This document shows positions 1-64,000 of a DNA stretch of 64,000 nucleotides, piece after piece. The stretch is from Desulfobulbus oligotrophicus (GTDB lineage Bacteria; Desulfobacterota; Desulfobulbia; Desulfobulbales; Desulfobulbaceae). The translations under genes and the position numbers were made by a program. How positions within the stretch are numbered: position 1 is the stretch's first letter; each line of letters begins with the position of its first letter. Below the pieces are notes generated by a model, which was not told where the DNA came from, did not search any database, and worked only from the letters and a program-made list of their open reading frames with translations. The stretch is taken from positions 1,097,501-1,161,500 of the forward strand of contig NZ_CP054140.1 in the NCBI RefSeq assembly GCF_016446285.1, read 5' to 3'.

Positions 1-915
1 CGTCATCTCAGCCCGGACCCGTTTGATCACTTCAAGTGAGTTGGCGTTGGGAAGCGGCCAGATCCCCATGAACACGGCCGTCTGTCCGGAAAAATGCACT
101 TCGGTGTCATAATCTTCAGCACCCAGCACCACCTGTCCCACATCTTCAATCCGGACAAGTGCATCGTTATCCTCCCGAATGACCAGCCGTTTGAAATCTT
201 CGGTGGTGTGCATGTCGGTGTTGGTTGTCAGGTTGACCTGCACCAGCTCTCCCTTTGTGGTTCCGACGGCGGCAAGGAAGTTGTTGTTGGCCAGCGCCTG
301 GTACACCTGGCTCGGACTGACGTTGAAGGCCGCCATTTTTGCGGGATCAAGCCAGATACGCATGGCAAAGGTCCGGGCACCGAGGATCTCCGCCCGCTGC
401 ACTCCGGCCAGGGCTGATAACCGCGGCTGAATCACGCGCATCAGGTAGTCGGTTATCTCGTTCTGTTCCAGGGTATCCGAGGTGAAGCTGAGGTAGGCTG
501 AAGCAAATTGAGAGTCTGCCGACTCAACGTCAATAACCGGGATTTCGGCTTCCGGCGGCAGGTCGCGGCGTACCTGATCAACTTTGGAGCTGATTTCAGA
601 GAGCGCCTTGATCGGGTCATAGTTGAGCCGTAATCGGGCGTTGATGACTGACACGCCCTGGCTGGACTGCGATTGCAGATAATCAATACCGTCTGCACCG
701 GCGATGGCACGCTCCAGCGGTGTGGTGATAAAGCCGCGCACCAGTTCGGCATTGGCTCCGGTGAAGACGGTGGTCACCGTGACCACGGCGTTGTCGCTGC
801 GCGGATACTGACGAACATTCAGCGAGCCGATGGCCTGGAGCCCGGCGATAATAATCAGCAGACTGGTCACCATTGCCAACACCGGCCGTTGGACAAAAAG
901 ATCGGTGAATTTCAT
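1..915 (-). CDS. RND efflux pump inner-membrane permease, N-terminal part
   Basis: Proton-driven export pump of the AcrB/MdtB/MexF (HAE1) family. The frame is open from an ATG at 915 to the window edge, so only the first 305 codons are visible; a full member has about 1,030. The start reads MKFTDLFVQRPVLAMV, the usual cytoplasmic start leading into TM1 (about residues 12-30). The porter-domain part then shows typical family stretches such as the FTGANAELVRGFITTPLE and SSKVDQVRRDLPPEA regions. The gene begins 3 bases after the stop of the membrane-fusion protein upstream, so the two form one operon. The outer-membrane channel is not in the window. The exported substrate cannot be read from this fragment. 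Confidence 0.9.
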   Translation of the reverse strand, partial: MKFTDLFVQRPVLAMVTSLLIIIAGLQAIGSLNVRQYPRSDNAVVTVTTVFTGANAELVRGFITTPLERAIAGADGIDYLQSQSSQGVSVINARLRLNYDPIKALSEISSKVDQVRRDLPPEAEIPVIDVESADSQFASAYLSFTSDTLEQNEITDYLMRVIQPRLSALAGVQRAEILGARTFAMRIWLDPAKMAAFNVSPSQVYQALANNNFLAAVGTTKGELVQVNLTTNTDMHTTEDFKRLVIREDNDALVRIEDVGQVVLGAEDYDTEVHFSGQTAVFMGIWPLPNANSLEVIKRVRAEMT

Positions 916-918
916 GGG

Positions 919-2043
919 TTAACCATCCTTGGGCTGCGGATTCAGTTTGAATTCCGGGGCCAGGCTGTTATCAATAACAACGGCCTGGCCATTGCGGAGC
1001 TTGAACACACCGGTGCTGACCACAGTCTGCCGTGGATCAAGCCCGGAGACAACCGCAACAAAATCACCACGCTGTTCACCAAGACGTACAAACTGATGGC
1101 GGACCACCTGGTGTGCCGGTGTTGTGTCCTCTTCAACAATGAAGACAGAATCAGAGTAGGGGGCATACAAAACAGCTGTTGACGGAATAGCCAGGACCGG
1201 TTCGGGTTCGGGTTGAATGACAGCAACGTTGACAAACATTCCGGGCCGGAGACGGTCCTCCGGATTCGTCACCGTGGCCTGTACCCGGATATTGCGGTTG
1301 CTGGTCTCAACTTCAGGATTGACAGCGGTGATGGTTCCGGACACAGACCAGCCGTTTGGCAGGGCATCGGAGGTGATCCGGACCGTGTAGCCCACCTGCA
1401 TCTGCCGCAACTGCTGCTGCGGGACCAGGAAGTTGACAAAGATTGGATCAAGCGCCTGCAGGCTGACAATCGGCGTATTTTCCTGGATGATCTGGCCAAT
1501 GTTGACCTGGCGGATCCCGAGTCGTCCGCTGAAGGGGGCACGGATGGTCTTCTTGTCGATGGTTGCCCTGATGATGTCGGCCTGGGCCAGTGCCTGTTTA
1601 AGCTGCGCCTCGGCGTTATCATAGTTGGCTTCGGCCACTGTCTTGGTGGCCAGCATCTTTCTGGTGCGTTCAAATGTCACCCTGGCCAGGGCAACGGCTG
1701 CTTCCGCAGATCGCAATTGTGCAGTTTCGGCGGCAATGTCCTGCTGCACCAGCAGGTCGCCTGCTTTGATAAGCACACCGGGTTCAAAGGCGATATCTGT
1801 TATCTTACCGGTCAGCTCTGCTGCCACAGTTACGCCCTGGACCGCTTCCAGGGTGCCGGTTGCGGTGACGAGCGATTCCCAGGACTGTGATTCCACCTGT
1901 GTGGTTGTCACCACTTCCGGCGGGATCTGTACAGCTTTTCCCTGTTTGATCAGGGTGCCGATCTGCAGTGCCTTGATACCGGCCAGGACACCAACAATCA
2001 GGGTGACGCCGAGGATGGTGAGCAGGATGGGCTTGAGTTTCAT
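919..2043 (-). CDS. RND efflux periplasmic adaptor (membrane fusion protein)
   Basis: Adaptor that links the inner-membrane RND pump to an outer-membrane channel. The 374-residue product starts at MKLKPILLTIL; a GGAG lies 10 bases ahead of this ATG, so I prefer it to an upstream ATG at 2130. One N-terminal membrane anchor (about 5-25) precedes a biotinyl-lipoyl-like half motif, an alpha-helical hairpin (SAEAAVALARVTFERTR region), the second lipoyl half (KTIRAPFSGRLGIRQV), a beta-barrel and a membrane-proximal domain. This is the HlyD/AcrA order. It ends 3 bases before the pump gene. The family assignment is secure; the substrate is unknown. Confidence 0.92.
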   Translation of the reverse strand: MKLKPILLTILGVTLIVGVLAGIKALQIGTLIKQGKAVQIPPEVVTTTQVESQSWESLVTATGTLEAVQGVTVAAELTGKITDIAFEPGVLIKAGDLLVQQDIAAETAQLRSAEAAVALARVTFERTRKMLATKTVAEANYDNAEAQLKQALAQADIIRATIDKKTIRAPFSGRLGIRQVNIGQIIQENTPIVSLQALDPIFVNFLVPQQQLRQMQVGYTVRITSDALPNGWSVSGTITAVNPEVETSNRNIRVQATVTNPEDRLRPGMFVNVAVIQPEPEPVLAIPSTAVLYAPYSDSVFIVEEDTTPAHQVVRHQFVRLGEQRGDFVAVVSGLDPRQTVVSTGVFKLRNGQAVVIDNSLAPEFKLNPQPKDG

Positions 2044-2388
2044 AGCAAAATCTCCATAAAAAAAGCAATGTGCGAACAGTGAGCAATCGCTTTTCATCCA
2101 CATAGGCGGCAACGATACCATTGTCGCCACATATGGTCAACAGCAGCTGGTAAGCAGGCGGCAGGCCGGTTTTAAAACTCTGGAAAAAGAGTATGGTTTT
2201 GTCTCTGTTTCGCAGGCAGCAGAGTAAAAGGCGGTTTGATGAAACAGGATGAGACAGATGACGGCCTGCGGCAAAAAAGGAGGGGAGAGTACTGAACATC
2301 CGACAGGGGGTTGAACAATGCTGCCGGATTTTTCCCAACAGTCAGCAGAAACTGACTGTCAGGATGAAAAAGAGGAACGTTGGTGCGG
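2044..2388. other. intergenic region with a short perfect hairpin
   Basis: This 345-base gap lies between the metal-binding protein gene and the efflux adaptor, both on the minus strand. I see no convincing gene. The only clear structure is a perfect 8-bp inverted repeat, ACAGTCAG (2338-2345) and CTGACTGT (2352-2359), with a 6-base loop. It sits about 30 bases past the metal-binding gene. No T run follows on either strand, so it is not a standard intrinsic terminator, although it could protect a 3' end. The promoter of the efflux operon should lie in this gap, but no good match was found. Confidence 0.4.
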
Positions 2389-2580
2389 TTATTCAACCAC
2401 GCTAAAGCCCTTGGCCGCGATTGCCTGTCGCATTGCATCATTATCGATGACTCCTGAAAAACAGGCCTCACCTTTAGCCGGATCCACCTGCACCTCAGTG
2501 GCACCCAGCTCTTCCAGGGCTTTTTTCACCGATCCGGCGCAGTGTTGGCATTTCATACCATTGATACGAACAACTGTCAT
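2389..2580 (-). CDS. heavy-metal-associated (HMA) domain protein, CopZ-like
   Basis: Small cytoplasmic metal-binding protein of 63 residues, one HMA ferredoxin-like domain. The metal site GMKCQHC (Cys11 and Cys14) is the standard MxCxxC loop that binds Cu(I) or similar soft metals. The rest fits the fold: VKKALEELGATEVQVDPAKG, then the last strand. The start at 2580 is chosen because AGGAG lies 6 bases ahead; the ATG two codons earlier directly abuts that AGGAG. It follows the nitrilase-fusion gene by 16 bases. No copper ATPase is next to it, so its partner is unknown. It could be a copper or mercury chaperone. Confidence 0.85.
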   Translation of the reverse strand: MTVVRINGMKCQHCAGSVKKALEELGATEVQVDPAKGEACFSGVIDNDAMRQAIAAKGFSVVE

Positions 2581-2596
2581 AGTCATCTCCTTTCGT

Positions 2597-3886
2597 TTAA
2601 AAAGTGTTGATGGGAGCACGTGCAGAAGCCCTGATCTTATCGATCAGAGCTGTTGTTGAGCGGTCGTGTTGAAAGACGATACGCACGACCCGGCCACCGG
2701 CGGCCTTCACCTCCGAAGCTCCGACAATCTCCGCTTCCGGCCAGTCAGCCCCCTTTACCAGCACATCGGGCAGCAGTGTTGTGATCAGGCGAAGCGGTGT
2801 CGGGTCGGCAAAGAGGATGACATAGTCGACACACCCAAGGGCAGCCAGTACACGGGCCCGGTCCTGCTCGTTATTGACCGGTCTGTCGGCACCTTTGAGG
2901 CTGCGAACCGATGCATCGGTATTGATCCCCACCACCAGACAGTCAGCGGTTCGTCTGGCGGCTTCCAGGTAACTGACATGACCGGCGTGGACAAGATCAA
3001 AGCAACCGTTGGTAAAGGCAAGACGACTCCCCTGTCGGCGGATCAGGCGGGTCTTGGCGGCCACGGTGTCCAGATCCTGTACCTTTTCATGATCCGTAGT
3101 CAGCCAGGAACGATCACCTGCCGGATAAAACCGGTGCCGCTGCTCATCAACAGCCGTGCTGTCCAGTTTAGAGGTAATCACCGCGGCCTCCATGGCTGCA
3201 GATTGCAGAACCGTGCCGTCAGGGGCGACAATCATTGAGTGTCCGGCCATGTCCATATGACCGGTACGGCCGCAGCTGTTCACTGCGGCGACATAGACCT
3301 GATTTTCGATGGCTCGTGCCCTGACCAGGGTTTGCCAATGCTCCAGGCGGCTGCGTGGCCATTGGGCACAGACCGCCAGCAGACGGGCACCTGCAAAAAC
3401 CTGGTGACGTGCTGTTTCCGGGAAACGAAGGTCATAGCAGACCAGTCCGGCGAGAGGACCGAGGGGTGTCTGCAAGGGTGGCGTACTCATTCCCCTCTGA
3501 TAGTATTGATCTTCCTGCCAGTAACCAAACAGGTGCTGTTTGGGAATCTTGCCGACCACACCTTCCGGACCGACAAGAAATAGGGTGTTTCGGGGGAGAG
3601 CGTCGTCTTCAGTCAGTTCGGTCAGAGATCCGGCCAGATAGATGTGATGGGTTTCGGCAAGCCGTGCCATGACCTTCAGGATTTCCGGCGTTCTCTTGCC
3701 AAAGGCGGCTGTCTGCGCATAATCAAAACCAGTGGCCCACATCTCCGGCAGCAGCAGCAGGGTGTCAGGTCCTGGTGCGTGTTCGGCGATCAGAGACTCG
3801 ACCTGTCTGATATTTTCTTCTATCCTGCCGGGAGCAATGGGGAACTGCACACAGGCAACGGCTGGGAAAAGAGACGGTCCGCTCAT
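2597..3886 (-). CDS. nitrilase-superfamily amidase fused to RfaE2-type nucleotidyltransferase
   Basis: One uninterrupted 429-codon frame carries two enzymes. Residues 1-260 are a carbon-nitrogen hydrolase with the Glu-Lys-Cys triad visible at Glu48 (LLLPEMWATGF), Lys116 (GKIPKQHLF) and Cys150 (LVCYDLRFPE). This version resembles the YafV/omega-amidase group. Residues 275-429 are a cytidylyltransferase-fold domain with FTNGCFDLVHAGH (HxGH at 300-303) and a late STTALIDKI segment, matching D-glycero-beta-D-manno-heptose 1-phosphate adenylyltransferase (RfaE2/HldE C-terminal half) of LPS heptose synthesis. The start overlaps the HEAT-protein stop by 4 bases. The two activities are not normally linked, so the biological reason for the fusion is open. 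Domain calls are firm; exact substrates are inferred. Confidence 0.9.
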   Translation of the reverse strand: MSGPSLFPAVACVQFPIAPGRIEENIRQVESLIAEHAPGPDTLLLLPEMWATGFDYAQTAAFGKRTPEILKVMARLAETHHIYLAGSLTELTEDDALPRNTLFLVGPEGVVGKIPKQHLFGYWQEDQYYQRGMSTPPLQTPLGPLAGLVCYDLRFPETARHQVFAGARLLAVCAQWPRSRLEHWQTLVRARAIENQVYVAAVNSCGRTGHMDMAGHSMIVAPDGTVLQSAAMEAAVITSKLDSTAVDEQRHRFYPAGDRSWLTTDHEKVQDLDTVAAKTRLIRRQGSRLAFTNGCFDLVHAGHVSYLEAARRTADCLVVGINTDASVRSLKGADRPVNNEQDRARVLAALGCVDYVILFADPTPLRLITTLLPDVLVKGADWPEAEIVGASEVKAAGGRVVRIVFQHDRSTTALIDKIRASARAPINTF

Positions 3887-4590
3887 TCAGCCATCCTTTC
3901 CAGGGCTGTCTCTGCCAGGGTACCCACTGTGGTCGACTGAAAAGCACCTTCCCAGTACAGAGTCAGGGGAGCTGTATCAGTTACAAGTTTACGTAAAACC
4001 CCTTCAGTGGCTGTTAAGAAGAGGTTACCGACGGCAAGGACGGCAAGTCCTCGTGTTATCCCGTCTTCGGCATGCAGGTAGGCGGGGATGTCGGCACCGG
4101 CGCCCCGCTCGATCAGGAGGCGCGGTCTGCAACCGCTCATCCGGGCAATACCCCAGAGCAGACCCTGTTGCAGGAGCGGATGTTCAAGGTAGTTGCCGTC
4201 CTGATAAAGCTCCTCTCCATCCTCACGCATGTACGAGATCAGCATATGGACATACTCTTCGGCCAGACCGGCATGCTGACACATGACCTCAGCCATGGAT
4301 TCGGGTGCCCCCCAGCCGATGCCGCCGGATTCGTCATTCAGACTCCAGAGGAAGCGGCGCATCACTGTCCGTGCCTCTTCCATTTCTTTTTTTGCCAGCC
4401 GGTTTATGGTATGCCCCATACAGCTGACTGCAAACCAGCGGATATGCGGATCTTCCCGGCAGATTGCCGAAAACAGGGCATTGATCACAGCCTTGGGCGG
4501 ATAGCTGTCCAGTGCTTTGATGATGATGTTGAGGTCCTGACCGTTAAGAAGCGTCAAAACCTCGGTTTTTATTGTTCGACTGTTTGCCAT
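3883..4590 (-). CDS. HEAT-repeat protein, DVU0298-like
   Basis: Protein of 235 residues, helical throughout, with no signal peptide or membrane segment. The stretches IRWFAVSCMGHTINRLA, MRRFLWSLNDESGGIGWGAPE and LEHPLLQQGLLWGIARM look like consecutive HEAT-type helical pairs, and the central ESGGIGWGAPE block strongly resembles the family named after Desulfovibrio DVU0298. That family is mostly found in sulfate reducers and has no known function. The stop overlaps the fusion-gene start (ATGA), and ferritin lies 11 bases upstream, so it is probably co-transcribed with both. The family name is from memory and was not searched. Confidence 0.75.
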   Translation of the reverse strand: MANSRTIKTEVLTLLNGQDLNIIIKALDSYPPKAVINALFSAICREDPHIRWFAVSCMGHTINRLAKKEMEEARTVMRRFLWSLNDESGGIGWGAPESMAEVMCQHAGLAEEYVHMLISYMREDGEELYQDGNYLEHPLLQQGLLWGIARMSGCRPRLLIERGAGADIPAYLHAEDGITRGLAVLAVGNLFLTATEGVLRKLVTDTAPLTLYWEGAFQSTTVGTLAETALERMAE

Positions 4591-4601
4591 CTGTTCAGGC
4601 T

Positions 4602-5114
4602 TTATTCTGCAGCCGGTTCAGTCTCGGTAAAGACCCTTTTTCCCAGTTCTGCATCAACCATGAACAGACCGGATCGGGTCCCCTCAATCAGTTTCAGTTT
4701 GTCGATGACTTCATTGACACTGGCTTCTTCCTCAACTTGCTCTGTAACATACCACTGGAGGAAGATGTTGGAGGCATGGTCCCTTTCGTTGATCGCCAGT
4801 TCAACCAGATCGTTGATAAGGCTTGTCACATGTTTTTCATGGGCAAGTACAGCTTCGAAAACTGCCAGCGGAGTGTCCCAGGTTGCTTCCGGTTTATCAA
4901 TGGCCTCAAGGGTGACCGTGCCGCCCCGCTCATAGACGTAGTCATAGAATTTCATGGCATGCATCATCTCTTCCTGAGCCTGCGCCCGCATCCAGGTGGC
5001 AAAGCCCAGCAGACCGATCGACTGGAAATGGGCTTCCATCGACAGGTAGAGATAGGCGGAGTACATCTCAGCATTAATCTGCTTGTTTATGGCGTTAAGT
5101 ATTTTTTCGTTCAT
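4602..5114 (-). CDS. ftnA: ferritin
   Basis: Cytoplasmic iron-storage protein, 170 residues, typical length for bacterial non-heme ferritin. The four-helix bundle and di-iron ligands are visible: the N-terminal helix with NAEMYSAYLYLSME, the QAQEEMMHAMKFYDYV helix (ExxH ferroxidase pair), and the later ASNIFLQWYVTEQVEEE helix with its Gln and Glu. It oxidises Fe(II) and stores ferric mineral, and in an anaerobe also protects against oxygen exposure. It is the first gene of the minus-strand group running towards the efflux operon and is divergent from the dehydrogenase gene at 5286. A GGAG (in ctccttaa) lies just before the ATG. Confidence 0.95.
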   Translation of the reverse strand: MNEKILNAINKQINAEMYSAYLYLSMEAHFQSIGLLGFATWMRAQAQEEMMHAMKFYDYVYERGGTVTLEAIDKPEATWDTPLAVFEAVLAHEKHVTSLINDLVELAINERDHASNIFLQWYVTEQVEEEASVNEVIDKLKLIEGTRSGLFMVDAELGKRVFTETEPAAE

Positions 5115-5285
5115 AGCGGTCTCCTTAAGTATTCAGATAAGAGTGTTCTGCTTACAATCTGTGTTCCTGTCCGTGAACTATAAGTACAGACATGAGGAAT
5201 TCCAGGCCATTCTGAAAATTTATTGTCTTTTAAGGGCAAACCTGTTTCTTTACGGTTTCTTTATGCTTTCAAAGAGGAGGAGAGT

Positions 5286-6041
5286 ATGCAGAAAACCGTT
5301 TGCATAACCGGTGCTACCTCAGGATTTGGGAGGGCCTGCGCCCAGCGATTTGCAGCAGAGGGGTGGCGGTTGATCGTGAGTGGCCGGCGTACGGAGAGGC
5401 TGGACGAGCTGATCCGGGAGCTGAAAACAGTACCGGTGCATGCCATACCCCTGGATGTCCGCAACCGTGAAGAGGTGACCGCCATGGTGCGTGATCTGCC
5501 CGAAGGGTTTCGTGACGTTGATGTCCTGGTCAACAATGCCGGCCTGGCACTGGGGCTTGAGGGTGCGCATGCGGCCAGCCTCGAGGATTGGGAAACCATG
5601 ATTGATACGAACATCAAGGGGCTGTGCTACCTCACCCGCTGCTTCCTGCCCGGTATGGTGGCACGTAATCAGGGACACATCATTAATATGGGCTCGATTG
5701 CCGGTACCTATCCGTACCCCGGCGGCAACGTATACGGGGCCACCAAAGCCTTTGTCAAACAGTTTTCCCGGAACCTGCTCACCGACCTGGTCCATACCCG
5801 GGTGCGGGTGACCAATATCGAACCGGGCCTGGCTGAAAGCGAGTTCTCCATTGTTCGGTTTCATGGCGATAAAGAAAAGGCCGATACCGTGTACAGTGGC
5901 ACAGAACCGCTGCGGCCGGCGGATATTGCCGAAATAGCCTATTGGGTGACCACCGTGCCGCCGCATGTCAACATCTGCACGGTTGAGGTCATGCCGACCT
6001 GCCAGAGTTGCGGCCCGTTTGCCATTCATCGGGGATCCTGA
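5286..6041 (+). CDS. short-chain dehydrogenase, YdfG-like (NADP-dependent hydroxy acid dehydrogenase)
   Basis: Classical SDR of 251 residues. It shows the TGATSGFG cofactor loop, the NNAG motif ([11 protein letters not shown]), the catalytic Ser (INMGSIAG) and the YGATK catalytic Tyr-Lys. The stretch [16 protein letters not shown] and the ending ICTVEVMP closely match E. coli YdfG, an NADP-dependent 3-hydroxy acid/L-allo-threonine dehydrogenase. An Arg after the second strand (GRRTERLDE) fits NADP(H). The start at 5286 has a strong AGGAGGAGAG ahead. fabB follows after 14 bases, so the two are likely co-transcribed; whether it works in lipid metabolism is inferred only from that pairing. Confidence 0.88.
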
Positions 6042-6055
6042 ACACGGAGAAAGTT

Positions 6056-7264
6056 ATGCGACGAGTCGTGATTACCGGCATGGGTATTGTCTCGCCTCTG
6101 GGAGACACCACTGAGGAGGTGCTGACCTCTCTAAAGGAAAGCAGATCCGGCATCCGCTATCATGCCCGCTATCAGGAGATCGGATTACGTTCCCAGATAG
6201 GCGGGTTTACCCGGGTTGACCTCAAGCAGCAGATTGATAAAAAACATCTCCGTTTCATGGGCAATGCTGCGGCCTATGCCTCCATCGCCATGCAGCAGGC
6301 CATCAGTGACAGCGGGCTGCATGAGGACGAGGTCAGTCATCCGCGCACCGGTCTGATCATCGGCTCCGGCGGTACCTCAGCCGAGAATGTGGTTGCCACG
6401 GCTGATGTCATGCGGAAAAAGGGCTTGAAACGGCTTTCTCCCTTCATGGTTCCACGGACCATGAGCAGCACGGTCTCCGCCTGTCTGACCAGCACGTACC
6501 GGATCCAGGGACTCTGCTACTCTATTTCTTCGGCCTGTGCCACTGGTTCGCACTGTATCGGCAGTGCTGTCGAGCAGATTCAGATGGGTAAGCAGGACGT
6601 GGTTTTTGCCGGTGGCGCGGATGAAGAACACTGGACCCAGACCGCCATGTTTGACGCCATGGGCGCTCTGTCCACCAGGTTTAACGAGACACCGACCAGG
6701 GCCTCGCGACCCTATGACCGTGATCGTGACGGTTTTGTTGTTGCCAACGGCGCCGGTCTGGTGGTGGTGGAAGAGTATGAGCGGGCAAGAAAACGGGGAG
6801 CACCCATGTATGCTGAAGTGGTGGGGTATGGTGCGACTGCGGATGGTTCGGAGATGGTGCAGCCCTCAGGCGAGGGCGCGGTACGCTGTATTCGTCTGGC
6901 CCTGGATACGGCCGGCAGCGATATTGACTACATCAATGCCCATGGCACTTCAACCCCGATCGGAGATCTGGTCGAACTGCGGGCTATCCGGGAGGTCTTT
7001 GGTCTCAGCAACCCGCCGATCAGTTCAACCAAATCTCTTTCCGGTCACAGCCTGGGAGCAGCCGGGGTTCACGAAACCGTTTACAGCCTCCTGATGCTTA
7101 AGCACGGCTTCATCTGCGGTTCGGCAAATATTGAACATATGGACCCGGAGGCAGAGGGCCATAATCTTGTCACCGCTAACCGTGACGCCCGATTAACAAC
7201 GGTGATGAGCAACAGCTACGGTTTTGGCGGCACCAATGCCTGCCTGATTTTCCGACGAGTCTGA
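6056..7264 (+). CDS. fabB: beta-ketoacyl-ACP synthase I
   Basis: Condensing enzyme of type II fatty acid synthesis that elongates acyl-ACP with malonyl-ACP; in gammaproteobacteria the FabB type is needed for unsaturated fatty acids. The 402-residue product carries the full Cys-His-His triad: Cys161 in SSACATGSH, His296 in NAHGTSTP and His331 in GHSLGAAG. The similarity is to FabB rather than Fab[17 protein letters not shown] at the start, [29 protein letters not shown] at the end. No fabA is in the window. The start at 6056 has an aagttatg context with GGAG about 8 bases ahead. It converges on pgpA. Confidence 0.95.
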
Positions 7265-7330
7265 ACATGATGGCAGGTCAGAGGCCTTCCTGTATAAGGT
7301 ATGGCAGGACTCTCTTCCGAAAATATTTTT

Positions 7331-7789
7331 TTAAAGGATGTGCAACACCCAGAGACCCAGGTGAAGGACCAGCAGCGCATACAGTGCGGCCATGACGTCA
7401 TCGAGCATAATGCCGAGTCCACCGTGCAGGTGCCTGTCGATCCAGCTGATCGGATAGGGTTTGATAATATCGAAAAAACGAAAAAGAATAAAACCCGCCA
7501 ACAGGGCTGCCGGATGCAGCGGGATGAAGCTGAGGGCGATCAGCTGACCGACGATCTCATCAATGACCACAATAGACGGGTCTCCCTGGTCAACTATTTT
7601 TTCAGCAGCTCCGGCACAGAAAACACCGATGATGAACAGTGCACCGATTATCATGAAATACGATGGAGTGCTCAGGCGGCTTAACGGTACCCACAGTAAG
7701 ACGCCAACGAGCGAACCCCAGGTGCCGGGAGCTTTGGGCAGGTTGCCGCTGCCGGCTCCGGTGGCAATGAACATCAGTAAGCGATCCAT
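7331..7789 (-). CDS. pgpA: phosphatidylglycerophosphatase A
   Basis: Removes phosphate from phosphatidylglycerol-phosphate to give phosphatidylglycerol at the inner membrane. The 152-residue protein has the family signatures GSGNLPKAPGTWGSLVGV near the N-terminus and VVIDEIVGQLIAL, followed by FRFFDIIKPYPI and the HGGLGIMLDDVMAAL metal-binding region with its Asp pair. Several hydrophobic helices are present. It is a lone gene, convergent with fabB (66-base gap) and separated by 221 bases from larC. It does not extend into competence-damage or thiL genes as in some genomes. Confidence 0.93.
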   Translation of the reverse strand: MDRLLMFIATGAGSGNLPKAPGTWGSLVGVLLWVPLSRLSTPSYFMIIGALFIIGVFCAGAAEKIVDQGDPSIVVIDEIVGQLIALSFIPLHPAALLAGFILFRFFDIIKPYPISWIDRHLHGGLGIMLDDVMAALYALLVLHLGLWVLHIL

Positions 7790-8010
7790 GGTTGCTGCTC
7801 TCAGATAGGTTTTGTCTGTAACATCTCAGCCCTGTTGCGCACCGTTGATGCGGCGAGCGGAGCATGAGATGGCCGATGCACAGAGCGAATGTCTTTTGGT
7901 CGAAAACAGCCCATCCGATACTGTGGGTTCGATAGAATGAATCCGACGGTGGGTATTGTCAAGATCTCTGCACGGTTCATTGTTTTTTCCTGAAAGCCTG
8001 AACAGCGACT

Positions 8011-9195
8011 TTATGCCTTCGTGCCACAGGCAGGTGTTTGCTGCTGCACCGCAGCATAGACGGTTCGCAGCGCAATCCCGTGAGCATCTGCTATGGCCCG
8101 GCAGGCCTCATACTCAGGAGTAATAACCGTGCCGAAGGGGGTGGTGATCTGTTTGGCGGCCACATCTCCCCAGGGTGTGGTGACAACGATCGGGAGGCGC
8201 GGCAGGGTCAGGCGTTGTTCAGAGTGCCATCGCAGACCGATGGTGGTGGTTTCGTTAAAGAGAACGGTGGTGAGCGCCGGGCGGAGAGCAGATTCTCCGA
8301 TCACCCGGAGGAGGAAACCCGGCCGCCCTTTTTTCATATGCATCGGGATCAGGCAGACATCCAGCGCTCCGGCCGCCAGCAGACGCTCGCTGACATGGGG
8401 CCAAAGTTCCGGATTCCAGTCATCTATATGTGTTTCAATGACCTCAACCTCCCGGGCTTCTGCACTCTCCTGAGGCTCTCCAATGAACAGTCGCAGCAGG
8501 TTGGGCCGATCATCGTGGCGATGTAGCGTGCCGGCGCCATATCCGGTGTGCTGCAGGCGCATTGACGGCATGGGCCCAAAGTTTCTGGTCAGTTCCCGAA
8601 CCAGGGCGGCACCGGTCGGTGTGACCAGTTCCTGGTCAAGATCTATACCGTAGACAGGTACGCCTTCAAGGAGCCGGCAGACTGCCGGGCTTGGTAACGG
8701 GATGTCGCCGTGACTGCAGTGCACCCAGCCGTGTGGCATAGGCAGGGGAGAACAGTCGAGCTGACTGATGTTCAGGTAGGCACATCCTGCCACCGTGCCG
8801 ACAATGTCCAGAATTGCATCCACGGCACCGACTTCATGGAAGTGGACGGCCTCCACTGTGCTGCCGTGTACGGCTGCCTCTGCCTCGGCCAGTCGGGTAA
8901 AGACAGCGAGCGACCGGTCCCGGACAGGTGCCGGAACGGCGGATCGGTGCAGGAGGTCATGGATATCCTGCAGGTGACGATGCGGATGCGGGTGGTGTTT
9001 CAAATCGTTGATCAGGACCTGGGTGGCGGTAAGCCCCTGGACGGTTTTCCGGATGACTGTCAGCTGGTATCCGTCAGGCAGTAATCCGGAAAATATTTCG
9101 CGGAGATAGGTCTCCGGCACACCGGCATCAAGCAGGGCTCCAAGCAGCATGTCGCCGCTGACCCCTGAAAAACAGTCAAGGTACGCTGTGCGCAT
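8011..9195 (-). CDS. larC: nickel-pincer cofactor chelatase LarC (nickel insertion protein)
   Basis: Cyclometallase that inserts nickel into the pyridinium-bisthiocarboxylate mononucleotide of the nickel-pincer cofactor, used by lactate racemase and related enzymes. The 394-residue, unbroken product starts with YLDCFSGVSGDMLLGALLDAG, has VEAVHFHEVGAVDAILDIVG, and ends with the region ending in IALRTVYAAV, all typical of the LarC/TIGR00299 family. Many genomes split it into larC1 and larC2; here it is one frame. It overlaps the stop of fmt by one base. larB, larE and larA are not in the window, so its client enzyme is unknown. Confidence 0.93.
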   Translation of the reverse strand: MRTAYLDCFSGVSGDMLLGALLDAGVPETYLREIFSGLLPDGYQLTVIRKTVQGLTATQVLINDLKHHPHPHRHLQDIHDLLHRSAVPAPVRDRSLAVFTRLAEAEAAVHGSTVEAVHFHEVGAVDAILDIVGTVAGCAYLNISQLDCSPLPMPHGWVHCSHGDIPLPSPAVCRLLEGVPVYGIDLDQELVTPTGAALVRELTRNFGPMPSMRLQHTGYGAGTLHRHDDRPNLLRLFIGEPQESAEAREVEVIETHIDDWNPELWPHVSERLLAAGALDVCLIPMHMKKGRPGFLLRVIGESALRPALTTVLFNETTTIGLRWHSEQRLTLPRLPIVVTTPWGDVAAKQITTPFGTVITPEYEACRAIADAHGIALRTVYAAVQQQTPACGTKA

Positions 9196-10136
9196 CAGGT
9201 GATCCTGGTCTGTGGTTTGATGGGGGATCCATGCAGCCAGGTTTTAACGGGCATTCGTTTCTTGCCTTCCGGTTGAATGTCATGAATGCGCAGACAGTCT
9301 TCACCAGTAGCTATCAGCAGTCCCTGATTATCGGCGCGACAGATGGTGCCGGGTAACTCTGTGGCACGAACCAGCACTCTTTCCGGGGTAAAAAAACGGC
9401 AGCGTTTTCCCTGTATATAACCATAAGCAGACGGCCAGGGGTCCATGCCGCGGATCAGACAGTGCAGTTGCCGGGCAGACAGTGTCCAGTCGATATGTCC
9501 CATCTCTTTAGAGAGCATGGGGGCGTTGCTGGCCTTGCTGTGATCCTGGGGAGTACGGACAAGACGTCCCTTTTTGAGTTGGGCAAGAGCGTTTTCCAGA
9601 GTTTCCCCGCCTAACCGGGACAACCGGTGGAACAGCTCACCAGCGGTCTCCTGTGGCCCGATAGACACCGGTGCGGTCAACAGGATATCACCGGTATCCA
9701 TACCTTCATCCATCTGGATGATGGTGATACCGGTCTCGGTTTCTCCATTGATGACGGCCCACTGGATGGGAGCTGCGCCCCGGTAGCTTGGTAGGAGCGA
9801 ACCATGGACATTGATCGCGCCCAAGGGTGGCAGGTTCAGCACCGGAGCGGGCAGAATTTTGCCATAGGCAACCACAACAAGGAGATCAGGTGCCAGCTCC
9901 CGGAGTTGCTCAAAGAAATGCTCTGTGCGTATGGAGGCAGGCTGAAGGACCGGCAGGCCATGCTGTGTTGCCAGGGCCTTTATCGGCGGGGCACTGCTGA
10001 TTTTGCCGCGACCCTGCCTCTTGTCCGGTTGACAGACCACGGCCACAACCTGGTCTGTCCCGTCCAGGAGGGTCTGCAGTGAGGGCACCGCAAAATCAGG
10101 CGTGCCCATGAAGACGATACGTAAGGGAGGGCTCAT
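9195..10136 (-). CDS. fmt: methionyl-tRNA formyltransferase
   Basis: Formylates initiator Met-tRNA using 10-formyl-tetrahydrofolate. The 313-residue protein is full length. The N-terminus reads IVFMGTPDFAVPSLQTLL, and the catalytic core is visible as NVHGSLLPSYRGAAPIQWA with MDEGMDTGDIL (Asn, His and Asp of the active site). A C-terminal OB-like domain follows. The start overlaps the stop of def by 4 bases (ATGA) and the stop touches larC. The fmt/def pairing is one of the most conserved in bacteria and supports the call. Confidence 0.97.
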   Translation of the reverse strand: MSPPLRIVFMGTPDFAVPSLQTLLDGTDQVVAVVCQPDKRQGRGKISSAPPIKALATQHGLPVLQPASIRTEHFFEQLRELAPDLLVVVAYGKILPAPVLNLPPLGAINVHGSLLPSYRGAAPIQWAVINGETETGITIIQMDEGMDTGDILLTAPVSIGPQETAGELFHRLSRLGGETLENALAQLKKGRLVRTPQDHSKASNAPMLSKEMGHIDWTLSARQLHCLIRGMDPWPSAYGYIQGKRCRFFTPERVLVRATELPGTICRADNQGLLIATGEDCLRIHDIQPEGKKRMPVKTWLHGSPIKPQTRIT

Positions 10137-10642
10137 GCCTGTTCCTGAAGGATCTTTTTCAACTTTTTCTTGTAGAGGGCGCGTTTAAGCGGGCTGAGCC
10201 GATCTATGAACAGGGTGCCGAGCAGGTGGTCGACCTCATGCTGAATGATGCGGGCATAACGGTCTTCAGCCGTGAACTCCAGAGGGTTTCCCTGGATGTC
10301 CCGGGCCGTGACGAGAATTTTTTGAAAGCGTTTGACCCTGGCATAGCATTCGATCACACTCAGGCAGCCCTCATCATCAATGACACTGCCCTCGCCGTTT
10401 GTGATCACAGGGTTGACCAAGGTAATGTAGGCGCGCGGATCTTCCACTGTTGAACGATCCACGACAACGACCTGAAGCGGCACGCCTATCTGGTTGGCAG
10501 CCAGGCCCACGCCGGGAGCGGCATACATGGTTTCCGCCATGTCTGCAACCAGAGTCTGCAGTTCGTGATCAAATGCAGTTATTTCTTTTGCCTTTTCCCG
10601 AAGAATCGGATGCGGATGGGTAATAATCGTGCGAATGGCCAT
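10133..10642 (-). CDS. def: peptide deformylase
   Basis: Metalloenzyme that removes the N-formyl group from nascent proteins. The 169-residue protein has all three family motifs in order: GVGLAANQIG (residues about 45-54), EGCLS (metal-binding Cys) and QHEVDHLLG (the HExxH metal site). The N-terminus AIRTIITHPHPILREKAKEI is typical. It is first in an overlapping minus-strand operon def-fmt-larC. The Lys-rich C-terminal tail (ALYKKKLKKILQEQ) is common in this type. Confidence 0.97.
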   Translation of the reverse strand: MAIRTIITHPHPILREKAKEITAFDHELQTLVADMAETMYAAPGVGLAANQIGVPLQVVVVDRSTVEDPRAYITLVNPVITNGEGSVIDDEGCLSVIECYARVKRFQKILVTARDIQGNPLEFTAEDRYARIIQHEVDHLLGTLFIDRLSPLKRALYKKKLKKILQEQA

Positions 10643-10823
10643 GGTTTATGTTCCCTGGTAAGCTGACATCAGTGCACTGCTGTGCTATAATCGTGTGTTA
10701 TGTAATCAGTTTGTTATCGAAAGTAAAGATGCGCCGCTTTCCGGGGACACATCGGAGGAGTGGCCGCTTGTTTTTCGACCCTTTGTTGTGTAGGGTGCAG
10801 ACCGAATTTTTCCTGGACACGTT

Positions 10824-11687
10824 ATGATAGAAAAAGTTGACCTGAACGATGGACTGGCCCTGCTGCGCCAACCGGTTTTGCCCCTGGTGAGCATTGCTCA
10901 GTTTATATATCTGACCGGTGATTTCGCCTCGGTGGAGGAGGTGATCGCCGAATTCCCCGGAGATCTTGAGACCGGTTATACCTGCTACCCTGAGCCTGCT
11001 CAAGTGTTGGCACCCTATGCTGACCTGCTGGAGGAGTTCAGTGCCCTTAAAACCGGAGCAGCGCCGGGCACGCCGGTGATCGGTGTCGATAATCAACCCG
11101 TTGACGCCATGACCGCCACCACTGCCCTGGTGGCGCAGCGCATTCTCACCCGTGAACTGGAACAGATCAACAGCCTGCTGTGTGCACCCTGTGGATGTAC
11201 CCTGTGCTGTGTCGGCCCGACGCCTGACATGGTGCAACGTTATTTTGAGATCCCACTGGGGGCGGAGGAAACAGCATTTTTCCCGATAAACAGGATCGAT
11301 TCGGCCGACTCCAGAGCTCGAAAGATTGATCATGAGCCGCCGTTGCAGGTGGAGGGCAGAGATTTTTTTATGAGACCGGACCCGGTGCTGGTTCATTGGC
11401 AACCGGGTTGGAGTCTGGTGTTACCCACCGGAAGCCGATGCCCTAACCTGGAGGATGAAGGGCGATGCCGGATCTACATCGACAGGCCGCAGGTCTGCCG
11501 CCGGCCGCAGATTTTCCCGTATATTATCGAACCGGTCGAGGAGGGCGTGCAGCCGCCTGCTTTTCGTCTTCGTCAGAGTTTGCTGGCGGTTGTTGATTGT
11601 CCGTATGTACAGCTGCTCCGGGATGAGATAGCTGCCTATGCAGCGGCCTGTGAACTGGAGATGCTGTTTCGTCAGAACAAGGCATGA
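10824..11687 (+). CDS. YkgJ-type cysteine-cluster protein
   Basis: Protein of 287 residues with a cysteine cluster that could bind zinc or an Fe-S cluster. The cysteines lie in CAPCGCTLCC (about residues 114-123) and in CPNLEDEGRCRIYIDRPQVC, the spacing known from the YkgJ/UPF0153 group. The N-terminal 110 residues are less conserved. No membrane segment is seen. The function of the family is unknown; an oxidoreductase or metal-handling role is guesswork. It is divergent from def. The start codon has only a weak ribosome-binding site, so the N-terminus is less certain than the rest. Confidence 0.75.
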   Translation: MIEKVDLNDGLALLRQPVLPLVSIAQFIYLTGDFASVEEVIAEFPGDLETGYTCYPEPAQVLAPYADLLEEFSALKTGAAPGTPVIGVDNQPVDAMTATTALVAQRILTRELEQINSLLCAPCGCTLCCVGPTPDMVQRYFEIPLGAEETAFFPINRIDSADSRARKIDHEPPLQVEGRDFFMRPDPVLVHWQPGWSLVLPTGSRCPNLEDEGRCRIYIDRPQVCRRPQIFPYIIEPVEEGVQPPAFRLRQSLLAVVDCPYVQLLRDEIAAYAAACELEMLFRQNKA

Positions 11688-11817
11688 TCAGCCGTTACGC
11701 TCCAGCCGCATGTATGTACGAAAAAATGCAGAGCCGATATGCTTGTCCGTACAGTATCTGTACACCGTGTTTTTGTCTTTCTGATTCAATAACTGTGCAC
11801 CTTGGTTAACTGCACCC

Positions 11818-12429
11818 ATGAATACTTCCGCACTTCTGTACATTGTCGGCTCGTATCTGATCGGAGCCATTCCTTTTGGGCTGCTTCTTTCCAGAGGAAG
11901 CGGTATTGATATCCGTTCTGCAGGCAGTAAAAATATCGGTGCAACAAACGTTGCCCGCCTGCTGGGTAAAAAAACAGGGGCATTGACCCTGGGATGCGAT
12001 ATATTAAAGGGCTTCCTGCCCATGTGGATCATCACCCTGCTGGTACAGGGCCAGTCCGGATATGAGGTGATTTTAGGGAGTTGCGGGGCGGCTCTGGTCT
12101 CTGGACATATGTTTTCGGTCTATCTGCGTTTTAAAGGCGGCAAGGGGGTTGCCACTGCTCTGGGTATCTTCTTGTATCTGGCGCCGGTCGCAGTTTTAGG
12201 CTGTATCACGGTGTTTGCCTGCTGTGTCGCCCTGTCCGGGTTTGTCTCTCTGGGATCACTGCTGGGCTCACTGTCCATGCTGCTGTGGCTGGCGCTACTC
12301 AAAGCGCCGGGCTGGAAGCTGTGGCTGGCTGCATTTATCGTGCTGATGATCTGGCTGAAGCATTGGCAGAATATCGGCAGGTTGTTCAGCGGTACTGAGA
12401 AGAGCTGGCGAAAAAGGGACGAGCCATGA
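11818..12429 (+). CDS. plsY: acyl-phosphate:glycerol-3-phosphate acyltransferase
   Basis: Inner-membrane enzyme that transfers the acyl group from acyl-phosphate to glycerol-3-phosphate, the first step of phospholipid synthesis. At 203 residues it has the usual length and several membrane helices. The family loops are visible: GSYLIGAIPFGLL, the RSAGSKNIGATNVARLLGKK loop (acyl-phosphate and G3P site) and RFKGGKGVATALG. The downstream J-domain gene overlaps by 4 bases (ATGA). No clear ribosome-binding site precedes the ATG at 11818, but the N-terminal sequence fits the family. Confidence 0.95.
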   Translation: MNTSALLYIVGSYLIGAIPFGLLLSRGSGIDIRSAGSKNIGATNVARLLGKKTGALTLGCDILKGFLPMWIITLLVQGQSGYEVILGSCGAALVSGHMFSVYLRFKGGKGVATALGIFLYLAPVAVLGCITVFACCVALSGFVSLGSLLGSLSMLLWLALLKAPGWKLWLAAFIVLMIWLKHWQNIGRLFSGTEKSWRKRDEP

Positions 12430-12764
12430 ATGCCAAACAGTGGCAGGCTATTGAAAGGGCGAGAAAAGTGCTTGGGCTCGGTGAAAGTGCAACCCTGGCC
12501 GAGATTAAGCGCAACTACCGGCGGCTCAGTAAACTCCACCACCCGGATACCGCAGAAATCGAGACAGCCAGAGACAGCGACACGATGTACCGGATCACTG
12601 CTGCCTATGAGCTGCTGCTGCAGTATTGCAGTGAGTACCGATTTCCCCTGCATCGCGAAGAGGAAGAACAGGATGCCTTGGATATGTACGACCCCGAGGA
12701 CTGGTGGCGGGCCCGTTTCGGCCGGGATCCGGTGTGGAACGGGAAAAAGAAACGCAATCGCTGA
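12426..12764 (+). CDS. J-domain protein
   Basis: Small DnaJ-like co-chaperone of 112 residues. A J domain occupies residues 10-70: RARKVLGLGESATLAEIKR, YRRLSKLHHPD with the essential HPD, then ITAAYELLLQYC. The rest is an acidic/aromatic tail (EEEEQDALDMYDPEDWWRARFG) ending in a basic KKKRNR. No Gly/Phe-rich, zinc-finger or substrate domain follows, so it is not DnaJ itself but a dedicated J protein that would stimulate an Hsp70 for an unknown client. It is translationally coupled to plsY. Confidence 0.85.
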   Translation: MNAKQWQAIERARKVLGLGESATLAEIKRNYRRLSKLHHPDTAEIETARDSDTMYRITAAYELLLQYCSEYRFPLHREEEEQDALDMYDPEDWWRARFGRDPVWNGKKKRNR

Positions 12765-12849
12765 TGGCATGAACGACTGGTCACTTACTGCTTACTCTGA
12801 CGATCTGTAAAAATATACACGATTTATTATCCCAGGCAAGGAGCACAGG

Positions 12850-13722
12850 ATGCAGATTCCTCAACTGATACACAATCGGAGTCCGTTCGTTTCCTTAGAA
12901 TTCTTTCCGCCCAAAAAGCAGGAACAGTGGCCGGCCTTTTTAGAGGCCGCCGGGGAACTGGGCCGGCTGCAGCCCCTGTTTGTTTCCGTGACATACGGAG
13001 CCGGTGGCTCTACCCAGTCGAATACCCTGGAGATCTGCGAGCAGTTAATCCGTACCTGCGGGTTTGAGGTCATGCCTCACCTCACCGGTGTGACGGCTGA
13101 TACCGGCAAGATCGACGGTTTCCTGACCGCTGTCAAGGCCCTGGGCATTGACAATGTCTTGGCCCTGCGCGGTGATCGGCCCACCGGGTACAGCGGAACA
13201 GATGCCGAACTGTTCGCCGCCTTTCCGCATGCTGCAGACCTGGTGGCCTATATTCGGCGGCATCATCCGGAGTTGGCTATTGGGGTGGCCGGGTTTCCCG
13301 AGGCTCATGCGGAGGCTCGTTCCATTGCCGAAGATCTGACGGTCATGTGCCAAAAGGTGGAGTGCGGCGCTGATTTTGTCATCACCCAGCTGTACTTTGA
13401 TAACCGGGTCTACTTTGACTACGTGGAACGTCTGCGGGCCCTTGGTATTACCGTCCCGGTGATACCCGGGATCCTGCCTGTCCGAAACCTGACATCACTG
13501 CGCTTTGTCCTTGAGATGTGCAATGCCCGCATACCCGGCCGTCTGATTAATGCCCTGACCAGCGCACATGAAGAGGGAGGTGCTGATGCTGTGTATGAAA
13601 TCGGGGTGGCCTATGCCCGTGAACAGATCAAAGGTCTTCTTGATGGCGGTGCGCCGGGAGTCCATCTGTACACCTTGAACCAGGCTGACATGTGTCTGGC
13701 GGTTATGGACGGACTGCTGTAG
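12850..13722 (+). CDS. metF: 5,10-methylenetetrahydrofolate reductase
   Basis: Flavoenzyme that reduces methylene-THF to methyl-THF, the methyl donor for methionine and, in sulfate reducers, a step of the Wood-Ljungdahl methyl branch. The 290-residue single domain matches bacterial MetF: SLEFFPPKKQEQW, VSVTYGAGGSTQ, MPHLTGVTAD, NVLALRGDRP, GVAGFPEAH and DFVITQLYFDN are all present. AAGGAG lies 9 bases before the ATG. Its last 20 bases overlap the convergent MATE gene. Homocysteine synthesis genes lie 6 kb away, which fits a shared methionine role. Confidence 0.96.
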   Translation: MQIPQLIHNRSPFVSLEFFPPKKQEQWPAFLEAAGELGRLQPLFVSVTYGAGGSTQSNTLEICEQLIRTCGFEVMPHLTGVTADTGKIDGFLTAVKALGIDNVLALRGDRPTGYSGTDAELFAAFPHAADLVAYIRRHHPELAIGVAGFPEAHAEARSIAEDLTVMCQKVECGADFVITQLYFDNRVYFDYVERLRALGITVPVIPGILPVRNLTSLRFVLEMCNARIPGRLINALTSAHEEGGADAVYEIGVAYAREQIKGLLDGGAPGVHLYTLNQADMCLAVMDGLL

Positions 13723-15088
13723 CCGCCGATCCGGTCAACCGACGCAACATCACCCGTACCCGGAGACTAAGCAGTATTGCCGCAGCTGACAGAGCGCAGA
13801 TCAGTCCGATCCAGAATCCCTGCGGGCCCGGTTCCATGCCCCCCAGCCGCACCAATCCAAAACCATATCCCAGCGGCAGACCAATCCCCCAATAGGACAG
13901 CAGTATCAGCAGTAACGGAATGCGTGTATCCTTACAACCGCGGAGTATGCCGCTGCAGTTGACCTGCATTGCATCCGGCAGTTGAAAGATGGCCGCATAG
14001 ATTAGAAGTATGGCGGCCAGTCCCTGGACAGCCGGGTCAGTTGTATATAGTAGTGCGATTTTATCAGAAAAAGTTGATATGATCAGACAGGTGCAGACTG
14101 ATCCGGTCAGGGACAGGACAAGACCGGTCCGCACAACCCGTCGCAGTCTGGTTGCGCGTCTTCGACCGATTGTGAAGCCGACACGAACGGTGAGCGCCAT
14201 GCCCAGACTGTAGGGGAGCATGTAGAGCTGTGAGGTGAAGTTGAGGGCAATCTGATGGGCCGCCACCACCTCGGCGCCAAGTTTGGCAATGAACAGGGCA
14301 ATGATGGTAAAGATCGAGCATTCAACGAACAGGGTGAGACCCAACGGTATCCCCAGCTTGAGAAAGGGTGCCAGGTCACTGGTAAGACGCGTGGGTGCGG
14401 TTGATTTTGAAAAGAGATGCGCAGTGCCCCGGATGTTACTTCGGCTGAGGACCACAGCCATGACAAGCAGCATGACCAGGATCGAGAATGAAGTGGCCCA
14501 GCCGCAACCGGCTCCTCCAAGGGCAGGCAGGCCGAGTTTACCGTAAATCAGGAGATAGTTGGTCACGATATTGACCGCGAGACCGATAAAACCGGCAATC
14601 ATCGACAGTCTGGGCCTGGCCAGGCCGTCACCTCCTCCTTTGAGAGCAAAGAAGAGCCCGCCACACGGCAGCCCCCAGGAGATACCAAACAGGTAGCGGT
14701 CGGTGATGAGGATGACTTCAGGCTCAACTCCCATCCAGACCATGAGCGGTTGCATTCCCCACAGGAGCGGCATAAAGGCTGCTCCTGTGATACAACCAAT
14801 GACCATGCCCTGGCGCATGGCCCGGTGGATCGCCCGACTGTCGCCGCGGCCGTGGGCCTGAGCCACCAGCGGTGTCACCGCATTCAACAGACCGATAAGA
14901 AAGAGATACACAGGAAAGAAGATGGAAGAGCCCACCGCCACTGCGGCCAGATCAACGGAGCTATACCGTCCGGCCATGACTGTATCAACGAACCCCATGG
15001 CGGTTTGCGACCATTGGGCCAGGACAAGTGGACCGGTCAGACGGAGCAGGACACCGGCTTCGTGGAGATGAAGGCGTGTTGGGTTCAC
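13703..15088 (-). CDS. MATE family efflux transporter (NorM-like)
   Basis: Inner-membrane cation-coupled exporter of drugs or metabolites. The 461-residue product has about 12 hydrophobic helices in two halves, with the family pattern LTGPLVLAQWSQTAMGFVDTVMAGRY in the first half (Gln and Asp in TM1) and VAAHQIALNFTSQLYMLPYS in the second. PLVAQAHGRG marks the first inter-helix loop. It is convergent with metF, overlapping it by 20 bases, with a 286-base gap upstream that holds nothing recognisable. The substrate cannot be told. Confidence 0.9.
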   Translation of the reverse strand: MNPTRLHLHEAGVLLRLTGPLVLAQWSQTAMGFVDTVMAGRYSSVDLAAVAVGSSIFFPVYLFLIGLLNAVTPLVAQAHGRGDSRAIHRAMRQGMVIGCITGAAFMPLLWGMQPLMVWMGVEPEVILITDRYLFGISWGLPCGGLFFALKGGGDGLARPRLSMIAGFIGLAVNIVTNYLLIYGKLGLPALGGAGCGWATSFSILVMLLVMAVVLSRSNIRGTAHLFSKSTAPTRLTSDLAPFLKLGIPLGLTLFVECSIFTIIALFIAKLGAEVVAAHQIALNFTSQLYMLPYSLGMALTVRVGFTIGRRRATRLRRVVRTGLVLSLTGSVCTCLIISTFSDKIALLYTTDPAVQGLAAILLIYAAIFQLPDAMQVNCSGILRGCKDTRIPLLLILLSYWGIGLPLGYGFGLVRLGGMEPGPQGFWIGLICALSAAAILLSLRVRVMLRRLTGSAATAVRP

Positions 15089-15374
15089 AGAGGCGTTGAT
15101 TAACCGGGTTGCAGGTGTGTGGGTTGGTGAAAAGAGTGGCCTTCTCTTTACCCGGCAGAGAAAGATGTGGCAAGAGGGGAAACGTTTGTGCAGATGTGGA
15201 GTGCTGTACAGTCTCTCTTGCAGCAGTGATTGACAACAACGATCTTGCCGATGTTCTGCCCTGCCGGTGATGGCCGTGCGTGGAAGAGCCTGTTGTCTCG
15301 CAAGAGGTGTAAAGAACAGAGATGACGGTGATCCTGTCCTGTCCTGCTCTGTCCCTGTCTGGCCGCGAGTTGTT

Positions 15375-16892
15375 TCAGGCGGACAGATGCCGCGTCTGTC
15401 TTCTGGTCAGAGATTCACCGAGTGTTCGCCGGGTGGCAGGGAGTTTCGTGACATGGGTCAGCACGGTCTGCGGCAGTGACCTTCCCTGAATGGTCAGGAC
15501 GTCTGCTGCCAGACTGTTGGCCACTTCTCTTGCATCCATACCCCTGACTTCCACCAGATAACCGAACAGCAGCTCGCAGAGTCGCGGCAGACCAATCTGC
15601 CAGGTTGCTCTGGTCTGCAGAAAGAGCCAGCGGGAAAAGTCATAAAAGCCATTGAAGACATCACCATCCTGCCAGAGCAGGGGGGCGGTGCGACGAAAAT
15701 TTCCACTGTTGTATACCAGATCCCAGAATCGGGCCAACCGTTTCATGGCCTGCATCTGGTTGAAACTGATCTGATTGTTGCTGAGAATCTCGTAGGGTGG
15801 CTCAGGTGAGTAGACCATGCCATGCACCTGATCGTGACGGTTAATGGCTGTTCCAGAGAGTTTTTTAAGTATACCGATCTGGATCTCGCCACCGGTCAGG
15901 TTCACCAGGGTGTTGAGATTGTCACCGAACTGCTTTAAGGATTCGCCGGGCAGGCCGACAATGAGGTCAACATGCAGGTGAGCTGCGGTCTTTTGTTCGA
16001 GAAAGTCCAGATTCTCCCGGATACGATGAAAATCAAGCCGCCTGTTGATATTGGCCGCTGTTTGCGGGTGCAGGGTCTGGATGCCGACCTCCAGTTGCAG
16101 TGTTCCTGCCGGGAACCGGGTCAGCCGTTCTTTAATGGATTCCGGGAAATGATCGGGGATAACCTCGAAGTGGGCATGAAAAGGCGGCTTCTGGGCCAGA
16201 AAAAAATCAAGGATACGGCCCGCTGTGGCTGGATTGGCATTAAAGGTGCGGTCAACAAACTTGAAAGTCCGTGCCCCCCGCTGCCACAGACGATCCAGGG
16301 CATCTAAGAAGCGGTCAGTTTCAAAGGGCCGCACGCGGTGATCAATGGAGGAGAGGCAGAATTCACAGCAAAAGGGGCAGCCACGGGAGGCCTCAACATA
16401 GATGAGTCGGTGAGCCAGATCCTCTTCGGTATACAGTTCGTAAGGGAGTATGAGCGTGTCCACATCCACAGATCCTGCCGGGATGATCCGCTGTGTTGGC
16501 AGTGAGCCAGTGAGCAGCGCCTGACACAGTTCAGAAAAACTGTGCTCCCCTTCGCCCTGAACAAGGTAGTCAGCCTCGCTGAAGTCGACCCGGAACGGCT
16601 GATGGCTGACCTCCGGGCCACCAAGCACAACAACTGTCTGCGGGGCCACCCGTTTGAGTATCCTCACCAGCTGTCGCACCTGGACAGCATTCCAGATGTA
16701 CACACCAATACCAACAACCCTGGGCGCTGACTGCAGAATCTGTTCAGCAATGTCAGCGGTGTGATCGGTCAGGCAGTACTCCTGTACCTGTGCCTGTGAT
16801 TGTAACTCACCCAGATTGGCATGGAGCCAGCGAAGACCAAGGCTGGCATGAATGTATCGGGCATTGATGGTGGTCAGGATGATGGCGGGCAT
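15375..16892 (-). CDS. B12-binding domain radical SAM protein (DUF4080-like)
   Basis: Radical SAM enzyme of 505 residues. Residues 1-130 form a cobalamin-binding-like Rossmann domain (IILTTINARYIHASLGLRWL; later VVVLGGPEVSH). The radical SAM core follows with the cluster motif CPFCCEFC (CxxxCxxC) in YVEASRGCPFCCEFCLSS. LHVDLIVGLPGES and QLEVGIQTLHPQT are typical core segments. The C-terminal part resembles DUF4080, common in this architecture. The reaction is unknown. I start it at 16892 (MPAIILTTINARY) because the family usually begins there, but no good ribosome-binding site is visible and upstream codons stay open to 17234, overlapping acnA. Confidence 0.85.
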   Translation of the reverse strand: MPAIILTTINARYIHASLGLRWLHANLGELQSQAQVQEYCLTDHTADIAEQILQSAPRVVGIGVYIWNAVQVRQLVRILKRVAPQTVVVLGGPEVSHQPFRVDFSEADYLVQGEGEHSFSELCQALLTGSLPTQRIIPAGSVDVDTLILPYELYTEEDLAHRLIYVEASRGCPFCCEFCLSSIDHRVRPFETDRFLDALDRLWQRGARTFKFVDRTFNANPATAGRILDFFLAQKPPFHAHFEVIPDHFPESIKERLTRFPAGTLQLEVGIQTLHPQTAANINRRLDFHRIRENLDFLEQKTAAHLHVDLIVGLPGESLKQFGDNLNTLVNLTGGEIQIGILKKLSGTAINRHDQVHGMVYSPEPPYEILSNNQISFNQMQAMKRLARFWDLVYNSGNFRRTAPLLWQDGDVFNGFYDFSRWLFLQTRATWQIGLPRLCELLFGYLVEVRGMDAREVANSLAADVLTIQGRSLPQTVLTHVTKLPATRRTLGESLTRRQTRHLSA

Positions 16893-17073
16893 GGGAGCTG
16901 GTGGTACAGAAAGAGAACATGGTTTGTTGATCCGGCAGAGATGCGATGTCCGGTCGGGCTGCCCGTTTGTTGATTCCGGCCTGGAGGGGGCAACAGTCTT
17001 CTGTGCTGCCAATTGCCGATACTTCTTCTTTCCGGCTTTTTGGCGGTCTGTTCCAGTAGGCAACAGCCGGGTG

Positions 17074-19743
17074 TCATTGGCTCTGCAGCTGCTGACGGAG
17101 CACTTTATGAAGGATGCCTCCCTGACGGTAGTAATCGATTTCCACCGCATTGTCGAGCCGGAGCCGGAGCGGGCCTGTTTCGCTGGAGCCGTCTGGACGA
17201 TCAATACGCAGCAGGATCTGCCCGCCCGGTTCAAGTGTACCGGTAAGACCGATTAAACTGATGCGTTCACTGCCGTCCAGGTGCAGGGTCTGGATATTCA
17301 CACCTTCCGGAAATTCCAACGGCAGTACACCCATGCCCACAAGGTTGGAGCGATGGATACGTTCAAATGAGGCCGCGATCACCGCCCTGACACCAAGAAG
17401 CATGGTTCCCTTGGCAGCCCAGTCCCGGGAGGAGCCGGTGCCGTAGTCATGGCCGGCAAAGACGACCAGCGGTGTCTGGTGTTTCTGATACTGGAGCGCT
17501 GCCTCATAGATGGACATCTCAACGCCCTCGGGCCAGAGTCTGGTCCAGCCTCCTTCCCGATGCACCATGTGGTTTCTGATGCGGATGTTGGCAAAGGTTC
17601 CCCGCATCATGACCTCATGGTTGCCGCGGCGGGACCCGTAACTGTTGAACTCGGCGGGTGGAACACCGAGTTGCTGGAGGTACAGACCCGCTGGTGTCTG
17701 CGGTCCGATCGATCCGGCCGGGCTGATGTGGTCGGTGGTGACGGAATCACCGAACAGGGCCAGGATCCGGGCATCGATAATATCGGCTGCTGGTGGAGGC
17801 TGCAGAGAGAGATCATGGAAAAAGGGTGGTTCGCGGATATAGGTTGAATCAGGGTCCCACGGATATAAGGTGCTTTTTTCTTTTGCCAGATCGCGCCACT
17901 GCTGATCGCCGGTAAAGACCGATGCATAGGTGCTGGTGAAGAGCTCTGGTTGAAGATACTGTTGTACCGTCGCCCTGATCTCTTCTTTACTTGGCCAGAT
18001 ATCGCGCAGATAGACCGGCTGACCCTGCTGGTCTGTCCCCAGCGGGGTGGTGTCCAGATCGATGAGAACTGTGCCGGCCAGCGCGTAGGCCACCACCAGC
18101 AGTGGTGAGGCGAGGTAGTTGGCCCGGACTTGAGGGTGTATGCGGGCTTCGAAGTTGCGGTTACCGCTGAGCACAGCGGCCACCGTCAGATCGTGCCGGG
18201 TAATGGCCGTGCTGATCGACTCGTCCAATGGACCGGAGTTGCCGATACAGGTGGTGCAGCCGTAGCCGACCACATAAAAACCCAGGGCCTCAAGGTCAGG
18301 CAGCAGGCCGCTTTGCTCCAGGTAACGGGTAACCACTCTGGAACCCGGAGCCAGGCTGGTTTTGACCCAGGGTTTGCAGGTCAGACCGCGGGCCCTGGCC
18401 TTACGGGCAAGGAGACCGGCACCGATCATGACATCCGGGTTGGAGGTGTTGGTGCAACTGGTGATGGCGGCAATCACCACAGAGCCGTTGGTGAGTTGGT
18501 CCACCGTATCAACAGACGTATTTTTTACGGGTAAGGGTGTAAATTGTCTGTTGAAATCGTCCTGCACCTCGGCCGGAGACAGTCGATCCTGAGGGCGTCT
18601 GGGACCGGCCAGGCTTGGTGTCACGTCTTCAAGGTTGAGGTGATAGACGACTGAATACTGTGGTTCCGGGCTGTTGGGAGTAAAGAAGAAGCCTTGTTTT
18701 CGGCAGTACTGTTCGATCAGCTCCACCTGAGCTTCTGATCGGCCGCTGGCCCGGAGGTAGTGCAGGGTCTCAGCATCCACGGGAAAAAAACCCATGGTGG
18801 CACCATATTCCGGTGCCATGTTGGCGATGGTTGCCCGGTCCGGAAGGCTCAGACCGGCCAGGCCGGGTCCGAAAAATTCGACGAATCGACCAACCACCCC
18901 CTTGCTGCGCAGAAAACCGGTTATGGTCAGCACCAGATCAGTGGCCGTGGTATCGGGTCTGAGCGAGCCGGACAGGCGTACGCCCACCACTGCAGGGATC
19001 TGCAGCGGGTAGGGTTGGCCAAGCAGCACGGCCTCAGCCTCAATGCCGCCCACCCCCCAGCCCATGACACCAAGACCGTTGATCATGGTGGTGTGGGAAT
19101 CGGTACCGAGCACACTGTCCGGACAGAGAACATCTGCTCTGTTTTGTTCGCTGCAGGTGACCACCGAGGCCAGGAATTCCAGGTTCACCTGGTGGACAAT
19201 ACCGCTTCCCGGCGGCACCACCCGGAAGTGTTTGAATGCCTGTTGTCCCCAGTGCAGCATGGTATACCGTTCCCGGTTTCGGACCATCTCCAGTTGGACG
19301 TTGATCTTGAGGGCTTCGGGATCAGCAGCCCGGTCAACCTGCACACTGTGATCGATGATCAGGTCCACCGGGATCAGGGGATTCATAGCGGCCGGATCTC
19401 CACCATGCCGAGCCAGGGCGGAGCGCATGGCTGCCAGATCAACCAGGACCGGAACACCTGTGAAGTCCTGAAGGATCACCCGGGTGGGCATGAATGGTAT
19501 CGCCGCATCCGGTACGGCTTCCGGTTGCCAGCGGGCAAGAGTTTCGATATCTGCAGCATGGGCCAAGCCCCGGGAGGCCTGGCGGAGCAGGTTCTCCAGC
19601 AGGAGACGCAGGCTGTAGGGCAGACGTTCCAGTGAACCGGCAGCCAGTTCCGCAAGCGTTTGCCGTACCGGGAAGATGGTGTAGTCTTTGCCGTTTGCGT
19701 GCAGGGTCGCCTGGGGAAATAACTTCTGGTGCTGAGTTGTCAT
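17074..19743 (-). CDS. acnA: aconitate hydratase A
   Basis: Fe-S hydratase that interconverts citrate and isocitrate. At 889 residues it is full length. The three cluster cysteines are visible: one in ITSCTNTSNP and two in GCTTCIGNSGPL. DSVLGTDSHTTMINGLGVMGWGVGGIEAE is the standard substrate loop, and the C-terminal swivel domain shows GDSVTTDHISPAGSI, FNSYGSRRGNHEVMMRGTF and FAGHDYGTGSSRDWAAKG. GAGG precedes the ATG by 8 bases. A second aconitase, acnB, lies 28 kb away. The radical SAM gene start follows this stop by 181 bases. Confidence 0.97.
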   Translation of the reverse strand: MTTQHQKLFPQATLHANGKDYTIFPVRQTLAELAAGSLERLPYSLRLLLENLLRQASRGLAHAADIETLARWQPEAVPDAAIPFMPTRVILQDFTGVPVLVDLAAMRSALARHGGDPAAMNPLIPVDLIIDHSVQVDRAADPEALKINVQLEMVRNRERYTMLHWGQQAFKHFRVVPPGSGIVHQVNLEFLASVVTCSEQNRADVLCPDSVLGTDSHTTMINGLGVMGWGVGGIEAEAVLLGQPYPLQIPAVVGVRLSGSLRPDTTATDLVLTITGFLRSKGVVGRFVEFFGPGLAGLSLPDRATIANMAPEYGATMGFFPVDAETLHYLRASGRSEAQVELIEQYCRKQGFFFTPNSPEPQYSVVYHLNLEDVTPSLAGPRRPQDRLSPAEVQDDFNRQFTPLPVKNTSVDTVDQLTNGSVVIAAITSCTNTSNPDVMIGAGLLARKARARGLTCKPWVKTSLAPGSRVVTRYLEQSGLLPDLEALGFYVVGYGCTTCIGNSGPLDESISTAITRHDLTVAAVLSGNRNFEARIHPQVRANYLASPLLVVAYALAGTVLIDLDTTPLGTDQQGQPVYLRDIWPSKEEIRATVQQYLQPELFTSTYASVFTGDQQWRDLAKEKSTLYPWDPDSTYIREPPFFHDLSLQPPPAADIIDARILALFGDSVTTDHISPAGSIGPQTPAGLYLQQLGVPPAEFNSYGSRRGNHEVMMRGTFANIRIRNHMVHREGGWTRLWPEGVEMSIYEAALQYQKHQTPLVVFAGHDYGTGSSRDWAAKGTMLLGVRAVIAASFERIHRSNLVGMGVLPLEFPEGVNIQTLHLDGSERISLIGLTGTLEPGGQILLRIDRPDGSSETGPLRLRLDNAVEIDYYRQGGILHKVLRQQLQSQ

Positions 19744-19877
19744 ACTGGTCGCCTCGGTGGAAAGATTGATGCCGATCCTCCCACTCTTACCCGATCAGGA
19801 TGGATCCAGACAAGCAGGAATGGGGATATGCTCCAGGAAATTTCAATTCTTTTTCCCGGGTCAACCTGCTGGCTGTC

Positions 19878-19906
19878 TTGCTGTTTTTTACTGATCATCC
19901 TATAAT
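19878..19906 (+). promoter_or_regulatory. sigma70-type promoter of the homocysteine operon
   Basis: TTGCTG (19878-19883) and a perfect TATAAT (19901-19906) are spaced by 17 bases. Transcription would start near 19913, leaving a leader of about 40 bases before the ATG at 19952. It lies in the divergent gap between acnA and the DUF39 gene. I looked for a SAM riboswitch or other conserved leader in this gap and saw none. Confidence 0.7.
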
Positions 19907-19951
19907 AAACAACTTCTTTTCTTCAATGGGCCTCTATTGAGAGATTGTGTT

Positions 19952-21145
19952 ATGACCAAGACGTATGCGGAAATCAATGAAAAGATTGCCTCAGGCAAGG
20001 CGGTGGTGCTGACTGCTGAAGAGGTGATCGCCTATGTGGACAAACATGGTCTGGAGAACGCGGCCAGGGAGGTGGATGTGGTGACCACTGCCACCTTTGG
20101 TCCGATGTGCTCCTCCGGGTGTTTTCTCAACTTTGGGCACAGCACGCCTAAGATGCGTATTTCCGAAGCCTGGATCAATGATGTCATGGCCTATTGCGGC
20201 ATTGCGGCGGTGGATGTTTATATCGGGGCCACCCAGCTGCGGCACAATGATCCGGCCAATATGTACCACCCGGGTGAATTCCGCTACGGAGGCGGTCATG
20301 TGATTGAAGACCTGGTGGCCGGCAAAAAAGTGCAGCTGTTCGGCCTCTCCTACGGTACCGATGATTATCCCCGCCGTGAGATCAGAACGATGTTTGACAT
20401 CAACGACCTCAATCAGGCGATCATGGTGAACCCGCGCAACTGTTATCAGAACTACAATGTCGGCGTTAATGTTTCAGACAAGAGGATCTACACCTATCTG
20501 GGGATCCTGCGGGCCAAGATGCGCAATATGACCTACTGTTCCGCCGGACAGTTGGCACCACTTTTAAACGACCCGTACTATGCAACCATCGGTGTGGGCA
20601 CCAGTGTATGGCTGGCCGGAGCGCGCGGTATTGTCTACGCGCAGGGGACCCAGCACTGTTCCCTGGTCGAACGCGGTGATAACGGTGTGCCGGTGGAAGG
20701 TGCCGGTACCCTGGCACTGACCGCTGATATGAAGGAGATGCGTCCTGAGTTCGTACGCGGGGCGAGTTTCAGAGGGTATGGGGTGTCTCTTGCCCTGGGG
20801 GTCGGCATTCCCATCCCCATTCTTAACCCTGAGATACTTCGACGCACAACGGTCCGTGATCGTGATATTCAGGCGAGCGTTATCGACTACTCAACAGACT
20901 ATCCGGAGAAAACCGGTAAGGTGCTGGGCCGTTTCACCTACGAAGAACTGCGATCCGGTACAGTGGAGCTGATGGGCAAAAAAGTGCCGGTTACCTCGCT
21001 CTCCTCCTACAGCAAGGCGCTCAAGATCTGTAACCTGCTCAAAAGCGAGATCGAGGACGGACATTTTCTCCTTTCCGAGCCCAGTCAACGGTTGCCGCTG
21101 AATCAGGGGATGAAATCTTTGACCATCACGGGAGCGGCTCGATGA
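19952..21145 (+). CDS. homocysteine biosynthesis protein, DUF39 (L-aspartate-semialdehyde sulfurtransferase-like)
   Basis: Central enzyme of the sulfide route to homocysteine: in methanogens and sulfate reducers DUF39 proteins with a NIL/ferredoxin partner put reduced sulfur on aspartate semialdehyde (EC 2.8.1.16 in Methanosarcina MA1821/MA1822). The 397-residue protein is DUF39 over nearly its whole length: TTATFGPMCSSGCFLNFGH near the N-terminus holds two close Cys, with further Cys in MVNPRNCYQNYNVG, MTYCSAGQL and YAQGTQHCSLVERG. It lacks the C-terminal CBS pair seen in the archaeal version. The stop overlaps the ferredoxin start by 4 bases. Start at 19952 (MTKTYAEINEKIA). Confidence 0.9.
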   Translation: MTKTYAEINEKIASGKAVVLTAEEVIAYVDKHGLENAAREVDVVTTATFGPMCSSGCFLNFGHSTPKMRISEAWINDVMAYCGIAAVDVYIGATQLRHNDPANMYHPGEFRYGGGHVIEDLVAGKKVQLFGLSYGTDDYPRREIRTMFDINDLNQAIMVNPRNCYQNYNVGVNVSDKRIYTYLGILRAKMRNMTYCSAGQLAPLLNDPYYATIGVGTSVWLAGARGIVYAQGTQHCSLVERGDNGVPVEGAGTLALTADMKEMRPEFVRGASFRGYGVSLALGVGIPIPILNPEILRRTTVRDRDIQASVIDYSTDYPEKTGKVLGRFTYEELRSGTVELMGKKVPVTSLSSYSKALKICNLLKSEIEDGHFLLSEPSQRLPLNQGMKSLTITGAAR

Positions 21146-21552
21146 TTACCAAAAAGATCTATCTCTATTTTCCGAAAAGCGAGACTGAAAAGCCGATTGT
21201 GTATCAGCTGGTCAAAGACTACAACCTGATCGTTAACATCTTTCGTGCCAAAGTAACGCCCGAGGAAGAAGGTTACCTCAGCCTGGAGGTGACCGGCAAC
21301 CAGGAGGACATCACCCGGGCCTTTGCTTTTCTCGGCACTTTTGATGTTGTTATCCATGCCGGGAATAAAGGGGTGCACTGGGACGAGAACCGCTGCGTCC
21401 ACTGCGGTGCCTGTGTGGTGCATTGCCCGCCCGGCGCTCTGACCATTGTCGATCAGGGGACGCGTACGGTCACCTTTAATGAGGATCGTTGTATTGAGTG
21501 TCTTGCCTGCATTGCCGCCTGTCCCTTTGGTGCCTGTTCTTCGGCCTTCTGA
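21142..21552 (+). CDS. NIL-domain 4Fe-4S ferredoxin of homocysteine synthesis
   Basis: Redox and sulfur-handling partner of the DUF39 protein. The 136-residue protein has an N-terminal NIL domain (about 1-75, KIYLYFPKSETEKPIVYQL to VVIHAGNKG), also found as a ligand-binding domain on methionine transporters, and then two 4Fe-4S motifs, CVHCGACVVHCPPGA and CIECLACIAACPFGAC. This is the order of Methanosarcina MA1822. It overlaps the DUF39 stop and is followed after 21 bases by the UPF0280 gene, so the three are one operon. Confidence 0.9.
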   Translation: MITKKIYLYFPKSETEKPIVYQLVKDYNLIVNIFRAKVTPEEEGYLSLEVTGNQEDITRAFAFLGTFDVVIHAGNKGVHWDENRCVHCGACVVHCPPGALTIVDQGTRTVTFNEDRCIECLACIAACPFGACSSAF

Positions 21553-21573
21553 TGATGTGAAAGCTGCGATAGC

Positions 21574-22311
21574 ATGCGTGTTTTCCGCTCCTTTTCCTGG
21601 AAAGAAACTAATTTGCGGGTGGCCTGTACAGCGTTTGAACTGGTAACGCGTACTGTGGTTGAGGAGAGGCGGGAGCTTGAACGCTATCTTGCCCGCCATC
21701 CTGAATTTTTGACAGCGCTGGTCCCGGTGGAACTGTTGCCTGATGCTCCTGAACTGGTCAGGCGCATGGCGGCAGCCAGTCGGTTAACCGGTGTCGGCCC
21801 CATGGCAGCCGTTGCCGGTGCTCTGGCCCAGCGGGGGGTAGAGGCGGCAATGGCGGCCGGTTGCCACGAGGCCATCGTTGAAAACGGCGGTGACCTCTTT
21901 CTTCATTCAGATCGTGAGATAACCATTGGTCTCTATGCCGGTGACAAGGTGATCAGGGGCAAGCTGGCTTTCCGCATTGATCCTGCGGATCTGCCGATGG
22001 CACTGTGCTCCTCTTCTTCGAAAATGGGACACTCTTTGAGTTTTGGCCAGTGTGACCTTGCCACTGTTGCTGCAAAGGACGGGGCTTTGGCTGATGCGGC
22101 CGTCACCCTGGTCTGCAACAAGATTCAACATGAGCGAGACCTTTCCTCAGTGCTTGACCAGGTGGGCGCCATCCCGGGGATTGACGGCATTCTGGCCATG
22201 AAAAACGGCAAGATCGGCTTATGGGGGCATCTTCCGCAACTGGTCCGCAATGCGGATGTCTCTTTGCGGCATAAAATTACCCGCGATCTTTATTCTGATT
22301 TTTCGGGATAG
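21574..22311 (+). CDS. UPF0280 family protein (COG2122), sulfide assimilation for homocysteine
   Basis: Protein of 245 residues of the UPF0280/COG2122 group, distantly related to ApbE flavin transferases. Family marks are SRLTGVGPMAAVAGALAQ and the GCHEAIVENGGDLFL block, then TIGLYAGD and the late SSSKMGHSLSFGQCDLATV. Genetics in Desulfovibrio and Methanosarcina link this family with DUF39 and NIL/ferredoxin in making homocysteine from sulfide, and its place as third gene of the operon here agrees. The biochemical reaction is not settled. It is closed by the hairpin at 22499. Confidence 0.88.
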   Translation: MRVFRSFSWKETNLRVACTAFELVTRTVVEERRELERYLARHPEFLTALVPVELLPDAPELVRRMAAASRLTGVGPMAAVAGALAQRGVEAAMAAGCHEAIVENGGDLFLHSDREITIGLYAGDKVIRGKLAFRIDPADLPMALCSSSSKMGHSLSFGQCDLATVAAKDGALADAAVTLVCNKIQHERDLSSVLDQVGAIPGIDGILAMKNGKIGLWGHLPQLVRNADVSLRHKITRDLYSDFSG

Positions 22312-22498
22312 TCTCTGCCCGGTTGTGTCAGTCATTTGGCGGGAGAAGGGGCCCTGCCCTTACTGCACCGTACAGACTGGGACGGGTTCAGGATCTTATT
22401 CCTGTGGTCAACAGAAAAGGGCATTCTCGGTGACGCTGCAGTATCCTATCGTGAAGAAGTGATAGCAGCAGGGATATGGTGTTATGCGGATATCACCA

Positions 22499-22539
22499 AA
22501 TCAGTCGGCACGAAAGGTATCGTGCCGACTGATTATTTT
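22499..22539 (+). terminator. intrinsic terminator after the homocysteine operon
   Basis: Perfect 15-bp stem (22499-22513 with 22520-22534) with loop AAGGTA, followed by ATTTTC. It lies about 190 bases past the UPF0280 stop and 22 bases past the stop of the converging degP-like gene, so it probably serves the plus strand and may help on the minus strand too. Confidence 0.8.
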
Positions 22540-22561
22540 CTGAAAAAGGTGGATTCTGCGT

Positions 22562-24037
22562 TTATCTGGTCTGCAGGACAACGTATCGGCTCTGTTCACC
22601 GGACCGTATTCGCAGCAACACCTGTTTGGCATTGGTTGATTTTTTCAATGCCTGTTGCAGTTCATTGAGGTTACGGACTCTGGTCCGATTCACCTCTTCG
22701 ATGAGCATCCCCGCCTGGAGACCTGTCTCGGCAGCGGGGCTGTCGGTTGCAACATCAGCAATCAAAACGCCCTGATCCTTATCATAGCTGAACTGTTCAG
22801 CAACATCTTTGGTCAGGTCCTGGAGTGTCAGTCCCAGATTGCTGAGGGTCGCCCCTGTCATTTTTTTGGAAAAAGATGCCATGTCCTCCGGTTGTTCACC
22901 GACGGTCACAAGGATCTCCTGTTCTTTGCCGTCGCGTAAGACCTGCAGGTTCAGTTTTGTGTTCGGTGGCGTCATGGCAATTTTATTGCGCAGATCCGGT
23001 ACATCGGTCACTGGCTCACCATTTATCGCGATCACAATATCGCCCTGCTTCAAGCCGTTTTTCTGTGCGGGAGTTCCCTCGCCAACCTCGCTGATCAAGG
23101 CTCCTCCGGCTTTGCTGCCAAAGGACTTGCCCAGTTCCTCGGTGACATCCTGGATAACGATTCCCAGCCATCCCCTGGTTACCTTACCGCTTTTGCGGAG
23201 CTGCTGTTCAACACTTTTGGCCATGTTGATCGGGATAGCGAACCCGATGCCCATGTAGCCGCCGCTGCGAGAGAAAATAGCTGTGTTCATCCCCACAGCC
23301 TCACCACGGATATTGAGCAGTGGTCCGCCTGAGTTACCGGGATTGATGGCCGCATCGGTTTGAATGAAGTTTTCATAATCGGTGATACCCATACGGTTTC
23401 GACCTTTGGCACTGACTACTCCGACGGTAACGGTTTGGTTCAGTTCAAAGGGGCTGCCGATGGCAATAACCCATTCACCGACTTCAAGATTGTCAGAGTT
23501 TCCCATCGGGATGACCGGTAAGTTTGCGGCGTCGATTTTGAGCATGGCCACATCGGACTGTGGATCTGCACCGATCACTTTGGCGGTAAATTCACGTTTG
23601 TCAGCCAGGCGAACGGTTATTTTGCTGGTCTCTTCAATCACATGGTTGTTTGTTAAGATATACCCATCGCTGGCGATGATAAAACCGGACCCTGCGGCCT
23701 GCTGTTTAAAGGTGCGCTTTTCCGGTTGGGAAGGCGTTCGCGGGTGGCGAAACTGCGGTCCGAAGAATCGTTCAAAAAACGGGTCGTTCAGCAGATCAGA
23801 GGGAAACTGTCCCATGCCTTTGATAGCGGTCTCTTTTTCGACACTGACATGCACGACTGCTGGGCCGGCCTTCTTGACAACCGAGGAAAAGGCCTTTGCA
23901 GAGCGGTCAAGCAGGGCCAGGTCAGCATCGCTTTGTGCATAAACTGTGTGCGGTAGACCACCGATCCCCGCCCAAAGGCTGAGTAGACAGGAGACCAGCA
24001 GGATTACAGGGTTGAAGGTGGTGTGTTGTTTGTACAT
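22562..24037 (-). CDS. Do-family periplasmic serine protease (DegP/HtrA-like)
   Basis: Periplasmic protease/chaperone that clears misfolded envelope proteins. The 491-residue precursor starts MYKQHTTFNPVILLV with a signal peptide cut near VYA-QS (about 34). The trypsin-like domain has the triad His132 (TNNHVIEE), Asp162 (SDVAMLKI) and Ser236 (GNSGGPL). Two PDZ domains follow (about 280-370 and 395-485). An acidic/aromatic segment, DPFFERFFGP, precedes the protease domain as in DegP LA loops. The start at 24037 is preferred since GGAG lies 6-8 bases ahead. Whether it is DegP, DegQ or MucD cannot be told. Confidence 0.95.
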   Translation of the reverse strand: MYKQHTTFNPVILLVSCLLSLWAGIGGLPHTVYAQSDADLALLDRSAKAFSSVVKKAGPAVVHVSVEKETAIKGMGQFPSDLLNDPFFERFFGPQFRHPRTPSQPEKRTFKQQAAGSGFIIASDGYILTNNHVIEETSKITVRLADKREFTAKVIGADPQSDVAMLKIDAANLPVIPMGNSDNLEVGEWVIAIGSPFELNQTVTVGVVSAKGRNRMGITDYENFIQTDAAINPGNSGGPLLNIRGEAVGMNTAIFSRSGGYMGIGFAIPINMAKSVEQQLRKSGKVTRGWLGIVIQDVTEELGKSFGSKAGGALISEVGEGTPAQKNGLKQGDIVIAINGEPVTDVPDLRNKIAMTPPNTKLNLQVLRDGKEQEILVTVGEQPEDMASFSKKMTGATLSNLGLTLQDLTKDVAEQFSYDKDQGVLIADVATDSPAAETGLQAGMLIEEVNRTRVRNLNELQQALKKSTNAKQVLLRIRSGEQSRYVVLQTR

Positions 24038-24316
24038 GGTACACTCCATTTTGCGTGGCTGAAAGTGTTTGAATCCGGAAGGTACGCTTATTTGAGTGAC
24101 TGTAAAAGACAGACAGTATCGGCATACAATTATACTGTTCCTTTGATTCGTCAAGTTCTGCCCATGTGCCGGGAGACATTTGCTATCAGGGGGAAGCGCA
24201 GGTGGCGGTGACGGTGAACATGTAGTGGTGCTTTTTGTCGGGACCTGTTGTTGGTTTTTTTCCGGTTTTGGTCGTATGCTGCCTGAGGCGTCTATCCGGT
24301 GAAGCCTGCTGCGGTC

Positions 24317-25117
24317 TCAGCGCATAAAGTAAAGCAGAAAGAGACTGCCGACAACAACACGATACCAGGCAAAAATTTTGAAATCATGGTTTGCAACATA
24401 ACGGATGAGCATCTTGATGGCGACCAGAGCGCTGAAGAAGGCGGTAATAAAACCAACTCCAAAGAAGACCAGATCCGTGTGTGCCAGTATGTGCCACGAT
24501 TTGTAAATATCATATCCTGTGGCCAGAAACATGGTCGGAATGGCCAGGAAGAAGGAGAATTCGGTTGCTGTCCGGCGGGAGAGACCAAACAGCAGACCAC
24601 CGATGATTGTAGCTCCTGAACGGCTGGTCCCCGGGACCATTGAGAAAACTTGCGCCAGACCGACTTTGAGGGCATCGGTCCATTGCATTTGATCAACGTC
24701 GGTGATCCGGGGGTGTCGATCCCGACGCTCCACAAGAAAAATAATGCCGCCGCCGACCACCATGGCCAAGGCGACCACCACCGGGTTAAACAGGTGGGAT
24801 TTGATGACCTCATAGAGGAGTAAGCCGAAAACAGCGGACGGGAGGATACCGACAATCAGGTTGATGACAAAGTTCTGGGCGGTCCGGTCGGTGGTCAGGC
24901 CGGTTATTACTTTCAACAATCGCCTGCGGTACAACCAGCAGACAGCGAGAATAGCACCGAGCTGGATGCAGACTTCAAAGGTTTTGGCTTGATCACCGGT
25001 ATAGTTGAGGAGGTCGCCGGCTATGATCAGGTGACCGGTGGAGGAGATGGGTAAAAATTCAGTTAAGCCTTCAACTATACCAAGCACAATGCTTGGTAGG
25101 AGTGCTGATAAATCCAT
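24317..25117 (-). CDS. uppP: undecaprenyl-diphosphatase
   Basis: Membrane enzyme that recycles the lipid carrier of peptidoglycan synthesis by dephosphorylating undecaprenyl pyrophosphate; overexpression gives bacitracin resistance (BacA). The 266-residue protein has about eight membrane helices and the two family motifs, [20 protein letters not shown] near the N-terminus and [19 protein letters not shown] in the middle. It lies downstream of the AI-2E-family gene on the same strand with a 185-base gap. No clear ribosome-binding site is seen ahead of the ATG. Confidence 0.96.
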
Positions 25118-25302
25118 GAGCAGTTGTCAGTTTGTTGAGCTTAAATCAGATGTGTGAGAATTCGACAGGCCGGCCGGTCTTTTCGGATTATCAATTTTCG
25201 ACGGTTACTGATTCGGTAAGAAGAGTGAACTGGTCTTGTTACCTGAAAACTACAGAGGTGTCAAGGCAGGCGGTCGTTTGAGAGTATGGGGACAGGTTGC
25301 TG

Positions 25303-26385
25303 TCAGCTGCCGTCTCCAGGTTCACGGTAATCAAAGTAGGGTTGGTACTCAAGAAGATACATATCAACCAGGGTGAAAAATGCGGTAACAGTCAGGGGGC
25401 CGTAAATAATACCTATCAGCCCGGAAAGACTCATGCCGCCGATGATCGAGAGAAGGACCAGCAGTGGCGGCAGTTTTGCCTGATTGCCGATGAATCTGGG
25501 TTTGATCAGATAGTCGACGATAAAGGTGAGCAGAAGATAGAAAAGCACGGTGCTGAGAGCCTGCCAGCTGTTTCCCGTGAGCAGCAGAATCAGCGCTGCA
25601 GGGAGAAGAACCAGGCCGACACCGACAATCGGCATGAAGGCGACGACAGCCATGACGGAACCCCAGAGGACCGGTGAAGTCAATCCCATGGCCGCAAAGT
25701 AGATCCCGCCGCAAATTCCCTGCAGCACACCGCTCAGACTGTTACCGATCAGAAGCACACCGGAAATAGAGGAGAAACGGGCAATTAAAGAACGATTCTG
25801 TGAGGCTGGCAAGGGGGAGAGGCGCAGGAGAAAATTGATAAGCCGGTCGAACTCGATGAGCAGGAAGAATACACCGATGATGACAATAACAAACTGGAGG
25901 ACAAAGCGGAGGATGTTGGTAGCCCAACCTGAAACCTGATTGTAGATAAAGAGTGCTGCCGTGGTGGACAGTTCAGCGATCAATCCGGTTAGTCGATCAA
26001 GGTTAAAATAGACGCCCAGCTCACCCAGCAGCGTCTGACCCTGATGGATCAGACTTTTGCTGTGTAAATCGTTTTGGAACAGTGATAAGATCTCGTTACC
26101 TTTGATCAGAGTGATCATTGCCGGGATTTCGACCGAGAGTGCGCCAATGCAGAACAGTAGCGGGAAAAAAATGCAGAGTGTAATGAGCAGGCAGGTAAGA
26201 GTCGCTGCACCCCATGGTCGGATTGCCGAGTTAAGCCTGCTGTAAACAGGGTAAAAGACACTGGCCAGTAAGAAGGCAAGAAAGAGTTGTGTCCAGAATG
26301 GCCACAGTACCAGGCCGAGCATCAATGTTGTTATAAAAAAGAGGAAAAGAAAGGTGACCCGCTGAATGTGTGTTGGTGTTTGCAT
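25303..26385 (-). CDS. AI-2E family transporter (PerM/YdiK-like membrane protein)
   Basis: Integral membrane protein of 360 residues with about eight helices of the AI-2 exporter family (UPF0118). The C-terminal region shows the conserved PIVGVGLVLLPAALILL, VDYLIKPRFIGNQAKLPPLLVLLSIIGG and GLIGIIYGPL segments. Despite the family name, members act as various exporters, including proton or sodium antiporters, so autoinducer transport should not be assumed. It lies upstream of uppP on the same strand, and a 224-base gap separates it from the tRNA gene on the other strand. Confidence 0.85.
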   Translation of the reverse strand: MQTPTHIQRVTFLFLFFITTLMLGLVLWPFWTQLFLAFLLASVFYPVYSRLNSAIRPWGAATLTCLLITLCIFFPLLFCIGALSVEIPAMITLIKGNEILSLFQNDLHSKSLIHQGQTLLGELGVYFNLDRLTGLIAELSTTAALFIYNQVSGWATNILRFVLQFVIVIIGVFFLLIEFDRLINFLLRLSPLPASQNRSLIARFSSISGVLLIGNSLSGVLQGICGGIYFAAMGLTSPVLWGSVMAVVAFMPIVGVGLVLLPAALILLLTGNSWQALSTVLFYLLLTFIVDYLIKPRFIGNQAKLPPLLVLLSIIGGMSLSGLIGIIYGPLTVTAFFTLVDMYLLEYQPYFDYREPGDGS

Positions 26386-26549
26386 GGCTGTCGGCAGGCG
26401 GATGAGGTGCGGTCAGGTTGATTATTTCAGGGAAAATGTGCGAGCACTGTAAAAGGTCTGGGGGGGAAGTGCCAGTCGAATGTGATCGGATAATCGGGAA
26501 AGGTGAGGATAGCACTGGTGTACCCTGTTTTGTATACTTTTAAAAAAGC

Positions 26550-26580
26550 TTGCACGCAGGCACCGGATAGTGTAGATAAT
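26550..26580 (+). promoter_or_regulatory. possible tRNA promoter
   Basis: TTGCAC (26550-26555) is followed by TAGATAAT (26573-26580); read as GATAAT the spacing is 19, as TAGATA it is 17. It lies 30 bases ahead of tRNA-Pro, in the right place for its promoter. The match is moderate. Confidence 0.45.
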
Positions 26581-26609
26581 TTTTCTTCCGGCTATGAAAA
26601 TAGTCCAGT

Positions 26610-26687
26610 CGGGGCGTAGCGCAGTCTGGTTAGCGTGCCTGCCTTGGGAGCAGGAGGTCGGGCGTTCAAATCGCCCCGCCCCGACCA
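26610..26687 (+). tRNA. tRNA-Pro (UGG)
   Basis: Full cloverleaf of 78 bases with encoded CCA. Acceptor CGGGGCG (26610-26616) pairs with CGCCCCG (26677-26683), then A and CCA. The D arm has GCGC/GCGT with the GGTTA loop, the anticodon stem CCTGC/GCAGG closes loop CTTGGGA with anticodon TGG, and the T arm is GGGCG-TTCAAAT-CGCCC. It is flanked by its own terminator and is not in a tRNA cluster. No integrase or attachment-site duplication was seen beside it. Confidence 0.97.
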
Positions 26688-26695
26688 GTGATAAG

Positions 26696-26727
26696 GGTTG
26701 GCTTGTTCAAGCCGGCCTTTTTTTTTT
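26696..26727 (+). terminator. intrinsic terminator of tRNA-Pro
   Basis: Nine-bp stem GGTTGGCTT / AAGCCGGCC (two G-U pairs) with loop GTTC, followed directly by ten T. It starts 9 bases past the tRNA CCA end. Confidence 0.9.
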
Positions 26728-27070
26728 GGAAAAAAGCCGGGGGTACATGTAAAAAGCCCTGGAAAAGGAAAGTAAGCCGTCTCGCCATCTGCTGCGGCCA
26801 GTGCAGGGCAGTTTTTTTTGCAAGCCGGATCACTTTAATCACTGTATATTCATGTGTGGTCAATTGGTACGGTTGGCCGGATACGTGCTGGTTACAGGTA
26901 CAGATCCTGAAAGCACTCCGGGTAATTTCTCAGCACCGACCACAGGGAGTGTTTGTAATCCGGCTGGCTTGAGACCGGGAGACTGTCAGGATGATCCTGA
27001 CTGTTCATACCATTTTGATAGGGAGCTGAAGTGGGCCTGGCCAACGAACAGACCGATGATCGGTAGTACT

Positions 27071-27379
27071 ATGACTGAGCAGGCGGCACCTGATAAAAAA
27101 ATCGATGCAGATCCGCAAGTCATCGTTGAGCGACGTTCCCGTTCCTCGGATCGCCGGCAGCTGCAGGATCGCCGGCGGGGGGGCGAGCGGAGGCAAGATG
27201 TTCGCTTAACGCCGGGCGGACGTATGTCCGGTTTTAAATGCTGGCTCCATTCTTTTTTTCGTCCTCGACTCGGCGTGGATCGAAGAAAAAATATCGACCG
27301 TCGTCAGAGTGAAGACCGACGCCGGCAACAACCCAGCGCTCTTCTGACTCCGGAAGAGTTGTCAGATCTTCTCTCCTGA
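27071..27379 (+). CDS. small Arg-rich protein with repeated DRR/ERR motifs
   Basis: Unrecognised protein of 102 residues, very basic and repetitive: ERRSRSSDRRQLQDRRRGGERRQD in the first half, then DRRKNIDRRQSEDRRRQ in the second, with a Phe/Trp-containing stretch (GFKCWLHSFFRPRLG) between them. It ends LTPEELSDLLS, which recalls the short EIDALL-type peptide at the start of FliM/FliN-like proteins. No signal peptide or membrane helix. Similar short Arg-repeat proteins occur in deltaproteobacteria, but I know no function; nucleic-acid or membrane binding is a guess. The start has no ribosome-binding site, so coding is likely but not certain. Confidence 0.55.
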   Translation: MTEQAAPDKKIDADPQVIVERRSRSSDRRQLQDRRRGGERRQDVRLTPGGRMSGFKCWLHSFFRPRLGVDRRKNIDRRQSEDRRRQQPSALLTPEELSDLLS

Positions 27380-27657
27380 CAACAGCATGCCCCGCCTGCA
27401 GCCACCGCTGCTCATCGGCTGTCCACCTTCCTGTTTCGTTTCCAGCGACTTTTATCGTCTGAACGTGATTTTTACAGAACATCCTGTTGTGGATGGCTGT
27501 TTTCATGTTCTGTTGGCAAGATCTTTTGCAAAAAATCTGCTTTGTGCGGCGATTTAGGCAGTATGTCAAAAGCTTACAGCCGTGATCTGCACAATTCGTT
27601 TTCGATGAGACGAGAGCGCATAAAAAAAAATCAGACACGGCAGATTTAAAAAAAGTA

Positions 27658-27686
27658 TTGACTGTCGGCTCTTTAACCATTAAAAG
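27658..27686 (+). promoter_or_regulatory. possible promoter of the fusA leader RNA
   Basis: TTGACT (27658-27663), a 17-base spacer, and TAAAAG (27681-27686). The -35 matches 5 of 6 and the -10 4 of 6. Transcription would begin near 27693, some 260 bases ahead of fusA. Confidence 0.5.
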
Positions 27687-27692
27687 AAATTT

Positions 27693-27870
27693 TTTATTTG
27701 AAAAGTGTGCTGTGAGGTAGTGGAGCATACTCTTTGTAGAAGTGTGGAGTTAAATCCAAGGCGATGGTTTTTAAAATCGTCTGTTCTTCCCCGAAATTTT
27801 CTTCTTTGGTCAGCACCACTTCAACATGTATTCAACATGGAGTTGCAGAACCGGCTGTAACTCCTTTTTT
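27693..27870 (+). ncRNA. candidate structured RNA or fusA leader ending in a terminator
   Basis: The roughly 178 bases between a plausible promoter and an intrinsic terminator hold no convincing gene. They can fold: AAGTGTGCTG (27703-27712) is complementary to CAGCACCACTT (27811-27821) apart from one bulge, and AGAAG near 27738 can pair with CTTCT near 27801, giving a long interrupted hairpin before the terminator stem. That shape and length recall 6S-type RNAs, but no family consensus was recognised. Either a separate small RNA or an attenuated fusA leader would fit. The 5' end is estimated from the promoter. Confidence 0.35.
27839..27870 (+). terminator. intrinsic terminator upstream of fusA
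   Basis: Ten-bp stem GGAGTTGCAG (27839-27848) with CTGTAACTCC (27855-27864), one G-U pair, loop AACCGG, then six T and ATTT. It ends 84 bases before the fusA ATG and 460 bases after the nearest plus-strand gene, which is an odd position for a plain gene terminator. Confidence 0.8.
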
Positions 27871-27954
27871 ATTTGTCAGTATAAGAATATGGTCCGCCAC
27901 AATGCAAGAGGCTGTGCAACAAGCTGACCACAGGTGGACACCGAGGAACACGTT

Positions 27955-30039
27955 ATGAAAAAGGATTTACAGAAAGTACGAAATATCGGTATCAGTGCCC
28001 ATATTGATTCAGGTAAAACCACCCTGACTGAACGAATTTTGTTCTTTACTCAACGTATTCATACCATCCATGAGGTTCGAGGAAAAGATGGGGTCGGTGC
28101 CACCATGGATTCTATGGAGCTTGAGAGAGAGCGCGGTATCACAATCCAGTCCGGTGCCACCTTCTGTTCCTGGAAAGACTGTGATATCAATATCATTGAT
28201 ACGCCTGGTCACGTGGATTTTACCATTGAAGTTGAGCGCGCCCTACGCGTGCTGGATGGTGCGGTCCTGATACTCTGTTCAGTGGGTGGTGTTCAGTCAC
28301 AGTCGATCACCGTCAATCGACAGATGAGCCGGTACAAGGTGCCGCGCATTGCATTTATCAATAAATGTGATCGGACTGGAGCTAATCCATACCGTGTTAC
28401 ACAGCAGCTGCGCGAGAAACTCGATCTCAATGCCGTGATGGTGCAGATTCCCATTGGCCTGGAAAGCGATCTGCAGGGAATGGTCGATCTGGTCAGTATG
28501 AAAGCCGTGTATTTTGACGGGAACCAGGGCAATGCAGTGCGTTATGACGACATTCCGGCTGATCTGGCAGAGGCGGCAAGGGCCAAGCGCGAAGAGCTGC
28601 TGGATGCGGTTTCAATGTTTTCCGATGAATTGATGGAGGCCATACTGTCTGAAGATGACATCCCGGAGCAGATGATTCATGACGCTATCCGCCGCGGTAC
28701 CATCAGTTTGGAGCTGACCCCGGTTTTGATCGGGTCAGCGTACAAAAATAAAGGAGTGCAACTGCTTCTTGACGCGGTCAATGGCTATCTTCCGTGTCCG
28801 ACTGATGTTGAGAACACTGCGGTGGATCTGGACCATGACGAAAAAGAGGTGGTGGTCAGCAATAATCCGGCTGATCCGCTGGTCGCCCTTGCCTTCAAGC
28901 TGGAAGACGGACGTTACGGGCAGTTGACCTATATACGAACCTTTCAGGGTATGATCCAAAAAGGAGATACAATCATCAACAGTCGTACCGGCAAAAAAAC
29001 CAAGGTCGGTCGTCTGGTACGGATGCACGCTGAGGAGATGGAGGAGATTGAAGGCGCCGGTTCCGGCGATATCGTTGCCCTGTTCGGTGTTGATTGCGCG
29101 TCCGGCGATACGTTTTGCAGCCCGGGGCACAACTGGTCGATGAGTTCAATGCACGTTCCGGCACCGGTTATCTCGCTGGCAATCAAACCGGTGGACAACA
29201 AGGCCCAGATTAATATGTCCAAGGCGCTTAATCGTTTTACAAAGGAGGATCCAACGTTCAAGACCTACGTTGATCACGAAACGAACGAGACGATTGTCTC
29301 CGGTATGGGGGAGTTGCACCTCGAAATCTATATCGAACGGATGAAGCGAGAGTACAAGGCTGAAGTTGAGGTCGGTGCACCACAGGTTGCGTATCGGGAA
29401 ACCATCACGCATCGGGCTGAGTTTGATTATACCCACAAGAAGCAGACAGGCGGGGCCGGACAGTACGGCAGAGTGGCCGGTTTCGTTGAGCCGATGGAAG
29501 AAGGGGAGTACGAGTTTGTTGATCAGATTGTCGGTGGTGTTATCCCCCGTGAATACATCCCGTCCTGTGATAAGGGGTTTCAGAAGTCGCTGGTAAAAGG
29601 CACTTTGATTGGTGCTCCGATCACCGGTATCCGCGTGACCATCAACGACGGTTCCTACCATGCTGTCGACTCTTCTGACATGGCTTTTCAACAGGCTGCC
29701 GTCGGCGGGTTTAAATCAGGCTATGCCAAGGCTGCACCGGTGATCATGGAGCCGATCATGAAGGTGGCAGTGGAAGGTCCTTCCGAGTTTCAGGGTGCGG
29801 TTATGGGCAGTCTCAACCAGCGTCGCGGCATGATCATCGGTACCTTTGAAGAGGGGAACTATACCGTGGTTGAGGCCGAAATGCCGCTGGCTGAGATGTT
29901 TGGCTATTCCACTACCCTTCGTTCATTGACTCAGGGGAAGGCAGAGTTTACGATGGAATTTGCCACGTATAAACAAGTGCCTAAAAGTGTGGCTGAAGAG
30001 CTGATCAAAGCGTACAGTGCTCAGAAAAAGGAAGCCTGA
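27955..30039 (+). CDS. fusA: elongation factor G (spdEFG1/mitochondrial-like type)
   Basis: GTPase that drives ribosomal translocation. The 694-residue product has the G motifs AHIDSGKTT (G1, Ser in place of the His-Gly-Lys common form's neighbours), [11 protein letters not shown] (G2), DTPGHVDF (G3) and NKCD (G4), followed by domains II-V. The [20 protein letters not shown] start and the [17 protein letters not shown] form are those of the spirochaete/planctomycete/deltaproteobacterial and mitochondrial EF-G1 class. It stands alone, away from rpsL-rpsG-tuf, again as in that class. The start at 27955 has GAGG 8 bases ahead. The subclass is inferred from remembered motifs. Confidence 0.93.
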
Positions 30040-30105
30040 TCCGCTCATCCCTCCCTGTAATACTGATGGAAGAGCTATAAGAGTTGAATCAAATGAGGTG
30101 TAATT

Positions 30106-30801
30106 ATGGGATATGAACCGCTGGCACAACAGAACCCTCTGCGAATCCTTAATGTGGGCAGAGAGAGCAATCAATTGGGTCTCGTCATGGCGAGAGCTGG
30201 TTTGGGCAAAACTGCCCTGCTGGTTCAGATCGCCCTTGATGCCATTTTGCGGGGTAAGCGTGTCGTTCATGTCAGTATTGGTGAAACCATTGAGAAGACC
30301 AAAAAATGGTACGATGATATCCTTCAATCCATACTGCAGGAACACAGTGTGACGCAGCCGCACGAACTCATTGATACAGTGGCGCGCCATCGGATGATCA
30401 TGACCTTCAAAATTGCTGCCTTTACCCGTCCCCGATTAGAGGAGCGATTAAATGACCTCATCCTCCAGGATATTTTCCGACCGGACTGTATAATTATCGA
30501 TGGGTTTGATTTTGAAAAGACTGACCGGGAAACATTGGAAGATTTCAGAGTTCTCATGGAGAATATGGATACGCAAGCCTGGTTTTCCGCTGTCTGCCAT
30601 CGCAGTGATCCCAGGGTGTCGCCCACCGGCGTACCGGCTCCCTGCCATGAACTTGATGATCTTTTTGATATGATCATTTTGCTTAAGCCGGAGCGTGATG
30701 CCACTATTCAGCTCGACATCATCCGCAACTACGGCGAACAGGTAACAGGCGGCAAGGGATTGCGTCTTGATCCAACCACGATGATGGTTAAGGAAGTATA
30801 G
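30106..30801 (+). CDS. RecA/DnaB/KaiC-like P-loop ATPase of unknown function
   Basis: Not a family I can name. The 231-residue protein is a single RecA-fold ATPase domain. Walker A is ARAGLGKT (residues 29-36), with Ala in place of the first Gly, then ALLVQIALDAILRGKRVVHVSI as in DnaB or KaiC. Walker B is PDCIIIDGFDFE in the middle. The C-terminal part (DDLFDMIILLKPERD) completes the sheet. There is no DNA-binding, hexamerisation or sensor domain. GAGGTG lies 6 bases before the ATG. It sits between fusA (66-base gap) and the HisA-like gene (53-base gap), so it could be co-transcribed with either. Confidence 0.7.
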   Translation: MGYEPLAQQNPLRILNVGRESNQLGLVMARAGLGKTALLVQIALDAILRGKRVVHVSIGETIEKTKKWYDDILQSILQEHSVTQPHELIDTVARHRMIMTFKIAAFTRPRLEERLNDLILQDIFRPDCIIIDGFDFEKTDRETLEDFRVLMENMDTQAWFSAVCHRSDPRVSPTGVPAPCHELDDLFDMIILLKPERDATIQLDIIRNYGEQVTGGKGLRLDPTTMMVKEV

Positions 30802-30854
30802 GACGGTTTTTCAAGGGCCCATCAGAGTCGGGCCCGGTAGACTGGATTTGCAGC

Positions 30855-31625
30855 ATGCGTTTTCGTCCTTGCATCGACCTCCATGACGGCAAGGTGAAGC
30901 AGATTGTCGGTTCTTCCCTTACCGACAACTCTGCCACCCTGTGTACCAACTTCTCCTCAGATTTAGCGCCTTCTCATTACGCTGCGTTGTACCGGCGGGA
31001 TAATCTTCACGGTGGCCATGTCATCATGCTCGGCAGCGGGAATGAGGAGGCCGCTCGTGATGCGCTTGCCGCCTGGCCCGGCGGTATGCAGGTTGGTGGC
31101 GGTATCACCGCTGATAACGCTGTGTACTGGCTGGAGCAAGGGGCATCCCATCTTATCGTCACCTCCCATGTCTTTCACGATGGCCGGCTGAATCGGCAAC
31201 GTCTCGATCATCTGATCCGTCTGGTCGGTAAAAAACGGCTGGTCTTAGACCTCAGCTGCCGATGGCGGCACGACGGTTACTATGTGGTGACCGATCGATG
31301 GCAACAGTTCACACAGTTACGGATCAGCGCAGAGGCGTTGTCCCGGTTGGCTGATTTCTGCGACGAGTTTTTAATCCATGCCGTTGATGTTGAGGGGAAG
31401 TGTATGGGGATTGACACCCGGCTCCTTGAGTTGTTGGCTGACTCGGCTCCAATCCCCACAACCTATGCCGGAGGTGTTGCCTCTTTTGCAGATGTAGAAC
31501 GAATCCGTCTCAGCGGTCGTGGTAATGTCGATTTCACCGTCGGTTCGGCCCTCGACATCTTCGGCGGTACAGGTCTTCGCTATCAGGATATGGTAGCATA
31601 CCATGCCCGGCTCAAAAACAGCTAG
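30855..31625 (+). CDS. hisA: eukaryotic-type ProFAR isomerase (HisA/HIS6-like)
   Basis: Isomerase of histidine synthesis (ProFAR to PRFAR), TIM-barrel fold. The 256 residues match the yeast HIS6 form rather than standard bacterial HisA: FRPCIDLHDGKVKQIVG, QVGGGITADNAVYWLEQGASHLIVTS, RLVLDLSCRW, DEFLIHAVDVEGKCMGID, YAGGVASF and VDFTVGSALDIFGG. The catalytic Asp8 (CIDL) and the second Asp in LDLSC are kept, as are the phosphate-binding GGG and GSALDIFGG loops. No other his gene is in the window. A small frame overlaps its 3' end. Function is strongly suggested; whether it is the cell's only HisA is not visible here. Confidence 0.88.
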   Translation: MRFRPCIDLHDGKVKQIVGSSLTDNSATLCTNFSSDLAPSHYAALYRRDNLHGGHVIMLGSGNEEAARDALAAWPGGMQVGGGITADNAVYWLEQGASHLIVTSHVFHDGRLNRQRLDHLIRLVGKKRLVLDLSCRWRHDGYYVVTDRWQQFTQLRISAEALSRLADFCDEFLIHAVDVEGKCMGIDTRLLELLADSAPIPTTYAGGVASFADVERIRLSGRGNVDFTVGSALDIFGGTGLRYQDMVAYHARLKNS

Positions 31626-31788
31626 GCCATCATCACCGCAACTGATCGAGTTACGGTTGCAGGTGCCGCCGGACCTGTACCGGGCTTTTCAACGATGCGT
31701 TTGGATACGTATCAATGAAACCGGTCAGACGCAACTCGAGATCATGGAAGAGTTGGTTCGTCATTTTCTTAAAGAACACGGCTGTTAA
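31603..31788 (+). CDS. small hypothetical protein overlapping hisA
   Basis: Frame of 61 codons starting inside the last 23 bases of the HisA-like gene. The peptide, LIELRLQVPPDLYRAFQRC followed by QTQLEIMEELVRHFLKEHGC, looks like one strand and two amphipathic helices, somewhat like a ribbon-helix-helix DNA-binding fold. No partner toxin is next to it. The ribosome-binding site (GGATATGG about 10 bases ahead) is weak. It may be real because of its helix pattern and the coupling; I cannot name a family. Confidence 0.45.
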   Translation: MPGSKTARPSSPQLIELRLQVPPDLYRAFQRCVWIRINETGQTQLEIMEELVRHFLKEHGC

Positions 31789-31896
31789 AGCTCAGCGGAA
31801 ACCGAACCGTTCGCTTGACCTCGCCCCATCCTTCATTTATGATAAGCCGACTACTCTACTGCCGATACCACTCCTGTACTTTTTTGCGGCGTTTCC

Positions 31897-32754
31897 ATGG
31901 ACCAACATAAGACTGAACTGGAAAATCTTCGCCTGGTTGTCGACAAGATGCCAAGCCTGTCGACAACGGTCAGTAAGGTGCTTGAAATTTGCAGCCGCGC
32001 TGATACCTCGCCCAATGATCTTAACAAGGTTATTTCACTTGACCCGGTTTTAACCGGGCAAGTGCTCAAGCTGATTAATTCGGCATACTATTCGCTGATG
32101 AACAAGGTTACCTCATTGACGAGGGCCATCATCATGCTCGGATTGAATACCGTTAAAAATCTGGCGCTTTCCACTGCCGTCATCCGCACTGTCGGCCAGG
32201 TGAAAAAGTCCAAGGCCCTGCCTATCAAGAAGTTCTGGGCACATTCCATTGCTGTTGGTGTCATGGCAAAACTGCTGGCCACTGAACGCGGCCTTTCATT
32301 GGCTGAACGTGAAGAGTATTTTGTTGCCGGCTTGTTGCACGACCTGGGAAAGATTCCGTTTGGTGATGAGTATTCCGACGTGCTCGTGCAGGCAGCCGAA
32401 GAAAAAAAGCCGCTGATAGAGGTTGAAAAACAGTGTTTGAAAATCAACCATGAAGAGATCGGTGCAATGATCGCTGCCAAGTGGAAGCTTAACGATGTGA
32501 TCAGCTCGGCCATTTGCCATCATCATGCCCCCGAGCTGGCGGACCCGACGTGCCGGACACTCGTGGCAACCGTTGCTTTAGCTGATTTTTATGTCTGTCT
32601 GTTTGATATCGGTTTTGCCGGTAACCGCTACCCCGATATCGACCAGCTCAATGGGCTGCTGGATCTGTGCGGTTTGCAGTGGTCAGACATGGTCCGTTTA
32701 TCGGCCGATGTGGATGCGGAGATTAAAAGGGCAGAAATTTTCTTGCAGGTCTGA
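31897..32754 (+). CDS. HDOD domain protein
   Basis: Cytoplasmic signalling protein of 285 residues. The HDOD domain fills residues 10-210: LVVDKMPSLSTTVSKVLEIC, ISLDPVLTGQVLKLINSAYYSL, SLTRAIIMLGLNTVKNLALS, then YFVAGLLHDLGKIPFGDEY, which retains an HD-like pair, and AICHHHAP. HDOD proteins lack reliable catalysis and act in regulation of motility, development or stress. There is no receiver, GGDEF or EAL domain attached. It lies 108 bases after the small frame and 33 bases before the MBL gene. No clear ribosome-binding site is seen before the chosen ATG. Confidence 0.88.
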   Translation: MDQHKTELENLRLVVDKMPSLSTTVSKVLEICSRADTSPNDLNKVISLDPVLTGQVLKLINSAYYSLMNKVTSLTRAIIMLGLNTVKNLALSTAVIRTVGQVKKSKALPIKKFWAHSIAVGVMAKLLATERGLSLAEREEYFVAGLLHDLGKIPFGDEYSDVLVQAAEEKKPLIEVEKQCLKINHEEIGAMIAAKWKLNDVISSAICHHHAPELADPTCRTLVATVALADFYVCLFDIGFAGNRYPDIDQLNGLLDLCGLQWSDMVRLSADVDAEIKRAEIFLQV

Positions 32755-32787
32755 TGGACTGTCTTCTGTGATAACAAGGATAGGCGC

Positions 32788-33711
32788 ATGATCAAGGTAA
32801 AGTTTTGGGGAGTACGTGGCTCGATTCCGTGCCCTGGTCCGAAAACCATGAAATACGGTGGCAATACCGCCTGTATTGAGCTTCGTTTTCCGGAAGTCAA
32901 CCGACAGGTCATCATTGATGCGGGCTCCGGCATCCGGGAGCTGGCTGACTACATGCTGGCAAACGACCTGCCGAAAGGCCCGATTGTAACCGAGATCTAT
33001 CTGTCACACACCCACTGGGATCATATCATGGGATTTCCCTTTTTTGTGCCGATGTATATTCCCAGTACCCGTATCAGGGTGTTTGGTCCGGTGACCTATG
33101 AGGATGATCCGCTGGAAGTCGTCGTGGGCGGGCAGATGAAGTATCGGTATTTCCCTGTCAATATGGGCGAATTGGCCAGCAGTATTGAGTATCATCGGTT
33201 GAAAGAAGAACCGTTGATTGATCTGGGCGACGGTATTACCCTGTCGACGACTATTATTAACCACCCGATTTTAACCCTCGGTTACCGTTTCAGTTTTCGT
33301 AACTCCGTGTTTTGTACAGCCTATGACACGGAACCATATCGAAACCTTTTCATCACTGATCCCGATCATCCGGACTATGACGAGTTGATGGCGCAGGAAG
33401 GGGAAGAGGTTGCCAGGGAACAGAACCAGGTGCTGGAACGGTTTTTTCAGGGTGCAGACCTGCTGGTCCATGATGCCCAGTACACCAGGGCCGAATACGA
33501 ACAAAACAAGGTCGGCTGGGGACATACCCCCATTGAGGATGCTGTTGCCGCCGCCCGGCGGGCAGGTGTGAAACAGCTGGCCCTTTTCCACCATGATCCG
33601 GTGCGCACCGATGATCAACTTGATGCAATGGCGTTGACCTACTGTGATCCGGCTCTTACCGCACCGATGCAGGTGTTTTTTGCCCGTGAGGGGCAAGAAA
33701 TTGTCATTTAA
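32788..33711 (+). CDS. MBL-fold metal-dependent hydrolase
   Basis: Metallo-beta-lactamase-fold protein of 307 residues with the metal motif SHTHWDHIMGFPFF (HxHxDH), an upstream GGNTACIELR strand, and later ligands in INHP, LLVHDAQYT and FHHDPVRTD. The start KVKFWGVRGSIPCPGP and the WGVRGS-GGNT combination are typical of an MBL group related to PhnP/RNase Z-like phosphodiesterases that often sits beside signalling genes. It follows the HDOD gene by 33 bases, with AGGATAGGCGC ahead of the ATG. The substrate is unknown; a cyclic nucleotide is conceivable from the context only. Confidence 0.85.
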   Translation: MIKVKFWGVRGSIPCPGPKTMKYGGNTACIELRFPEVNRQVIIDAGSGIRELADYMLANDLPKGPIVTEIYLSHTHWDHIMGFPFFVPMYIPSTRIRVFGPVTYEDDPLEVVVGGQMKYRYFPVNMGELASSIEYHRLKEEPLIDLGDGITLSTTIINHPILTLGYRFSFRNSVFCTAYDTEPYRNLFITDPDHPDYDELMAQEGEEVAREQNQVLERFFQGADLLVHDAQYTRAEYEQNKVGWGHTPIEDAVAAARRAGVKQLALFHHDPVRTDDQLDAMALTYCDPALTAPMQVFFAREGQEIVI

Positions 33712-33756
33712 TACCTGTTCTTCCAACTCAATTCAACACCCCTTCTGGAGGTGTAC

Positions 33757-34371
33757 ATGTCCCGGATCACTCTTGATTGCACCGGTCTTGCCTGCCCGAA
33801 ACCCGTTCTTCGTGTTAAAGATGCCCTTGCCCTGGGGGCGAGCCATATTGAAGTCACGGTCGATAACGTTGCGTCAAAAGAAAATATTTTTCGTTTCGCC
33901 CGCAGTCATGGGTATGCAGCAACGGGCAGCGATGGACCGGACGGTCGGCATACCATTAGCATAACAGCAACCGGGGAGCCGGTTGATCTCGAATTGGACA
34001 CCAGTGATTATCAGTGCGCCATACCAACTTCTTCTGAAGTGGTGTATGTAATAGCTTCTGATTCCATGGGGCGGGGAAGTGAGGAGTTGGGCTGGGCTCT
34101 GCTGCAGACCTATATCCAGACTATTCAGGATGTTCAGCCATTGCCGAAAAAGATACTTCTGTACAACAGCGGCGTTAAGCTGGTGACAGTCTCTTCAGGG
34201 GCACTGGACGCCCTGCTGCATCTGCAGGAGCAGGGGGTCGAAATCTTCGTCTGTGGCACCTGTCTGGATTTTTTCAAACTGAAGTCCGCCATCAAGGTAG
34301 GGCACATCTCCAACATGTATGAGATTATGCATGCAATGATCAGTGCGGATAAGGTTGTCAGTCCCTTTTGA
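33757..34371 (+). CDS. yedF: sulfurtransferase-like selenium metabolism protein YedF
   Basis: Two-domain protein of 204 residues. Residues 1-75 are a TusA-like domain with the active Cys13 in CTGLACPKPVLR. Residues 90-204 are a DsrE-like domain (VVYVIASDSMGRGSEELG, LLYNSGVKLVTVSSGALD, GVEIFVCGTCLDFF). This is the layout of TIGR03527 YedF, which tends to occur with selenocysteine genes. In a sulfate reducer a role in sulfur or selenium transfer is reasonable. GGAGG lies 6 bases before the ATG at 33757; a GTG two codons earlier is less likely. selA, selB and selD are not in the window. Confidence 0.88.
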   Translation: MSRITLDCTGLACPKPVLRVKDALALGASHIEVTVDNVASKENIFRFARSHGYAATGSDGPDGRHTISITATGEPVDLELDTSDYQCAIPTSSEVVYVIASDSMGRGSEELGWALLQTYIQTIQDVQPLPKKILLYNSGVKLVTVSSGALDALLHLQEQGVEIFVCGTCLDFFKLKSAIKVGHISNMYEIMHAMISADKVVSPF

Positions 34372-34423
34372 ACTCCTTTTTTATCGGGATTTTTTCTGCG
34401 TTTAGGTTTTAGGTAACTCCTGC

Positions 34424-36565
34424 ATGATATCGCAATTACACATTCTGGTTTTCTGCCGACGATTTCAGTCAGCTGCGGCTGCTTTTCTGGTCATCCTGTT
34501 GTTCCTGACAACAGAAGGGTTGGCGAAAAAGTCGGTTCCCGAAGAGTTTAACGCTGATCGAAACCAGCTGATTGCCCTGATGCTCAGTCAGCAATTGCCG
34601 GCGCAACATTTTAGTCATGCTCCTTTGGACGACAATCTGTCGCAAAGAGCTTTTGACCTCTATCTGCGCCAGCTTGATCCGCGGAAACGATTCCTTTTGG
34701 AATCAGATGCCCGACAGTTGAAAGCTTTTGCCGGCTATATTGATGATGAACTCAACAGCGGCAGAATTGTCTTGCCGGATGCGGGGATGACTCTGCTCAA
34801 CGATCGGATTCATCAAGTGGAGGGCATGATCAACCCGCTCCTTGAGCAAGGTTTTGATTTTAATCAGCAGGAGTATCTTGAACTTGATGCCAAGAAGCTT
34901 GAGTTTGCAGAAAATGCTGAACAGCTGCAGAGTCGCTGGCGTCTCATGTTGAAGATGCAGGTGTTGGAATCGTTTTTTGAACTTCTTGAGACAAAAGGCA
35001 AACAGCAGCCGGATCTGTTGACGAACGTTGACCCCCAGAACCACCCGGCCCTGCTCAAGGAGGCAGTGAACAAGGTCCGTGAGTCGACACATCGTTCACT
35101 CAACCGGCTGGCTCACCAGTCCCGACAGGATCATTACGACCGATACTTTGACACAGTTGCCAGGGCATATGATCCGCATACTGATTATATGGCTCCCACG
35201 TCCAAGGAAGACTTTGATATCCAGATGAGCGGCTCCCTGGAAGGTATTGGAGCCCTGCTCAGAGAGGACGAGGGATTGATTAAGGTCGCCCGGATTATTC
35301 CCGGCAGTGCTGCGGAAAAACAGGGTCAGCTGCAGGCTGAGGATACGATTTTAGCGGTGGCCGAAAAAAACGGGGCGTTAATTGATATCTCAGAGATGCG
35401 GATTCGTGAGGCGGTCAGCCTTATCCGGGGCCCTAAGGGTACTGAGGTGCGTCTGAGTGTGCTCAAGCCCGACGGCACGAGGCGGACTGTTTCCATTGTC
35501 CGTGATGTGGTGCGTATTGAGGAAACCTATGTCAAGTCCACGGTGGTGCGGCAGGGAAAGACAGCCATCGGCTATTTGCGGATTCCCAGCTTTTACCGTG
35601 ATTTTTCTGCTCAGATCAACGGTCAGGAGAGTCGGAATGTCAGTGATGATACCGCCGCGGAGCTGATTTCCCTGAAACGGCAGAAAATAGAGGGACTTGT
35701 TCTTGATTTACGTAATAACGGCGGCGGTGCACTGACAGATGCGGTTCAGGTTTCCGGATTGTTTCTGCCCGGTGGCCCTGTTGTGCAGGTCAAAGACGCT
35801 CAGGGGGTTATTCGGGTCCTGGAAGACGAAGATCCGTCCATGTTGTACGGTGGTCCATTGATCGTTCTGGTCAATCAGTTCAGTGCTTCAGCCTCGGAGA
35901 TTCTTGCCGGTGCTCTTCAGGATTACGGCAGGGCCTTCATCATCGGCGGTGAACATACCCACGGTAAGGGAACGGTCCAGGCGATGCTGGATCTGAATAA
36001 AAATCTGCCGCTGTTCCATCTCCAGAAGTATGACGATCTGGGGGCTTTGAAATTGACCATCCAGAAATTTTACCGCATTAATGGTCATTCAACCCAGTAT
36101 AAGGGCGTTGAGTCGGATCTGGTACTGCCTTCGATATTCGATTACCTGGAAACCGGTGAGCGATATCTCGACTATTCTCTTCCCTGGGATCAGGTCAGCC
36201 GCGTGCAATATTTTCGCTGGCAAGGGGAGCGTCTTGGCAAAGAGCAGTCCCGTCAGCTGGGGAACCAATGGGTAGGCGCGAGCCCGGCCTTTAAGACGAT
36301 CAGGGAAGAGACATCAAAGGCAAAGGTTCGTGCTCAGCAGACCAGGGCAGGCGTTTTTGTGGACAGTATGTGGAAGGACCGGCAAGTGGCCAAGGCTACC
36401 CGCAATGAAGCCAAAGCCGTCGGTCTTTTGCAGGAAGATCCGGAAGATGAAACCAGCGACCATGGCACGAAGAAAATAGAAGATCAGGTGAACTCCGATC
36501 CGTACATACAGGTCGCGGTGCACATCCTCAGGGAATCGCTGCTGAGAACCGGCAGCACACCATGA
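34424..36565 (+). CDS. prc: carboxy-terminal processing protease (Prc/Tsp, S41A)
   Basis: Periplasmic tail-specific protease that degrades or trims envelope proteins by their C-termini. The 713-residue precursor has a membrane-spanning signal (about 15-35, AAAFLVILLFLTTEGLA), an N-terminal DUF3340-like helical region with LDPRKRFLLESD, a PDZ domain (SLEGIGALLREDEGLIKVARI), and the S41 core with VLDLRNNGGGALTDAV and NQFSASASEILAGAL. The Ser-Lys dyad is best placed at Ser489 and Lys515 (THGKGTVQ) by comparison with E. coli Tsp. A C-terminal DUF3340-like part follows. The size and order match Prc rather than the shorter CtpA. Confidence 0.94.
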   Translation: MISQLHILVFCRRFQSAAAAFLVILLFLTTEGLAKKSVPEEFNADRNQLIALMLSQQLPAQHFSHAPLDDNLSQRAFDLYLRQLDPRKRFLLESDARQLKAFAGYIDDELNSGRIVLPDAGMTLLNDRIHQVEGMINPLLEQGFDFNQQEYLELDAKKLEFAENAEQLQSRWRLMLKMQVLESFFELLETKGKQQPDLLTNVDPQNHPALLKEAVNKVRESTHRSLNRLAHQSRQDHYDRYFDTVARAYDPHTDYMAPTSKEDFDIQMSGSLEGIGALLREDEGLIKVARIIPGSAAEKQGQLQAEDTILAVAEKNGALIDISEMRIREAVSLIRGPKGTEVRLSVLKPDGTRRTVSIVRDVVRIEETYVKSTVVRQGKTAIGYLRIPSFYRDFSAQINGQESRNVSDDTAAELISLKRQKIEGLVLDLRNNGGGALTDAVQVSGLFLPGGPVVQVKDAQGVIRVLEDEDPSMLYGGPLIVLVNQFSASASEILAGALQDYGRAFIIGGEHTHGKGTVQAMLDLNKNLPLFHLQKYDDLGALKLTIQKFYRINGHSTQYKGVESDLVLPSIFDYLETGERYLDYSLPWDQVSRVQYFRWQGERLGKEQSRQLGNQWVGASPAFKTIREETSKAKVRAQQTRAGVFVDSMWKDRQVAKATRNEAKAVGLLQEDPEDETSDHGTKKIEDQVNSDPYIQVAVHILRESLLRTGSTP

Positions 36566-36612
36566 TTTTTATCTTGAAACAAATCGGCAATCATGCTAGA
36601 GCATTTCGGTGT

Positions 36613-36632
36613 ATGAATCGCCATTCATTTTT
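36613..36632 (+). terminator. weak terminator candidate after prc
   Basis: Six-bp AT-rich stem ATGAAT (36613-36618) with ATTCAT (36623-36628), loop CGCC, followed by TTTTAT. It lies 48 bases after the prc stop. The low GC content of the stem makes it weak. The remaining bases to 36713 show nothing else clear. Confidence 0.3.
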
Positions 36633-36713
36633 ATGGTAATGGGTTTATCGCTATATTGAACCAGTAGAAGCTTGATTTTCTTGGTTTAACAATTTTAGGA
36701 ACAGGATGTGGTG

Positions 36714-37253
36714 ATGCAGTTGTTGGAGGCGTTGACCAACAAAAAACAAGAAATTTTGAAGTGTTGGATTGACCGGACCCTCGACAGCTACCTGTCCCCC
36801 GGGTTTTTCAAGACAGCCAAAGACCCGTTCGCGAACCCGGTGGGCAGCAGCATTACTGCTGGATTGACCACGCTGCTTGATTTGCTGTTCACATCGGCCG
36901 AGCCTCAAGCCTTTATTAAGCCTGTGGACCAGGTCGTACGGATTCGTGCGGTCCAGGATTTTACCCCTGCACAGGCAGTGGCCCCCTTTCTTGAACTGAA
37001 ATGGATCGTCCGGCAGGTGCTTGCCGGTGACAGGCGAGTCAAGGACATCTCTTTTTCGCTGGATACACTGGATTGTGAAATAGATCGCATGGCTCTGACA
37101 GCATTTGACATCTACAGCGAATGCCGGGAGCAGTTATATCGTAACCGTATTCAGGAACTGAAAAGCGGGAGAGCTCTGCTCACCGATGCCGGGTGCCCCT
37201 CTGCCCTGTTACGGCGGAATTTGGAAGACAGTGAGACCGCTGTCATAAAATGA
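36714..37253 (+). CDS. RsbRD N-terminal-domain protein upstream of dsrM
   Basis: Protein of 179 residues made mostly of helices, with the stretches LEALTNKKQEILKCWIDRTLDSY, DPFANPVGSSITAGLTTLLDLL and LDCEIDRMALTAFDIYSECREQLYRN. This pattern fits the RsbRD N-terminal domain (non-heme globin-like sensor domain of stressosome proteins), here without the STAS domain. I recall a similar gene directly ahead of dsrM in Desulfovibrio (DVU1291), which supports a role linked to the Dsr complex. AGGA lies 7 bases before the ATG at 36714, better than the GTG at 36708. A regulatory or sensing role is inferred. Confidence 0.72.
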   Translation: MQLLEALTNKKQEILKCWIDRTLDSYLSPGFFKTAKDPFANPVGSSITAGLTTLLDLLFTSAEPQAFIKPVDQVVRIRAVQDFTPAQAVAPFLELKWIVRQVLAGDRRVKDISFSLDTLDCEIDRMALTAFDIYSECREQLYRNRIQELKSGRALLTDAGCPSALLRRNLEDSETAVIK

Positions 37254-37312
37254 GCAAGGACGTGTCGGACAGCTTCATGTCAGGTGATTGAAGCGGATGT
37301 CCGGCTCTTATC

Positions 37313-37332
37313 GTAACTTGAGTGCAAGTTAC
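37313..37332. promoter_or_regulatory. 8-4-8 inverted repeat ahead of dsrM (candidate operator)
   Basis: GTAACTTG (37313-37320), spacer AGTG, CAAGTTAC (37325-37332): a perfect dyad 28 bases before the dsrM ATG. A 10-base palindrome ACATGCATGT follows at 37338-37347, just ahead of the ribosome-binding site. No T run follows, so it is not a terminator. It does not resemble the Rex or HcpR sites that I know from sulfate reducers. Confidence 0.5.
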
Positions 37333-37360
37333 ATTTAACATGCATGTGAAGGAGTGATCG

Positions 37361-38380
37361 ATGAAGTACGCCTTCCCTTTAGCGGCAGTAATTGCTTTGG
37401 TATTGATTGCACTGGTTCTGGTGCAGATACCGGGCATGCAATACCTTTTTGGTGTTGTCATCCCTTATCTGGCCATGGCGATCTTCTTAGGCGGGGTTTG
37501 CTACCGGGTCATCCAATGGGGGAAATCGCCTGTTCCTTTTCGAATTCCCACCACCTGCGGTCAGGGATATTCGCTGCCTTGGATCAAGCAGAACAAGCTT
37601 GAGGCCCCAACGACTGCCGCTCAGGTAGTGGCCAGAATGTTTTTGGAGGTCGTGTTCTTTCGCTCGCTTTGGCGCAATACCAAAGCCAGTGTGTATGCCG
37701 GACCCAAGTTGACGTATGAATCCAGTAAATGGCTGTGGTTGTTTGGTATCATGTTCCACTACAGTTTTCTGGTCATAGTCATCCGTCATATGCGTCTTTT
37801 CCTTGATCCGGTTCCCGGGGTGGTTGCGTTTCTGGAACTCGGTGATTCTCTTTTGGAGATAGGGGCGCCGGTCATGTACATAACCGATATCACCATTGTG
37901 CTGGCCTTGCTGTACCTGCTGATCCGTCGTTTCACGAACCGCCAGGTTCGTTACATCTCGCTTGCCAACGACTATTTTCCTCTGTTTTTAATTTTGGGGA
38001 TCGTTATCACCGGTATCCTGATGCGATTTTTTATCCGGACCAATGTGGATATCAATGCCATTAAGCAACTGGCTTTTGGCTTGGTCACCTTTTCTCCGAC
38101 TATTGTCACTGAGATCAGTTCCCTGTTTTATGTCCATCTCTTCTTAGTATGCACTCTGCTTGTCTACTTTCCTTTCAGCAAGCTCATGCATATGGGCGGT
38201 GTTTTTCTCAGCCCAACCCGAAACCTGGCCAATAATTCGCGGATGAAGCGTCACATCAACCCATGGAACCCGGATATCAAGCCGCACTCCTATGCTGCGT
38301 ATGAGGATGAATTCCGTGAGGATATGGTGGAACAGGGTATCCCTGTTGAAAAAGAGTTACCGCCTAAGGCCAACGACTAA
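37361..38380 (+). CDS. dsrM: DsrM, membrane cytochrome b subunit of the DsrMKJOP complex
   Basis: Membrane subunit that carries heme b and passes electrons between menaquinol and DsrK. The 339-residue protein resembles the NarI family: a hydrophobic N-terminal pair of helices (about 5-22 and 30-48), then helices containing the heme-ligand His in FHYSFLVIVIRHMRLFLDP and further on MHMGGVFLSPTRNL. The C-terminal tail (HINPWNPDIKPHSYAAYEDEFREDM) faces DsrK and is typical. GGAG lies 7 bases before the ATG. First gene of dsrMKJOP, 33 bases ahead of dsrK. Confidence 0.96.
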   Translation: MKYAFPLAAVIALVLIALVLVQIPGMQYLFGVVIPYLAMAIFLGGVCYRVIQWGKSPVPFRIPTTCGQGYSLPWIKQNKLEAPTTAAQVVARMFLEVVFFRSLWRNTKASVYAGPKLTYESSKWLWLFGIMFHYSFLVIVIRHMRLFLDPVPGVVAFLELGDSLLEIGAPVMYITDITIVLALLYLLIRRFTNRQVRYISLANDYFPLFLILGIVITGILMRFFIRTNVDINAIKQLAFGLVTFSPTIVTEISSLFYVHLFLVCTLLVYFPFSKLMHMGGVFLSPTRNLANNSRMKRHINPWNPDIKPHSYAAYEDEFREDMVEQGIPVEKELPPKAND

Positions 38381-38413
38381 CGCTGGATAATTTAGCATAT
38401 AAAGGACAGAGCA

Positions 38414-40045
38414 ATGGCAGTGGTAAAGGTAGATAAGTTAGCGCGAAGTGTTGCTGAGGGACCTTCGTTGATGACAGGCTCCATCCCGACGAAAGACTGG
38501 ATGGATGTTCCCGTTGTTTTTAAGCCCGGGAATTACGCCTATACAACGAAACCGGAGATATTGCGGTACCTTGACAGCCAAAAAGGCATCAGTTTGCCGA
38601 ATGCACGCGAGTGGAACCCTGAGGACGACGATTGGAAGCTACCGGAGAATTGGAAGGAAATTATCATTCAGGGGCTTGCCGACCGGCTTGATCGTTTCCG
38701 TTCCCTGAAAATTTTTATGGATTGTTGTGTTCGCTGCGGAGCATGTTCCGATAAGTGCCACTTTTTCCTCGGCACCGGTGATCCGAAAAACATGCCGGTT
38801 TTACGTGCCGAACTTCTGCGATCGGTGTACCGGCAGGAATTCACCCGTGCCGGTAAAATTCTTGGCAGACTGGCCGGTGGGCGGGAGATGACCGTCGGTG
38901 TCCTCAAAGAATGGTTTATGTATGCCTATCAGTGCACTGAGTGCCGGCGGTGTTCAGTGTTTTGCCCCTACGGCATCGATACCGCTGAAATTACCATGAT
39001 GCTTCGTGAGCTGCTGCACCTGGTCGGTATCGGGATTAACTGGTGTATGGAGCCGGTGGCCAACTCGAACCGTACCGGTAACCATATGGGCCTCACTCCA
39101 CAGGCATTTAAAGGAAATGTGGAGTTTTTGTGTGAAGACATTGAGAGCTTGACCGGTATCACGGTTAATCCGAGTTTTAACCGCAAGGGTGCCGAGATTC
39201 TGTTTATCACCCCGTCGGCGGATGTTTTTGCGGAACCTGGAATTTTTACCTGCATGGGCTACTTGCTGCTGTTTGAGGCCATCGGCCTGGACTATACCTG
39301 GTCGACCTATGCATCTGAAGGAGGGAACTTCGGCCTTTTTACCTCCAACGAGGTGATGAAGAAACTCAACGGTAAGATGTATGCAGAAGCAAAACGACTG
39401 GGAGTACGATGGATTCTGGGTGGTGAATGTGGCCATATGTGGCGTGTTCTTCACCAGTATATGGATACCATGAACGGGCCGGCTGATTTTCTGGAGGTTC
39501 CGCGTTCGCCGATTACGGGAACGGTATTTGATAATGCCGCGTCTACGAAGATGATCCATATTTCAGAGTTCACTGCCGATCTTATCAAGCATAACAAGAT
39601 TACCCTTGATAAGAGCCGTAACGCGCATGTCACGGCCACCTTCCACGATTCGTGTAACCCTGCCAGGGCAATGGGGCTGCTGGATGAGCCGCGCTATATA
39701 CTCGATCATGTCGTCGAGAAATGGTACGAAATGCCGGAAAATACCATCCGTGAGCAAACGTTTTGCTGTGGATCAGGGACCGCGCTCAATACCGATGAAA
39801 TTATGGAACTTCGTATGCGATCCGGGTTGCCGCGGGCAAATGCAGTCAGGTATGTCCAGGAAAAACACAACGTTAACACCTTGGGGTGTGTCTGTGCTAT
39901 TGATCGGGCGACCTTGACCACGCTTATGGATTACTGGGTACCTGAAGTTCAGGTCGCCGGCTTAAGTGAGCTGGTCGGTAACGCATTGGTGATCGAAGGT
40001 GAACAACGTCAAGACCTGACCGAAGGGCTCAGGACCATGGTTTAA
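38414..40045 (+). CDS. dsrK: DsrK, catalytic HdrD-like Fe-S subunit
   Basis: Cytoplasm-facing subunit related to HdrD, thought to reduce the DsrC trisulfide from dissimilatory sulfite reductase. The 543-residue protein has two 4Fe-4S motifs, CVRCGACSDKCHFF and CTECRRCSVFCPYGID, and in the C-terminal half two Cys-rich (CCG-type) regions: WILGGECGHMWR and ATFHDSCNPAR with EQTFCCGSGTALNTDE, which bind the special non-cubane-type cluster. The pairing with dsrM ahead and dsrJ 27 bases behind is diagnostic of the complex. It is an excellent marker of sulfur-oxyanion reduction. Confidence 0.97.
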   Translation: MAVVKVDKLARSVAEGPSLMTGSIPTKDWMDVPVVFKPGNYAYTTKPEILRYLDSQKGISLPNAREWNPEDDDWKLPENWKEIIIQGLADRLDRFRSLKIFMDCCVRCGACSDKCHFFLGTGDPKNMPVLRAELLRSVYRQEFTRAGKILGRLAGGREMTVGVLKEWFMYAYQCTECRRCSVFCPYGIDTAEITMMLRELLHLVGIGINWCMEPVANSNRTGNHMGLTPQAFKGNVEFLCEDIESLTGITVNPSFNRKGAEILFITPSADVFAEPGIFTCMGYLLLFEAIGLDYTWSTYASEGGNFGLFTSNEVMKKLNGKMYAEAKRLGVRWILGGECGHMWRVLHQYMDTMNGPADFLEVPRSPITGTVFDNAASTKMIHISEFTADLIKHNKITLDKSRNAHVTATFHDSCNPARAMGLLDEPRYILDHVVEKWYEMPENTIREQTFCCGSGTALNTDEIMELRMRSGLPRANAVRYVQEKHNVNTLGCVCAIDRATLTTLMDYWVPEVQVAGLSELVGNALVIEGEQRQDLTEGLRTMV

Positions 40046-40072
40046 TGACCAGCGAGGAAGGGAGGAAGAGCG

Positions 40073-40444
40073 ATGTATGATAGCGGTAAAATAATCGCGG
40101 GACTGCTTATTTTTGTCCTGTTCGTCACCATACCCGTCTGGTACAACCGTGGCTCTGCTGGGGCGGTACCGGAACTTGAACTGCCGAAGGATGCAACGAC
40201 CTGCGTGTTGCCGGCAGCTGAAATCAGGGCTGAGCACATGAAGCTCCTCAACGTCTGGCGTGATGAGGTGTTACGCGACGGCGACCGAGGTACTTTTGAA
40301 ATTGATGGCAAGCAGTATCAGAAGAGCCTGATGCTGACCTGTATGAAGTGCCATACAAGCAAGGTGCGCTTTTGTGACAGGTGTCATGACTACACGTCGG
40401 TTAATCCTTATTGCTGGAACTGCCACTTGGCTCCTGTAGAATAA
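40073..40444 (+). CDS. dsrJ: DsrJ, triheme cytochrome c
   Basis: Periplasmic triheme cytochrome of the DsrMKJOP complex, 123 residues. An uncleaved-looking N-terminal helix (KIIAGLLIFVLFVTIPVWYN) anchors it in the membrane. Three CxxCH heme sites are seen: CMKCH (90-94), CDRCH (101-105) and CWNCH (114-118), packed in the last 35 residues. One heme in the known protein has a rare His/Cys ligation. AGGAAGGGAGGAAGAG precedes the ATG. It lies between dsrK and dsrO, as expected. Confidence 0.96.
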   Translation: MYDSGKIIAGLLIFVLFVTIPVWYNRGSAGAVPELELPKDATTCVLPAAEIRAEHMKLLNVWRDEVLRDGDRGTFEIDGKQYQKSLMLTCMKCHTSKVRFCDRCHDYTSVNPYCWNCHLAPVE

Positions 40445-40466
40445 CGGCTAAGGAGAAGATAAACAA

Positions 40467-41270
40467 ATGGATACAAACAGAAGAAACTTCCTCAAGGTAG
40501 CCGGTATCTCAACTCTGGCCGGTCTTGGGGGGACGACGATTGTTAACAGACTGGTTGCCGGTGTCGATGAGGCTCATGCTGCAGCAACAGCAGGCTCCGG
40601 GGTGGAGCGCAAAACTTCCGAAACCATCCGCTACGGCCTGGTTATCGATATCAAAAAGTTCCATCAGGATCCAAGCTTGGGTGAAAAGGCGGTCAATGCC
40701 TGTCATCAGATCCACAATGTTCCGAAGTTTCCGGAAAAACGAGATGAGATTAAGTGGATTTGGATGACGAATTTCGAAAACGCGTTTGTTGAATCGCCAA
40801 ACCTGTATCAGGATGAGGCGAACCAGACACATCAGTTGCCCATTCTGTGCAACCACTGTGATAATCCTCCGTGTGTCCGTGTCTGTCCGACAAAGGCCAC
40901 TTATCGATATGAGGACGGAATTGTAGGTATGGATTACCACCGGTGTATCGGCTGCCGATTCTGTATGGCTGCCTGTCCCTATGGCAGCCGGAGCTTTAAC
41001 TGGCGTGATCCCCAGGCGTATATTGAAAATATAAACCGGGACTATCCCGCTCGTACCCGTGGTGTGGTTGAGAAATGTAATTTTTGTGTTGAACGAGTGC
41101 AAGCCGGCCTGCAACCGGCCTGTGTTGAGGCAGTTGGCGATAGTAAGGCCTTGGTGTTCGGTAATCTCAAAGATCCTCATTCCGAGATCAGACAGATCCT
41201 GAAAGAAAAGCAGACCATTCAAAGGAACCCTTCTCTCGGAACCATACCTTCAGTCTTTTATATCGTGTGA
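40467..41270 (+). CDS. dsrO: DsrO, Tat-exported periplasmic ferredoxin-like subunit
   Basis: Periplasmic iron-sulfur subunit of 267 residues that wires DsrJ to the DsrP membrane subunit. The N-terminus DTNRRNFLKVAGISTLAGL is a Tat signal peptide (RRNFLK). Cluster motifs are CNHCDNPPCVRVCPTKA, CIGCRFCMAACPYG and CNFCVERVQAGLQPACVEA, as in NrfC/PsrB-like proteins. It starts 22 bases after dsrJ and ends 7 bases before dsrP. Tat export implies folding with clusters in the cytoplasm first. Confidence 0.96.
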   Translation: MDTNRRNFLKVAGISTLAGLGGTTIVNRLVAGVDEAHAAATAGSGVERKTSETIRYGLVIDIKKFHQDPSLGEKAVNACHQIHNVPKFPEKRDEIKWIWMTNFENAFVESPNLYQDEANQTHQLPILCNHCDNPPCVRVCPTKATYRYEDGIVGMDYHRCIGCRFCMAACPYGSRSFNWRDPQAYIENINRDYPARTRGVVEKCNFCVERVQAGLQPACVEAVGDSKALVFGNLKDPHSEIRQILKEKQTIQRNPSLGTIPSVFYIV

Positions 41271-41277
41271 GGGCCCC

Positions 41278-42450
41278 ATGTTTGAAAAAGCACTAAAAGG
41301 AAATAAGTATTACTGGATGTGGTTGGCCTTTCTCGGCTTTTTTATAGCTGTAGGGGTTGTCAGCTATCTTCGTCAGTATTTTTTCGGACTTAGTCTTACC
41401 GGTATGACCCGGGATGTTTCCTGGGGAATATATATTGCCCAATTCACCTTCCTGGTCGGCGTGGCCGCCGGAGGTGTCATGCTGGTGCTCCCCTACTATA
41501 TTCATAACTTCAAGGCCTTTGGACGTATTACCATCTTAGGTGAATTCCTCGCTATCGCGGCACTGCTGATGTGTATGATGTTTATTATGGCGGATCTTGG
41601 ACAACCGCTTCGTGCGTTGAACGTTATCCTGCACCCGACCCCACACTCCATGTTGTTTTGGGATATGTGTGTTCTGTGGGGATACCTGATCTTAAATGCG
41701 CTGTGCGGCTGGGTCATCCTGACGGCGGAGCGCAAACAGGTCGCCCCGCCCAAGTGGATCTATTTCTTTGTCTACCTGTCGATTCCCTTCGCCATATCCA
41801 TTCACACGGTTACAGCCATGCTGTACTGCGGTTTGCCCGGTCGGCATTTCTGGCTGTCTGCAATCATAGCCCCCAGGTTTCTCGCCTCTGCTTTTGCAGC
41901 CGGTCCTGCCCTGATCGTTGTGATGGCGCTCATCCTGAAGCGGGTAGCCAACTTTGACGCGGGGAAAGAGGCGATCGACAAAATGGTGACCATTATCACC
42001 TATGCTGCCATTACCAACATGTTTTTCCTCGGTATGGAGTTTTTTGTCGGGTATTATTCAGATATTCCGGGACATAAGCACTCTCTGCAGTATCTGTTCT
42101 TCGGTCTGGAGCATCACGGGCATGTCTACAACAACCTTGTTCCGTTTATGTGGGGATTTGTAATTCTGTTCCTGGTCGGTATTGGTCTGATCACTCATCC
42201 GTATACCAGAAGAAAAAACGATCTATGGCTTGGTATTGGTTGTGCCTCAATATTCATCGCCTTTTGGTTGGACAAGGGAATCGGGTTTGTACTGGCCGGA
42301 TTCTTGCCGACCCCGGTTCATGAAATCGTAGAATATTATCCAAATATCAACGAAATTTTTGTTACTGCCGGTGTTTGGGCAACGGGATTTTTTATCCTTA
42401 CCGTGCTTTATAAGGTCGCACTGGGAGTGGAACACGAGGTTGAAGCCTAA
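41278..42450 (+). CDS. dsrP: DsrP, NrfD/PsrC-like quinone-interacting membrane subunit
   Basis: Integral membrane protein of 390 residues with about ten helices, the second quinone-interacting subunit of DsrMKJOP. It belongs to the NrfD/PsrC family: AFLGFFIAVGVVSYLRQYFFGL, LTGMTRDVSWGIYIAQFTFLVG, MADLGQPLRALNVILHPTPHSML and FLGMEFFVGYYSD are recognisable. The last visible helix ends at VLYKVALGVEHEVEA. It completes the operon and is followed after 19 bases by a strong terminator. No dsrAB, dsrC, aprBA or sat is in the window. Confidence 0.96.
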   Translation: MFEKALKGNKYYWMWLAFLGFFIAVGVVSYLRQYFFGLSLTGMTRDVSWGIYIAQFTFLVGVAAGGVMLVLPYYIHNFKAFGRITILGEFLAIAALLMCMMFIMADLGQPLRALNVILHPTPHSMLFWDMCVLWGYLILNALCGWVILTAERKQVAPPKWIYFFVYLSIPFAISIHTVTAMLYCGLPGRHFWLSAIIAPRFLASAFAAGPALIVVMALILKRVANFDAGKEAIDKMVTIITYAAITNMFFLGMEFFVGYYSDIPGHKHSLQYLFFGLEHHGHVYNNLVPFMWGFVILFLVGIGLITHPYTRRKNDLWLGIGCASIFIAFWLDKGIGFVLAGFLPTPVHEIVEYYPNINEIFVTAGVWATGFFILTVLYKVALGVEHEVEA

Positions 42451-42469
42451 AGTCCAGGCTGCAAACGAC

Positions 42470-42501
42470 AAAAAACCCCGACTTCGGTCGGGGTTTTTTT
42501 T
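42470..42501. terminator. bidirectional intrinsic terminator between dsrP and pilD
   Basis: Stem CCCCGAC (42476-42482) with GTCGGGG (42487-42493) closed by a TTCG tetraloop, with six A on the left and eight T on the right. The A and T runs make it work in both directions, for dsrP (stop 42450) and for the convergent pilD (stop 42512). Confidence 0.95.
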
Positions 42502-42511
42502 ATTGGTTGTA

Positions 42512-43297
42512 TCACAGACCTGCTGCACTGAGGTAGAGCTGCCATAAACGGTGAATATGCTCTTCGAGAAAAAGGTAGGAGAGGGCGCCTAAGGCAAGAA
42601 ACGGCCCAAAGGGGATTCTGGTCTGCCCGCCCTTTTTTTGCCGGCGCATGGCGATCAGGCCGACAATGCTGCCAAAAACCGAACTGGCAAATAGCACATA
42701 AGGGAGACACTGCCAGCCAAGGAAGGCGCCGATCATTGCCAGCAACTTGAGGTCGCCCCCTCCCATTCCCTCCCTGTTCGTCAGGCTCGCATGGTAGGCG
42801 GCCACCAGATAAAGAGAACCGCAACCGCACAGAATACCAAGACCGGACTGTTGCCAGGTAATGGTCTGGATGAAGAAGGATCCGAAAAAACCAAGCAGAA
42901 TCCCGGGCAGACTGATTGTATCTGGAATTATTTGGTGATGGATATCAATAAATATGATAACCAGCAGAGCAGCACAAAAGACGACGTAGTAGCCCAGCTC
43001 CACACTCAATCCAAATTGACGGAGCACCAGAACCGCCAGGGTTGCCATGGCTATTTCGACCAGCGGGTACTGTTTCGAGATAGGCAGCCGACATGTTCGG
43101 CAGCGGCCGCACAGAAACAGATAACTTATAACCGGGATGTTTTCATACCAGGCCAGTGTATGCATACATTGTGGGCAGTGAGAGGCCGGGAAGGCGATTG
43201 ACGCACCTTCCTGAGGCAGTCGCAGGATGACGACATTGAGAAAAGAACCGACGACTGCTCCGATGACCGCTGCGAGCGCAAACCAAACGATGTCCAT
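42512..43297 (-). CDS. pilD: prepilin peptidase/N-methyltransferase
   Basis: Inner-membrane aspartate protease that cuts and methylates type IV prepilins and type II secretion pseudopilins. The 261-residue protein has the N-terminal methyltransferase-like part with the Cys tetrad (HCPQCMHTL and CGRCRTCRLPIS) and the A24 peptidase part with catalytic Asp in IDIHHQIIPD and GGGDLKLLAMIGAFLGW. Several membrane helices. No pilin or pil gene is next to it. It converges on dsrP. Confidence 0.95.
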   Translation of the reverse strand: MDIVWFALAAVIGAVVGSFLNVVILRLPQEGASIAFPASHCPQCMHTLAWYENIPVISYLFLCGRCRTCRLPISKQYPLVEIAMATLAVLVLRQFGLSVELGYYVVFCAALLVIIFIDIHHQIIPDTISLPGILLGFFGSFFIQTITWQQSGLGILCGCGSLYLVAAYHASLTNREGMGGGDLKLLAMIGAFLGWQCLPYVLFASSVFGSIVGLIAMRRQKKGGQTRIPFGPFLALGALSYLFLEEHIHRLWQLYLSAAGL

Positions 43298-43366
43298 GGA
43301 ATAATTCCTTCCTGTTGAGTAAAACGACCCAGATTAATCTCTGCCTATTTTGTTGTATCGTCTTCT

Positions 43367-44143
43367 ATGTCCGAGTTCCAGGAAAATTGTACAGTTGTGG
43401 CTGTTGAGCAGCTGGCGGATACTTTTTACCGGTTGACGCTGGCAGCGCCACAGATAGCCCCTGCCTCTCATCCGGGCCAGTTTGTGATGGTGGCATGCAG
43501 CCCAGGTCTCAATCCGCTTCTGCGCCGCCCGTTTTCTGTACACCGTCGCTGCGATCCTGATCGCATTCAACTCCTTTTTCGGGTGGTGGGACAGGGGACT
43601 GAACTCCTTGCCGCCAAAAAACCCGGCGATGTGCTCAATCTGATCGGTCCGCTGGGCCGGGGTTTTACAGTTGATGCCGCGGATCCAGTTTGTCTGATCG
43701 GAGGTGGTATCGGCATCGCTCCGCTGCTGTTTCTCGCCGAACAGCTCCGAATGACTCGGCGGGCATGCACTGTGCTCCTTGGTTCACGCACCGCTGCTGA
43801 GCTGTACCGGTTGACGGCTGATTTTATAGAGTGTGGCTGTGAGGTTGAGATTGCCACTGATGACGGCAGTGCCGGCTACCATGGTCTGGTCACAGATCTG
43901 CTGCCTCGCCGGCTGTCTGCCATGAAAAGATGCTATGCCTGCGGCCCGAAGCCGATGATGGCCACGACAGCGCTGCTCTGTCAGGCTGCCCGTGTTCCCT
44001 GTCAGGTCTCTCTGGAAGCCCATATGGCCTGTGGCCTGGGAGCATGTCTTGGATGTACCGTGCACGGGGTGGAGAACGGCTATCTCCATATCTGCCGCCA
44101 GGGACCGGTGCTCAATGCCGAGGAGGTCGCATGGAACAGATGA
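43367..44143 (+). CDS. pyrK: dihydroorotate dehydrogenase B electron-transfer subunit
   Basis: FAD/2Fe-2S subunit that lets PyrD use NAD+. The 258-residue protein has a ferredoxin-reductase-like FAD barrel (LTLAAPQIAPASHPGQFVMV, LRRPFSVHR with the RxYS-like flavin motif), an NAD-binding part (LIGGGIGIAPLLFLAEQL), and a C-terminal Cys cluster, ACGLGACLGCTVHG then ICRQGP, for a 2Fe-2S cluster. It overlaps pyrD by 13 bases. The start lacks a clear ribosome-binding site, so it could begin a few codons elsewhere. Confidence 0.94.
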   Translation: MSEFQENCTVVAVEQLADTFYRLTLAAPQIAPASHPGQFVMVACSPGLNPLLRRPFSVHRRCDPDRIQLLFRVVGQGTELLAAKKPGDVLNLIGPLGRGFTVDAADPVCLIGGGIGIAPLLFLAEQLRMTRRACTVLLGSRTAAELYRLTADFIECGCEVEIATDDGSAGYHGLVTDLLPRRLSAMKRCYACGPKPMMATTALLCQAARVPCQVSLEAHMACGLGACLGCTVHGVENGYLHICRQGPVLNAEEVAWNR

Positions 44144-45066
44144 GCAGCACCCCGGAAATGTCGGTTTCGCTCGGGCCGCTTGTTTTAGCCAATCCGGTTA
44201 TGACGGCGTCCGGAACGTTTGGCTATGCCGAAGAGTTTGCCTCCCTGGTGCCGCTTCATCAGCTCGGTGGTGTGGTGGTGAAGGGTATTTCCATTGCTCC
44301 CCGGTCGGGAAACCCGCCACCGCGCGTGGTTGAAACGCCGTGCGGCATGTTGAACGCCATTGGTCTGGAAAATGTCGGGGTCGAACGATTCATCAGTGAA
44401 AAGATGCCCTTTCTCCGTACATGTGGATGCCGGGTTATCGTGAACATTCTTGGCGATTCCATTGAAGAGTATGCCGAACTTGCTGCCCGGCTGTCTGCTG
44501 TTGCCGGAGTTGACGCTTTAGAGGTGAACATCTCGTGCCCCAATGTCAAAAAAGGCGGTGTGGCATTCGGTACAGTGCCGGAAATGGCTGCGGCTGTCAC
44601 CATGGCAGTACGAAAATCCACAGATCTGCCGGTTATCGTCAAGTTGTCACCGAATGTGACGGATATTACCACCATGGCCAAGGTTGTGGCGGATAGCGGC
44701 GCCGATGCTCTCTCCCTGATCAATACCCTGATCGGTATGGCTATTGATGCCAGAACCAGAAAATCAAAACTCGGCAACATCGTCGGCGGGCTCTCCGGCC
44801 CGGCCATCAAACCTGTTGCTCTGCGCATGGTATGGCAGGCGGCCTCAGCTGTCACAATTCCGGTGATCGGTATCGGTGGTATCGGGACTGCTGAGGATGC
44901 CGTTGAATTTCTTCTGGCCGGTGCTACTGCTGTTCAGGTGGGAACAGCCAACTTTTACAACCCATCGGCAGCCTGCCAGATCCTGGCCGGTATCCAGCGG
45001 TACCTCGAAGAACAGGATGAGTCGTCGGTCCGCTCCATCATCGGAACTTTCCGGGCTGAAGTATGA
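44131..45066 (+). CDS. pyrD: dihydroorotate dehydrogenase B catalytic subunit
   Basis: Flavoenzyme of pyrimidine synthesis oxidising dihydroorotate to orotate. The 311-residue TIM barrel has NPVMTASGTFGYAEEF, the NISCPNVKKGG motif with the catalytic Cys, VIVKLSPNVTD and GIGGIGTAEDAVEFLLAGATAVQVGTA. AGGAGG lies 4 bases ahead of the chosen ATG, inside the end of pyrK. The stop overlaps aroD by 4 bases. The class 1B assignment rests on the PyrK partner. Confidence 0.96.
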   Translation: MEQMSSTPEMSVSLGPLVLANPVMTASGTFGYAEEFASLVPLHQLGGVVVKGISIAPRSGNPPPRVVETPCGMLNAIGLENVGVERFISEKMPFLRTCGCRVIVNILGDSIEEYAELAARLSAVAGVDALEVNISCPNVKKGGVAFGTVPEMAAAVTMAVRKSTDLPVIVKLSPNVTDITTMAKVVADSGADALSLINTLIGMAIDARTRKSKLGNIVGGLSGPAIKPVALRMVWQAASAVTIPVIGIGGIGTAEDAVEFLLAGATAVQVGTANFYNPSAACQILAGIQRYLEEQDESSVRSIIGTFRAEV

Positions 45067-45761
45067 CCAGGAGTACTCGTGGACTGATCTGTGTCTCCGT
45101 GCTGGTCACAGAGGTCACCGCCATATCTCCGATGGTGGCCCCACTATCGGACTTGATTGATGTGATTGAGATCCGGATGGATGGTCTGCGGACCCCTTTG
45201 ACGGCAGACGGTATTGTTGATCTGGGGAAACCCGTTTTGGTGACCAATCGGCCGACCTGGGAGGGCGGACTGTTTGCAGGGAAAGAAGAAGACCGGATTG
45301 CCCGGCTTAATCAGGCCATGGAGCTCGGGGTCGGCTATGTGGATATTGAACTGCAAACCGCTTTACAATGGCGAGCGGCTCTCTGTGCAAAGGCGAAAAA
45401 AACCGGGACGCAGGTGGTCATCTCCCATCATGATTTTCAGGGGACGCCGTCAGGCGAACAGCTGTCGATCATCTTACAGCAGATGATCACCAGTGGTGCC
45501 GACATCGGTAAAATCGTGACCACAGCTGTCACACCCCTGGATACTCTGCGAGTGCTCGACCTCCAGCACGAGGCCAGGGCTGCCGGTTTTCCGCTCAGTG
45601 CCTTTTGCATGGGTGCAATTGGTGCCATCAGTCGTTTTGCCTCTGTCTATCTGGGTGGATATATGACCTATGTAGCCCCTTCTCCGGAACAGGCGACAGC
45701 ACCGGGACAGATCACAGCCCAGGATATGCATCTTTTGACATCTTTTTTACAGGCAGCATGA
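45063..45761 (+). CDS. aroD: 3-dehydroquinate dehydratase, type I
   Basis: Third step of the shikimate pathway, a Schiff-base dehydratase. The 232-residue barrel shows VIEIRMDGL near the N-terminus, VISHHDFQGTP with the catalytic His, and GADIGKIVTTA with the Schiff-base Lys, then FPLSAFCMGAIGAISRFAS. It overlaps pyrD by 4 bases and aroE by 4 bases (ATGA), so translation is coupled. Type I is unlike the AroQ type common in many other bacteria. Confidence 0.95.
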   Translation: MTRSTRGLICVSVLVTEVTAISPMVAPLSDLIDVIEIRMDGLRTPLTADGIVDLGKPVLVTNRPTWEGGLFAGKEEDRIARLNQAMELGVGYVDIELQTALQWRAALCAKAKKTGTQVVISHHDFQGTPSGEQLSIILQQMITSGADIGKIVTTAVTPLDTLRVLDLQHEARAAGFPLSAFCMGAIGAISRFASVYLGGYMTYVAPSPEQATAPGQITAQDMHLLTSFLQAA

Positions 45762-46600
45762 AGATCGACGGTCAGACACAACTTTTTGGTATCATCGGTG
45801 ATCCGGTTGAACATTCACTGAGCCCGGTGATGCATAATGCCGCCTTGAGGCATCTGGGGCTGAACGGTGTCTATATTCCCATGCGCCCGGATAATCTGGC
45901 TGACGGTTTTCGCGGACTTCGCAGCCTGGGGTTTATCGGTGTTTCCGTTACTGTCCCGTTTAAAGTGGCTGTCATGGAGCACCTCGACGAGATCGACCCT
46001 GTGGCTCTGCAAATCGGTGCTGTCAACACGCTGATCTTTACCCGTACAGAGGCTGCAACACCGGTGTGCAGAGGCGTGAATACAGACTGGCTTGGTTCCA
46101 ACCGTGCGCTTGCGGAAGTCATACAGATCGCTGGACGTACTGTTCTCATCCTGGGTGCGGGGGGGGCGGCGCGGGCTGTGGGGTTTGGGCTGATTGAGGC
46201 CGGAGCCAAAATCCTGATCTCGAACCGGACCGCCGAAAAGGCGCAGACCCTGGCAGCACAACTGGGCGGGACCTTTGTCCCGATGGACGCCTTGCCTGCC
46301 ATTCAGGCCGATATCCTTATCAATACGACTTCGGTCGGCATGACACCGCATGATCAGGAGATTCCCATAGACCCGGAGCTGTTATCTCGTTTTGCTGTTG
46401 TGATGGATATTGTCTATGCACCGCTGGAAACCCGTTTACTTCGTGAAGCACGGGCCAGAGGGTGTCAGACTGTTGACGGCCTGCAGATGCTCCATTATCA
46501 GGGAGCAGAGCAATTTATACTGTGGACCGGTCACAGGGCTCCGCATACGGTTATGCGGCAGGCCCTGATCAAGGCTTTGACGGCAAGAAAAACGTCTTAA
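45758..46600 (+). CDS. aroE: shikimate dehydrogenase
   Basis: NADP-dependent reduction of 3-dehydroshikimate to shikimate. The 280-residue protein has the substrate-binding start LFGIIGDPVEHSLSPVMHN, the catalytic Lys in VTVPFKVAVM, the matching Asp in VNTDWLGS, and an NADP-binding loop VLILGAGGAARAVGFGL followed by ISNRTAEKAQ. INTTSVGMTPH is typical of the C-terminal part. It starts inside the aroD stop at 45758. Confidence 0.96.
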   Translation: MKIDGQTQLFGIIGDPVEHSLSPVMHNAALRHLGLNGVYIPMRPDNLADGFRGLRSLGFIGVSVTVPFKVAVMEHLDEIDPVALQIGAVNTLIFTRTEAATPVCRGVNTDWLGSNRALAEVIQIAGRTVLILGAGGAARAVGFGLIEAGAKILISNRTAEKAQTLAAQLGGTFVPMDALPAIQADILINTTSVGMTPHDQEIPIDPELLSRFAVVMDIVYAPLETRLLREARARGCQTVDGLQMLHYQGAEQFILWTGHRAPHTVMRQALIKALTARKTS

Positions 46601-46618
46601 TACCTGTTTGACCTATCA

Positions 46619-47905
46619 ATGATCACAATAACACCTGTTCATACCCTCAATGCTGTGGTGACTGTTCCCGGCTCAAAAAGCCTGACCCAACGTGCCTTGA
46701 TTGCAGCAGCTTTAGCCGATGGTTCTTCCCGGCTGCACGGGCCGCTGGCCAGTGAAGATACCTCTTTTACCATTCAGGCCCTGCGGGCCATGGGAGTCAG
46801 CTGTGACGACAGTGACCCGGTGTGCTGGCAGATTCACGGCAACGGAGGCAGGATCAACGAACCCGACAGTGCTATTTTTTTAGGCAACAATGGAACTGCC
46901 ACCCGTTTTCTCACCTCGGTTGCGGCTCTCGGTCATGGTTGTTTTCACATCACCGGTAACGAACGTATGGCGCAGCGGCCGATTCTTCCTCTGATCGAAG
47001 CCCTGCGCGGCTGGCAGGTTGATGTTGTGAGTGATAATGGCACCGGTTGTCCGCCTTTGACCATCATCGGGCGAGGTCTGGCCGGTGGTCACACCGTCCT
47101 GCCGGAAGGCGAATCAAGTCAGTACCTGTCGTCGCTGCTGTTAGTTGCGCCGTATGCGGCCATACCGGCAACACTGGAAGTGCGTGGCGAGATCTTCTCG
47201 AAACCGTATGTCGCCATGACCCTGGCGGTTATGGCGGATTTCGGTATTCGGGTGGAGGCTGCCCCCGGCTTTAATGCTTTCCGTATCCCCCAGGGGAGGT
47301 ATCAGGCACGGACGTACGCCATTGAGGGCGATGCCTCAGGGGCGTCGTACTTCTGGGCGGCTGCGGCAATCACCGGGGGCAGGGTGACCGTGGCCAATGT
47401 GCCAATCCCATCCATGCAGGGAGACACGAAACTTCTGGCCTACCTGGCTCGCATGGGATGCTGGATCGACCAGACCGATGCCGGCATAACCATCACTGGC
47501 CCGGAGGTGCTGGAAGGGATTGAAGTGGATATGGGCGATATCCCCGACGTGGCACCGACCTTGGCGGTTGTGGCTGCCTTTGCGCAAGGCACCACGATCA
47601 TCCACAACATTGCTCATCTGCGTATCAAGGAGTGCGATCGTCTCTCCGCCGTGGTAACGGAGTTGCGCAAGATGGGGGCTGAGGTGGAAGAAGAACCGGC
47701 GCGGATGATCATCCATGGAAGACAGAGGGGCGACAACCTGCACGGTGCAACCATCGAGACCTATGATGATCACCGGATTGCCATGAGCTTTGCCGTTGCC
47801 GGTCTTCGTGTTCCCGGAGTGATCATCAGTAATGAACAGTGCGTTGCGAAATCGTTTCCAGATTTCTGGGAGCGATTCAGTCGGATGACAACGGAGTCGC
47901 AGTAG
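46619..47905 (+). CDS. aroA: 3-phosphoshikimate 1-carboxyvinyltransferase (EPSP synthase)
   Basis: Joins shikimate-3-phosphate and PEP. The 428-residue protein has the family segments VPGSKSLTQRALIAAALADG, LGNNGTATRFLTSVAALG (LGNAGTAxR-type loop), GNERMAQRPILPLIEALRG, GDASGASYFWAAAAI and a C-terminal IKECDRLSAVVTELRKMGAEVEE with TYDDHRIAMSFAVAGL. The loop LGNNGTATR carries Asn where glyphosate-sensitive enzymes have Ala; the effect is unknown. It starts 18 bases past aroE without a clear ribosome-binding site and ends the pyr-aro operon. Confidence 0.95.
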   Translation: MITITPVHTLNAVVTVPGSKSLTQRALIAAALADGSSRLHGPLASEDTSFTIQALRAMGVSCDDSDPVCWQIHGNGGRINEPDSAIFLGNNGTATRFLTSVAALGHGCFHITGNERMAQRPILPLIEALRGWQVDVVSDNGTGCPPLTIIGRGLAGGHTVLPEGESSQYLSSLLLVAPYAAIPATLEVRGEIFSKPYVAMTLAVMADFGIRVEAAPGFNAFRIPQGRYQARTYAIEGDASGASYFWAAAAITGGRVTVANVPIPSMQGDTKLLAYLARMGCWIDQTDAGITITGPEVLEGIEVDMGDIPDVAPTLAVVAAFAQGTTIIHNIAHLRIKECDRLSAVVTELRKMGAEVEEEPARMIIHGRQRGDNLHGATIETYDDHRIAMSFAVAGLRVPGVIISNEQCVAKSFPDFWERFSRMTTESQ

Positions 47906-48014
47906 GACGATGGTGGATTGCTCAATATCCGGCCGGTTGATGGGTCCGGCAGCGATAAGCCAAAGCAAAGAGTGTGCGTTGTAATTCTTGCAGGGAGTGA
48001 GGTTGGAAGAAAGC

Positions 48015-50492
48015 ATGTTGGAACAGTATCAAAAAGATGTTGCGGATCGGGCCCTTCTCGGAATACCACCCCTGCCGCTCAGTGCAGAGCAGACAGAAGA
48101 TCTCATTGCCCTGTTGACACAGGGACATGATAAATCGGAGTTGCTGCTTGATCTGCTGGCCGATCGGGTGGAGCCGGGGGTCGGTAAAGCAGCGGCAGTT
48201 AAGGCCGGATGGTTGGAACAGGTGGCGCTGGGTACGGTCAGTGTACCAGGCCTGTCGGCTGAATCGGCGATTGCCATGCTGGGGCACATGGGCGGTGGTT
48301 ACAATGTTGCCGCACTGATCCGCCTTCTGCAGAAGCCGGAGCTGGCCGCGTCTGCGGCTCAGGCGCTCAAGAAGGTGACCAAGATCTATGAGGCCTTTGA
48401 TGAGGTGGCTGCCCTGGCCAGGGAGAACGCCGCTGCCAGGGAGGTGCTCGAGTCCTGGGCTGCGGCTGAATGGTTCACCCAAAGTGCACCCCTGCCGGAG
48501 CAGCTGCACTGTACAGTCTATAAGGTGGAGGGCGAGATCAATACCGATGACTTTTCTCCCGGTAACCAGGCTCAATCCCGTGCGGATATTCCACTGCATG
48601 CCACTTTTTTCGGTGTTACCCGTTTCCCCGAGGGGATCGGGACCATTGCGCAGTTTCGGCAGAACGGCAAAACCGTTGCCTTTGCCGGTGATGTGGTCGG
48701 AACCGGATCGTCCCGCAAGTCGGCAATTAACTCGGTGAGCTGGCATCTGGGCACGGATATTCACCATGTGCCCAACAAACGACGCGGCGGTATTGTGCTC
48801 GGTTCCACCATTGCCCCTATTTTTTACGCCACTGCACGCGATGCCGGTGTGCTGGCAATTGCCTGCGATGTGACCGACCTGCAAACCGGTGAGGAATGCA
48901 CGCTCAATCTTCGGCAGTGGACGTTGACAGACCAGAATGGTCGATCAGTCCGCATGGACGAACCACCGGTCACTCTGCTTGATGAGTACCGTGCCGGTGG
49001 CCGACTCAACCTGATTATCGGCCGTAACCTTACCCGCATGGCCTGCGAAGCACTGCAGCGGCCTTATCCGTCGGTCTTCAAGGAGGTTGTGAATCCGGAG
49101 CCTGCAGAAGATCAGGCCTATACCCTTGCCCAGAAAATGGTGGGGCGTGCATGCGGTCTGCCGGGAGTGCTGCCCGGTACGGTTTGTCAGCCGCAGATAA
49201 CCACGGTGGGTTCTCAGGACACCACCGGCCCCATGACGATGCAGGAGATCGAAGAGTTGGCCTGCCTCCGTTTCAAAACCGATCTGTTCATGCAGTCCTT
49301 CTGCCATACAGCCGCCTATCCCAAGACTTCGGATCTCGGTCGCTGGGACAGTATGGCTGAAACCACCATCAAGTGCGGCGGTCTTGCCCTGCGTCCCGGA
49401 GACGGTGTTATCCACTCCTGGTTAAACCGGATGCTGATTCCGGATACGGTTGGCACCGGGGGCGATTCTCACACCCGTTTTCCCCTGGGGATCTCATTTC
49501 CGGCAGGATCCGGGCTTGTGGCCTTTGCCGCGGCTCTGGGATTCATGCCCCTGGAAATGCCGCCGTCAGTGCTGGTTCGTTTTCACGGGCAACGCCGGCC
49601 GGGCATTACAGTTCGGGACATGGTCAATGCCATTCCGTACACAGCCCTGCAGAAGGGACTGTTGACGGTGGCCAAAAAAGAGAAGAAAAATATCTTTGCC
49701 GGGGTCATTCTGGAGATCGAGGGCATTGAAGATTTCAGTGTTGAAGAGGCTTTTGAGCTGAGTGACGCCTCTGCAGAACGCAGTGCGGCAGCCTGTACTG
49801 TAGCCTTGTCGTTATCCAGGGTGGAAAGCAATATCAGGGACAACATCGGCCTGCTGCTGCAGTTGATCGATGAGGGCTATCAGGACAGGGAGGCGCTGGT
49901 ACGACGGATTGCCGCCCTGGAGGCATGGCTGGCTGCCCCATCTCTTTTGTGCAGAGATGAGAAGGCCCGGTACAAGGCAGTTCTTGATATTGATCTGAAT
50001 ACGGTGGTTGAACCCCTTCTGGCCTGCCCAAACGATCCGGACGACATCCGTCCGCTGAGTTCGGTGGCAGGCACTGCCATTGATGAGGCCTTTATCGGTT
50101 CGTGCATGACGCACCTTGGTCATCTGCGTGTTGCGGCGCATTTATTGAAGGATGAACCCTATGCACAAAGTCGTCTGTGGATCGCTCCGGCAACCCGTAT
50201 GGATCGGGATGTGATCCGCAACGAAGGCGGGCTGAGCGTTTTTGCACAGATAGGCGGGCGTGTCGAGATTCCCGGTTGCAGTCTGTGCATGGGCAATCAG
50301 GCCCGGGTTCAGCCCGGAGCTGTGGTGATGTCCACCTCAACCCGTAATTTTGACAATCGACTCGGTGACGGTGCCCGGGTGTTTCTCGGGTCAGCCGAGG
50401 TGACCGCAATCAGTGCCCTGTTGGGCAGATTACCGACCGTGGCGGAATACCATGCGTTTTTAGCAAGAAAACAGGTGGCCGGCGGACAGTAG
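48015..50492 (+). CDS. acnB: aconitate hydratase B / 2-methylisocitrate dehydratase
   Basis: Second aconitase in the window. The 825-residue protein follows E. coli AcnB along its whole length: a HEAT-like N-terminal domain (residues 1-150, LLGIPPLPLSAEQTEDLIALL), the swivel domain with VVGTGSSRKSAINSVSW and HVPNKRRGGIVLG, and the core with QKMVGRACG, TVGSQDTTGPMTMQEIEELACL, QSFCHTAAYPKTSD, GTGGDSHTRFPLGISFPAGSGLVAFAA and CSLCMGNQARV (cluster Cys). The C-terminus is about 40 residues shorter than in E. coli. The ATG at 48015 has GGAAGAAAGC ahead. Confidence 0.97.
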   Translation: MLEQYQKDVADRALLGIPPLPLSAEQTEDLIALLTQGHDKSELLLDLLADRVEPGVGKAAAVKAGWLEQVALGTVSVPGLSAESAIAMLGHMGGGYNVAALIRLLQKPELAASAAQALKKVTKIYEAFDEVAALARENAAAREVLESWAAAEWFTQSAPLPEQLHCTVYKVEGEINTDDFSPGNQAQSRADIPLHATFFGVTRFPEGIGTIAQFRQNGKTVAFAGDVVGTGSSRKSAINSVSWHLGTDIHHVPNKRRGGIVLGSTIAPIFYATARDAGVLAIACDVTDLQTGEECTLNLRQWTLTDQNGRSVRMDEPPVTLLDEYRAGGRLNLIIGRNLTRMACEALQRPYPSVFKEVVNPEPAEDQAYTLAQKMVGRACGLPGVLPGTVCQPQITTVGSQDTTGPMTMQEIEELACLRFKTDLFMQSFCHTAAYPKTSDLGRWDSMAETTIKCGGLALRPGDGVIHSWLNRMLIPDTVGTGGDSHTRFPLGISFPAGSGLVAFAAALGFMPLEMPPSVLVRFHGQRRPGITVRDMVNAIPYTALQKGLLTVAKKEKKNIFAGVILEIEGIEDFSVEEAFELSDASAERSAAACTVALSLSRVESNIRDNIGLLLQLIDEGYQDREALVRRIAALEAWLAAPSLLCRDEKARYKAVLDIDLNTVVEPLLACPNDPDDIRPLSSVAGTAIDEAFIGSCMTHLGHLRVAAHLLKDEPYAQSRLWIAPATRMDRDVIRNEGGLSVFAQIGGRVEIPGCSLCMGNQARVQPGAVVMSTSTRNFDNRLGDGARVFLGSAEVTAISALLGRLPTVAEYHAFLARKQVAGGQ

Positions 50493-50666
50493 GTTTTGCA
50501 GAGTTTTTATTTACCCCAGGCTTGCTGAATCGTGTTCTACCCAGGTGTAACGCCGTTATCTGGCCGGCTTAATGGTTGACTTCCAATGGCTTTACTGATA
50601 CCAATTCCTGTTTAAAAATGGCATCGTCGGTTGTCTCTCATGCTTTTTACAACGAAGGAGAAGAAG

Positions 50667-51788
50667 ATGAAAAGACTGTTGTATCTTGTTACAGGCCTGT
50701 TTTTTGTACTGGTGACCGGTTCTCAAGCCGCAGATACTGTCAAAATCGGTCTCATGGGTCCACTAACCGGTGCCTGGGCCGGTGAAGGCCAGGAGATGAA
50801 ACAGGTTGTCGGTCTGCTGGCTGAAGAGTTGAATCAGCAGGGCGGAGTGAACGGCAAGAAAGTTGAAATTCTCAACGAGGATGATGCCGGTGACCCCCGC
50901 CAAGCCTCCCTTGCTGCCAACCGGCTTGCTACACAGGGTATCATCGCAGTGATTGGAACCTATGGTTCGGCCATCACCGAGGCCACGCAAAATATTTACG
51001 ATGAGGCCGGTGTTATTCAGGTGGCCAACGGTTCCACTGCTATCCGGTTATCTGAAAAAGGTCTTGCCAACTTCTTTCGTACCTGTCCGCGAGACGATGA
51101 ACAGGGCAAGGTAGCTACCGCCACTATCCGTCAACTCGGGCACAAGAAGGTGGCCATCATCCATGACAGTACCTCGTATGCCAAGGGACTGGCCGAAGAG
51201 ACGCAGGCTAATCTTAAGAACGAAAATATCCCGGTTGTCTTCTTTGAAGCTCTCACCCCCGGTGAGCGTGATTACAACACCATACTGACCAAGATGAAGG
51301 CGGCAGATCCCGACTTTGTCTTCTTCACCGGTTATTATCCTGAAGCCGGTCTGTTACTACGTCAGAAAAAAGAGATGGGCTGGGGAGTTCCCTTTATGGG
51401 TGGTGATGCGGTCAACAATCCTGAGCTGGTCAAGATTGCTGGTACTGCCGCTGCGGAAGGATTCTTGTTTCTTACGCCGCCATTGCCAAAAGATCTGGAT
51501 ACTCCTGCCGCTCGTTCTTTTGTTGCCTCCTTTGAGAAGAAATTTGGCAACGCACCCAAATCCATCTATCCTGTCCTTGCCGGAGACGGTTTCAGGGTGA
51601 TCATTGAGGCCATCAAGGGTACTGACTCGACCGATCCTGCCAAGATCTCCGCCTACCTGAAGCAGTCGCTCAAGGATTTCCCGGGCCTGACCGGTACGAT
51701 CTCGTTCAACGACAAGGGTGATCGTGTAGGCGAGGTGTATCGGGTGTACAAGGTGGACAGTCAGGGCGCTTTCATCCTGCAGCCTTAA
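50667..51788 (+). CDS. livK: branched-chain amino acid ABC transporter, substrate-binding protein
   Basis: Periplasmic binding protein of 373 residues that captures Leu, Ile or Val (or a related amino acid) and hands it to the LivHM channel. An N-terminal signal peptide (KRLLYLVTGLFFVLVTGSQA-AD, about 20 residues) precedes a type I binding fold: VKIGLMGPLTGAWAGEGQEM, VNGKKVEILNEDDAGDPRQ and the hinge region FRTCPRDDEQGKVATATI. A strong AAGGAG lies 7 bases before the ATG. It is the first gene of livKHMGF; a hairpin follows its stop. Exact specificity is unknown. Confidence 0.93.
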   Translation: MKRLLYLVTGLFFVLVTGSQAADTVKIGLMGPLTGAWAGEGQEMKQVVGLLAEELNQQGGVNGKKVEILNEDDAGDPRQASLAANRLATQGIIAVIGTYGSAITEATQNIYDEAGVIQVANGSTAIRLSEKGLANFFRTCPRDDEQGKVATATIRQLGHKKVAIIHDSTSYAKGLAEETQANLKNENIPVVFFEALTPGERDYNTILTKMKAADPDFVFFTGYYPEAGLLLRQKKEMGWGVPFMGGDAVNNPELVKIAGTAAAEGFLFLTPPLPKDLDTPAARSFVASFEKKFGNAPKSIYPVLAGDGFRVIIEAIKGTDSTDPAKISAYLKQSLKDFPGLTGTISFNDKGDRVGEVYRVYKVDSQGAFILQP

Positions 51789-51804
51789 TCGTCAATCCCT
51801 TTCC

Positions 51805-51830
51805 ATGCCGGGACGGCACTGTCCCGGCAT
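51805..51830. repeat. GC-rich intercistronic hairpin between livK and livH
   Basis: Perfect 10-bp inverted repeat ATGCCGGGAC (51805-51814) and GTCCCGGCAT (51821-51830), loop GGCACT. No T run follows (ACTGTTT), so it is not a full terminator. Such hairpins often protect the binding-protein message and so raise livK over the membrane genes; partial termination is the other option. Confidence 0.7.
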
Positions 51831-51845
51831 ACTGTTTAAGAGCCG

Positions 51846-52751
51846 ATGGAGCAATTTTTTCAGCAACTGACCAATGGTCTGGCCGTAGGTGGCATCTATG
51901 CGCTTATTGCGCTGGGATATACCATGGTTTACGGTGTGCTGAGACTGATCAACTTTGCCCACGGCGATCTGTTTACCATCGGCGCCTATCTGGGGTTGAC
52001 CCTGCTCACCTCCCTTGCCCTGACCGATTATCTCAGCGGTTTTCTCGGAGTCGGCCTGCTGGCATTGATGGTCATGGGGTTGGTGAGCATCATCGGTATT
52101 CTGTTGGAGCGCATCGCCTACCGCCCCCTGCGTGAATCACATCGTCTGTCTGCGGTGGTATCGGCGCTGGGTGCATCGATCTTCTTCCAGAACGCAATCA
52201 TGCTCATCTACGGCGCCAAGTACTACGTCTATCCGCAAGATCTGTTGCCCAACACGCCGATACTTATCCTGGGCATGCCTATTCCGCTCATGCGCATCCT
52301 TATCCTGCTCTCCTCGATTCTGATGATGGTCGCCCTGTACCTGTTCGTTCAGAAAACACGTATCGGTACGGCCATTCGTGCGACGGCCATTGATCAGGAT
52401 GCCGCCCGCCTGATGGGTATTGATGTCAATCGGGTGATCATGATTGTCTTTTGCATCGGGCCGGCTCTGGGCGGTGCTGCCGGTATGATGGTGGGGATCT
52501 ATTATGGGCAGATCAACTTCACCATGGGCTGGATTTATGGTCTCAAGGCCTTCACAGCGGCCATTCTCGGTGGAATCGGGAACATTCCGGGTGCCATGCT
52601 GGGCGGCCTGCTCCTCGGCGTGATCGAGTCGCTGAGCTCAGCGTACATCTCCATGGCCTGGAAGGATGCGATCGCCTTTTTCGTCCTGATTCTCATCCTC
52701 ATTGTCCGTCCCACCGGGTTGCTCGGTGAACGAGTGGCGGAAAAGATATGA
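51846..52751 (+). CDS. livH: branched-chain amino acid ABC transporter permease LivH
   Basis: Membrane permease of 301 residues with about eight helices. Family segments are LTNGLAVGGIYALIALGYTMVYGVLRLINFAHGD and the cytoplasmic loop RATAIDQDAARLMGIDVNRVI, which contacts the ATPases (EAA-like), then FTAAILGGIGNIPGAMLGGLLLGV. It overlaps livM by 4 bases. The genes livH to livF are packed with 1-4 base overlaps. Confidence 0.95.
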   Translation: MEQFFQQLTNGLAVGGIYALIALGYTMVYGVLRLINFAHGDLFTIGAYLGLTLLTSLALTDYLSGFLGVGLLALMVMGLVSIIGILLERIAYRPLRESHRLSAVVSALGASIFFQNAIMLIYGAKYYVYPQDLLPNTPILILGMPIPLMRILILLSSILMMVALYLFVQKTRIGTAIRATAIDQDAARLMGIDVNRVIMIVFCIGPALGGAAGMMVGIYYGQINFTMGWIYGLKAFTAAILGGIGNIPGAMLGGLLLGVIESLSSAYISMAWKDAIAFFVLILILIVRPTGLLGERVAEKI

Positions 52752-53698
52752 AAGTCCCCGGCTCTGTCCCTGTTGTTCTTTTTTCCGCCCTCATTCTGGC
52801 CGCACCGCTGGTTCTTGACCATTACTGGCTGGATGTGCTCAACAGCATCGGCCTGTATACGATCCTCGGCCTGAGTCTGAACATCATTCTCGGGCATGCA
52901 GGGATGTTCAACATGGGACATGCCGCCTTTTACGCCATAGGTGCCTACACCACCGCTATTCTCAATACGCAGTACGGTGTGCCCGTGCTGTGGACATTAC
53001 CGCTGAGCGGCTTGGCGGCAGCGCTGTTTGCCGTGATTGTGGCGCGGCCGATCATCCATCTGCGCGGTGATTATCTGCTCATCGTTACCATTGGAATGGT
53101 GGAGATTGTGCGTATTGCCCTGATCAATGACGTGTTCGGCATTACCGGTGGTGCAAACGGGATCTTCGGTATCAGCAGACCGGAGCTGTTCGGCTTCAAG
53201 CTCAGGCAGCCTCAGCATTTCTACTATTTCATCTGGCTGTTTGTCGGAATAACTGTTGTTCTTTTCACTCTGCTGGAAAATTCTCGTTTTGGCCGGGCCC
53301 TGAACTATCTTCGTGAAGATGATGTTGCCGCTGAGGGCAGCGGTATCAACACTGCTGCCTATAAGTTGGCGGCCTTTGCCCTGGGCGCCGGCTGGGCCGG
53401 TATGGCCGGAACGATCTTTGCCTCGAAGATGACAATTATCTCCCCTGAATCGTTCAGCTTCTGGGAGTCGGTTCTTCTGTTCATGATCGTCATTCTCGGT
53501 GGTGCGGGGAATATCGCCGGTGTGATTCTCGGCGCTTTTCTGGTGATCGGTCTGCCTGAGGTGTTCCGGGATCTCTCCACGGCCCGTATGCTGTTTTACG
53601 GACTCGCGATGATGTTCATGATGATCTATCGCACCCAGGGTATCCTGCCGCCTCAACCACGGGTGTACCGTCTGGACAGGGTGGGGGAAAATCCGTGA
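52748..53698 (+). CDS. livM: branched-chain amino acid ABC transporter permease LivM
   Basis: Second permease of the Liv importer, 316 residues with about nine helices. Recognisable are YTILGLSLNIILGHAGMFNMGHAAFYAIGAY, RGDYLLIVTIGMVEIVRI, NYLREDDVAAEGSGINTAAYKLAAFALGAGWAGMAG (ATPase-contact loop) and VIVILGGAGNIAGVILGAFLV. It has no long N-terminal extension as in E. coli LivM. The start overlaps livH by 4 bases and the stop overlaps livG by 4. Confidence 0.94.
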   Translation: MKVPGSVPVVLFSALILAAPLVLDHYWLDVLNSIGLYTILGLSLNIILGHAGMFNMGHAAFYAIGAYTTAILNTQYGVPVLWTLPLSGLAAALFAVIVARPIIHLRGDYLLIVTIGMVEIVRIALINDVFGITGGANGIFGISRPELFGFKLRQPQHFYYFIWLFVGITVVLFTLLENSRFGRALNYLREDDVAAEGSGINTAAYKLAAFALGAGWAGMAGTIFASKMTIISPESFSFWESVLLFMIVILGGAGNIAGVILGAFLVIGLPEVFRDLSTARMLFYGLAMMFMMIYRTQGILPPQPRVYRLDRVGENP

Positions 53699-54471
53699 AT
53701 CTGCTTGTCCTTGATCGCATCACCAGGCGTTTTGGTGGTCTGACGGCGGTGAACAACGTGTCGTTCACCGTTGCCGAGGGACAGGTCGTTGGCCTGATCG
53801 GGCCGAACGGCGCTGGTAAGACCACGGTTTTTAACCTCATCACCGGGAACTATCGACCGGATGAGGGATCGGTTATCCTGGAGGAGAGATTTCTTAACGG
53901 TCTGGCACCGCATCGTATTGTCCAGTTGGGCATTGCCCGTACTTTTCAGACCATTCGGCTGTTCCAGAATATGTCGGTTATTGAGAACGTCCTTGCAGGC
54001 TGCCACTGCCGGATGCGTACCGGTATTTTCGGTTCTCTGTTGCATACTCCGGGCCAGCGGCGGGAAGAGAGAGAGCAGTTGAACAGAGCCCTGGCCGAAC
54101 TGGCATTTGTCGGCCTGCAGGAGAGCGGGCAGCAGCTGGCAAAAAACCTGTCCTACGGGAACCAGCGTCTTCTGGAGATTGCACGGGCCCTGGCCACTTC
54201 ACCGAAGTTGCTCATCCTTGATGAGCCGGCCGGCGGGATGAACGAACAGGAGACGCAGCAGCTCATCGCGCTGATTGTCCGTCTGCGTGCCCGGGGCCTG
54301 ACAATTCTTCTTATTGAGCATGATATGAAACTGGTGATGAAGGCCTGTGATCGACTGGTTGTCATTGAGTATGGAAGCAAGATTGCTGAAGGTACACCCG
54401 AAGAGATCCAGCGTGACCCACGGGTCATTGCTGCGTATCTGGGCACTGATAACGATGACAGTAAAGACTGA
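53695..54471 (+). CDS. livG: branched-chain amino acid ABC transporter ATP-binding protein LivG
   Basis: ATPase of 258 residues. Walker A is GPNGAGKTT (GLIGPNGAGKTTVFNLI), the signature is NLSYGNQRLLEIARALA (the YG-Q form typical of LivG rather than SGGQ), and Walker B is LLILDEPAGGM. It has the long insertion (HCRMRTGIFGSLLHTPGQRREE) between Walker A and the signature that distinguishes LivG from LivF. It overlaps livM by 4 bases and touches livF. Confidence 0.96.
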   Translation: MNLLVLDRITRRFGGLTAVNNVSFTVAEGQVVGLIGPNGAGKTTVFNLITGNYRPDEGSVILEERFLNGLAPHRIVQLGIARTFQTIRLFQNMSVIENVLAGCHCRMRTGIFGSLLHTPGQRREEREQLNRALAELAFVGLQESGQQLAKNLSYGNQRLLEIARALATSPKLLILDEPAGGMNEQETQQLIALIVRLRARGLTILLIEHDMKLVMKACDRLVVIEYGSKIAEGTPEEIQRDPRVIAAYLGTDNDDSKD

Positions 54472-55181
54472 TGCTGCTTGATATACGCGATCTGCACGTC
54501 CGGTATGGCAACGTAGAGGTTCTGCATCAAATAAGCCTGCATGTTGCTGCCGGTGAAATCGTCACTCTTTTGGGCGCCAACGGTGCCGGTAAATCCACCA
54601 CTCTGCTCAGTATCAGCGGCCTTGTGAGGCCATCCGGCGGTGAGATTATTTTTGATGGGCGTGCTTTACACGAGCTTCCTGCACACCAGATCGTGCATGC
54701 AGGTATCAGTCAGGCACCCGAAGGACGGCGTGTGTTCGGGACCCTGACGGTTGAGGAGAACATCAATCTTGGAGCGTTTATTACTCGCGACAAGGAGAAA
54801 ATAGCGCAGACCCGGGAGTGGATCTACGATCTCTTCCCGCGGCTTGCTGAAAGACAGAAGCAACTGGCAGGGACCCTCAGTGGAGGGGAGCAGCAGATGC
54901 TGGCCATCGGCCGAGCCTTGATGAGTAATCCCAAGCTGCTGCTGCTGGATGAGCCAAGTCTTGGACTGGCACCGCTTCTCGTGCGGGCTATTTTTGACAC
55001 CATCAGGACAATCAATGCTGCCGGTGTCACCGTCGTGCTGGTGGAACAGAATGCCAAGGCAGCCCTGCATCTCGCCCATCGCGGTTATGTCCTTGAGGTC
55101 GGCCGGATTATCCTGCACGGTGAGGCGCAGGATCTGCTGTCAAATCCTCAGGTTCGCAAGGCGTACCTGGGCGGAGCCTGA
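54471..55181 (+). CDS. livF: branched-chain amino acid ABC transporter ATP-binding protein LivF
   Basis: Second ATPase of the importer, 236 residues. Walker A is GANGAGKST, the Q-loop region gives HAGISQAPEGRRVFGTLTVEENI, the signature is LSGGEQQMLAIGRALM, Walker B is LLLLDEPSLGLAP. The PEGRRVF and EPSLGLAPL forms are LivF hallmarks. It starts within the last base of the livG stop codon and ends the operon; the 188 bases after it hold no clear terminator. Confidence 0.96.
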   Translation: MLLDIRDLHVRYGNVEVLHQISLHVAAGEIVTLLGANGAGKSTTLLSISGLVRPSGGEIIFDGRALHELPAHQIVHAGISQAPEGRRVFGTLTVEENINLGAFITRDKEKIAQTREWIYDLFPRLAERQKQLAGTLSGGEQQMLAIGRALMSNPKLLLLDEPSLGLAPLLVRAIFDTIRTINAAGVTVVLVEQNAKAALHLAHRGYVLEVGRIILHGEAQDLLSNPQVRKAYLGGA

Positions 55182-55369
55182 GTTGTTTGCTGTGAGTGTC
55201 TTGCAGATGTGTAATCGGTTGCATGTTTGCGCAATGTGCAGAAGGTGGCCTGTTATCAGCAGGTTTTGTGAACCATCTTTTCCTCAGTCGTGCGGCCCGT
55301 GAGTCCGCCCAGAGTGCTGATCTGTAATGGCAGCGGTATTCTTTGAAGCAACCGGGAGATGCTAGCAGT

Positions 55370-56650
55370 ATGTTGTTTTTTACCAGTTCGGTTCACATGC
55401 AGTTGCGCAGATTTTTGCTCTTTTCCATGGCCCTTGCCGTCCTGCTGCTGGAAACCGCCCATGCCTCCGGTTTTCGTATAGCCAACCAATCTCTTGGTGC
55501 CGTGGGAATATCCGGAGCTCAGGTGGCATCAACACGCGGTGCTGATGCAAGCTACTATAACCCGGCCAACATGAGTTTTATCCCGGATCAGTGGCAGCTG
55601 GAGACCTCCCTGACCCTCTTGCACTTACCGAAGATCACCTACACAGACACTCGCTTTAGCACGTTGAACGGTACTTCTGATGGCGAGTTGTTCTACCTGC
55701 CCCTTGTGCATGTTGTAACGGAAACATTTGACAGACTGCGTTTCGGTTTTTCACTGACATATCCCTATGGGTTGTCCAAACAGTGGGACCAGATGTACCC
55801 CCAGACATTTGCCAAAGAGTTTTCTCTGCTCACTGTTGAGGCAAACCCGACCTTTGCCGTTGCCCTCACCGACTGGTTGAGTGTTGGCGGTGGGGTGCGG
55901 TTTGTGCATGGACGGGGGCAGGTTAAAAATGAGGTTGCAGGAGGAGGGCTTCCCTTTGGTATGGAGCGATCTTCAAAGGGAACAGATACAGCCTTGGGAT
56001 ACAACCTTGCCCTGTCCGTCCGTCCGGTCAGTGAATGGACCATGGCGGCAACATACCGATCCAGGATAGCATTGAATCTGGACGGAGCGACGGAGATGAC
56101 AACCTCTGCCGGTATGGTTGCGCCGTACTCAGGAAGGGGCGATGTGGCAATCAACCTGCCGGCAGTCTTCAGCCTTGCCACAGCCTATACCTGGGACAGC
56201 CTGACCGTGGAGGTCGGGTGGGAGAGAACATTCTGGTCCTCGTTTGATGACCTTTATTTTTTGTTTCACCCGGCTGTGACAGGTACACCCTATGCTGTTT
56301 TTGATGGTGTTCTGCAGAAAGACTGGGATGATGCAGACGCCTATCGTCTGGGGTTGACTTATGCATGGAATGAGCGGTGGACAACCACGCTTGGAGTCTC
56401 TTACGAGCGCACGCCTGTCCCTTCCGCCACCCTGGGTTTTGAACTGCCGGATGCCGATGCACTGGTCTATTCCGCTGGTATCCGTTTCCGTCCCTCACCC
56501 CGGTTCGAATATGGGGTATCGTATATGTATTATCGGACCAGGGCAAGATCCATTGATGCGGTTACCGACGGCAATCTTTCCGACATCTCCGGCAGGTTCA
56601 CCGACGGCGGGGCGCACGCCCTGACCTTCGGAATGATCACCACCTTCTGA
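55370..56650 (+). CDS. FadL/TodX-family outer-membrane transport protein
   Basis: Outer-membrane beta-barrel porin for hydrophobic compounds, about 426 residues with a signal peptide (MALAVLLLETAHA-SG). The mature start SGFRIANQSLGAVGISGAQVAS and SYYNPANMSFIPD match the FadL N-terminal hatch and its NPA motif. Many alternating beta segments follow, and the protein ends in Phe, which is a common outer-membrane signal. Substrate could be long-chain fatty acids or aromatic hydrocarbons. The start is uncertain: the ATG at 55370 has GGGAG 11 bases ahead, whereas an ATG at 55397 fits the signal peptide. Confidence 0.85.
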   Translation: MLFFTSSVHMQLRRFLLFSMALAVLLLETAHASGFRIANQSLGAVGISGAQVASTRGADASYYNPANMSFIPDQWQLETSLTLLHLPKITYTDTRFSTLNGTSDGELFYLPLVHVVTETFDRLRFGFSLTYPYGLSKQWDQMYPQTFAKEFSLLTVEANPTFAVALTDWLSVGGGVRFVHGRGQVKNEVAGGGLPFGMERSSKGTDTALGYNLALSVRPVSEWTMAATYRSRIALNLDGATEMTTSAGMVAPYSGRGDVAINLPAVFSLATAYTWDSLTVEVGWERTFWSSFDDLYFLFHPAVTGTPYAVFDGVLQKDWDDADAYRLGLTYAWNERWTTTLGVSYERTPVPSATLGFELPDADALVYSAGIRFRPSPRFEYGVSYMYYRTRARSIDAVTDGNLSDISGRFTDGGAHALTFGMITTF

Positions 56651-56664
56651 TCAGCTGAGTCAAC

Positions 56665-57381
56665 TTATTTTTTCTGGAAGATACGCCACGGAATGAGCAT
56701 GGGCACCTCTTTGCAGTATGCTTGATACGCTGCTCCATGCTTGAGGTGTAACTTGCGTTCTTCAAGAAAAGTACCGATCAGCACATAGCCTGTCAGGATG
56801 ACGCGAATCAGCAGGCCCAGGTCGGTCAGGCCGGGAACACCCCATAACAGGGCCATGGCACCGCTGTACCAGGGGTGCCGGACATGCTGTAGCACGCCGG
56901 TTTTTAAAAAGGACGGCGGCTGACCTGTTCGGCCGGCTCGTGCGTCGTACCATTGACGAAGACCCAGAAAGGTCTGCAGGTCATAGGCCTTGGCCCCACT
57001 GATGAACAGCATACCCGCATAGACGAGCAGCACCACCTGCACACCTGTTCCCCATGGCGGAAGCGGTATGCGATGCTGGGGCAGTGAGGCTGTGCACCCG
57101 AACAGAAGGAGCAGGCTGACGGTGGCAAAGCAGACATAGCCCAGGCGATAAAAACCCTGCCACATGCCGCCTTTTTCAGCAATCCACTGTTGAGCCCGCA
57201 CGGTTATCAGCAGGCTGTGTACCGCGCACCATACCAGCCATAGCAGACATACCTTTATTGCTGTCATAGGATCTTTGCTGCCATTTTTTTTCGCTTCCAC
57301 CGGAACTTCCAACAGGTGGCAAGTCAGGGTATCGTCCCGGTAACTTTCGTATCTGTCTGTCGGCTGAGTCGTGTCAGACAT
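56665..57381 (-). CDS. NnrU/isoprenylcysteine methyltransferase-like membrane protein
   Basis: Membrane protein of up to 238 residues with about five helices. The C-terminal half carries the ICMT/PEMT-type signature: LQHVRHPWYSGAMALLWG, then the Glu pair and Tyr in FLEERKLHLKHGAAYQAYCKEVP. This motif is shared by NnrU and by phospholipid or isoprenyl-cysteine methyltransferases, which use SAM at the membrane. The first 40 residues are polar and less convincing; an ATG at 57267 (MTAIKVCLLWLVW) is the other start. No ribosome-binding site clearly decides between them. It converges on the FadL-like gene. Confidence 0.75.
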   Translation of the reverse strand: MSDTTQPTDRYESYRDDTLTCHLLEVPVEAKKNGSKDPMTAIKVCLLWLVWCAVHSLLITVRAQQWIAEKGGMWQGFYRLGYVCFATVSLLLLFGCTASLPQHRIPLPPWGTGVQVVLLVYAGMLFISGAKAYDLQTFLGLRQWYDARAGRTGQPPSFLKTGVLQHVRHPWYSGAMALLWGVPGLTDLGLLIRVILTGYVLIGTFLEERKLHLKHGAAYQAYCKEVPMLIPWRIFQKK

Positions 57382-57700
57382 CCATTTGCTTCAAAACCAG
57401 CCCTATCTTTATCCTGTTATCACCGACAGGTCCACACCGACTTTGGACTTTGCATGTGGAAATTTTTCGAGGTCAAATTATCCGATGTTTCACAGTCTGC
57501 TCCCCGTTTTCCTGGCTCAACCAGGTCTCATTACAGATAGTTGCTGTTCTCCTCTGTTCTTTGCATATCTGTTTGTAACGCTTTTTCAAAAGAAAAAAGC
57601 TCCAGAAAAGAATGACTTTCTCCTTAAGCTCCTGACTGGAGGTGGATTTATTTGCCCTGGCAGGTGTCTCCGGGTTGTGATGGTTCTTTTTGTTGCGGAG
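57382..57700. other. intergenic region, AT-richer, no gene seen
   Basis: This 319-base gap separates the methyltransferase-like gene and the phosphate operon. I find no convincing gene. CTCCAG and CTGGAG can pair across about 30 bases, followed on the minus strand by CTTTTTTCTTTT, which could be a weak pstB terminator, but the pairing is poor. Confidence 0.3.
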
Positions 57701-58462
57701 CTAGACCAGGACTTCCAGCTCTGCAGTTGAAAGCTGCTCATCTCTATCCAGGTGATGGGTGATTCTCCCCTGAGAACAGATCATGATCGTGTGTCCGACG
57801 CGGCGCGCCTGAGTCAGACTGTGGGAAACCATGACAATGGTATACTGCTCCGCCAAAGTGGTCAGTAAATCCTCAATGTAGCGACTGGCGTGCACATCCA
57901 GAGAAGCTGTGGGTTCATCAAGTAAAAGAATGTCCGGGCGCAAGGCCAGGGCCCGGGCCAGACACAGGCGTTGCTGCTGGCCGCCGGAAAGTCGCTGGGC
58001 CGGTTTATGCAGGCCGTCGCGGACTTCTGCCCACAGGCCCACGAGCTGCAAGGCCTGATAGACCCGCTCCTGAATCTCTGTTTTGGCAGCTTGACTCACC
58101 AGAGTTAAAGGCAGGGCTATGTTTTTGTACACACTGACAGGAAAGATATTGGGCGTTTGGAAGAGCATGCCCACGCGCTGGCGCAGGCTGGTCAGTTTGA
58201 GTGGTGCAGGTTGGGGGATGCCTGTGTTTTTCCTGTCATCCTGGGGATACACAGCAAGGTGTTCCTGCCCTGTATTGAGAAAAATCTGTCCCCTGGTGAC
58301 ACAGCCTGCAAACTCTTCATTGAGTCTGTTGATGGTGCGCAGCAAAGTGGTTTTGCCGGACCCGGACCTCCCAATGAGCACGCTGATGTTGTGACGTTGA
58401 AAAGCAGCGGTAATTTCCTGAAGAACCTGGTGTCCAAAAAAATAGACCGATACCTTATCCAT
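57701..58462 (-). CDS. pstB: phosphate ABC transporter ATP-binding protein (PstB-like)
   Basis: ATPase of the phosphate importer, 253 residues. Walker A is GRSGSGKTT, the Q-loop region is [22 protein letters not shown] (PstB has FQxPNPFP), the signature is [17 protein letters not shown], Walker B is [12 protein letters not shown], and [14 protein letters not shown] holds the switch His. An insert, [24 protein letters not shown], is longer than in standard PstB. It starts 2 bases after the pstA stop. Phosphate is inferred from the operon. Confidence 0.85.
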
Positions 58463-58464
58463 AC

Positions 58465-59364
58465 TTATTGCAGTACTGATGGTCTTTCTCCTTGCCAGAA
58501 AAGTTTATGCCCCACTTCCAGTAGCTTGGCCAGGGCGACCATGGCTGTGGCCAGGAAAAGTAAGAGCAGGGCAGCACCAAAGGCCAGGTTGAGTTCTTCC
58601 TGACTCTGATAATGGGCCATGGTGTAGTAGATGGTAAAGGGCAGGGCTTCGAACTTGGCCCACAAACTGGAGGGCAGCCCGGCATTGGCCACAGCTCCTG
58701 TGAGCATGATCACAGCGGTGTCTTCAGCACAACGCCCCATGGCCAGAATAGACCCACTGACAATGCCCCGCACTGCCATGGGTACAGCAAGACAGAAAAT
58801 GATTTGATTTTTGGACAGGCCAAGGCTGGTGGCGGCTAATTTTATGGAGGAGGGTACAGCTTCCAGGGCTTCTCTGGTATTGACCACCAAAACCGGGGTG
58901 ACCAGAAGACTCAAACAGCCTGCAGCCAGGAACAGGCAGGTGTTGGCCTCAGGGAAGAAGGCCCGCCGCAGAAATAAAATAAGGGTAAAGCCAAAGAGTC
59001 CCATGACAATGGATGGCGCTCCAGCCAGAAGATCAATGGCGGTGTTTACTCGTTTTTTCCACAGGGGAGTGGCATATTCAGCCAGAAAAATTCCACAACC
59101 AATACCGGGTAAAAGCACCAGACCCATGGTGACGGTCATGAGGCAGAGGGTGCCCATGAAAGCCGGCCAGATCCCTTCCCATACCGGTGCTTTCCCCATT
59201 ATGGCGTCCATGGGCGCTGTGTCACCAAAGAATAGTTCTGTTCCCCAGGTGGGCAGGCCCTTCAAGAGGAGGAAAAAAAATAACGTACCAACACATCCCA
59301 GTACCAGAGCTGCTGACAGGCCCATGCTTGAGCGAAAAACATGAAAGATAAGAGGTCGTTTCAT
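58465..59364 (-). CDS. pstA: phosphate ABC transporter permease PstA
   Basis: Membrane permease of 299 residues with about six helices. PstA-type features are WEGIWPAFMGTLCLMTVTMG, GCGIFLAEYATPLWKKRVNTAIDLLAGAPSIVMGLFGF and the ATPase-contact loop AATSLGLSKNQIIFCLAVPMAVRGIVSGSILAMGRCAEDTAVIM. It is separated from pstC by 169 bases, unusual inside such an operon. The start is the ATG at 59364; no strong ribosome-binding site is seen before it. Confidence 0.88.
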   Translation of the reverse strand: MKRPLIFHVFRSSMGLSAALVLGCVGTLFFFLLLKGLPTWGTELFFGDTAPMDAIMGKAPVWEGIWPAFMGTLCLMTVTMGLVLLPGIGCGIFLAEYATPLWKKRVNTAIDLLAGAPSIVMGLFGFTLILFLRRAFFPEANTCLFLAAGCLSLLVTPVLVVNTREALEAVPSSIKLAATSLGLSKNQIIFCLAVPMAVRGIVSGSILAMGRCAEDTAVIMLTGAVANAGLPSSLWAKFEALPFTIYYTMAHYQSQEELNLAFGAALLLLFLATAMVALAKLLEVGHKLFWQGERPSVLQ

Positions 59365-59533
59365 CGATGAAAATTTAGAGAAATGCTGATCAGAGTAAAT
59401 GTGCCTACTCGTACCCTAAAACCCAACATACGAGGATGACTCTATAAGGTTGTTGTCATTTTTGTGACCCGCGTGAGTGGAATCACAGGGTTCAGGCCAG
59501 GATTTAATCAGCATCTTCTTTCGTATTTTAAGA

Positions 59534-60388
59534 TTAACTTGTAACCAGTGCCCTGGAGATAAGGCTGACCAGGGCACTGATGCCTAAAAGAAGCGCACCA
59601 GCCATAAATAAAGAGGAATAGGCTGCCCCGCCCACCTCATTGGCTGTGACCAGGGCCATGTGCGCACTTAAGGTGCGTAAACTCTGGCCAAGGTCCATGG
59701 GTACCTGAGGCGCGTTACCGGCAAGCATCAGAGGAATCAAGGTGTCACCCACAGCCCGGCCAAAACCCAGCAGCCCTGCGGCCAGGAAGGTCTTTTTTGT
59801 ATGCGGAAAGACAAAGAACCAGAGCAGATCCAACCTGTCCAGGCCCATGGCCAGGCCCTGGGGACACAGATCGTCCAGTTTGGGTTTAAGACCGGAGTTC
59901 AGGACCAAAACCATGGTCGGTAGAATCAATAATACCAGCACGAAAGTGGCGGTCAGCCAGCTTAAGCCGCTGCCTCCAAAGCTAAAACGTACCAGGGGCG
60001 TTAAAAGTAATACACCCGCAAAGGCATAAACCACGGTGGGGATGGCGGTCATGAAACGGATAACCATGTGGATCAGCCTTGCGCTCAGTCGCCTTGGGGC
60101 AGTGAGCAGCAGAGAACATAAAGAGATGGCCAGGGGCAGTGCCAAGAGAAGAGCACTGACGGACAGAATCATTGAACCCATGAGCATGGGCAGAATGCCG
60201 AATTGTCCCTGGTAGGGATTCCACTGCCAGGTGAAAATACTCCGATGGCCCTGATCGAAAAGAGCAGGGCCGGCAAAGATAAAAATCATGACCAAGAGCA
60301 GGAAAATGCTGCTGATAACCAGGCCGGCGGCAAGATGGACATAGGTTTTGGCCCAGAAAAAGCTCTCGGTCTTTTGGGAGCTGGTCAT
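59534..60388 (-). CDS. pstC: phosphate ABC transporter permease PstC
   Basis: Permease of 284 residues with about six helices. The region WNPYQGQFGILPMLMGSMILS is typical of PstC (FGxLP), and IPTVVYAFAGVLLLTPLV plus GLAMGLDRLDLLWFFVFPHTKKTFLAAGLLGFGRAVGDTLIPLML forms the permease core with the ATPase-contact loop. It starts 2 bases after the pstS stop, so it is coupled to it. The following 169-base gap to pstA has GTTGTCATTTTTGTGAC but no full Pho box. Confidence 0.88.
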   Translation of the reverse strand: MTSSQKTESFFWAKTYVHLAAGLVISSIFLLLVMIFIFAGPALFDQGHRSIFTWQWNPYQGQFGILPMLMGSMILSVSALLLALPLAISLCSLLLTAPRRLSARLIHMVIRFMTAIPTVVYAFAGVLLLTPLVRFSFGGSGLSWLTATFVLVLLILPTMVLVLNSGLKPKLDDLCPQGLAMGLDRLDLLWFFVFPHTKKTFLAAGLLGFGRAVGDTLIPLMLAGNAPQVPMDLGQSLRTLSAHMALVTANEVGGAAYSSLFMAGALLLGISALVSLISRALVTS

Positions 60389-60390
60389 GG

Positions 60391-61224
60391 TCAGTCTTTG
60401 CTCTTGGGAATATACCCTGCAGCAGCAATAAAGCCCTGGCCGTCTTTAGAGTAGATATAGTCAATAAACAGGCGCACCAGACCTTGAGGCTCACCCTTGG
60501 TGTTCATGTATAAAAGACGGGTAATGATATAACTGCCGTTCTGGGCATTTTCCTGGGTCGGCTGCATACCGTCAACAGGCAGGGCCTTGATACTGGAGTC
60601 CAGGTGACCAATACCCACGTAACCGATGGCGTTTTTATCCTGGGCAATCATGGTCTTCATGGCGCCATTGGAGTTGGAGACATTACTGTTGGTGCTGGGG
60701 ACGGCTTTATTCAGGCCGCGTTCTTCAAAGGTTTCCCGGGTGCCGCTGCCGTCTTCACGGACATACAGGGTAATGGGTGCATCAGGTCCGCCCAGGTCCT
60801 GCCAGCGGGTGATTTCACCGGTAAAGATTTTGATGAGTTGTTCCTGGGTCAGACCACTAACGGGGTTTGCAGGGTGGATGGCCACGGCTACCCCGTCAAT
60901 GGCAAAGGGAAAGCTCTGCAGACCGTATTTTTCAATTTCCGACTCCTTTAAGGCGCGCCCGGTGTTACCGATGTCCACCAGGCCTTCACCCACTTGCTGG
61001 ACACCGACTCCAGAGCCGCCACCAGTGACGGTAATGCGTATGTCGGGCTCAGCACTCATGATGCTGCGTGCCGCAGCCTTCATGACCGGAATATGTGCTG
61101 TGCCGCCGGCAATATTGACAGTTCCTTTTTGGCCCTGGAAATCTTTTAAAGTGGTTGCCGGGGCTGTGCCCATGGTCAGGCAGCAGAAGAGCAGGCTCAG
61201 GCTCAGGATGTGAAGACGGTTCAT
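60391..61224 (-). CDS. pstS: phosphate-binding protein PstS
   Basis: Periplasmic binding protein of 277 residues. A signal peptide (NRLHILSLSLLFCCLTMGTAPA, about 22) is followed by a type II binding fold with GTAHIPVMKAAARSIM, ITVTGGGSGVGVQQVGEGLVDIGNTGR (GxGSGxG phosphate-binding loop and the G-x-x-D-I-G strand) and ITLYVREDGSGTRETFEERG. AAGGAG lies 7 bases before the ATG at 61224. First gene of pstSCAB; phoU, phoB and phoR are not in the window. Because the loops fit phosphate-type binders, other oxyanions are less likely. Confidence 0.9.
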   Translation of the reverse strand: MNRLHILSLSLLFCCLTMGTAPATTLKDFQGQKGTVNIAGGTAHIPVMKAAARSIMSAEPDIRITVTGGGSGVGVQQVGEGLVDIGNTGRALKESEIEKYGLQSFPFAIDGVAVAIHPANPVSGLTQEQLIKIFTGEITRWQDLGGPDAPITLYVREDGSGTRETFEERGLNKAVPSTNSNVSNSNGAMKTMIAQDKNAIGYVGIGHLDSSIKALPVDGMQPTQENAQNGSYIITRLLYMNTKGEPQGLVRLFIDYIYSKDGQGFIAAAGYIPKSKD

Positions 61225-61270
61225 TTTTTTCTCCTTGGTTTGGGGTTGAGACAAGAAAACAGCCTTAAAA

Positions 61271-61298
61271 CAAAAAATCTCGCTGGTCATGGCGAGAT
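61271..61298 (-). terminator. terminator-like hairpin in the pstS leader
   Basis: On the minus strand ATCTCGC (61298-61292) pairs with GCGAGAT (61283-61277), loop of 8 bases, followed by a T run (five T after the stem plus one in it). It lies 53-74 bases ahead of the pstS ATG. It may end transcripts from upstream or act as an attenuator of the pst operon. Confidence 0.6.
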
Positions 61299-61301
61299 CT
61301 T

Positions 61302-61815
61302 GCTGTGGATGTCTGCCGTGTCTCCACGGAGAATTTGAGGCTTATTTGATACAGGAGAAGGCCCTTTCCGTAGAAACAAGTGAGACAACCTGCCCCACAG
61401 CACTATTTCTACGTCAGGTAAAACCGGTCACAAAAAAGATAGGCAACAGAGGACACTTCCCTGACCTTGCATCAGGCAGGCGGTGGCAAAAAAACTTTGT
61501 CGTATCAGTGAAATCGTTGTTCATGAAGTTGTCCATGGTGTTGAGTCCTTCTATCTTGCTTGGAAATAATTTTTTGTCAAGTAAAGCTGGACAGCATTTT
61601 AAGGGCGGCCTGTTTCTTCTTGTGGAGGTTTTTTCAGTTGTCGTGTTCCGGGATAGTCAGGCAGGAGCCACAGCCAGGATTGATGCCCTTGCATCCTGAT
61701 GGGAAAGCAGAGTTTCATTGGTCAGGAAGGCAGCGGGCAGGTCGGTTGTTTTGCCCATTTTGCAGTACAGGCAAGACCAGGAAATCCTGCCATGATGTCA
61801 GGGATGTTTTAGTTG
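61302..61815. other. intergenic region upstream of pstS, no convincing gene
   Basis: A 514-base stretch between the zinc-ribbon gene and the pstS leader hairpin, both minus strand. A 136-codon plus-strand frame here has poor composition and no recognisable domain, so I do not call it. The pst promoter should lie in the part next to 61300, but I could not place a Pho box. A short CCGTG-TCTC-CACGG hairpin sits near 61318-61333. Confidence 0.35.
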
Positions 61816-62049
61816 TTACCTGTTGATCTTGGTCCCTGAATAGGTGAAGGCGTTCTTGTTCATTTTGATAAAGGTCCCCTTGTCAATGCCTATGGTGTTG
61901 CCGCATTGACACCAGACCTTTCCCGTGCGCTCATCCAGGTGCCAGATCTTTTCTATGCGATCACGATGACACCGTAACACCTCTCCGGGACCGATTTTGC
62001 GGTAGCGCCAAAGTTTACGCCGACAATCCGCGCATCGAATAACCAGCAT
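61816..62049 (-). CDS. small zinc-ribbon-like protein
   Basis: Protein of 77 residues with cysteines in CADC (Cys6, Cys9), a single Cys27 in LRCHRDRIEKI, and CQC (Cys47, Cys49), an arrangement that could bind a zinc ion or act as a rubredoxin-like knuckle. It is rich in Arg and Lys. I do not recognise a named family. The start overlaps the last base of the MBL gene stop (TAATG), so its translation is coupled to that gene and the two probably act together. The last 25 residues (FIKMNKNAFTYSGTKINR) look unstructured. Confidence 0.65.
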   Translation of the reverse strand: MLVIRCADCRRKLWRYRKIGPGEVLRCHRDRIEKIWHLDERTGKVWCQCGNTIGIDKGTFIKMNKNAFTYSGTKINR

Positions 62050-62792
62050 TATGCAGGCACGCTTTCCATGGCTGCCCAGCGTGGTTCATGCAAAGGCAGG
62101 ATATGGTCAGCCAGGGTTTTGGCCCGCACCAGGGTTGCATAGGCCTCATAACTGTTGACATGGGTGCCCGGGGGAATGACCTCCATTTCCATGGCCGTCA
62201 CAGCCTTGGGCGGGTAGAGATTTTCAAGAATGGTGCAGAACCCGCAGATCAACACGCTTCCTTGGCTCGTTTCCACACGGATGGACATGCCGCCTTCTGT
62301 ATGCGCCGGTGTATGGATCATAGTGATGCCGGGCTGGATTTCCGTATCTTCAGACAGGGCGATAATCTGGCCATTCTCCTCCACCTCCTCAATATAATCG
62401 ACCAGATAGCGAAAATCCAAAGGATGGGGATCATGGATGCGCTCCAGTTCTTTCTTGTGAACATATATTTTGGCATGAATGCATTTGTAGTCGTTTTCAC
62501 AGTGGTCGTTGTGCAGATGGGTGTGCAGGACGATGTCTATATCTTCCGGAGTGAGCCCAAACTTGGCCAGTCCATCCTCAAAGGTGTAGATCCTGCCGCC
62601 GATGGCCTGTTCCCGCGCTTCAGAAACAACCGGATGCATTTCTCCGGTATCCACCAGAATATTCGCATCACCGCCGGCAATATACCAACTGTAGAGAGGA
62701 ATGGTGCAGGGTTTACCGTAGTCATGCTGATAGGTCATCATGCCTTTATCAACAATTTTGGTTCCCATGACAATGGGATGAATGATGTACAT
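62049..62792 (-). CDS. MBL-fold lactonase-like protein (AHL-lactonase family) lacking the bridging Asp
   Basis: Protein of 247 residues of the N-acyl-homoserine lactonase family, metallo-beta-lactamase fold. The HxHxDH motif is HLHNDH (92-97), with the next ligand His164 in HTPAHTEGGMS and His235 in ILPLHEP. Where active lactonases carry the metal-bridging Asp (GDA-type strand) this protein has CGFC (183-186), so the metal site must differ. The start at 62792 is well supported by AAAGGAGG 5 bases ahead; upstream codons to 63008 look non-coding. The substrate is open; lactone hydrolysis is only a family guess. Confidence 0.82.
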   Translation of the reverse strand: MYIIHPIVMGTKIVDKGMMTYQHDYGKPCTIPLYSWYIAGGDANILVDTGEMHPVVSEAREQAIGGRIYTFEDGLAKFGLTPEDIDIVLHTHLHNDHCENDYKCIHAKIYVHKKELERIHDPHPLDFRYLVDYIEEVEENGQIIALSEDTEIQPGITMIHTPAHTEGGMSIRVETSQGSVLICGFCTILENLYPPKAVTAMEMEVIPPGTHVNSYEAYATLVRAKTLADHILPLHEPRWAAMESVPA

Positions 62793-63256
62793 GGAGCCTC
62801 CTTTGCCTGAGTGGAACACATGAAGGACGGTTGTGTACAAGATGCTGGCCTGTATCTGCACCAGCATAACGCGGTCGCGTGCCAAAATCCAGCCCGTGAT
62901 CACAGTTTTTCTCAGGATTTTGTGCCCAGCATAACCCTTGTCATTGCCGTGAGCTGCACGCACTGTCAGCTGATAGTGTTGTGGAACAGGCTGGCCAGTG
63001 GGATTCATTCACCCCTGGTACGTCGGTACTGCATTCGTCTGGTGAGCCTTTAAGGACGGGCTAAAAAGAGATTGCCGTCTTCCTGCTGATCAAGTTGGTG
63101 CAGGGGATGAAAAAAGCCATCGAATACCCCATGGGCAGCCCCTGAATGGACAGCCATGGGGTCGTTGGTATGTGGAGGCCGTAGACTTCCTTCTGAGAAT
63201 TCATCTGAAGAAAACACGACGCTTTGGTGAAATCAAGGTGGAGAGGTGTACAGGGT
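62793..63256. other. intergenic region with a palindrome and a possible coding remnant
   Basis: A 464-base gap between two minus-strand genes. It contains ACCCCATGG (63126-63134) and CCATGGGGT (63154-63162), a 9-bp inverted repeat with a 19-base loop and no T run. On the plus strand, codons from about 63100 to 63293 stay open and read like protein (YVEAVDFLLRIHLKKTRRF and FGEIKVERCTGFILKYKSED) but without a good start, so this may be a decayed gene. I do not recognise it. Confidence 0.3.
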
Positions 63257-64000
63257 TTATCCTAAAATACAAGTCTGAGGATTTCTGGAAAACATGATCT
63301 GTTCAACTTTTGCATAGGATTTATCTCGCAGATCCACAAGTGTGTGTCCTTTGTCCAGGAGAGCGTCCCGGGCCATCAACACCTCAAGGGCTGCAGGTTC
63401 GTCAAGAACGTAGATCATTTCTCCGCCGGCGGCAGCGTACTGCTGGCTGTAGCTTAACGGAACGTCACAGGTAACGCTGTCGAGTAGCGACCTGGCTATT
63501 GGTGAGGTTTTTCGAGGGCCATTGGCCAGGAGGAGAACTGTCTTAGCTTTAAAGACAAACTCAGTGCTCATTGAAATGGCATAATGAGGGCTGGCTGACT
63601 CAGAGGCAAAGCTTCCATCGGTCACGGCATTTTTGATGGTATCGTCATCGAGTTTAACCAGTATGACCGGAGAGCTGTCAAAGGGGATGCCGCTTTCATG
63701 AAAAGCCACATGGCCAAGTCCGCCCACTCCGATAACTTGCAGATCTATTCCTCCGGCCTCTTCTATTGTACGGACATAGGCATCTAAGACGTTCTGTTTG
63801 ATCTCACGCAACAACCCTGCTGCATCGGTATTGATTTCAATGGCCTGTCCACGGCTGTTACCGCGCATTGTATAGTATTCCGGATGAGCTATGAGTTCTT
63901 TTTCCAGTTGGGCCTGTTCGATTAACGAACCGTAGGGCACATAGGTCTCAATAAATTTCTGCTGCAGCAGTCCAAACAGCTCTGAGATCATAAAATAACT
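63257..64000 (-). CDS. NagB/glucosamine-6-phosphate isomerase-family protein, partial
   Basis: Sugar-phosphate isomerase-fold protein, cut by the window edge. An ATG at 63991 gives 244 residues, but codons before it remain open to base 64000 and the N-terminal Rossmann part with the GxPTGxTP and DEY motifs is missing, so the true start is probably outside. The core VIGVGGLGHVAFHESGIPF corresponds to NagB GNDGHIAFNEP: His94 and Glu99 are kept, but the catalytic Asp is Leu92 and the Asn is His98. Then LANGPRKTSPIARSLL and YVLDEPAALEVL fit the family. It is unlikely to be a normal deaminase. Confidence 0.75.
   Translation of the reverse strand, partial: SYFMISELFGLLQQKFIETYVPYGSLIEQAQLEKELIAHPEYYTMRGNSRGQAIEINTDAAGLLREIKQNVLDAYVRTIEEAGGIDLQVIGVGGLGHVAFHESGIPFDSSPVILVKLDDDTIKNAVTDGSFASESASPHYAISMSTEFVFKAKTVLLLANGPRKTSPIARSLLDSVTCDVPLSYSQQYAAAGGEMIYVLDEPAALEVLMARDALLDKGHTLVDLRDKSYAKVEQIMFSRNPQTCILG

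Follow-up and report, generated by a model that had tools for sequence, protein, structure and literature searches.

The 64,000-nucleotide stretch of the Desulfobulbus oligotrophicus genome analysed here (the window) carries a gene in which a nitrilase-superfamily amidase and an RfaE2-type heptose nucleotidyltransferase are predicted to share a single polypeptide. We consider it quite probable that these are two independent enzymes on one chain, derived from an overlapping gene pair, that the RfaE2 half is tied to the heptose pathway, and that its core has been kept for structural reasons in relatives in which this half is dead.

The fusion protein and its domains

The fusion is a single open reading frame of 429 aa with an ATG start, located at positions 2597..3886 of the minus (-) strand, as are all the features given below. 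Its N-terminal part matches the Pfam CN_hydrolase domain of the nitrilase superfamily over residues 10-248 (3143..3859), with 134.3 bits against a cut-off of 23.2. The C-terminal part matches CTP_transf_like (Pfam; residues 291-384, 62.1 bits, cut-off 21) and the NCBIfam model TIGR02199 rfaE_dom_II (residues 281-419, 2630..3046), for which its 194.1 bits exceed the curated cut-off of 181.5. The amidase catalytic set, consisting of Glu48 (3743-3745), Lys116 (3539-3541) and Cys150 (3437-3439) together with Glu125, is invariant in 31 aligned fusions selected from those retrieved, and so are F291-D297, H300, G302, H303, K378, G379, D381 and S410 of the other half. The GCFDxxHxGH loop, with the HAGH motif at 2978-2989, and the KGxD and ST(T/S) positions are all present in the window protein. 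No kinase domain was found in the 429 aa with Pfam or NCBIfam, and the protein is thus not a bifunctional enzyme of the HldE kind.

An AlphaFold2 model built from 52 aligned sequences has a mean pLDDT of 93.9 and a pTM of 0.76, the relative placement of the domains not being established by it. Confidence is lowest in the interdomain linker (residues 251-285, 3032..3136), where residues 251-260 form the lowest block, with a mean pLDDT of 63. The best PDB matches of the model are nitrilase-fold amidases, 3p8k first; when solved chains are compared by sequence, 3p8k again comes closest to the N-terminal half, and 5x9q comes closest to the C-terminal half.

An initial interpretation based on the letters of the DNA (the sequence-only reading) had described one 429-codon frame with a complete amidase and a complete RfaE2-type domain, of unrelated pathways and not decayed, and the family matches and intact key residues bear this out: as far as sequence can tell, both halves are complete enzymes of unrelated pathways, with no decay in the D. 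oligotrophicus genome. Its concern that an assembly or frame error had joined two genes can be dismissed, given that 103 of the 154 Desulfobulbales genomes have a match spanning the two halves. Both domains also lie in a single frame in the isolate Desulfobulbus alkaliphilus DSM 24258 (L085).

The amidase half

Five CN_hydrolase proteins are encoded in the window's genome (G000; one contig, 3.10 Mb): the fusion, an AguB-like protein (310.4 bits, under its cut-off), Lnt, an NAD synthetase and a 526-aa frame without a family. For the fusion, the best named amidase family is YafV (NF007757), with 124.2 bits against a cut-off of 249, and deaminated glutathione amidase (NF033621) gives 101 bits against 355; among the NCBIfam matches listed, no named amidase family reached its curated cut-off. 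By homology, the N-terminal half is nearest to the YafV, MtnU and Nit2 (omega-amidase) type, from which we infer a putative substrate class. It shares with these enzymes (PDB 3p8k, 2e11 and 2w1v, which we take to be omega-amidases) a common fold and the Glu-Lys-(Glu)-Cys set, but it falls below the family cut-off and is fused. Such an enzyme would probably clear an alpha-keto-acid amide, for instance 2-oxoglutaramate. Omega-amidases in general are described in PMC6302742 as removing the amide from ketoglutaramate after glutamine transamination. By way of comparison only, NitFhit (PDB 1ems) also joins an amidase of the Nit type to a small enzyme that binds nucleotides, the two being discrete proteins in mammals, but the amidase partner there is a HIT-family hydrolase, whereas here it is a nucleotidyltransferase.

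The RfaE2 half and the heptose pathway in D. oligotrophicus

The same genome encodes five CTP_transf_like (PF01467) proteins, of which the fusion is the one that matches TIGR02199; a TIGR02199 search of the whole genome found no second RfaE2, which answers for this genome a check proposed in the sequence-only reading. The remaining four comprise two TIGR01510 CoaD matches and, by eye, NadD and RibF. The two CoaD matches are different proteins (L006:1372-1965 and L009:1369-1932), both above the cut-off of 103.3 (190.1 and 157.8 bits), giving two candidate pantetheine-phosphate adenylyltransferases in one genome.

The RfaE1 kinase has a gene of its own, a 346-aa frame that scores 362.3 bits and so exceeds the cut-off of 345. 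There is also a GmhA-like protein, which at 186.6 bits falls short of its cut-off of 209.45, and two proteins match Glyco_transf_9, the heptosyltransferase family. Since the fusion holds the sole RfaE2 of a genome with a separate RfaE1 kinase, it would supply the ADP-heptose step. Family membership and pathway co-occurrence suggest that its C-terminal half, together with the kinase, turns heptose-1-phosphate into ADP-heptose for the LPS core. It resembles RfaE2/HldC (PDB 5x9q, presumably the Burkholderia HldC) in scoring above the equivalog-domain cut-off, in having all motif residues and in having the kinase as a separate protein, but it sits C-terminal to an amidase, whereas HldC is stand-alone or kinase-fused. 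Likewise, RfaE2 forms the C-terminal half of a bifunctional chain in HldE (RfaE1-RfaE2) as it does here, but the other half of HldE is a PfkB-type kinase, in this genome encoded elsewhere, instead of an amidase.

Neighbouring genes

Directly upstream of the fusion lies a gene for a DVU0298-family HEAT-like protein (3883..4590), the end of which overlaps the fusion ATG by 4 bases (ATGA), and upstream of it lies a ferritin-like gene (4602..5114; Pfam). The sequence-only reading had noted this coupling and seen no explanation in it; both neighbours are confirmed, and we found no functional link. Directly downstream is a gene absent from that reading, encoding an HMA/CopZ-like metallochaperone of 63 aa (2389..2580), with GGAG preceding its ATG.

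In loci of differing length, a HEAT homologue was seen upstream of the intact fusion in 20 of 33 loci of the order, of forms with a dead RfaE2 tail in all 11 and of tail-less amidases in five of seven. As the HEAT gene is common to these three forms, all three share one locus. A dedicated search, again over loci of varied length, did not find it at any of 10 gene pairs or 19 distant fusions. No heptose gene was recognised among the Desulfobulbales neighbours (ferritin and DVU0298-family HEAT) or among those of the gene pairs, and operon logic was set aside as an explanation, the neighbours in both settings having given no functional link.

Distribution of the fusion

Among 154 Desulfobulbales genomes, each at least 90% complete, 103 have a match to both halves, including G455, where the start is cut by a contig end. 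Some of these matches cross a stop codon, which in the frames read lies at the protein end. A dead tail is found in 11 further genomes and an amidase alone in seven, and four have partial matches that were left unclassified, three at contig ends (G441, G038 and G047) and the fourth in G491. The remaining 29 comprise 18 with a weaker, amidase-only match, one of them (G494) near a contig start, and 11 with none. In a sample of 394 genomes from the phylum, at least 53 have a match to both halves, 15 inside the order and 38 outside, as counted by hand from the matches listed, in which full-length matches sort to the top. The fusion is old and widespread within Thermodesulfobacteriota.

Several genomes depart from this pattern in their own ways. 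G012 carries the fusion twice, on contigs C145 and C146, in diverged forms that share 59% and 57% identity with that of D. oligotrophicus. A member of the same genus as D. oligotrophicus (G018; one contig, 99% complete) is without the fusion and without any RfaE2, and it has a GmhA-like protein, two proteins of the Glyco_transf_9 family and an RfaE1-type kinase that at 340.8 bits narrowly misses the cut-off of 345; its three CTP_transf_like matches lie in frames of 175, 218 and 342 aa, lengths that resemble CoaD, NadD and RibF. This may reflect either an assembly gap or a replacement of RfaE2, and G045 and G039 resemble this genome but are fragmented. Six others (G042, G043, G048, G448, G455 and G457) encode, besides the ordinary kinase, a second protein resembling HldE that has diverged; it occupies frames of 505-592 aa, scores about 114-127 bits with the kinase model and perhaps belongs to another heptose or sugar nucleotide pathway.

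Probable origin from an overlapping gene pair

Adjacent nit and rfaE2 genes, in that order, occur in at least ten relatives outside the fusion clade. Ten such pairs were read, six from among the phylum matches listed and four from named records, including Desulfatibacillum alkenivorans DSM 16219 (L128). In all ten, a possible rfaE2 start codon precedes the end of nit, the nearest overlap being 4 to 29 bases, with the proviso that the true starts are not known. The neighbours of the pairs are genes for ComF-like, Cu-oxidase_4 and isocitrate dehydrogenase-like proteins and for the dihydroorotate dehydrogenase (DHODH) electron-transfer subunit, and the ComF-like and Cu-oxidase_4 genes adjoin the pairs in several genomes. 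Three loci (L182, L183 and L185) have a run of isocitrate dehydrogenase, ComF-like, amidase, RfaE2, Cu-oxidase_4 and DHODH electron-transfer subunit; D. alkenivorans has part of the same run, in which this last subunit was not seen.

In a nitrilase tree of 98 rows, made with a quick search, all fusions form one clade (SH-aLRT 96) with the gene pairs outside; a second nitrilase tree was made without the long row dG106. The RfaE2 tree (147 columns, less resolved) was made without 12 rows, namely one relic, two with a non-fusion best match, and near-copies and partial rows, and in it the distant fusion dG103 groups with gene pairs (83). The overlap seen in living relatives suggests that the fusion arose from such a pair by in-frame loss of the nit stop codon, and the simplest history would be a single fusion of two overlapping genes whose translation was probably coupled. 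A single fusion event is not proved, since the chosen outgroup does not fall on one side of any branch in the nitrilase tree and dG103 groups with the pairs.

Dead tails and lost tails

In 11 genomes of the order (G001, G014, G027, G460, G492, G507, G522, G524, G530, G534 and G542), the frame is open over 374-456 aa and always retains E48, K116, E125 and C150 of the amidase, while the HxGH residues H300, G302 and H303 are lost and S410, in the STT region, is absent in every case. Pfam recognised CN_hydrolase alone in the five of these proteins searched. Against a profile made from the RfaE2 domains of intact fusions, each of the 11 tails (12.4 to 90.3 bits) beat the best of 200 shuffles of itself, those nearest the limit being G460 (12.4 against 9.4) and G524 (17.8 against 9.2). 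On the strength of these scores, the tails are RfaE2 relics.

The death of the tail goes together with the absence of the heptose pathway. Among the 103 genomes whose fusion is intact, 98 have a kinase match at E 1e-30 or better, which in 97 exceeds the family cut-off, and the five others are all 90-93% complete; none of the 11 with a dead tail has such a match (Fisher p 7e-12, ignoring kinship). At E 1e-6, TIGR02199 has one match among these 11 genomes, a partial one of 60 bits in G014, and at E 1e-3 it gives 23.6 bits in G001, 60.1 in G014 and 28.3 in G027. A GmhA match is absent in 10 of the 11 (G014 has 71.2 bits), and in the same search it reaches at least 177 bits in seven of eight genomes with an intact fusion; the eighth, G004, has the fusion and the kinase and no GmhA match, and the curated GmhA cut-off was passed by none of the 34 genomes searched. 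Glyco_transf_9 is absent from five dead-tail genomes (G027, G542, G530, G460 and G522) and weak in four, and G001 and G014 have one strong such protein each.

The relics fall in three places of the nitrilase tree: G001 with G014 (88), inside the genus of D. oligotrophicus itself; G027 next to G024 (89); and eight members of family f12, grouped with the tail-less G529 (90). A tree of 61 rows requires the tail to change state five times and the kinase likewise five times. All four independent contrasts agree between tail death and the kinase being lost or HldE gained, a number of pairs too small to reach 0.05; with kinase loss alone, three to four of five agree and none is opposite, again too few for significance. 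These counts were made without G017, which is 76% complete and in which no kinase was found.

In seven genomes of the order (G529, G036, G037, G049, G254, G440 and G444), the amidase stands alone without a tail. Three of them (G036, G037 and G254) have HldE, a single chain that holds both kinase and RfaE2. The G036 version groups with those of Rhodocyclales, Methylophilus and Magnetococcales (99; Pseudomonadota-type), as would be expected for horizontal gain, and that of G037 is a long branch, unplaced in the RfaE2 tree. G447, of the same family as G036, has an intact fusion together with HldE and is a possible intermediate toward such a replacement. In the other four (G049, G440, G444 and G529), there is no kinase, and G444, also without RfaE2, keeps a GmhA-like match of 194.8 bits.

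Discussion

The amidase is kept with a dead RfaE2 or alone, and it thus does not depend on heptose synthesis. The two halves would be under different selection, the RfaE2 half living and dying with the heptose pathway and the amidase half not. This weighs against the proposal, made in the sequence-only reading, of a metabolite-repair step linked to envelope sugar synthesis, in which the amidase would clear a side product of making heptose or the LPS core and the two activities would be required jointly. The pairing is indeed old, as the overlapping genes of ten relatives outside the fusion clade attest, but an amidase with its full catalytic set survives in all 11 genomes with dead RfaE2 and no kinase match, and seven more genomes, four of them without the kinase, have it alone; we regard such a coupling as very unlikely. 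We give even less credence to ammonia channelling, in which the amidase would supply the nucleotidyltransferase in the manner of a glutaminase. NAD synthetase does carry a fused glutaminase domain of the nitrilase type, and D. oligotrophicus has one such protein (L005), but here the RfaE2 half has been lost without loss of the amidase, and the RfaE2 reaction uses no ammonia. The other possibility raised, that this is just an expression fusion, comes nearer to the evidence but leaves out the likely structural bond of the dead tail.

As for the tails themselves, it is conceivable, if in our view somewhat doubtful, that they are leftovers still eroding by neutral decay and have no structural role. 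The tail is wholly missing in some kinase-less genomes (the four named above), and in all ten relic pairs compared the two tails resemble each other less than the two amidase halves do (from 0.76 against 0.77 to 0.34 against 0.56), unlike in four intact control pairs, where the RfaE2 half is as alike as the amidase or more. Erosion has not, however, affected all segments alike. In intact proteins, the catalytic loop (292-304) is the best conserved segment (mean majority frequency 0.95), and the relics keep 0-4 of its 13 residues, as against 8-13 of 17 in alpha1-beta2 (305-321) and 6-16 of 19 in alpha2-beta3 (340-358). The AALGCVD string, exact or one to two letters off, is present in all 11 relics, loop 322-339 keeps 0-4 of 18 residues, and the protein after about residue 373 is mostly deleted. 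Moreover, in the closest relic pair (G492 and G534), the values for the tail (dN 0.142, dS 0.36) are close to those for the amidase (dN 0.137, dS 0.32), and tail and amidase are thus equally constrained; dN/dS is informative for this pair alone, as synonymous sites are near saturation in most relic pairs.

This pattern suggests that the core of the dead tail is kept for the folding, packing or oligomerisation of the amidase. Since the two were joined, the amidase has probably come to rely on the RfaE2 core for packing or oligomerisation, which would explain why that core has so often been retained in a dead and shortened form. Against this, a tail that has died evolves faster, and it is not essential, given that seven genomes have the amidase without any tail. 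Only tentatively do we extend two independent enzymes with a structural remnant to the stronger idea that the RfaE2 fold became a pseudoenzyme module, structural or regulatory for the amidase, in at least three places of the tree after loss of the ADP-heptose pathway. If so, the amidase would depend on, or gain from, a dead nucleotidyltransferase for its assembly or control.

The sequence-only reading had also allowed for the fusion being widespread and already described as two independent enzymes. The former is the case, while for the latter we found no description of an amidase-RfaE2 fusion in the literature, as represented largely by titles and the opening lines of abstracts. Each half is a known enzyme; what we did not find described in those same parts of the literature is their combination, the course of its evolution and the retention of a dead half. 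The fusion gives RfaE2 a third home beside the stand-alone form and HldE, and annotation may name one half only. Furthermore, the whole series from overlapping genes to fusion, dead tail and lost tail is present in living genomes, and these natural variants allow a direct test of whether enzymes, once fused, become tied together structurally.
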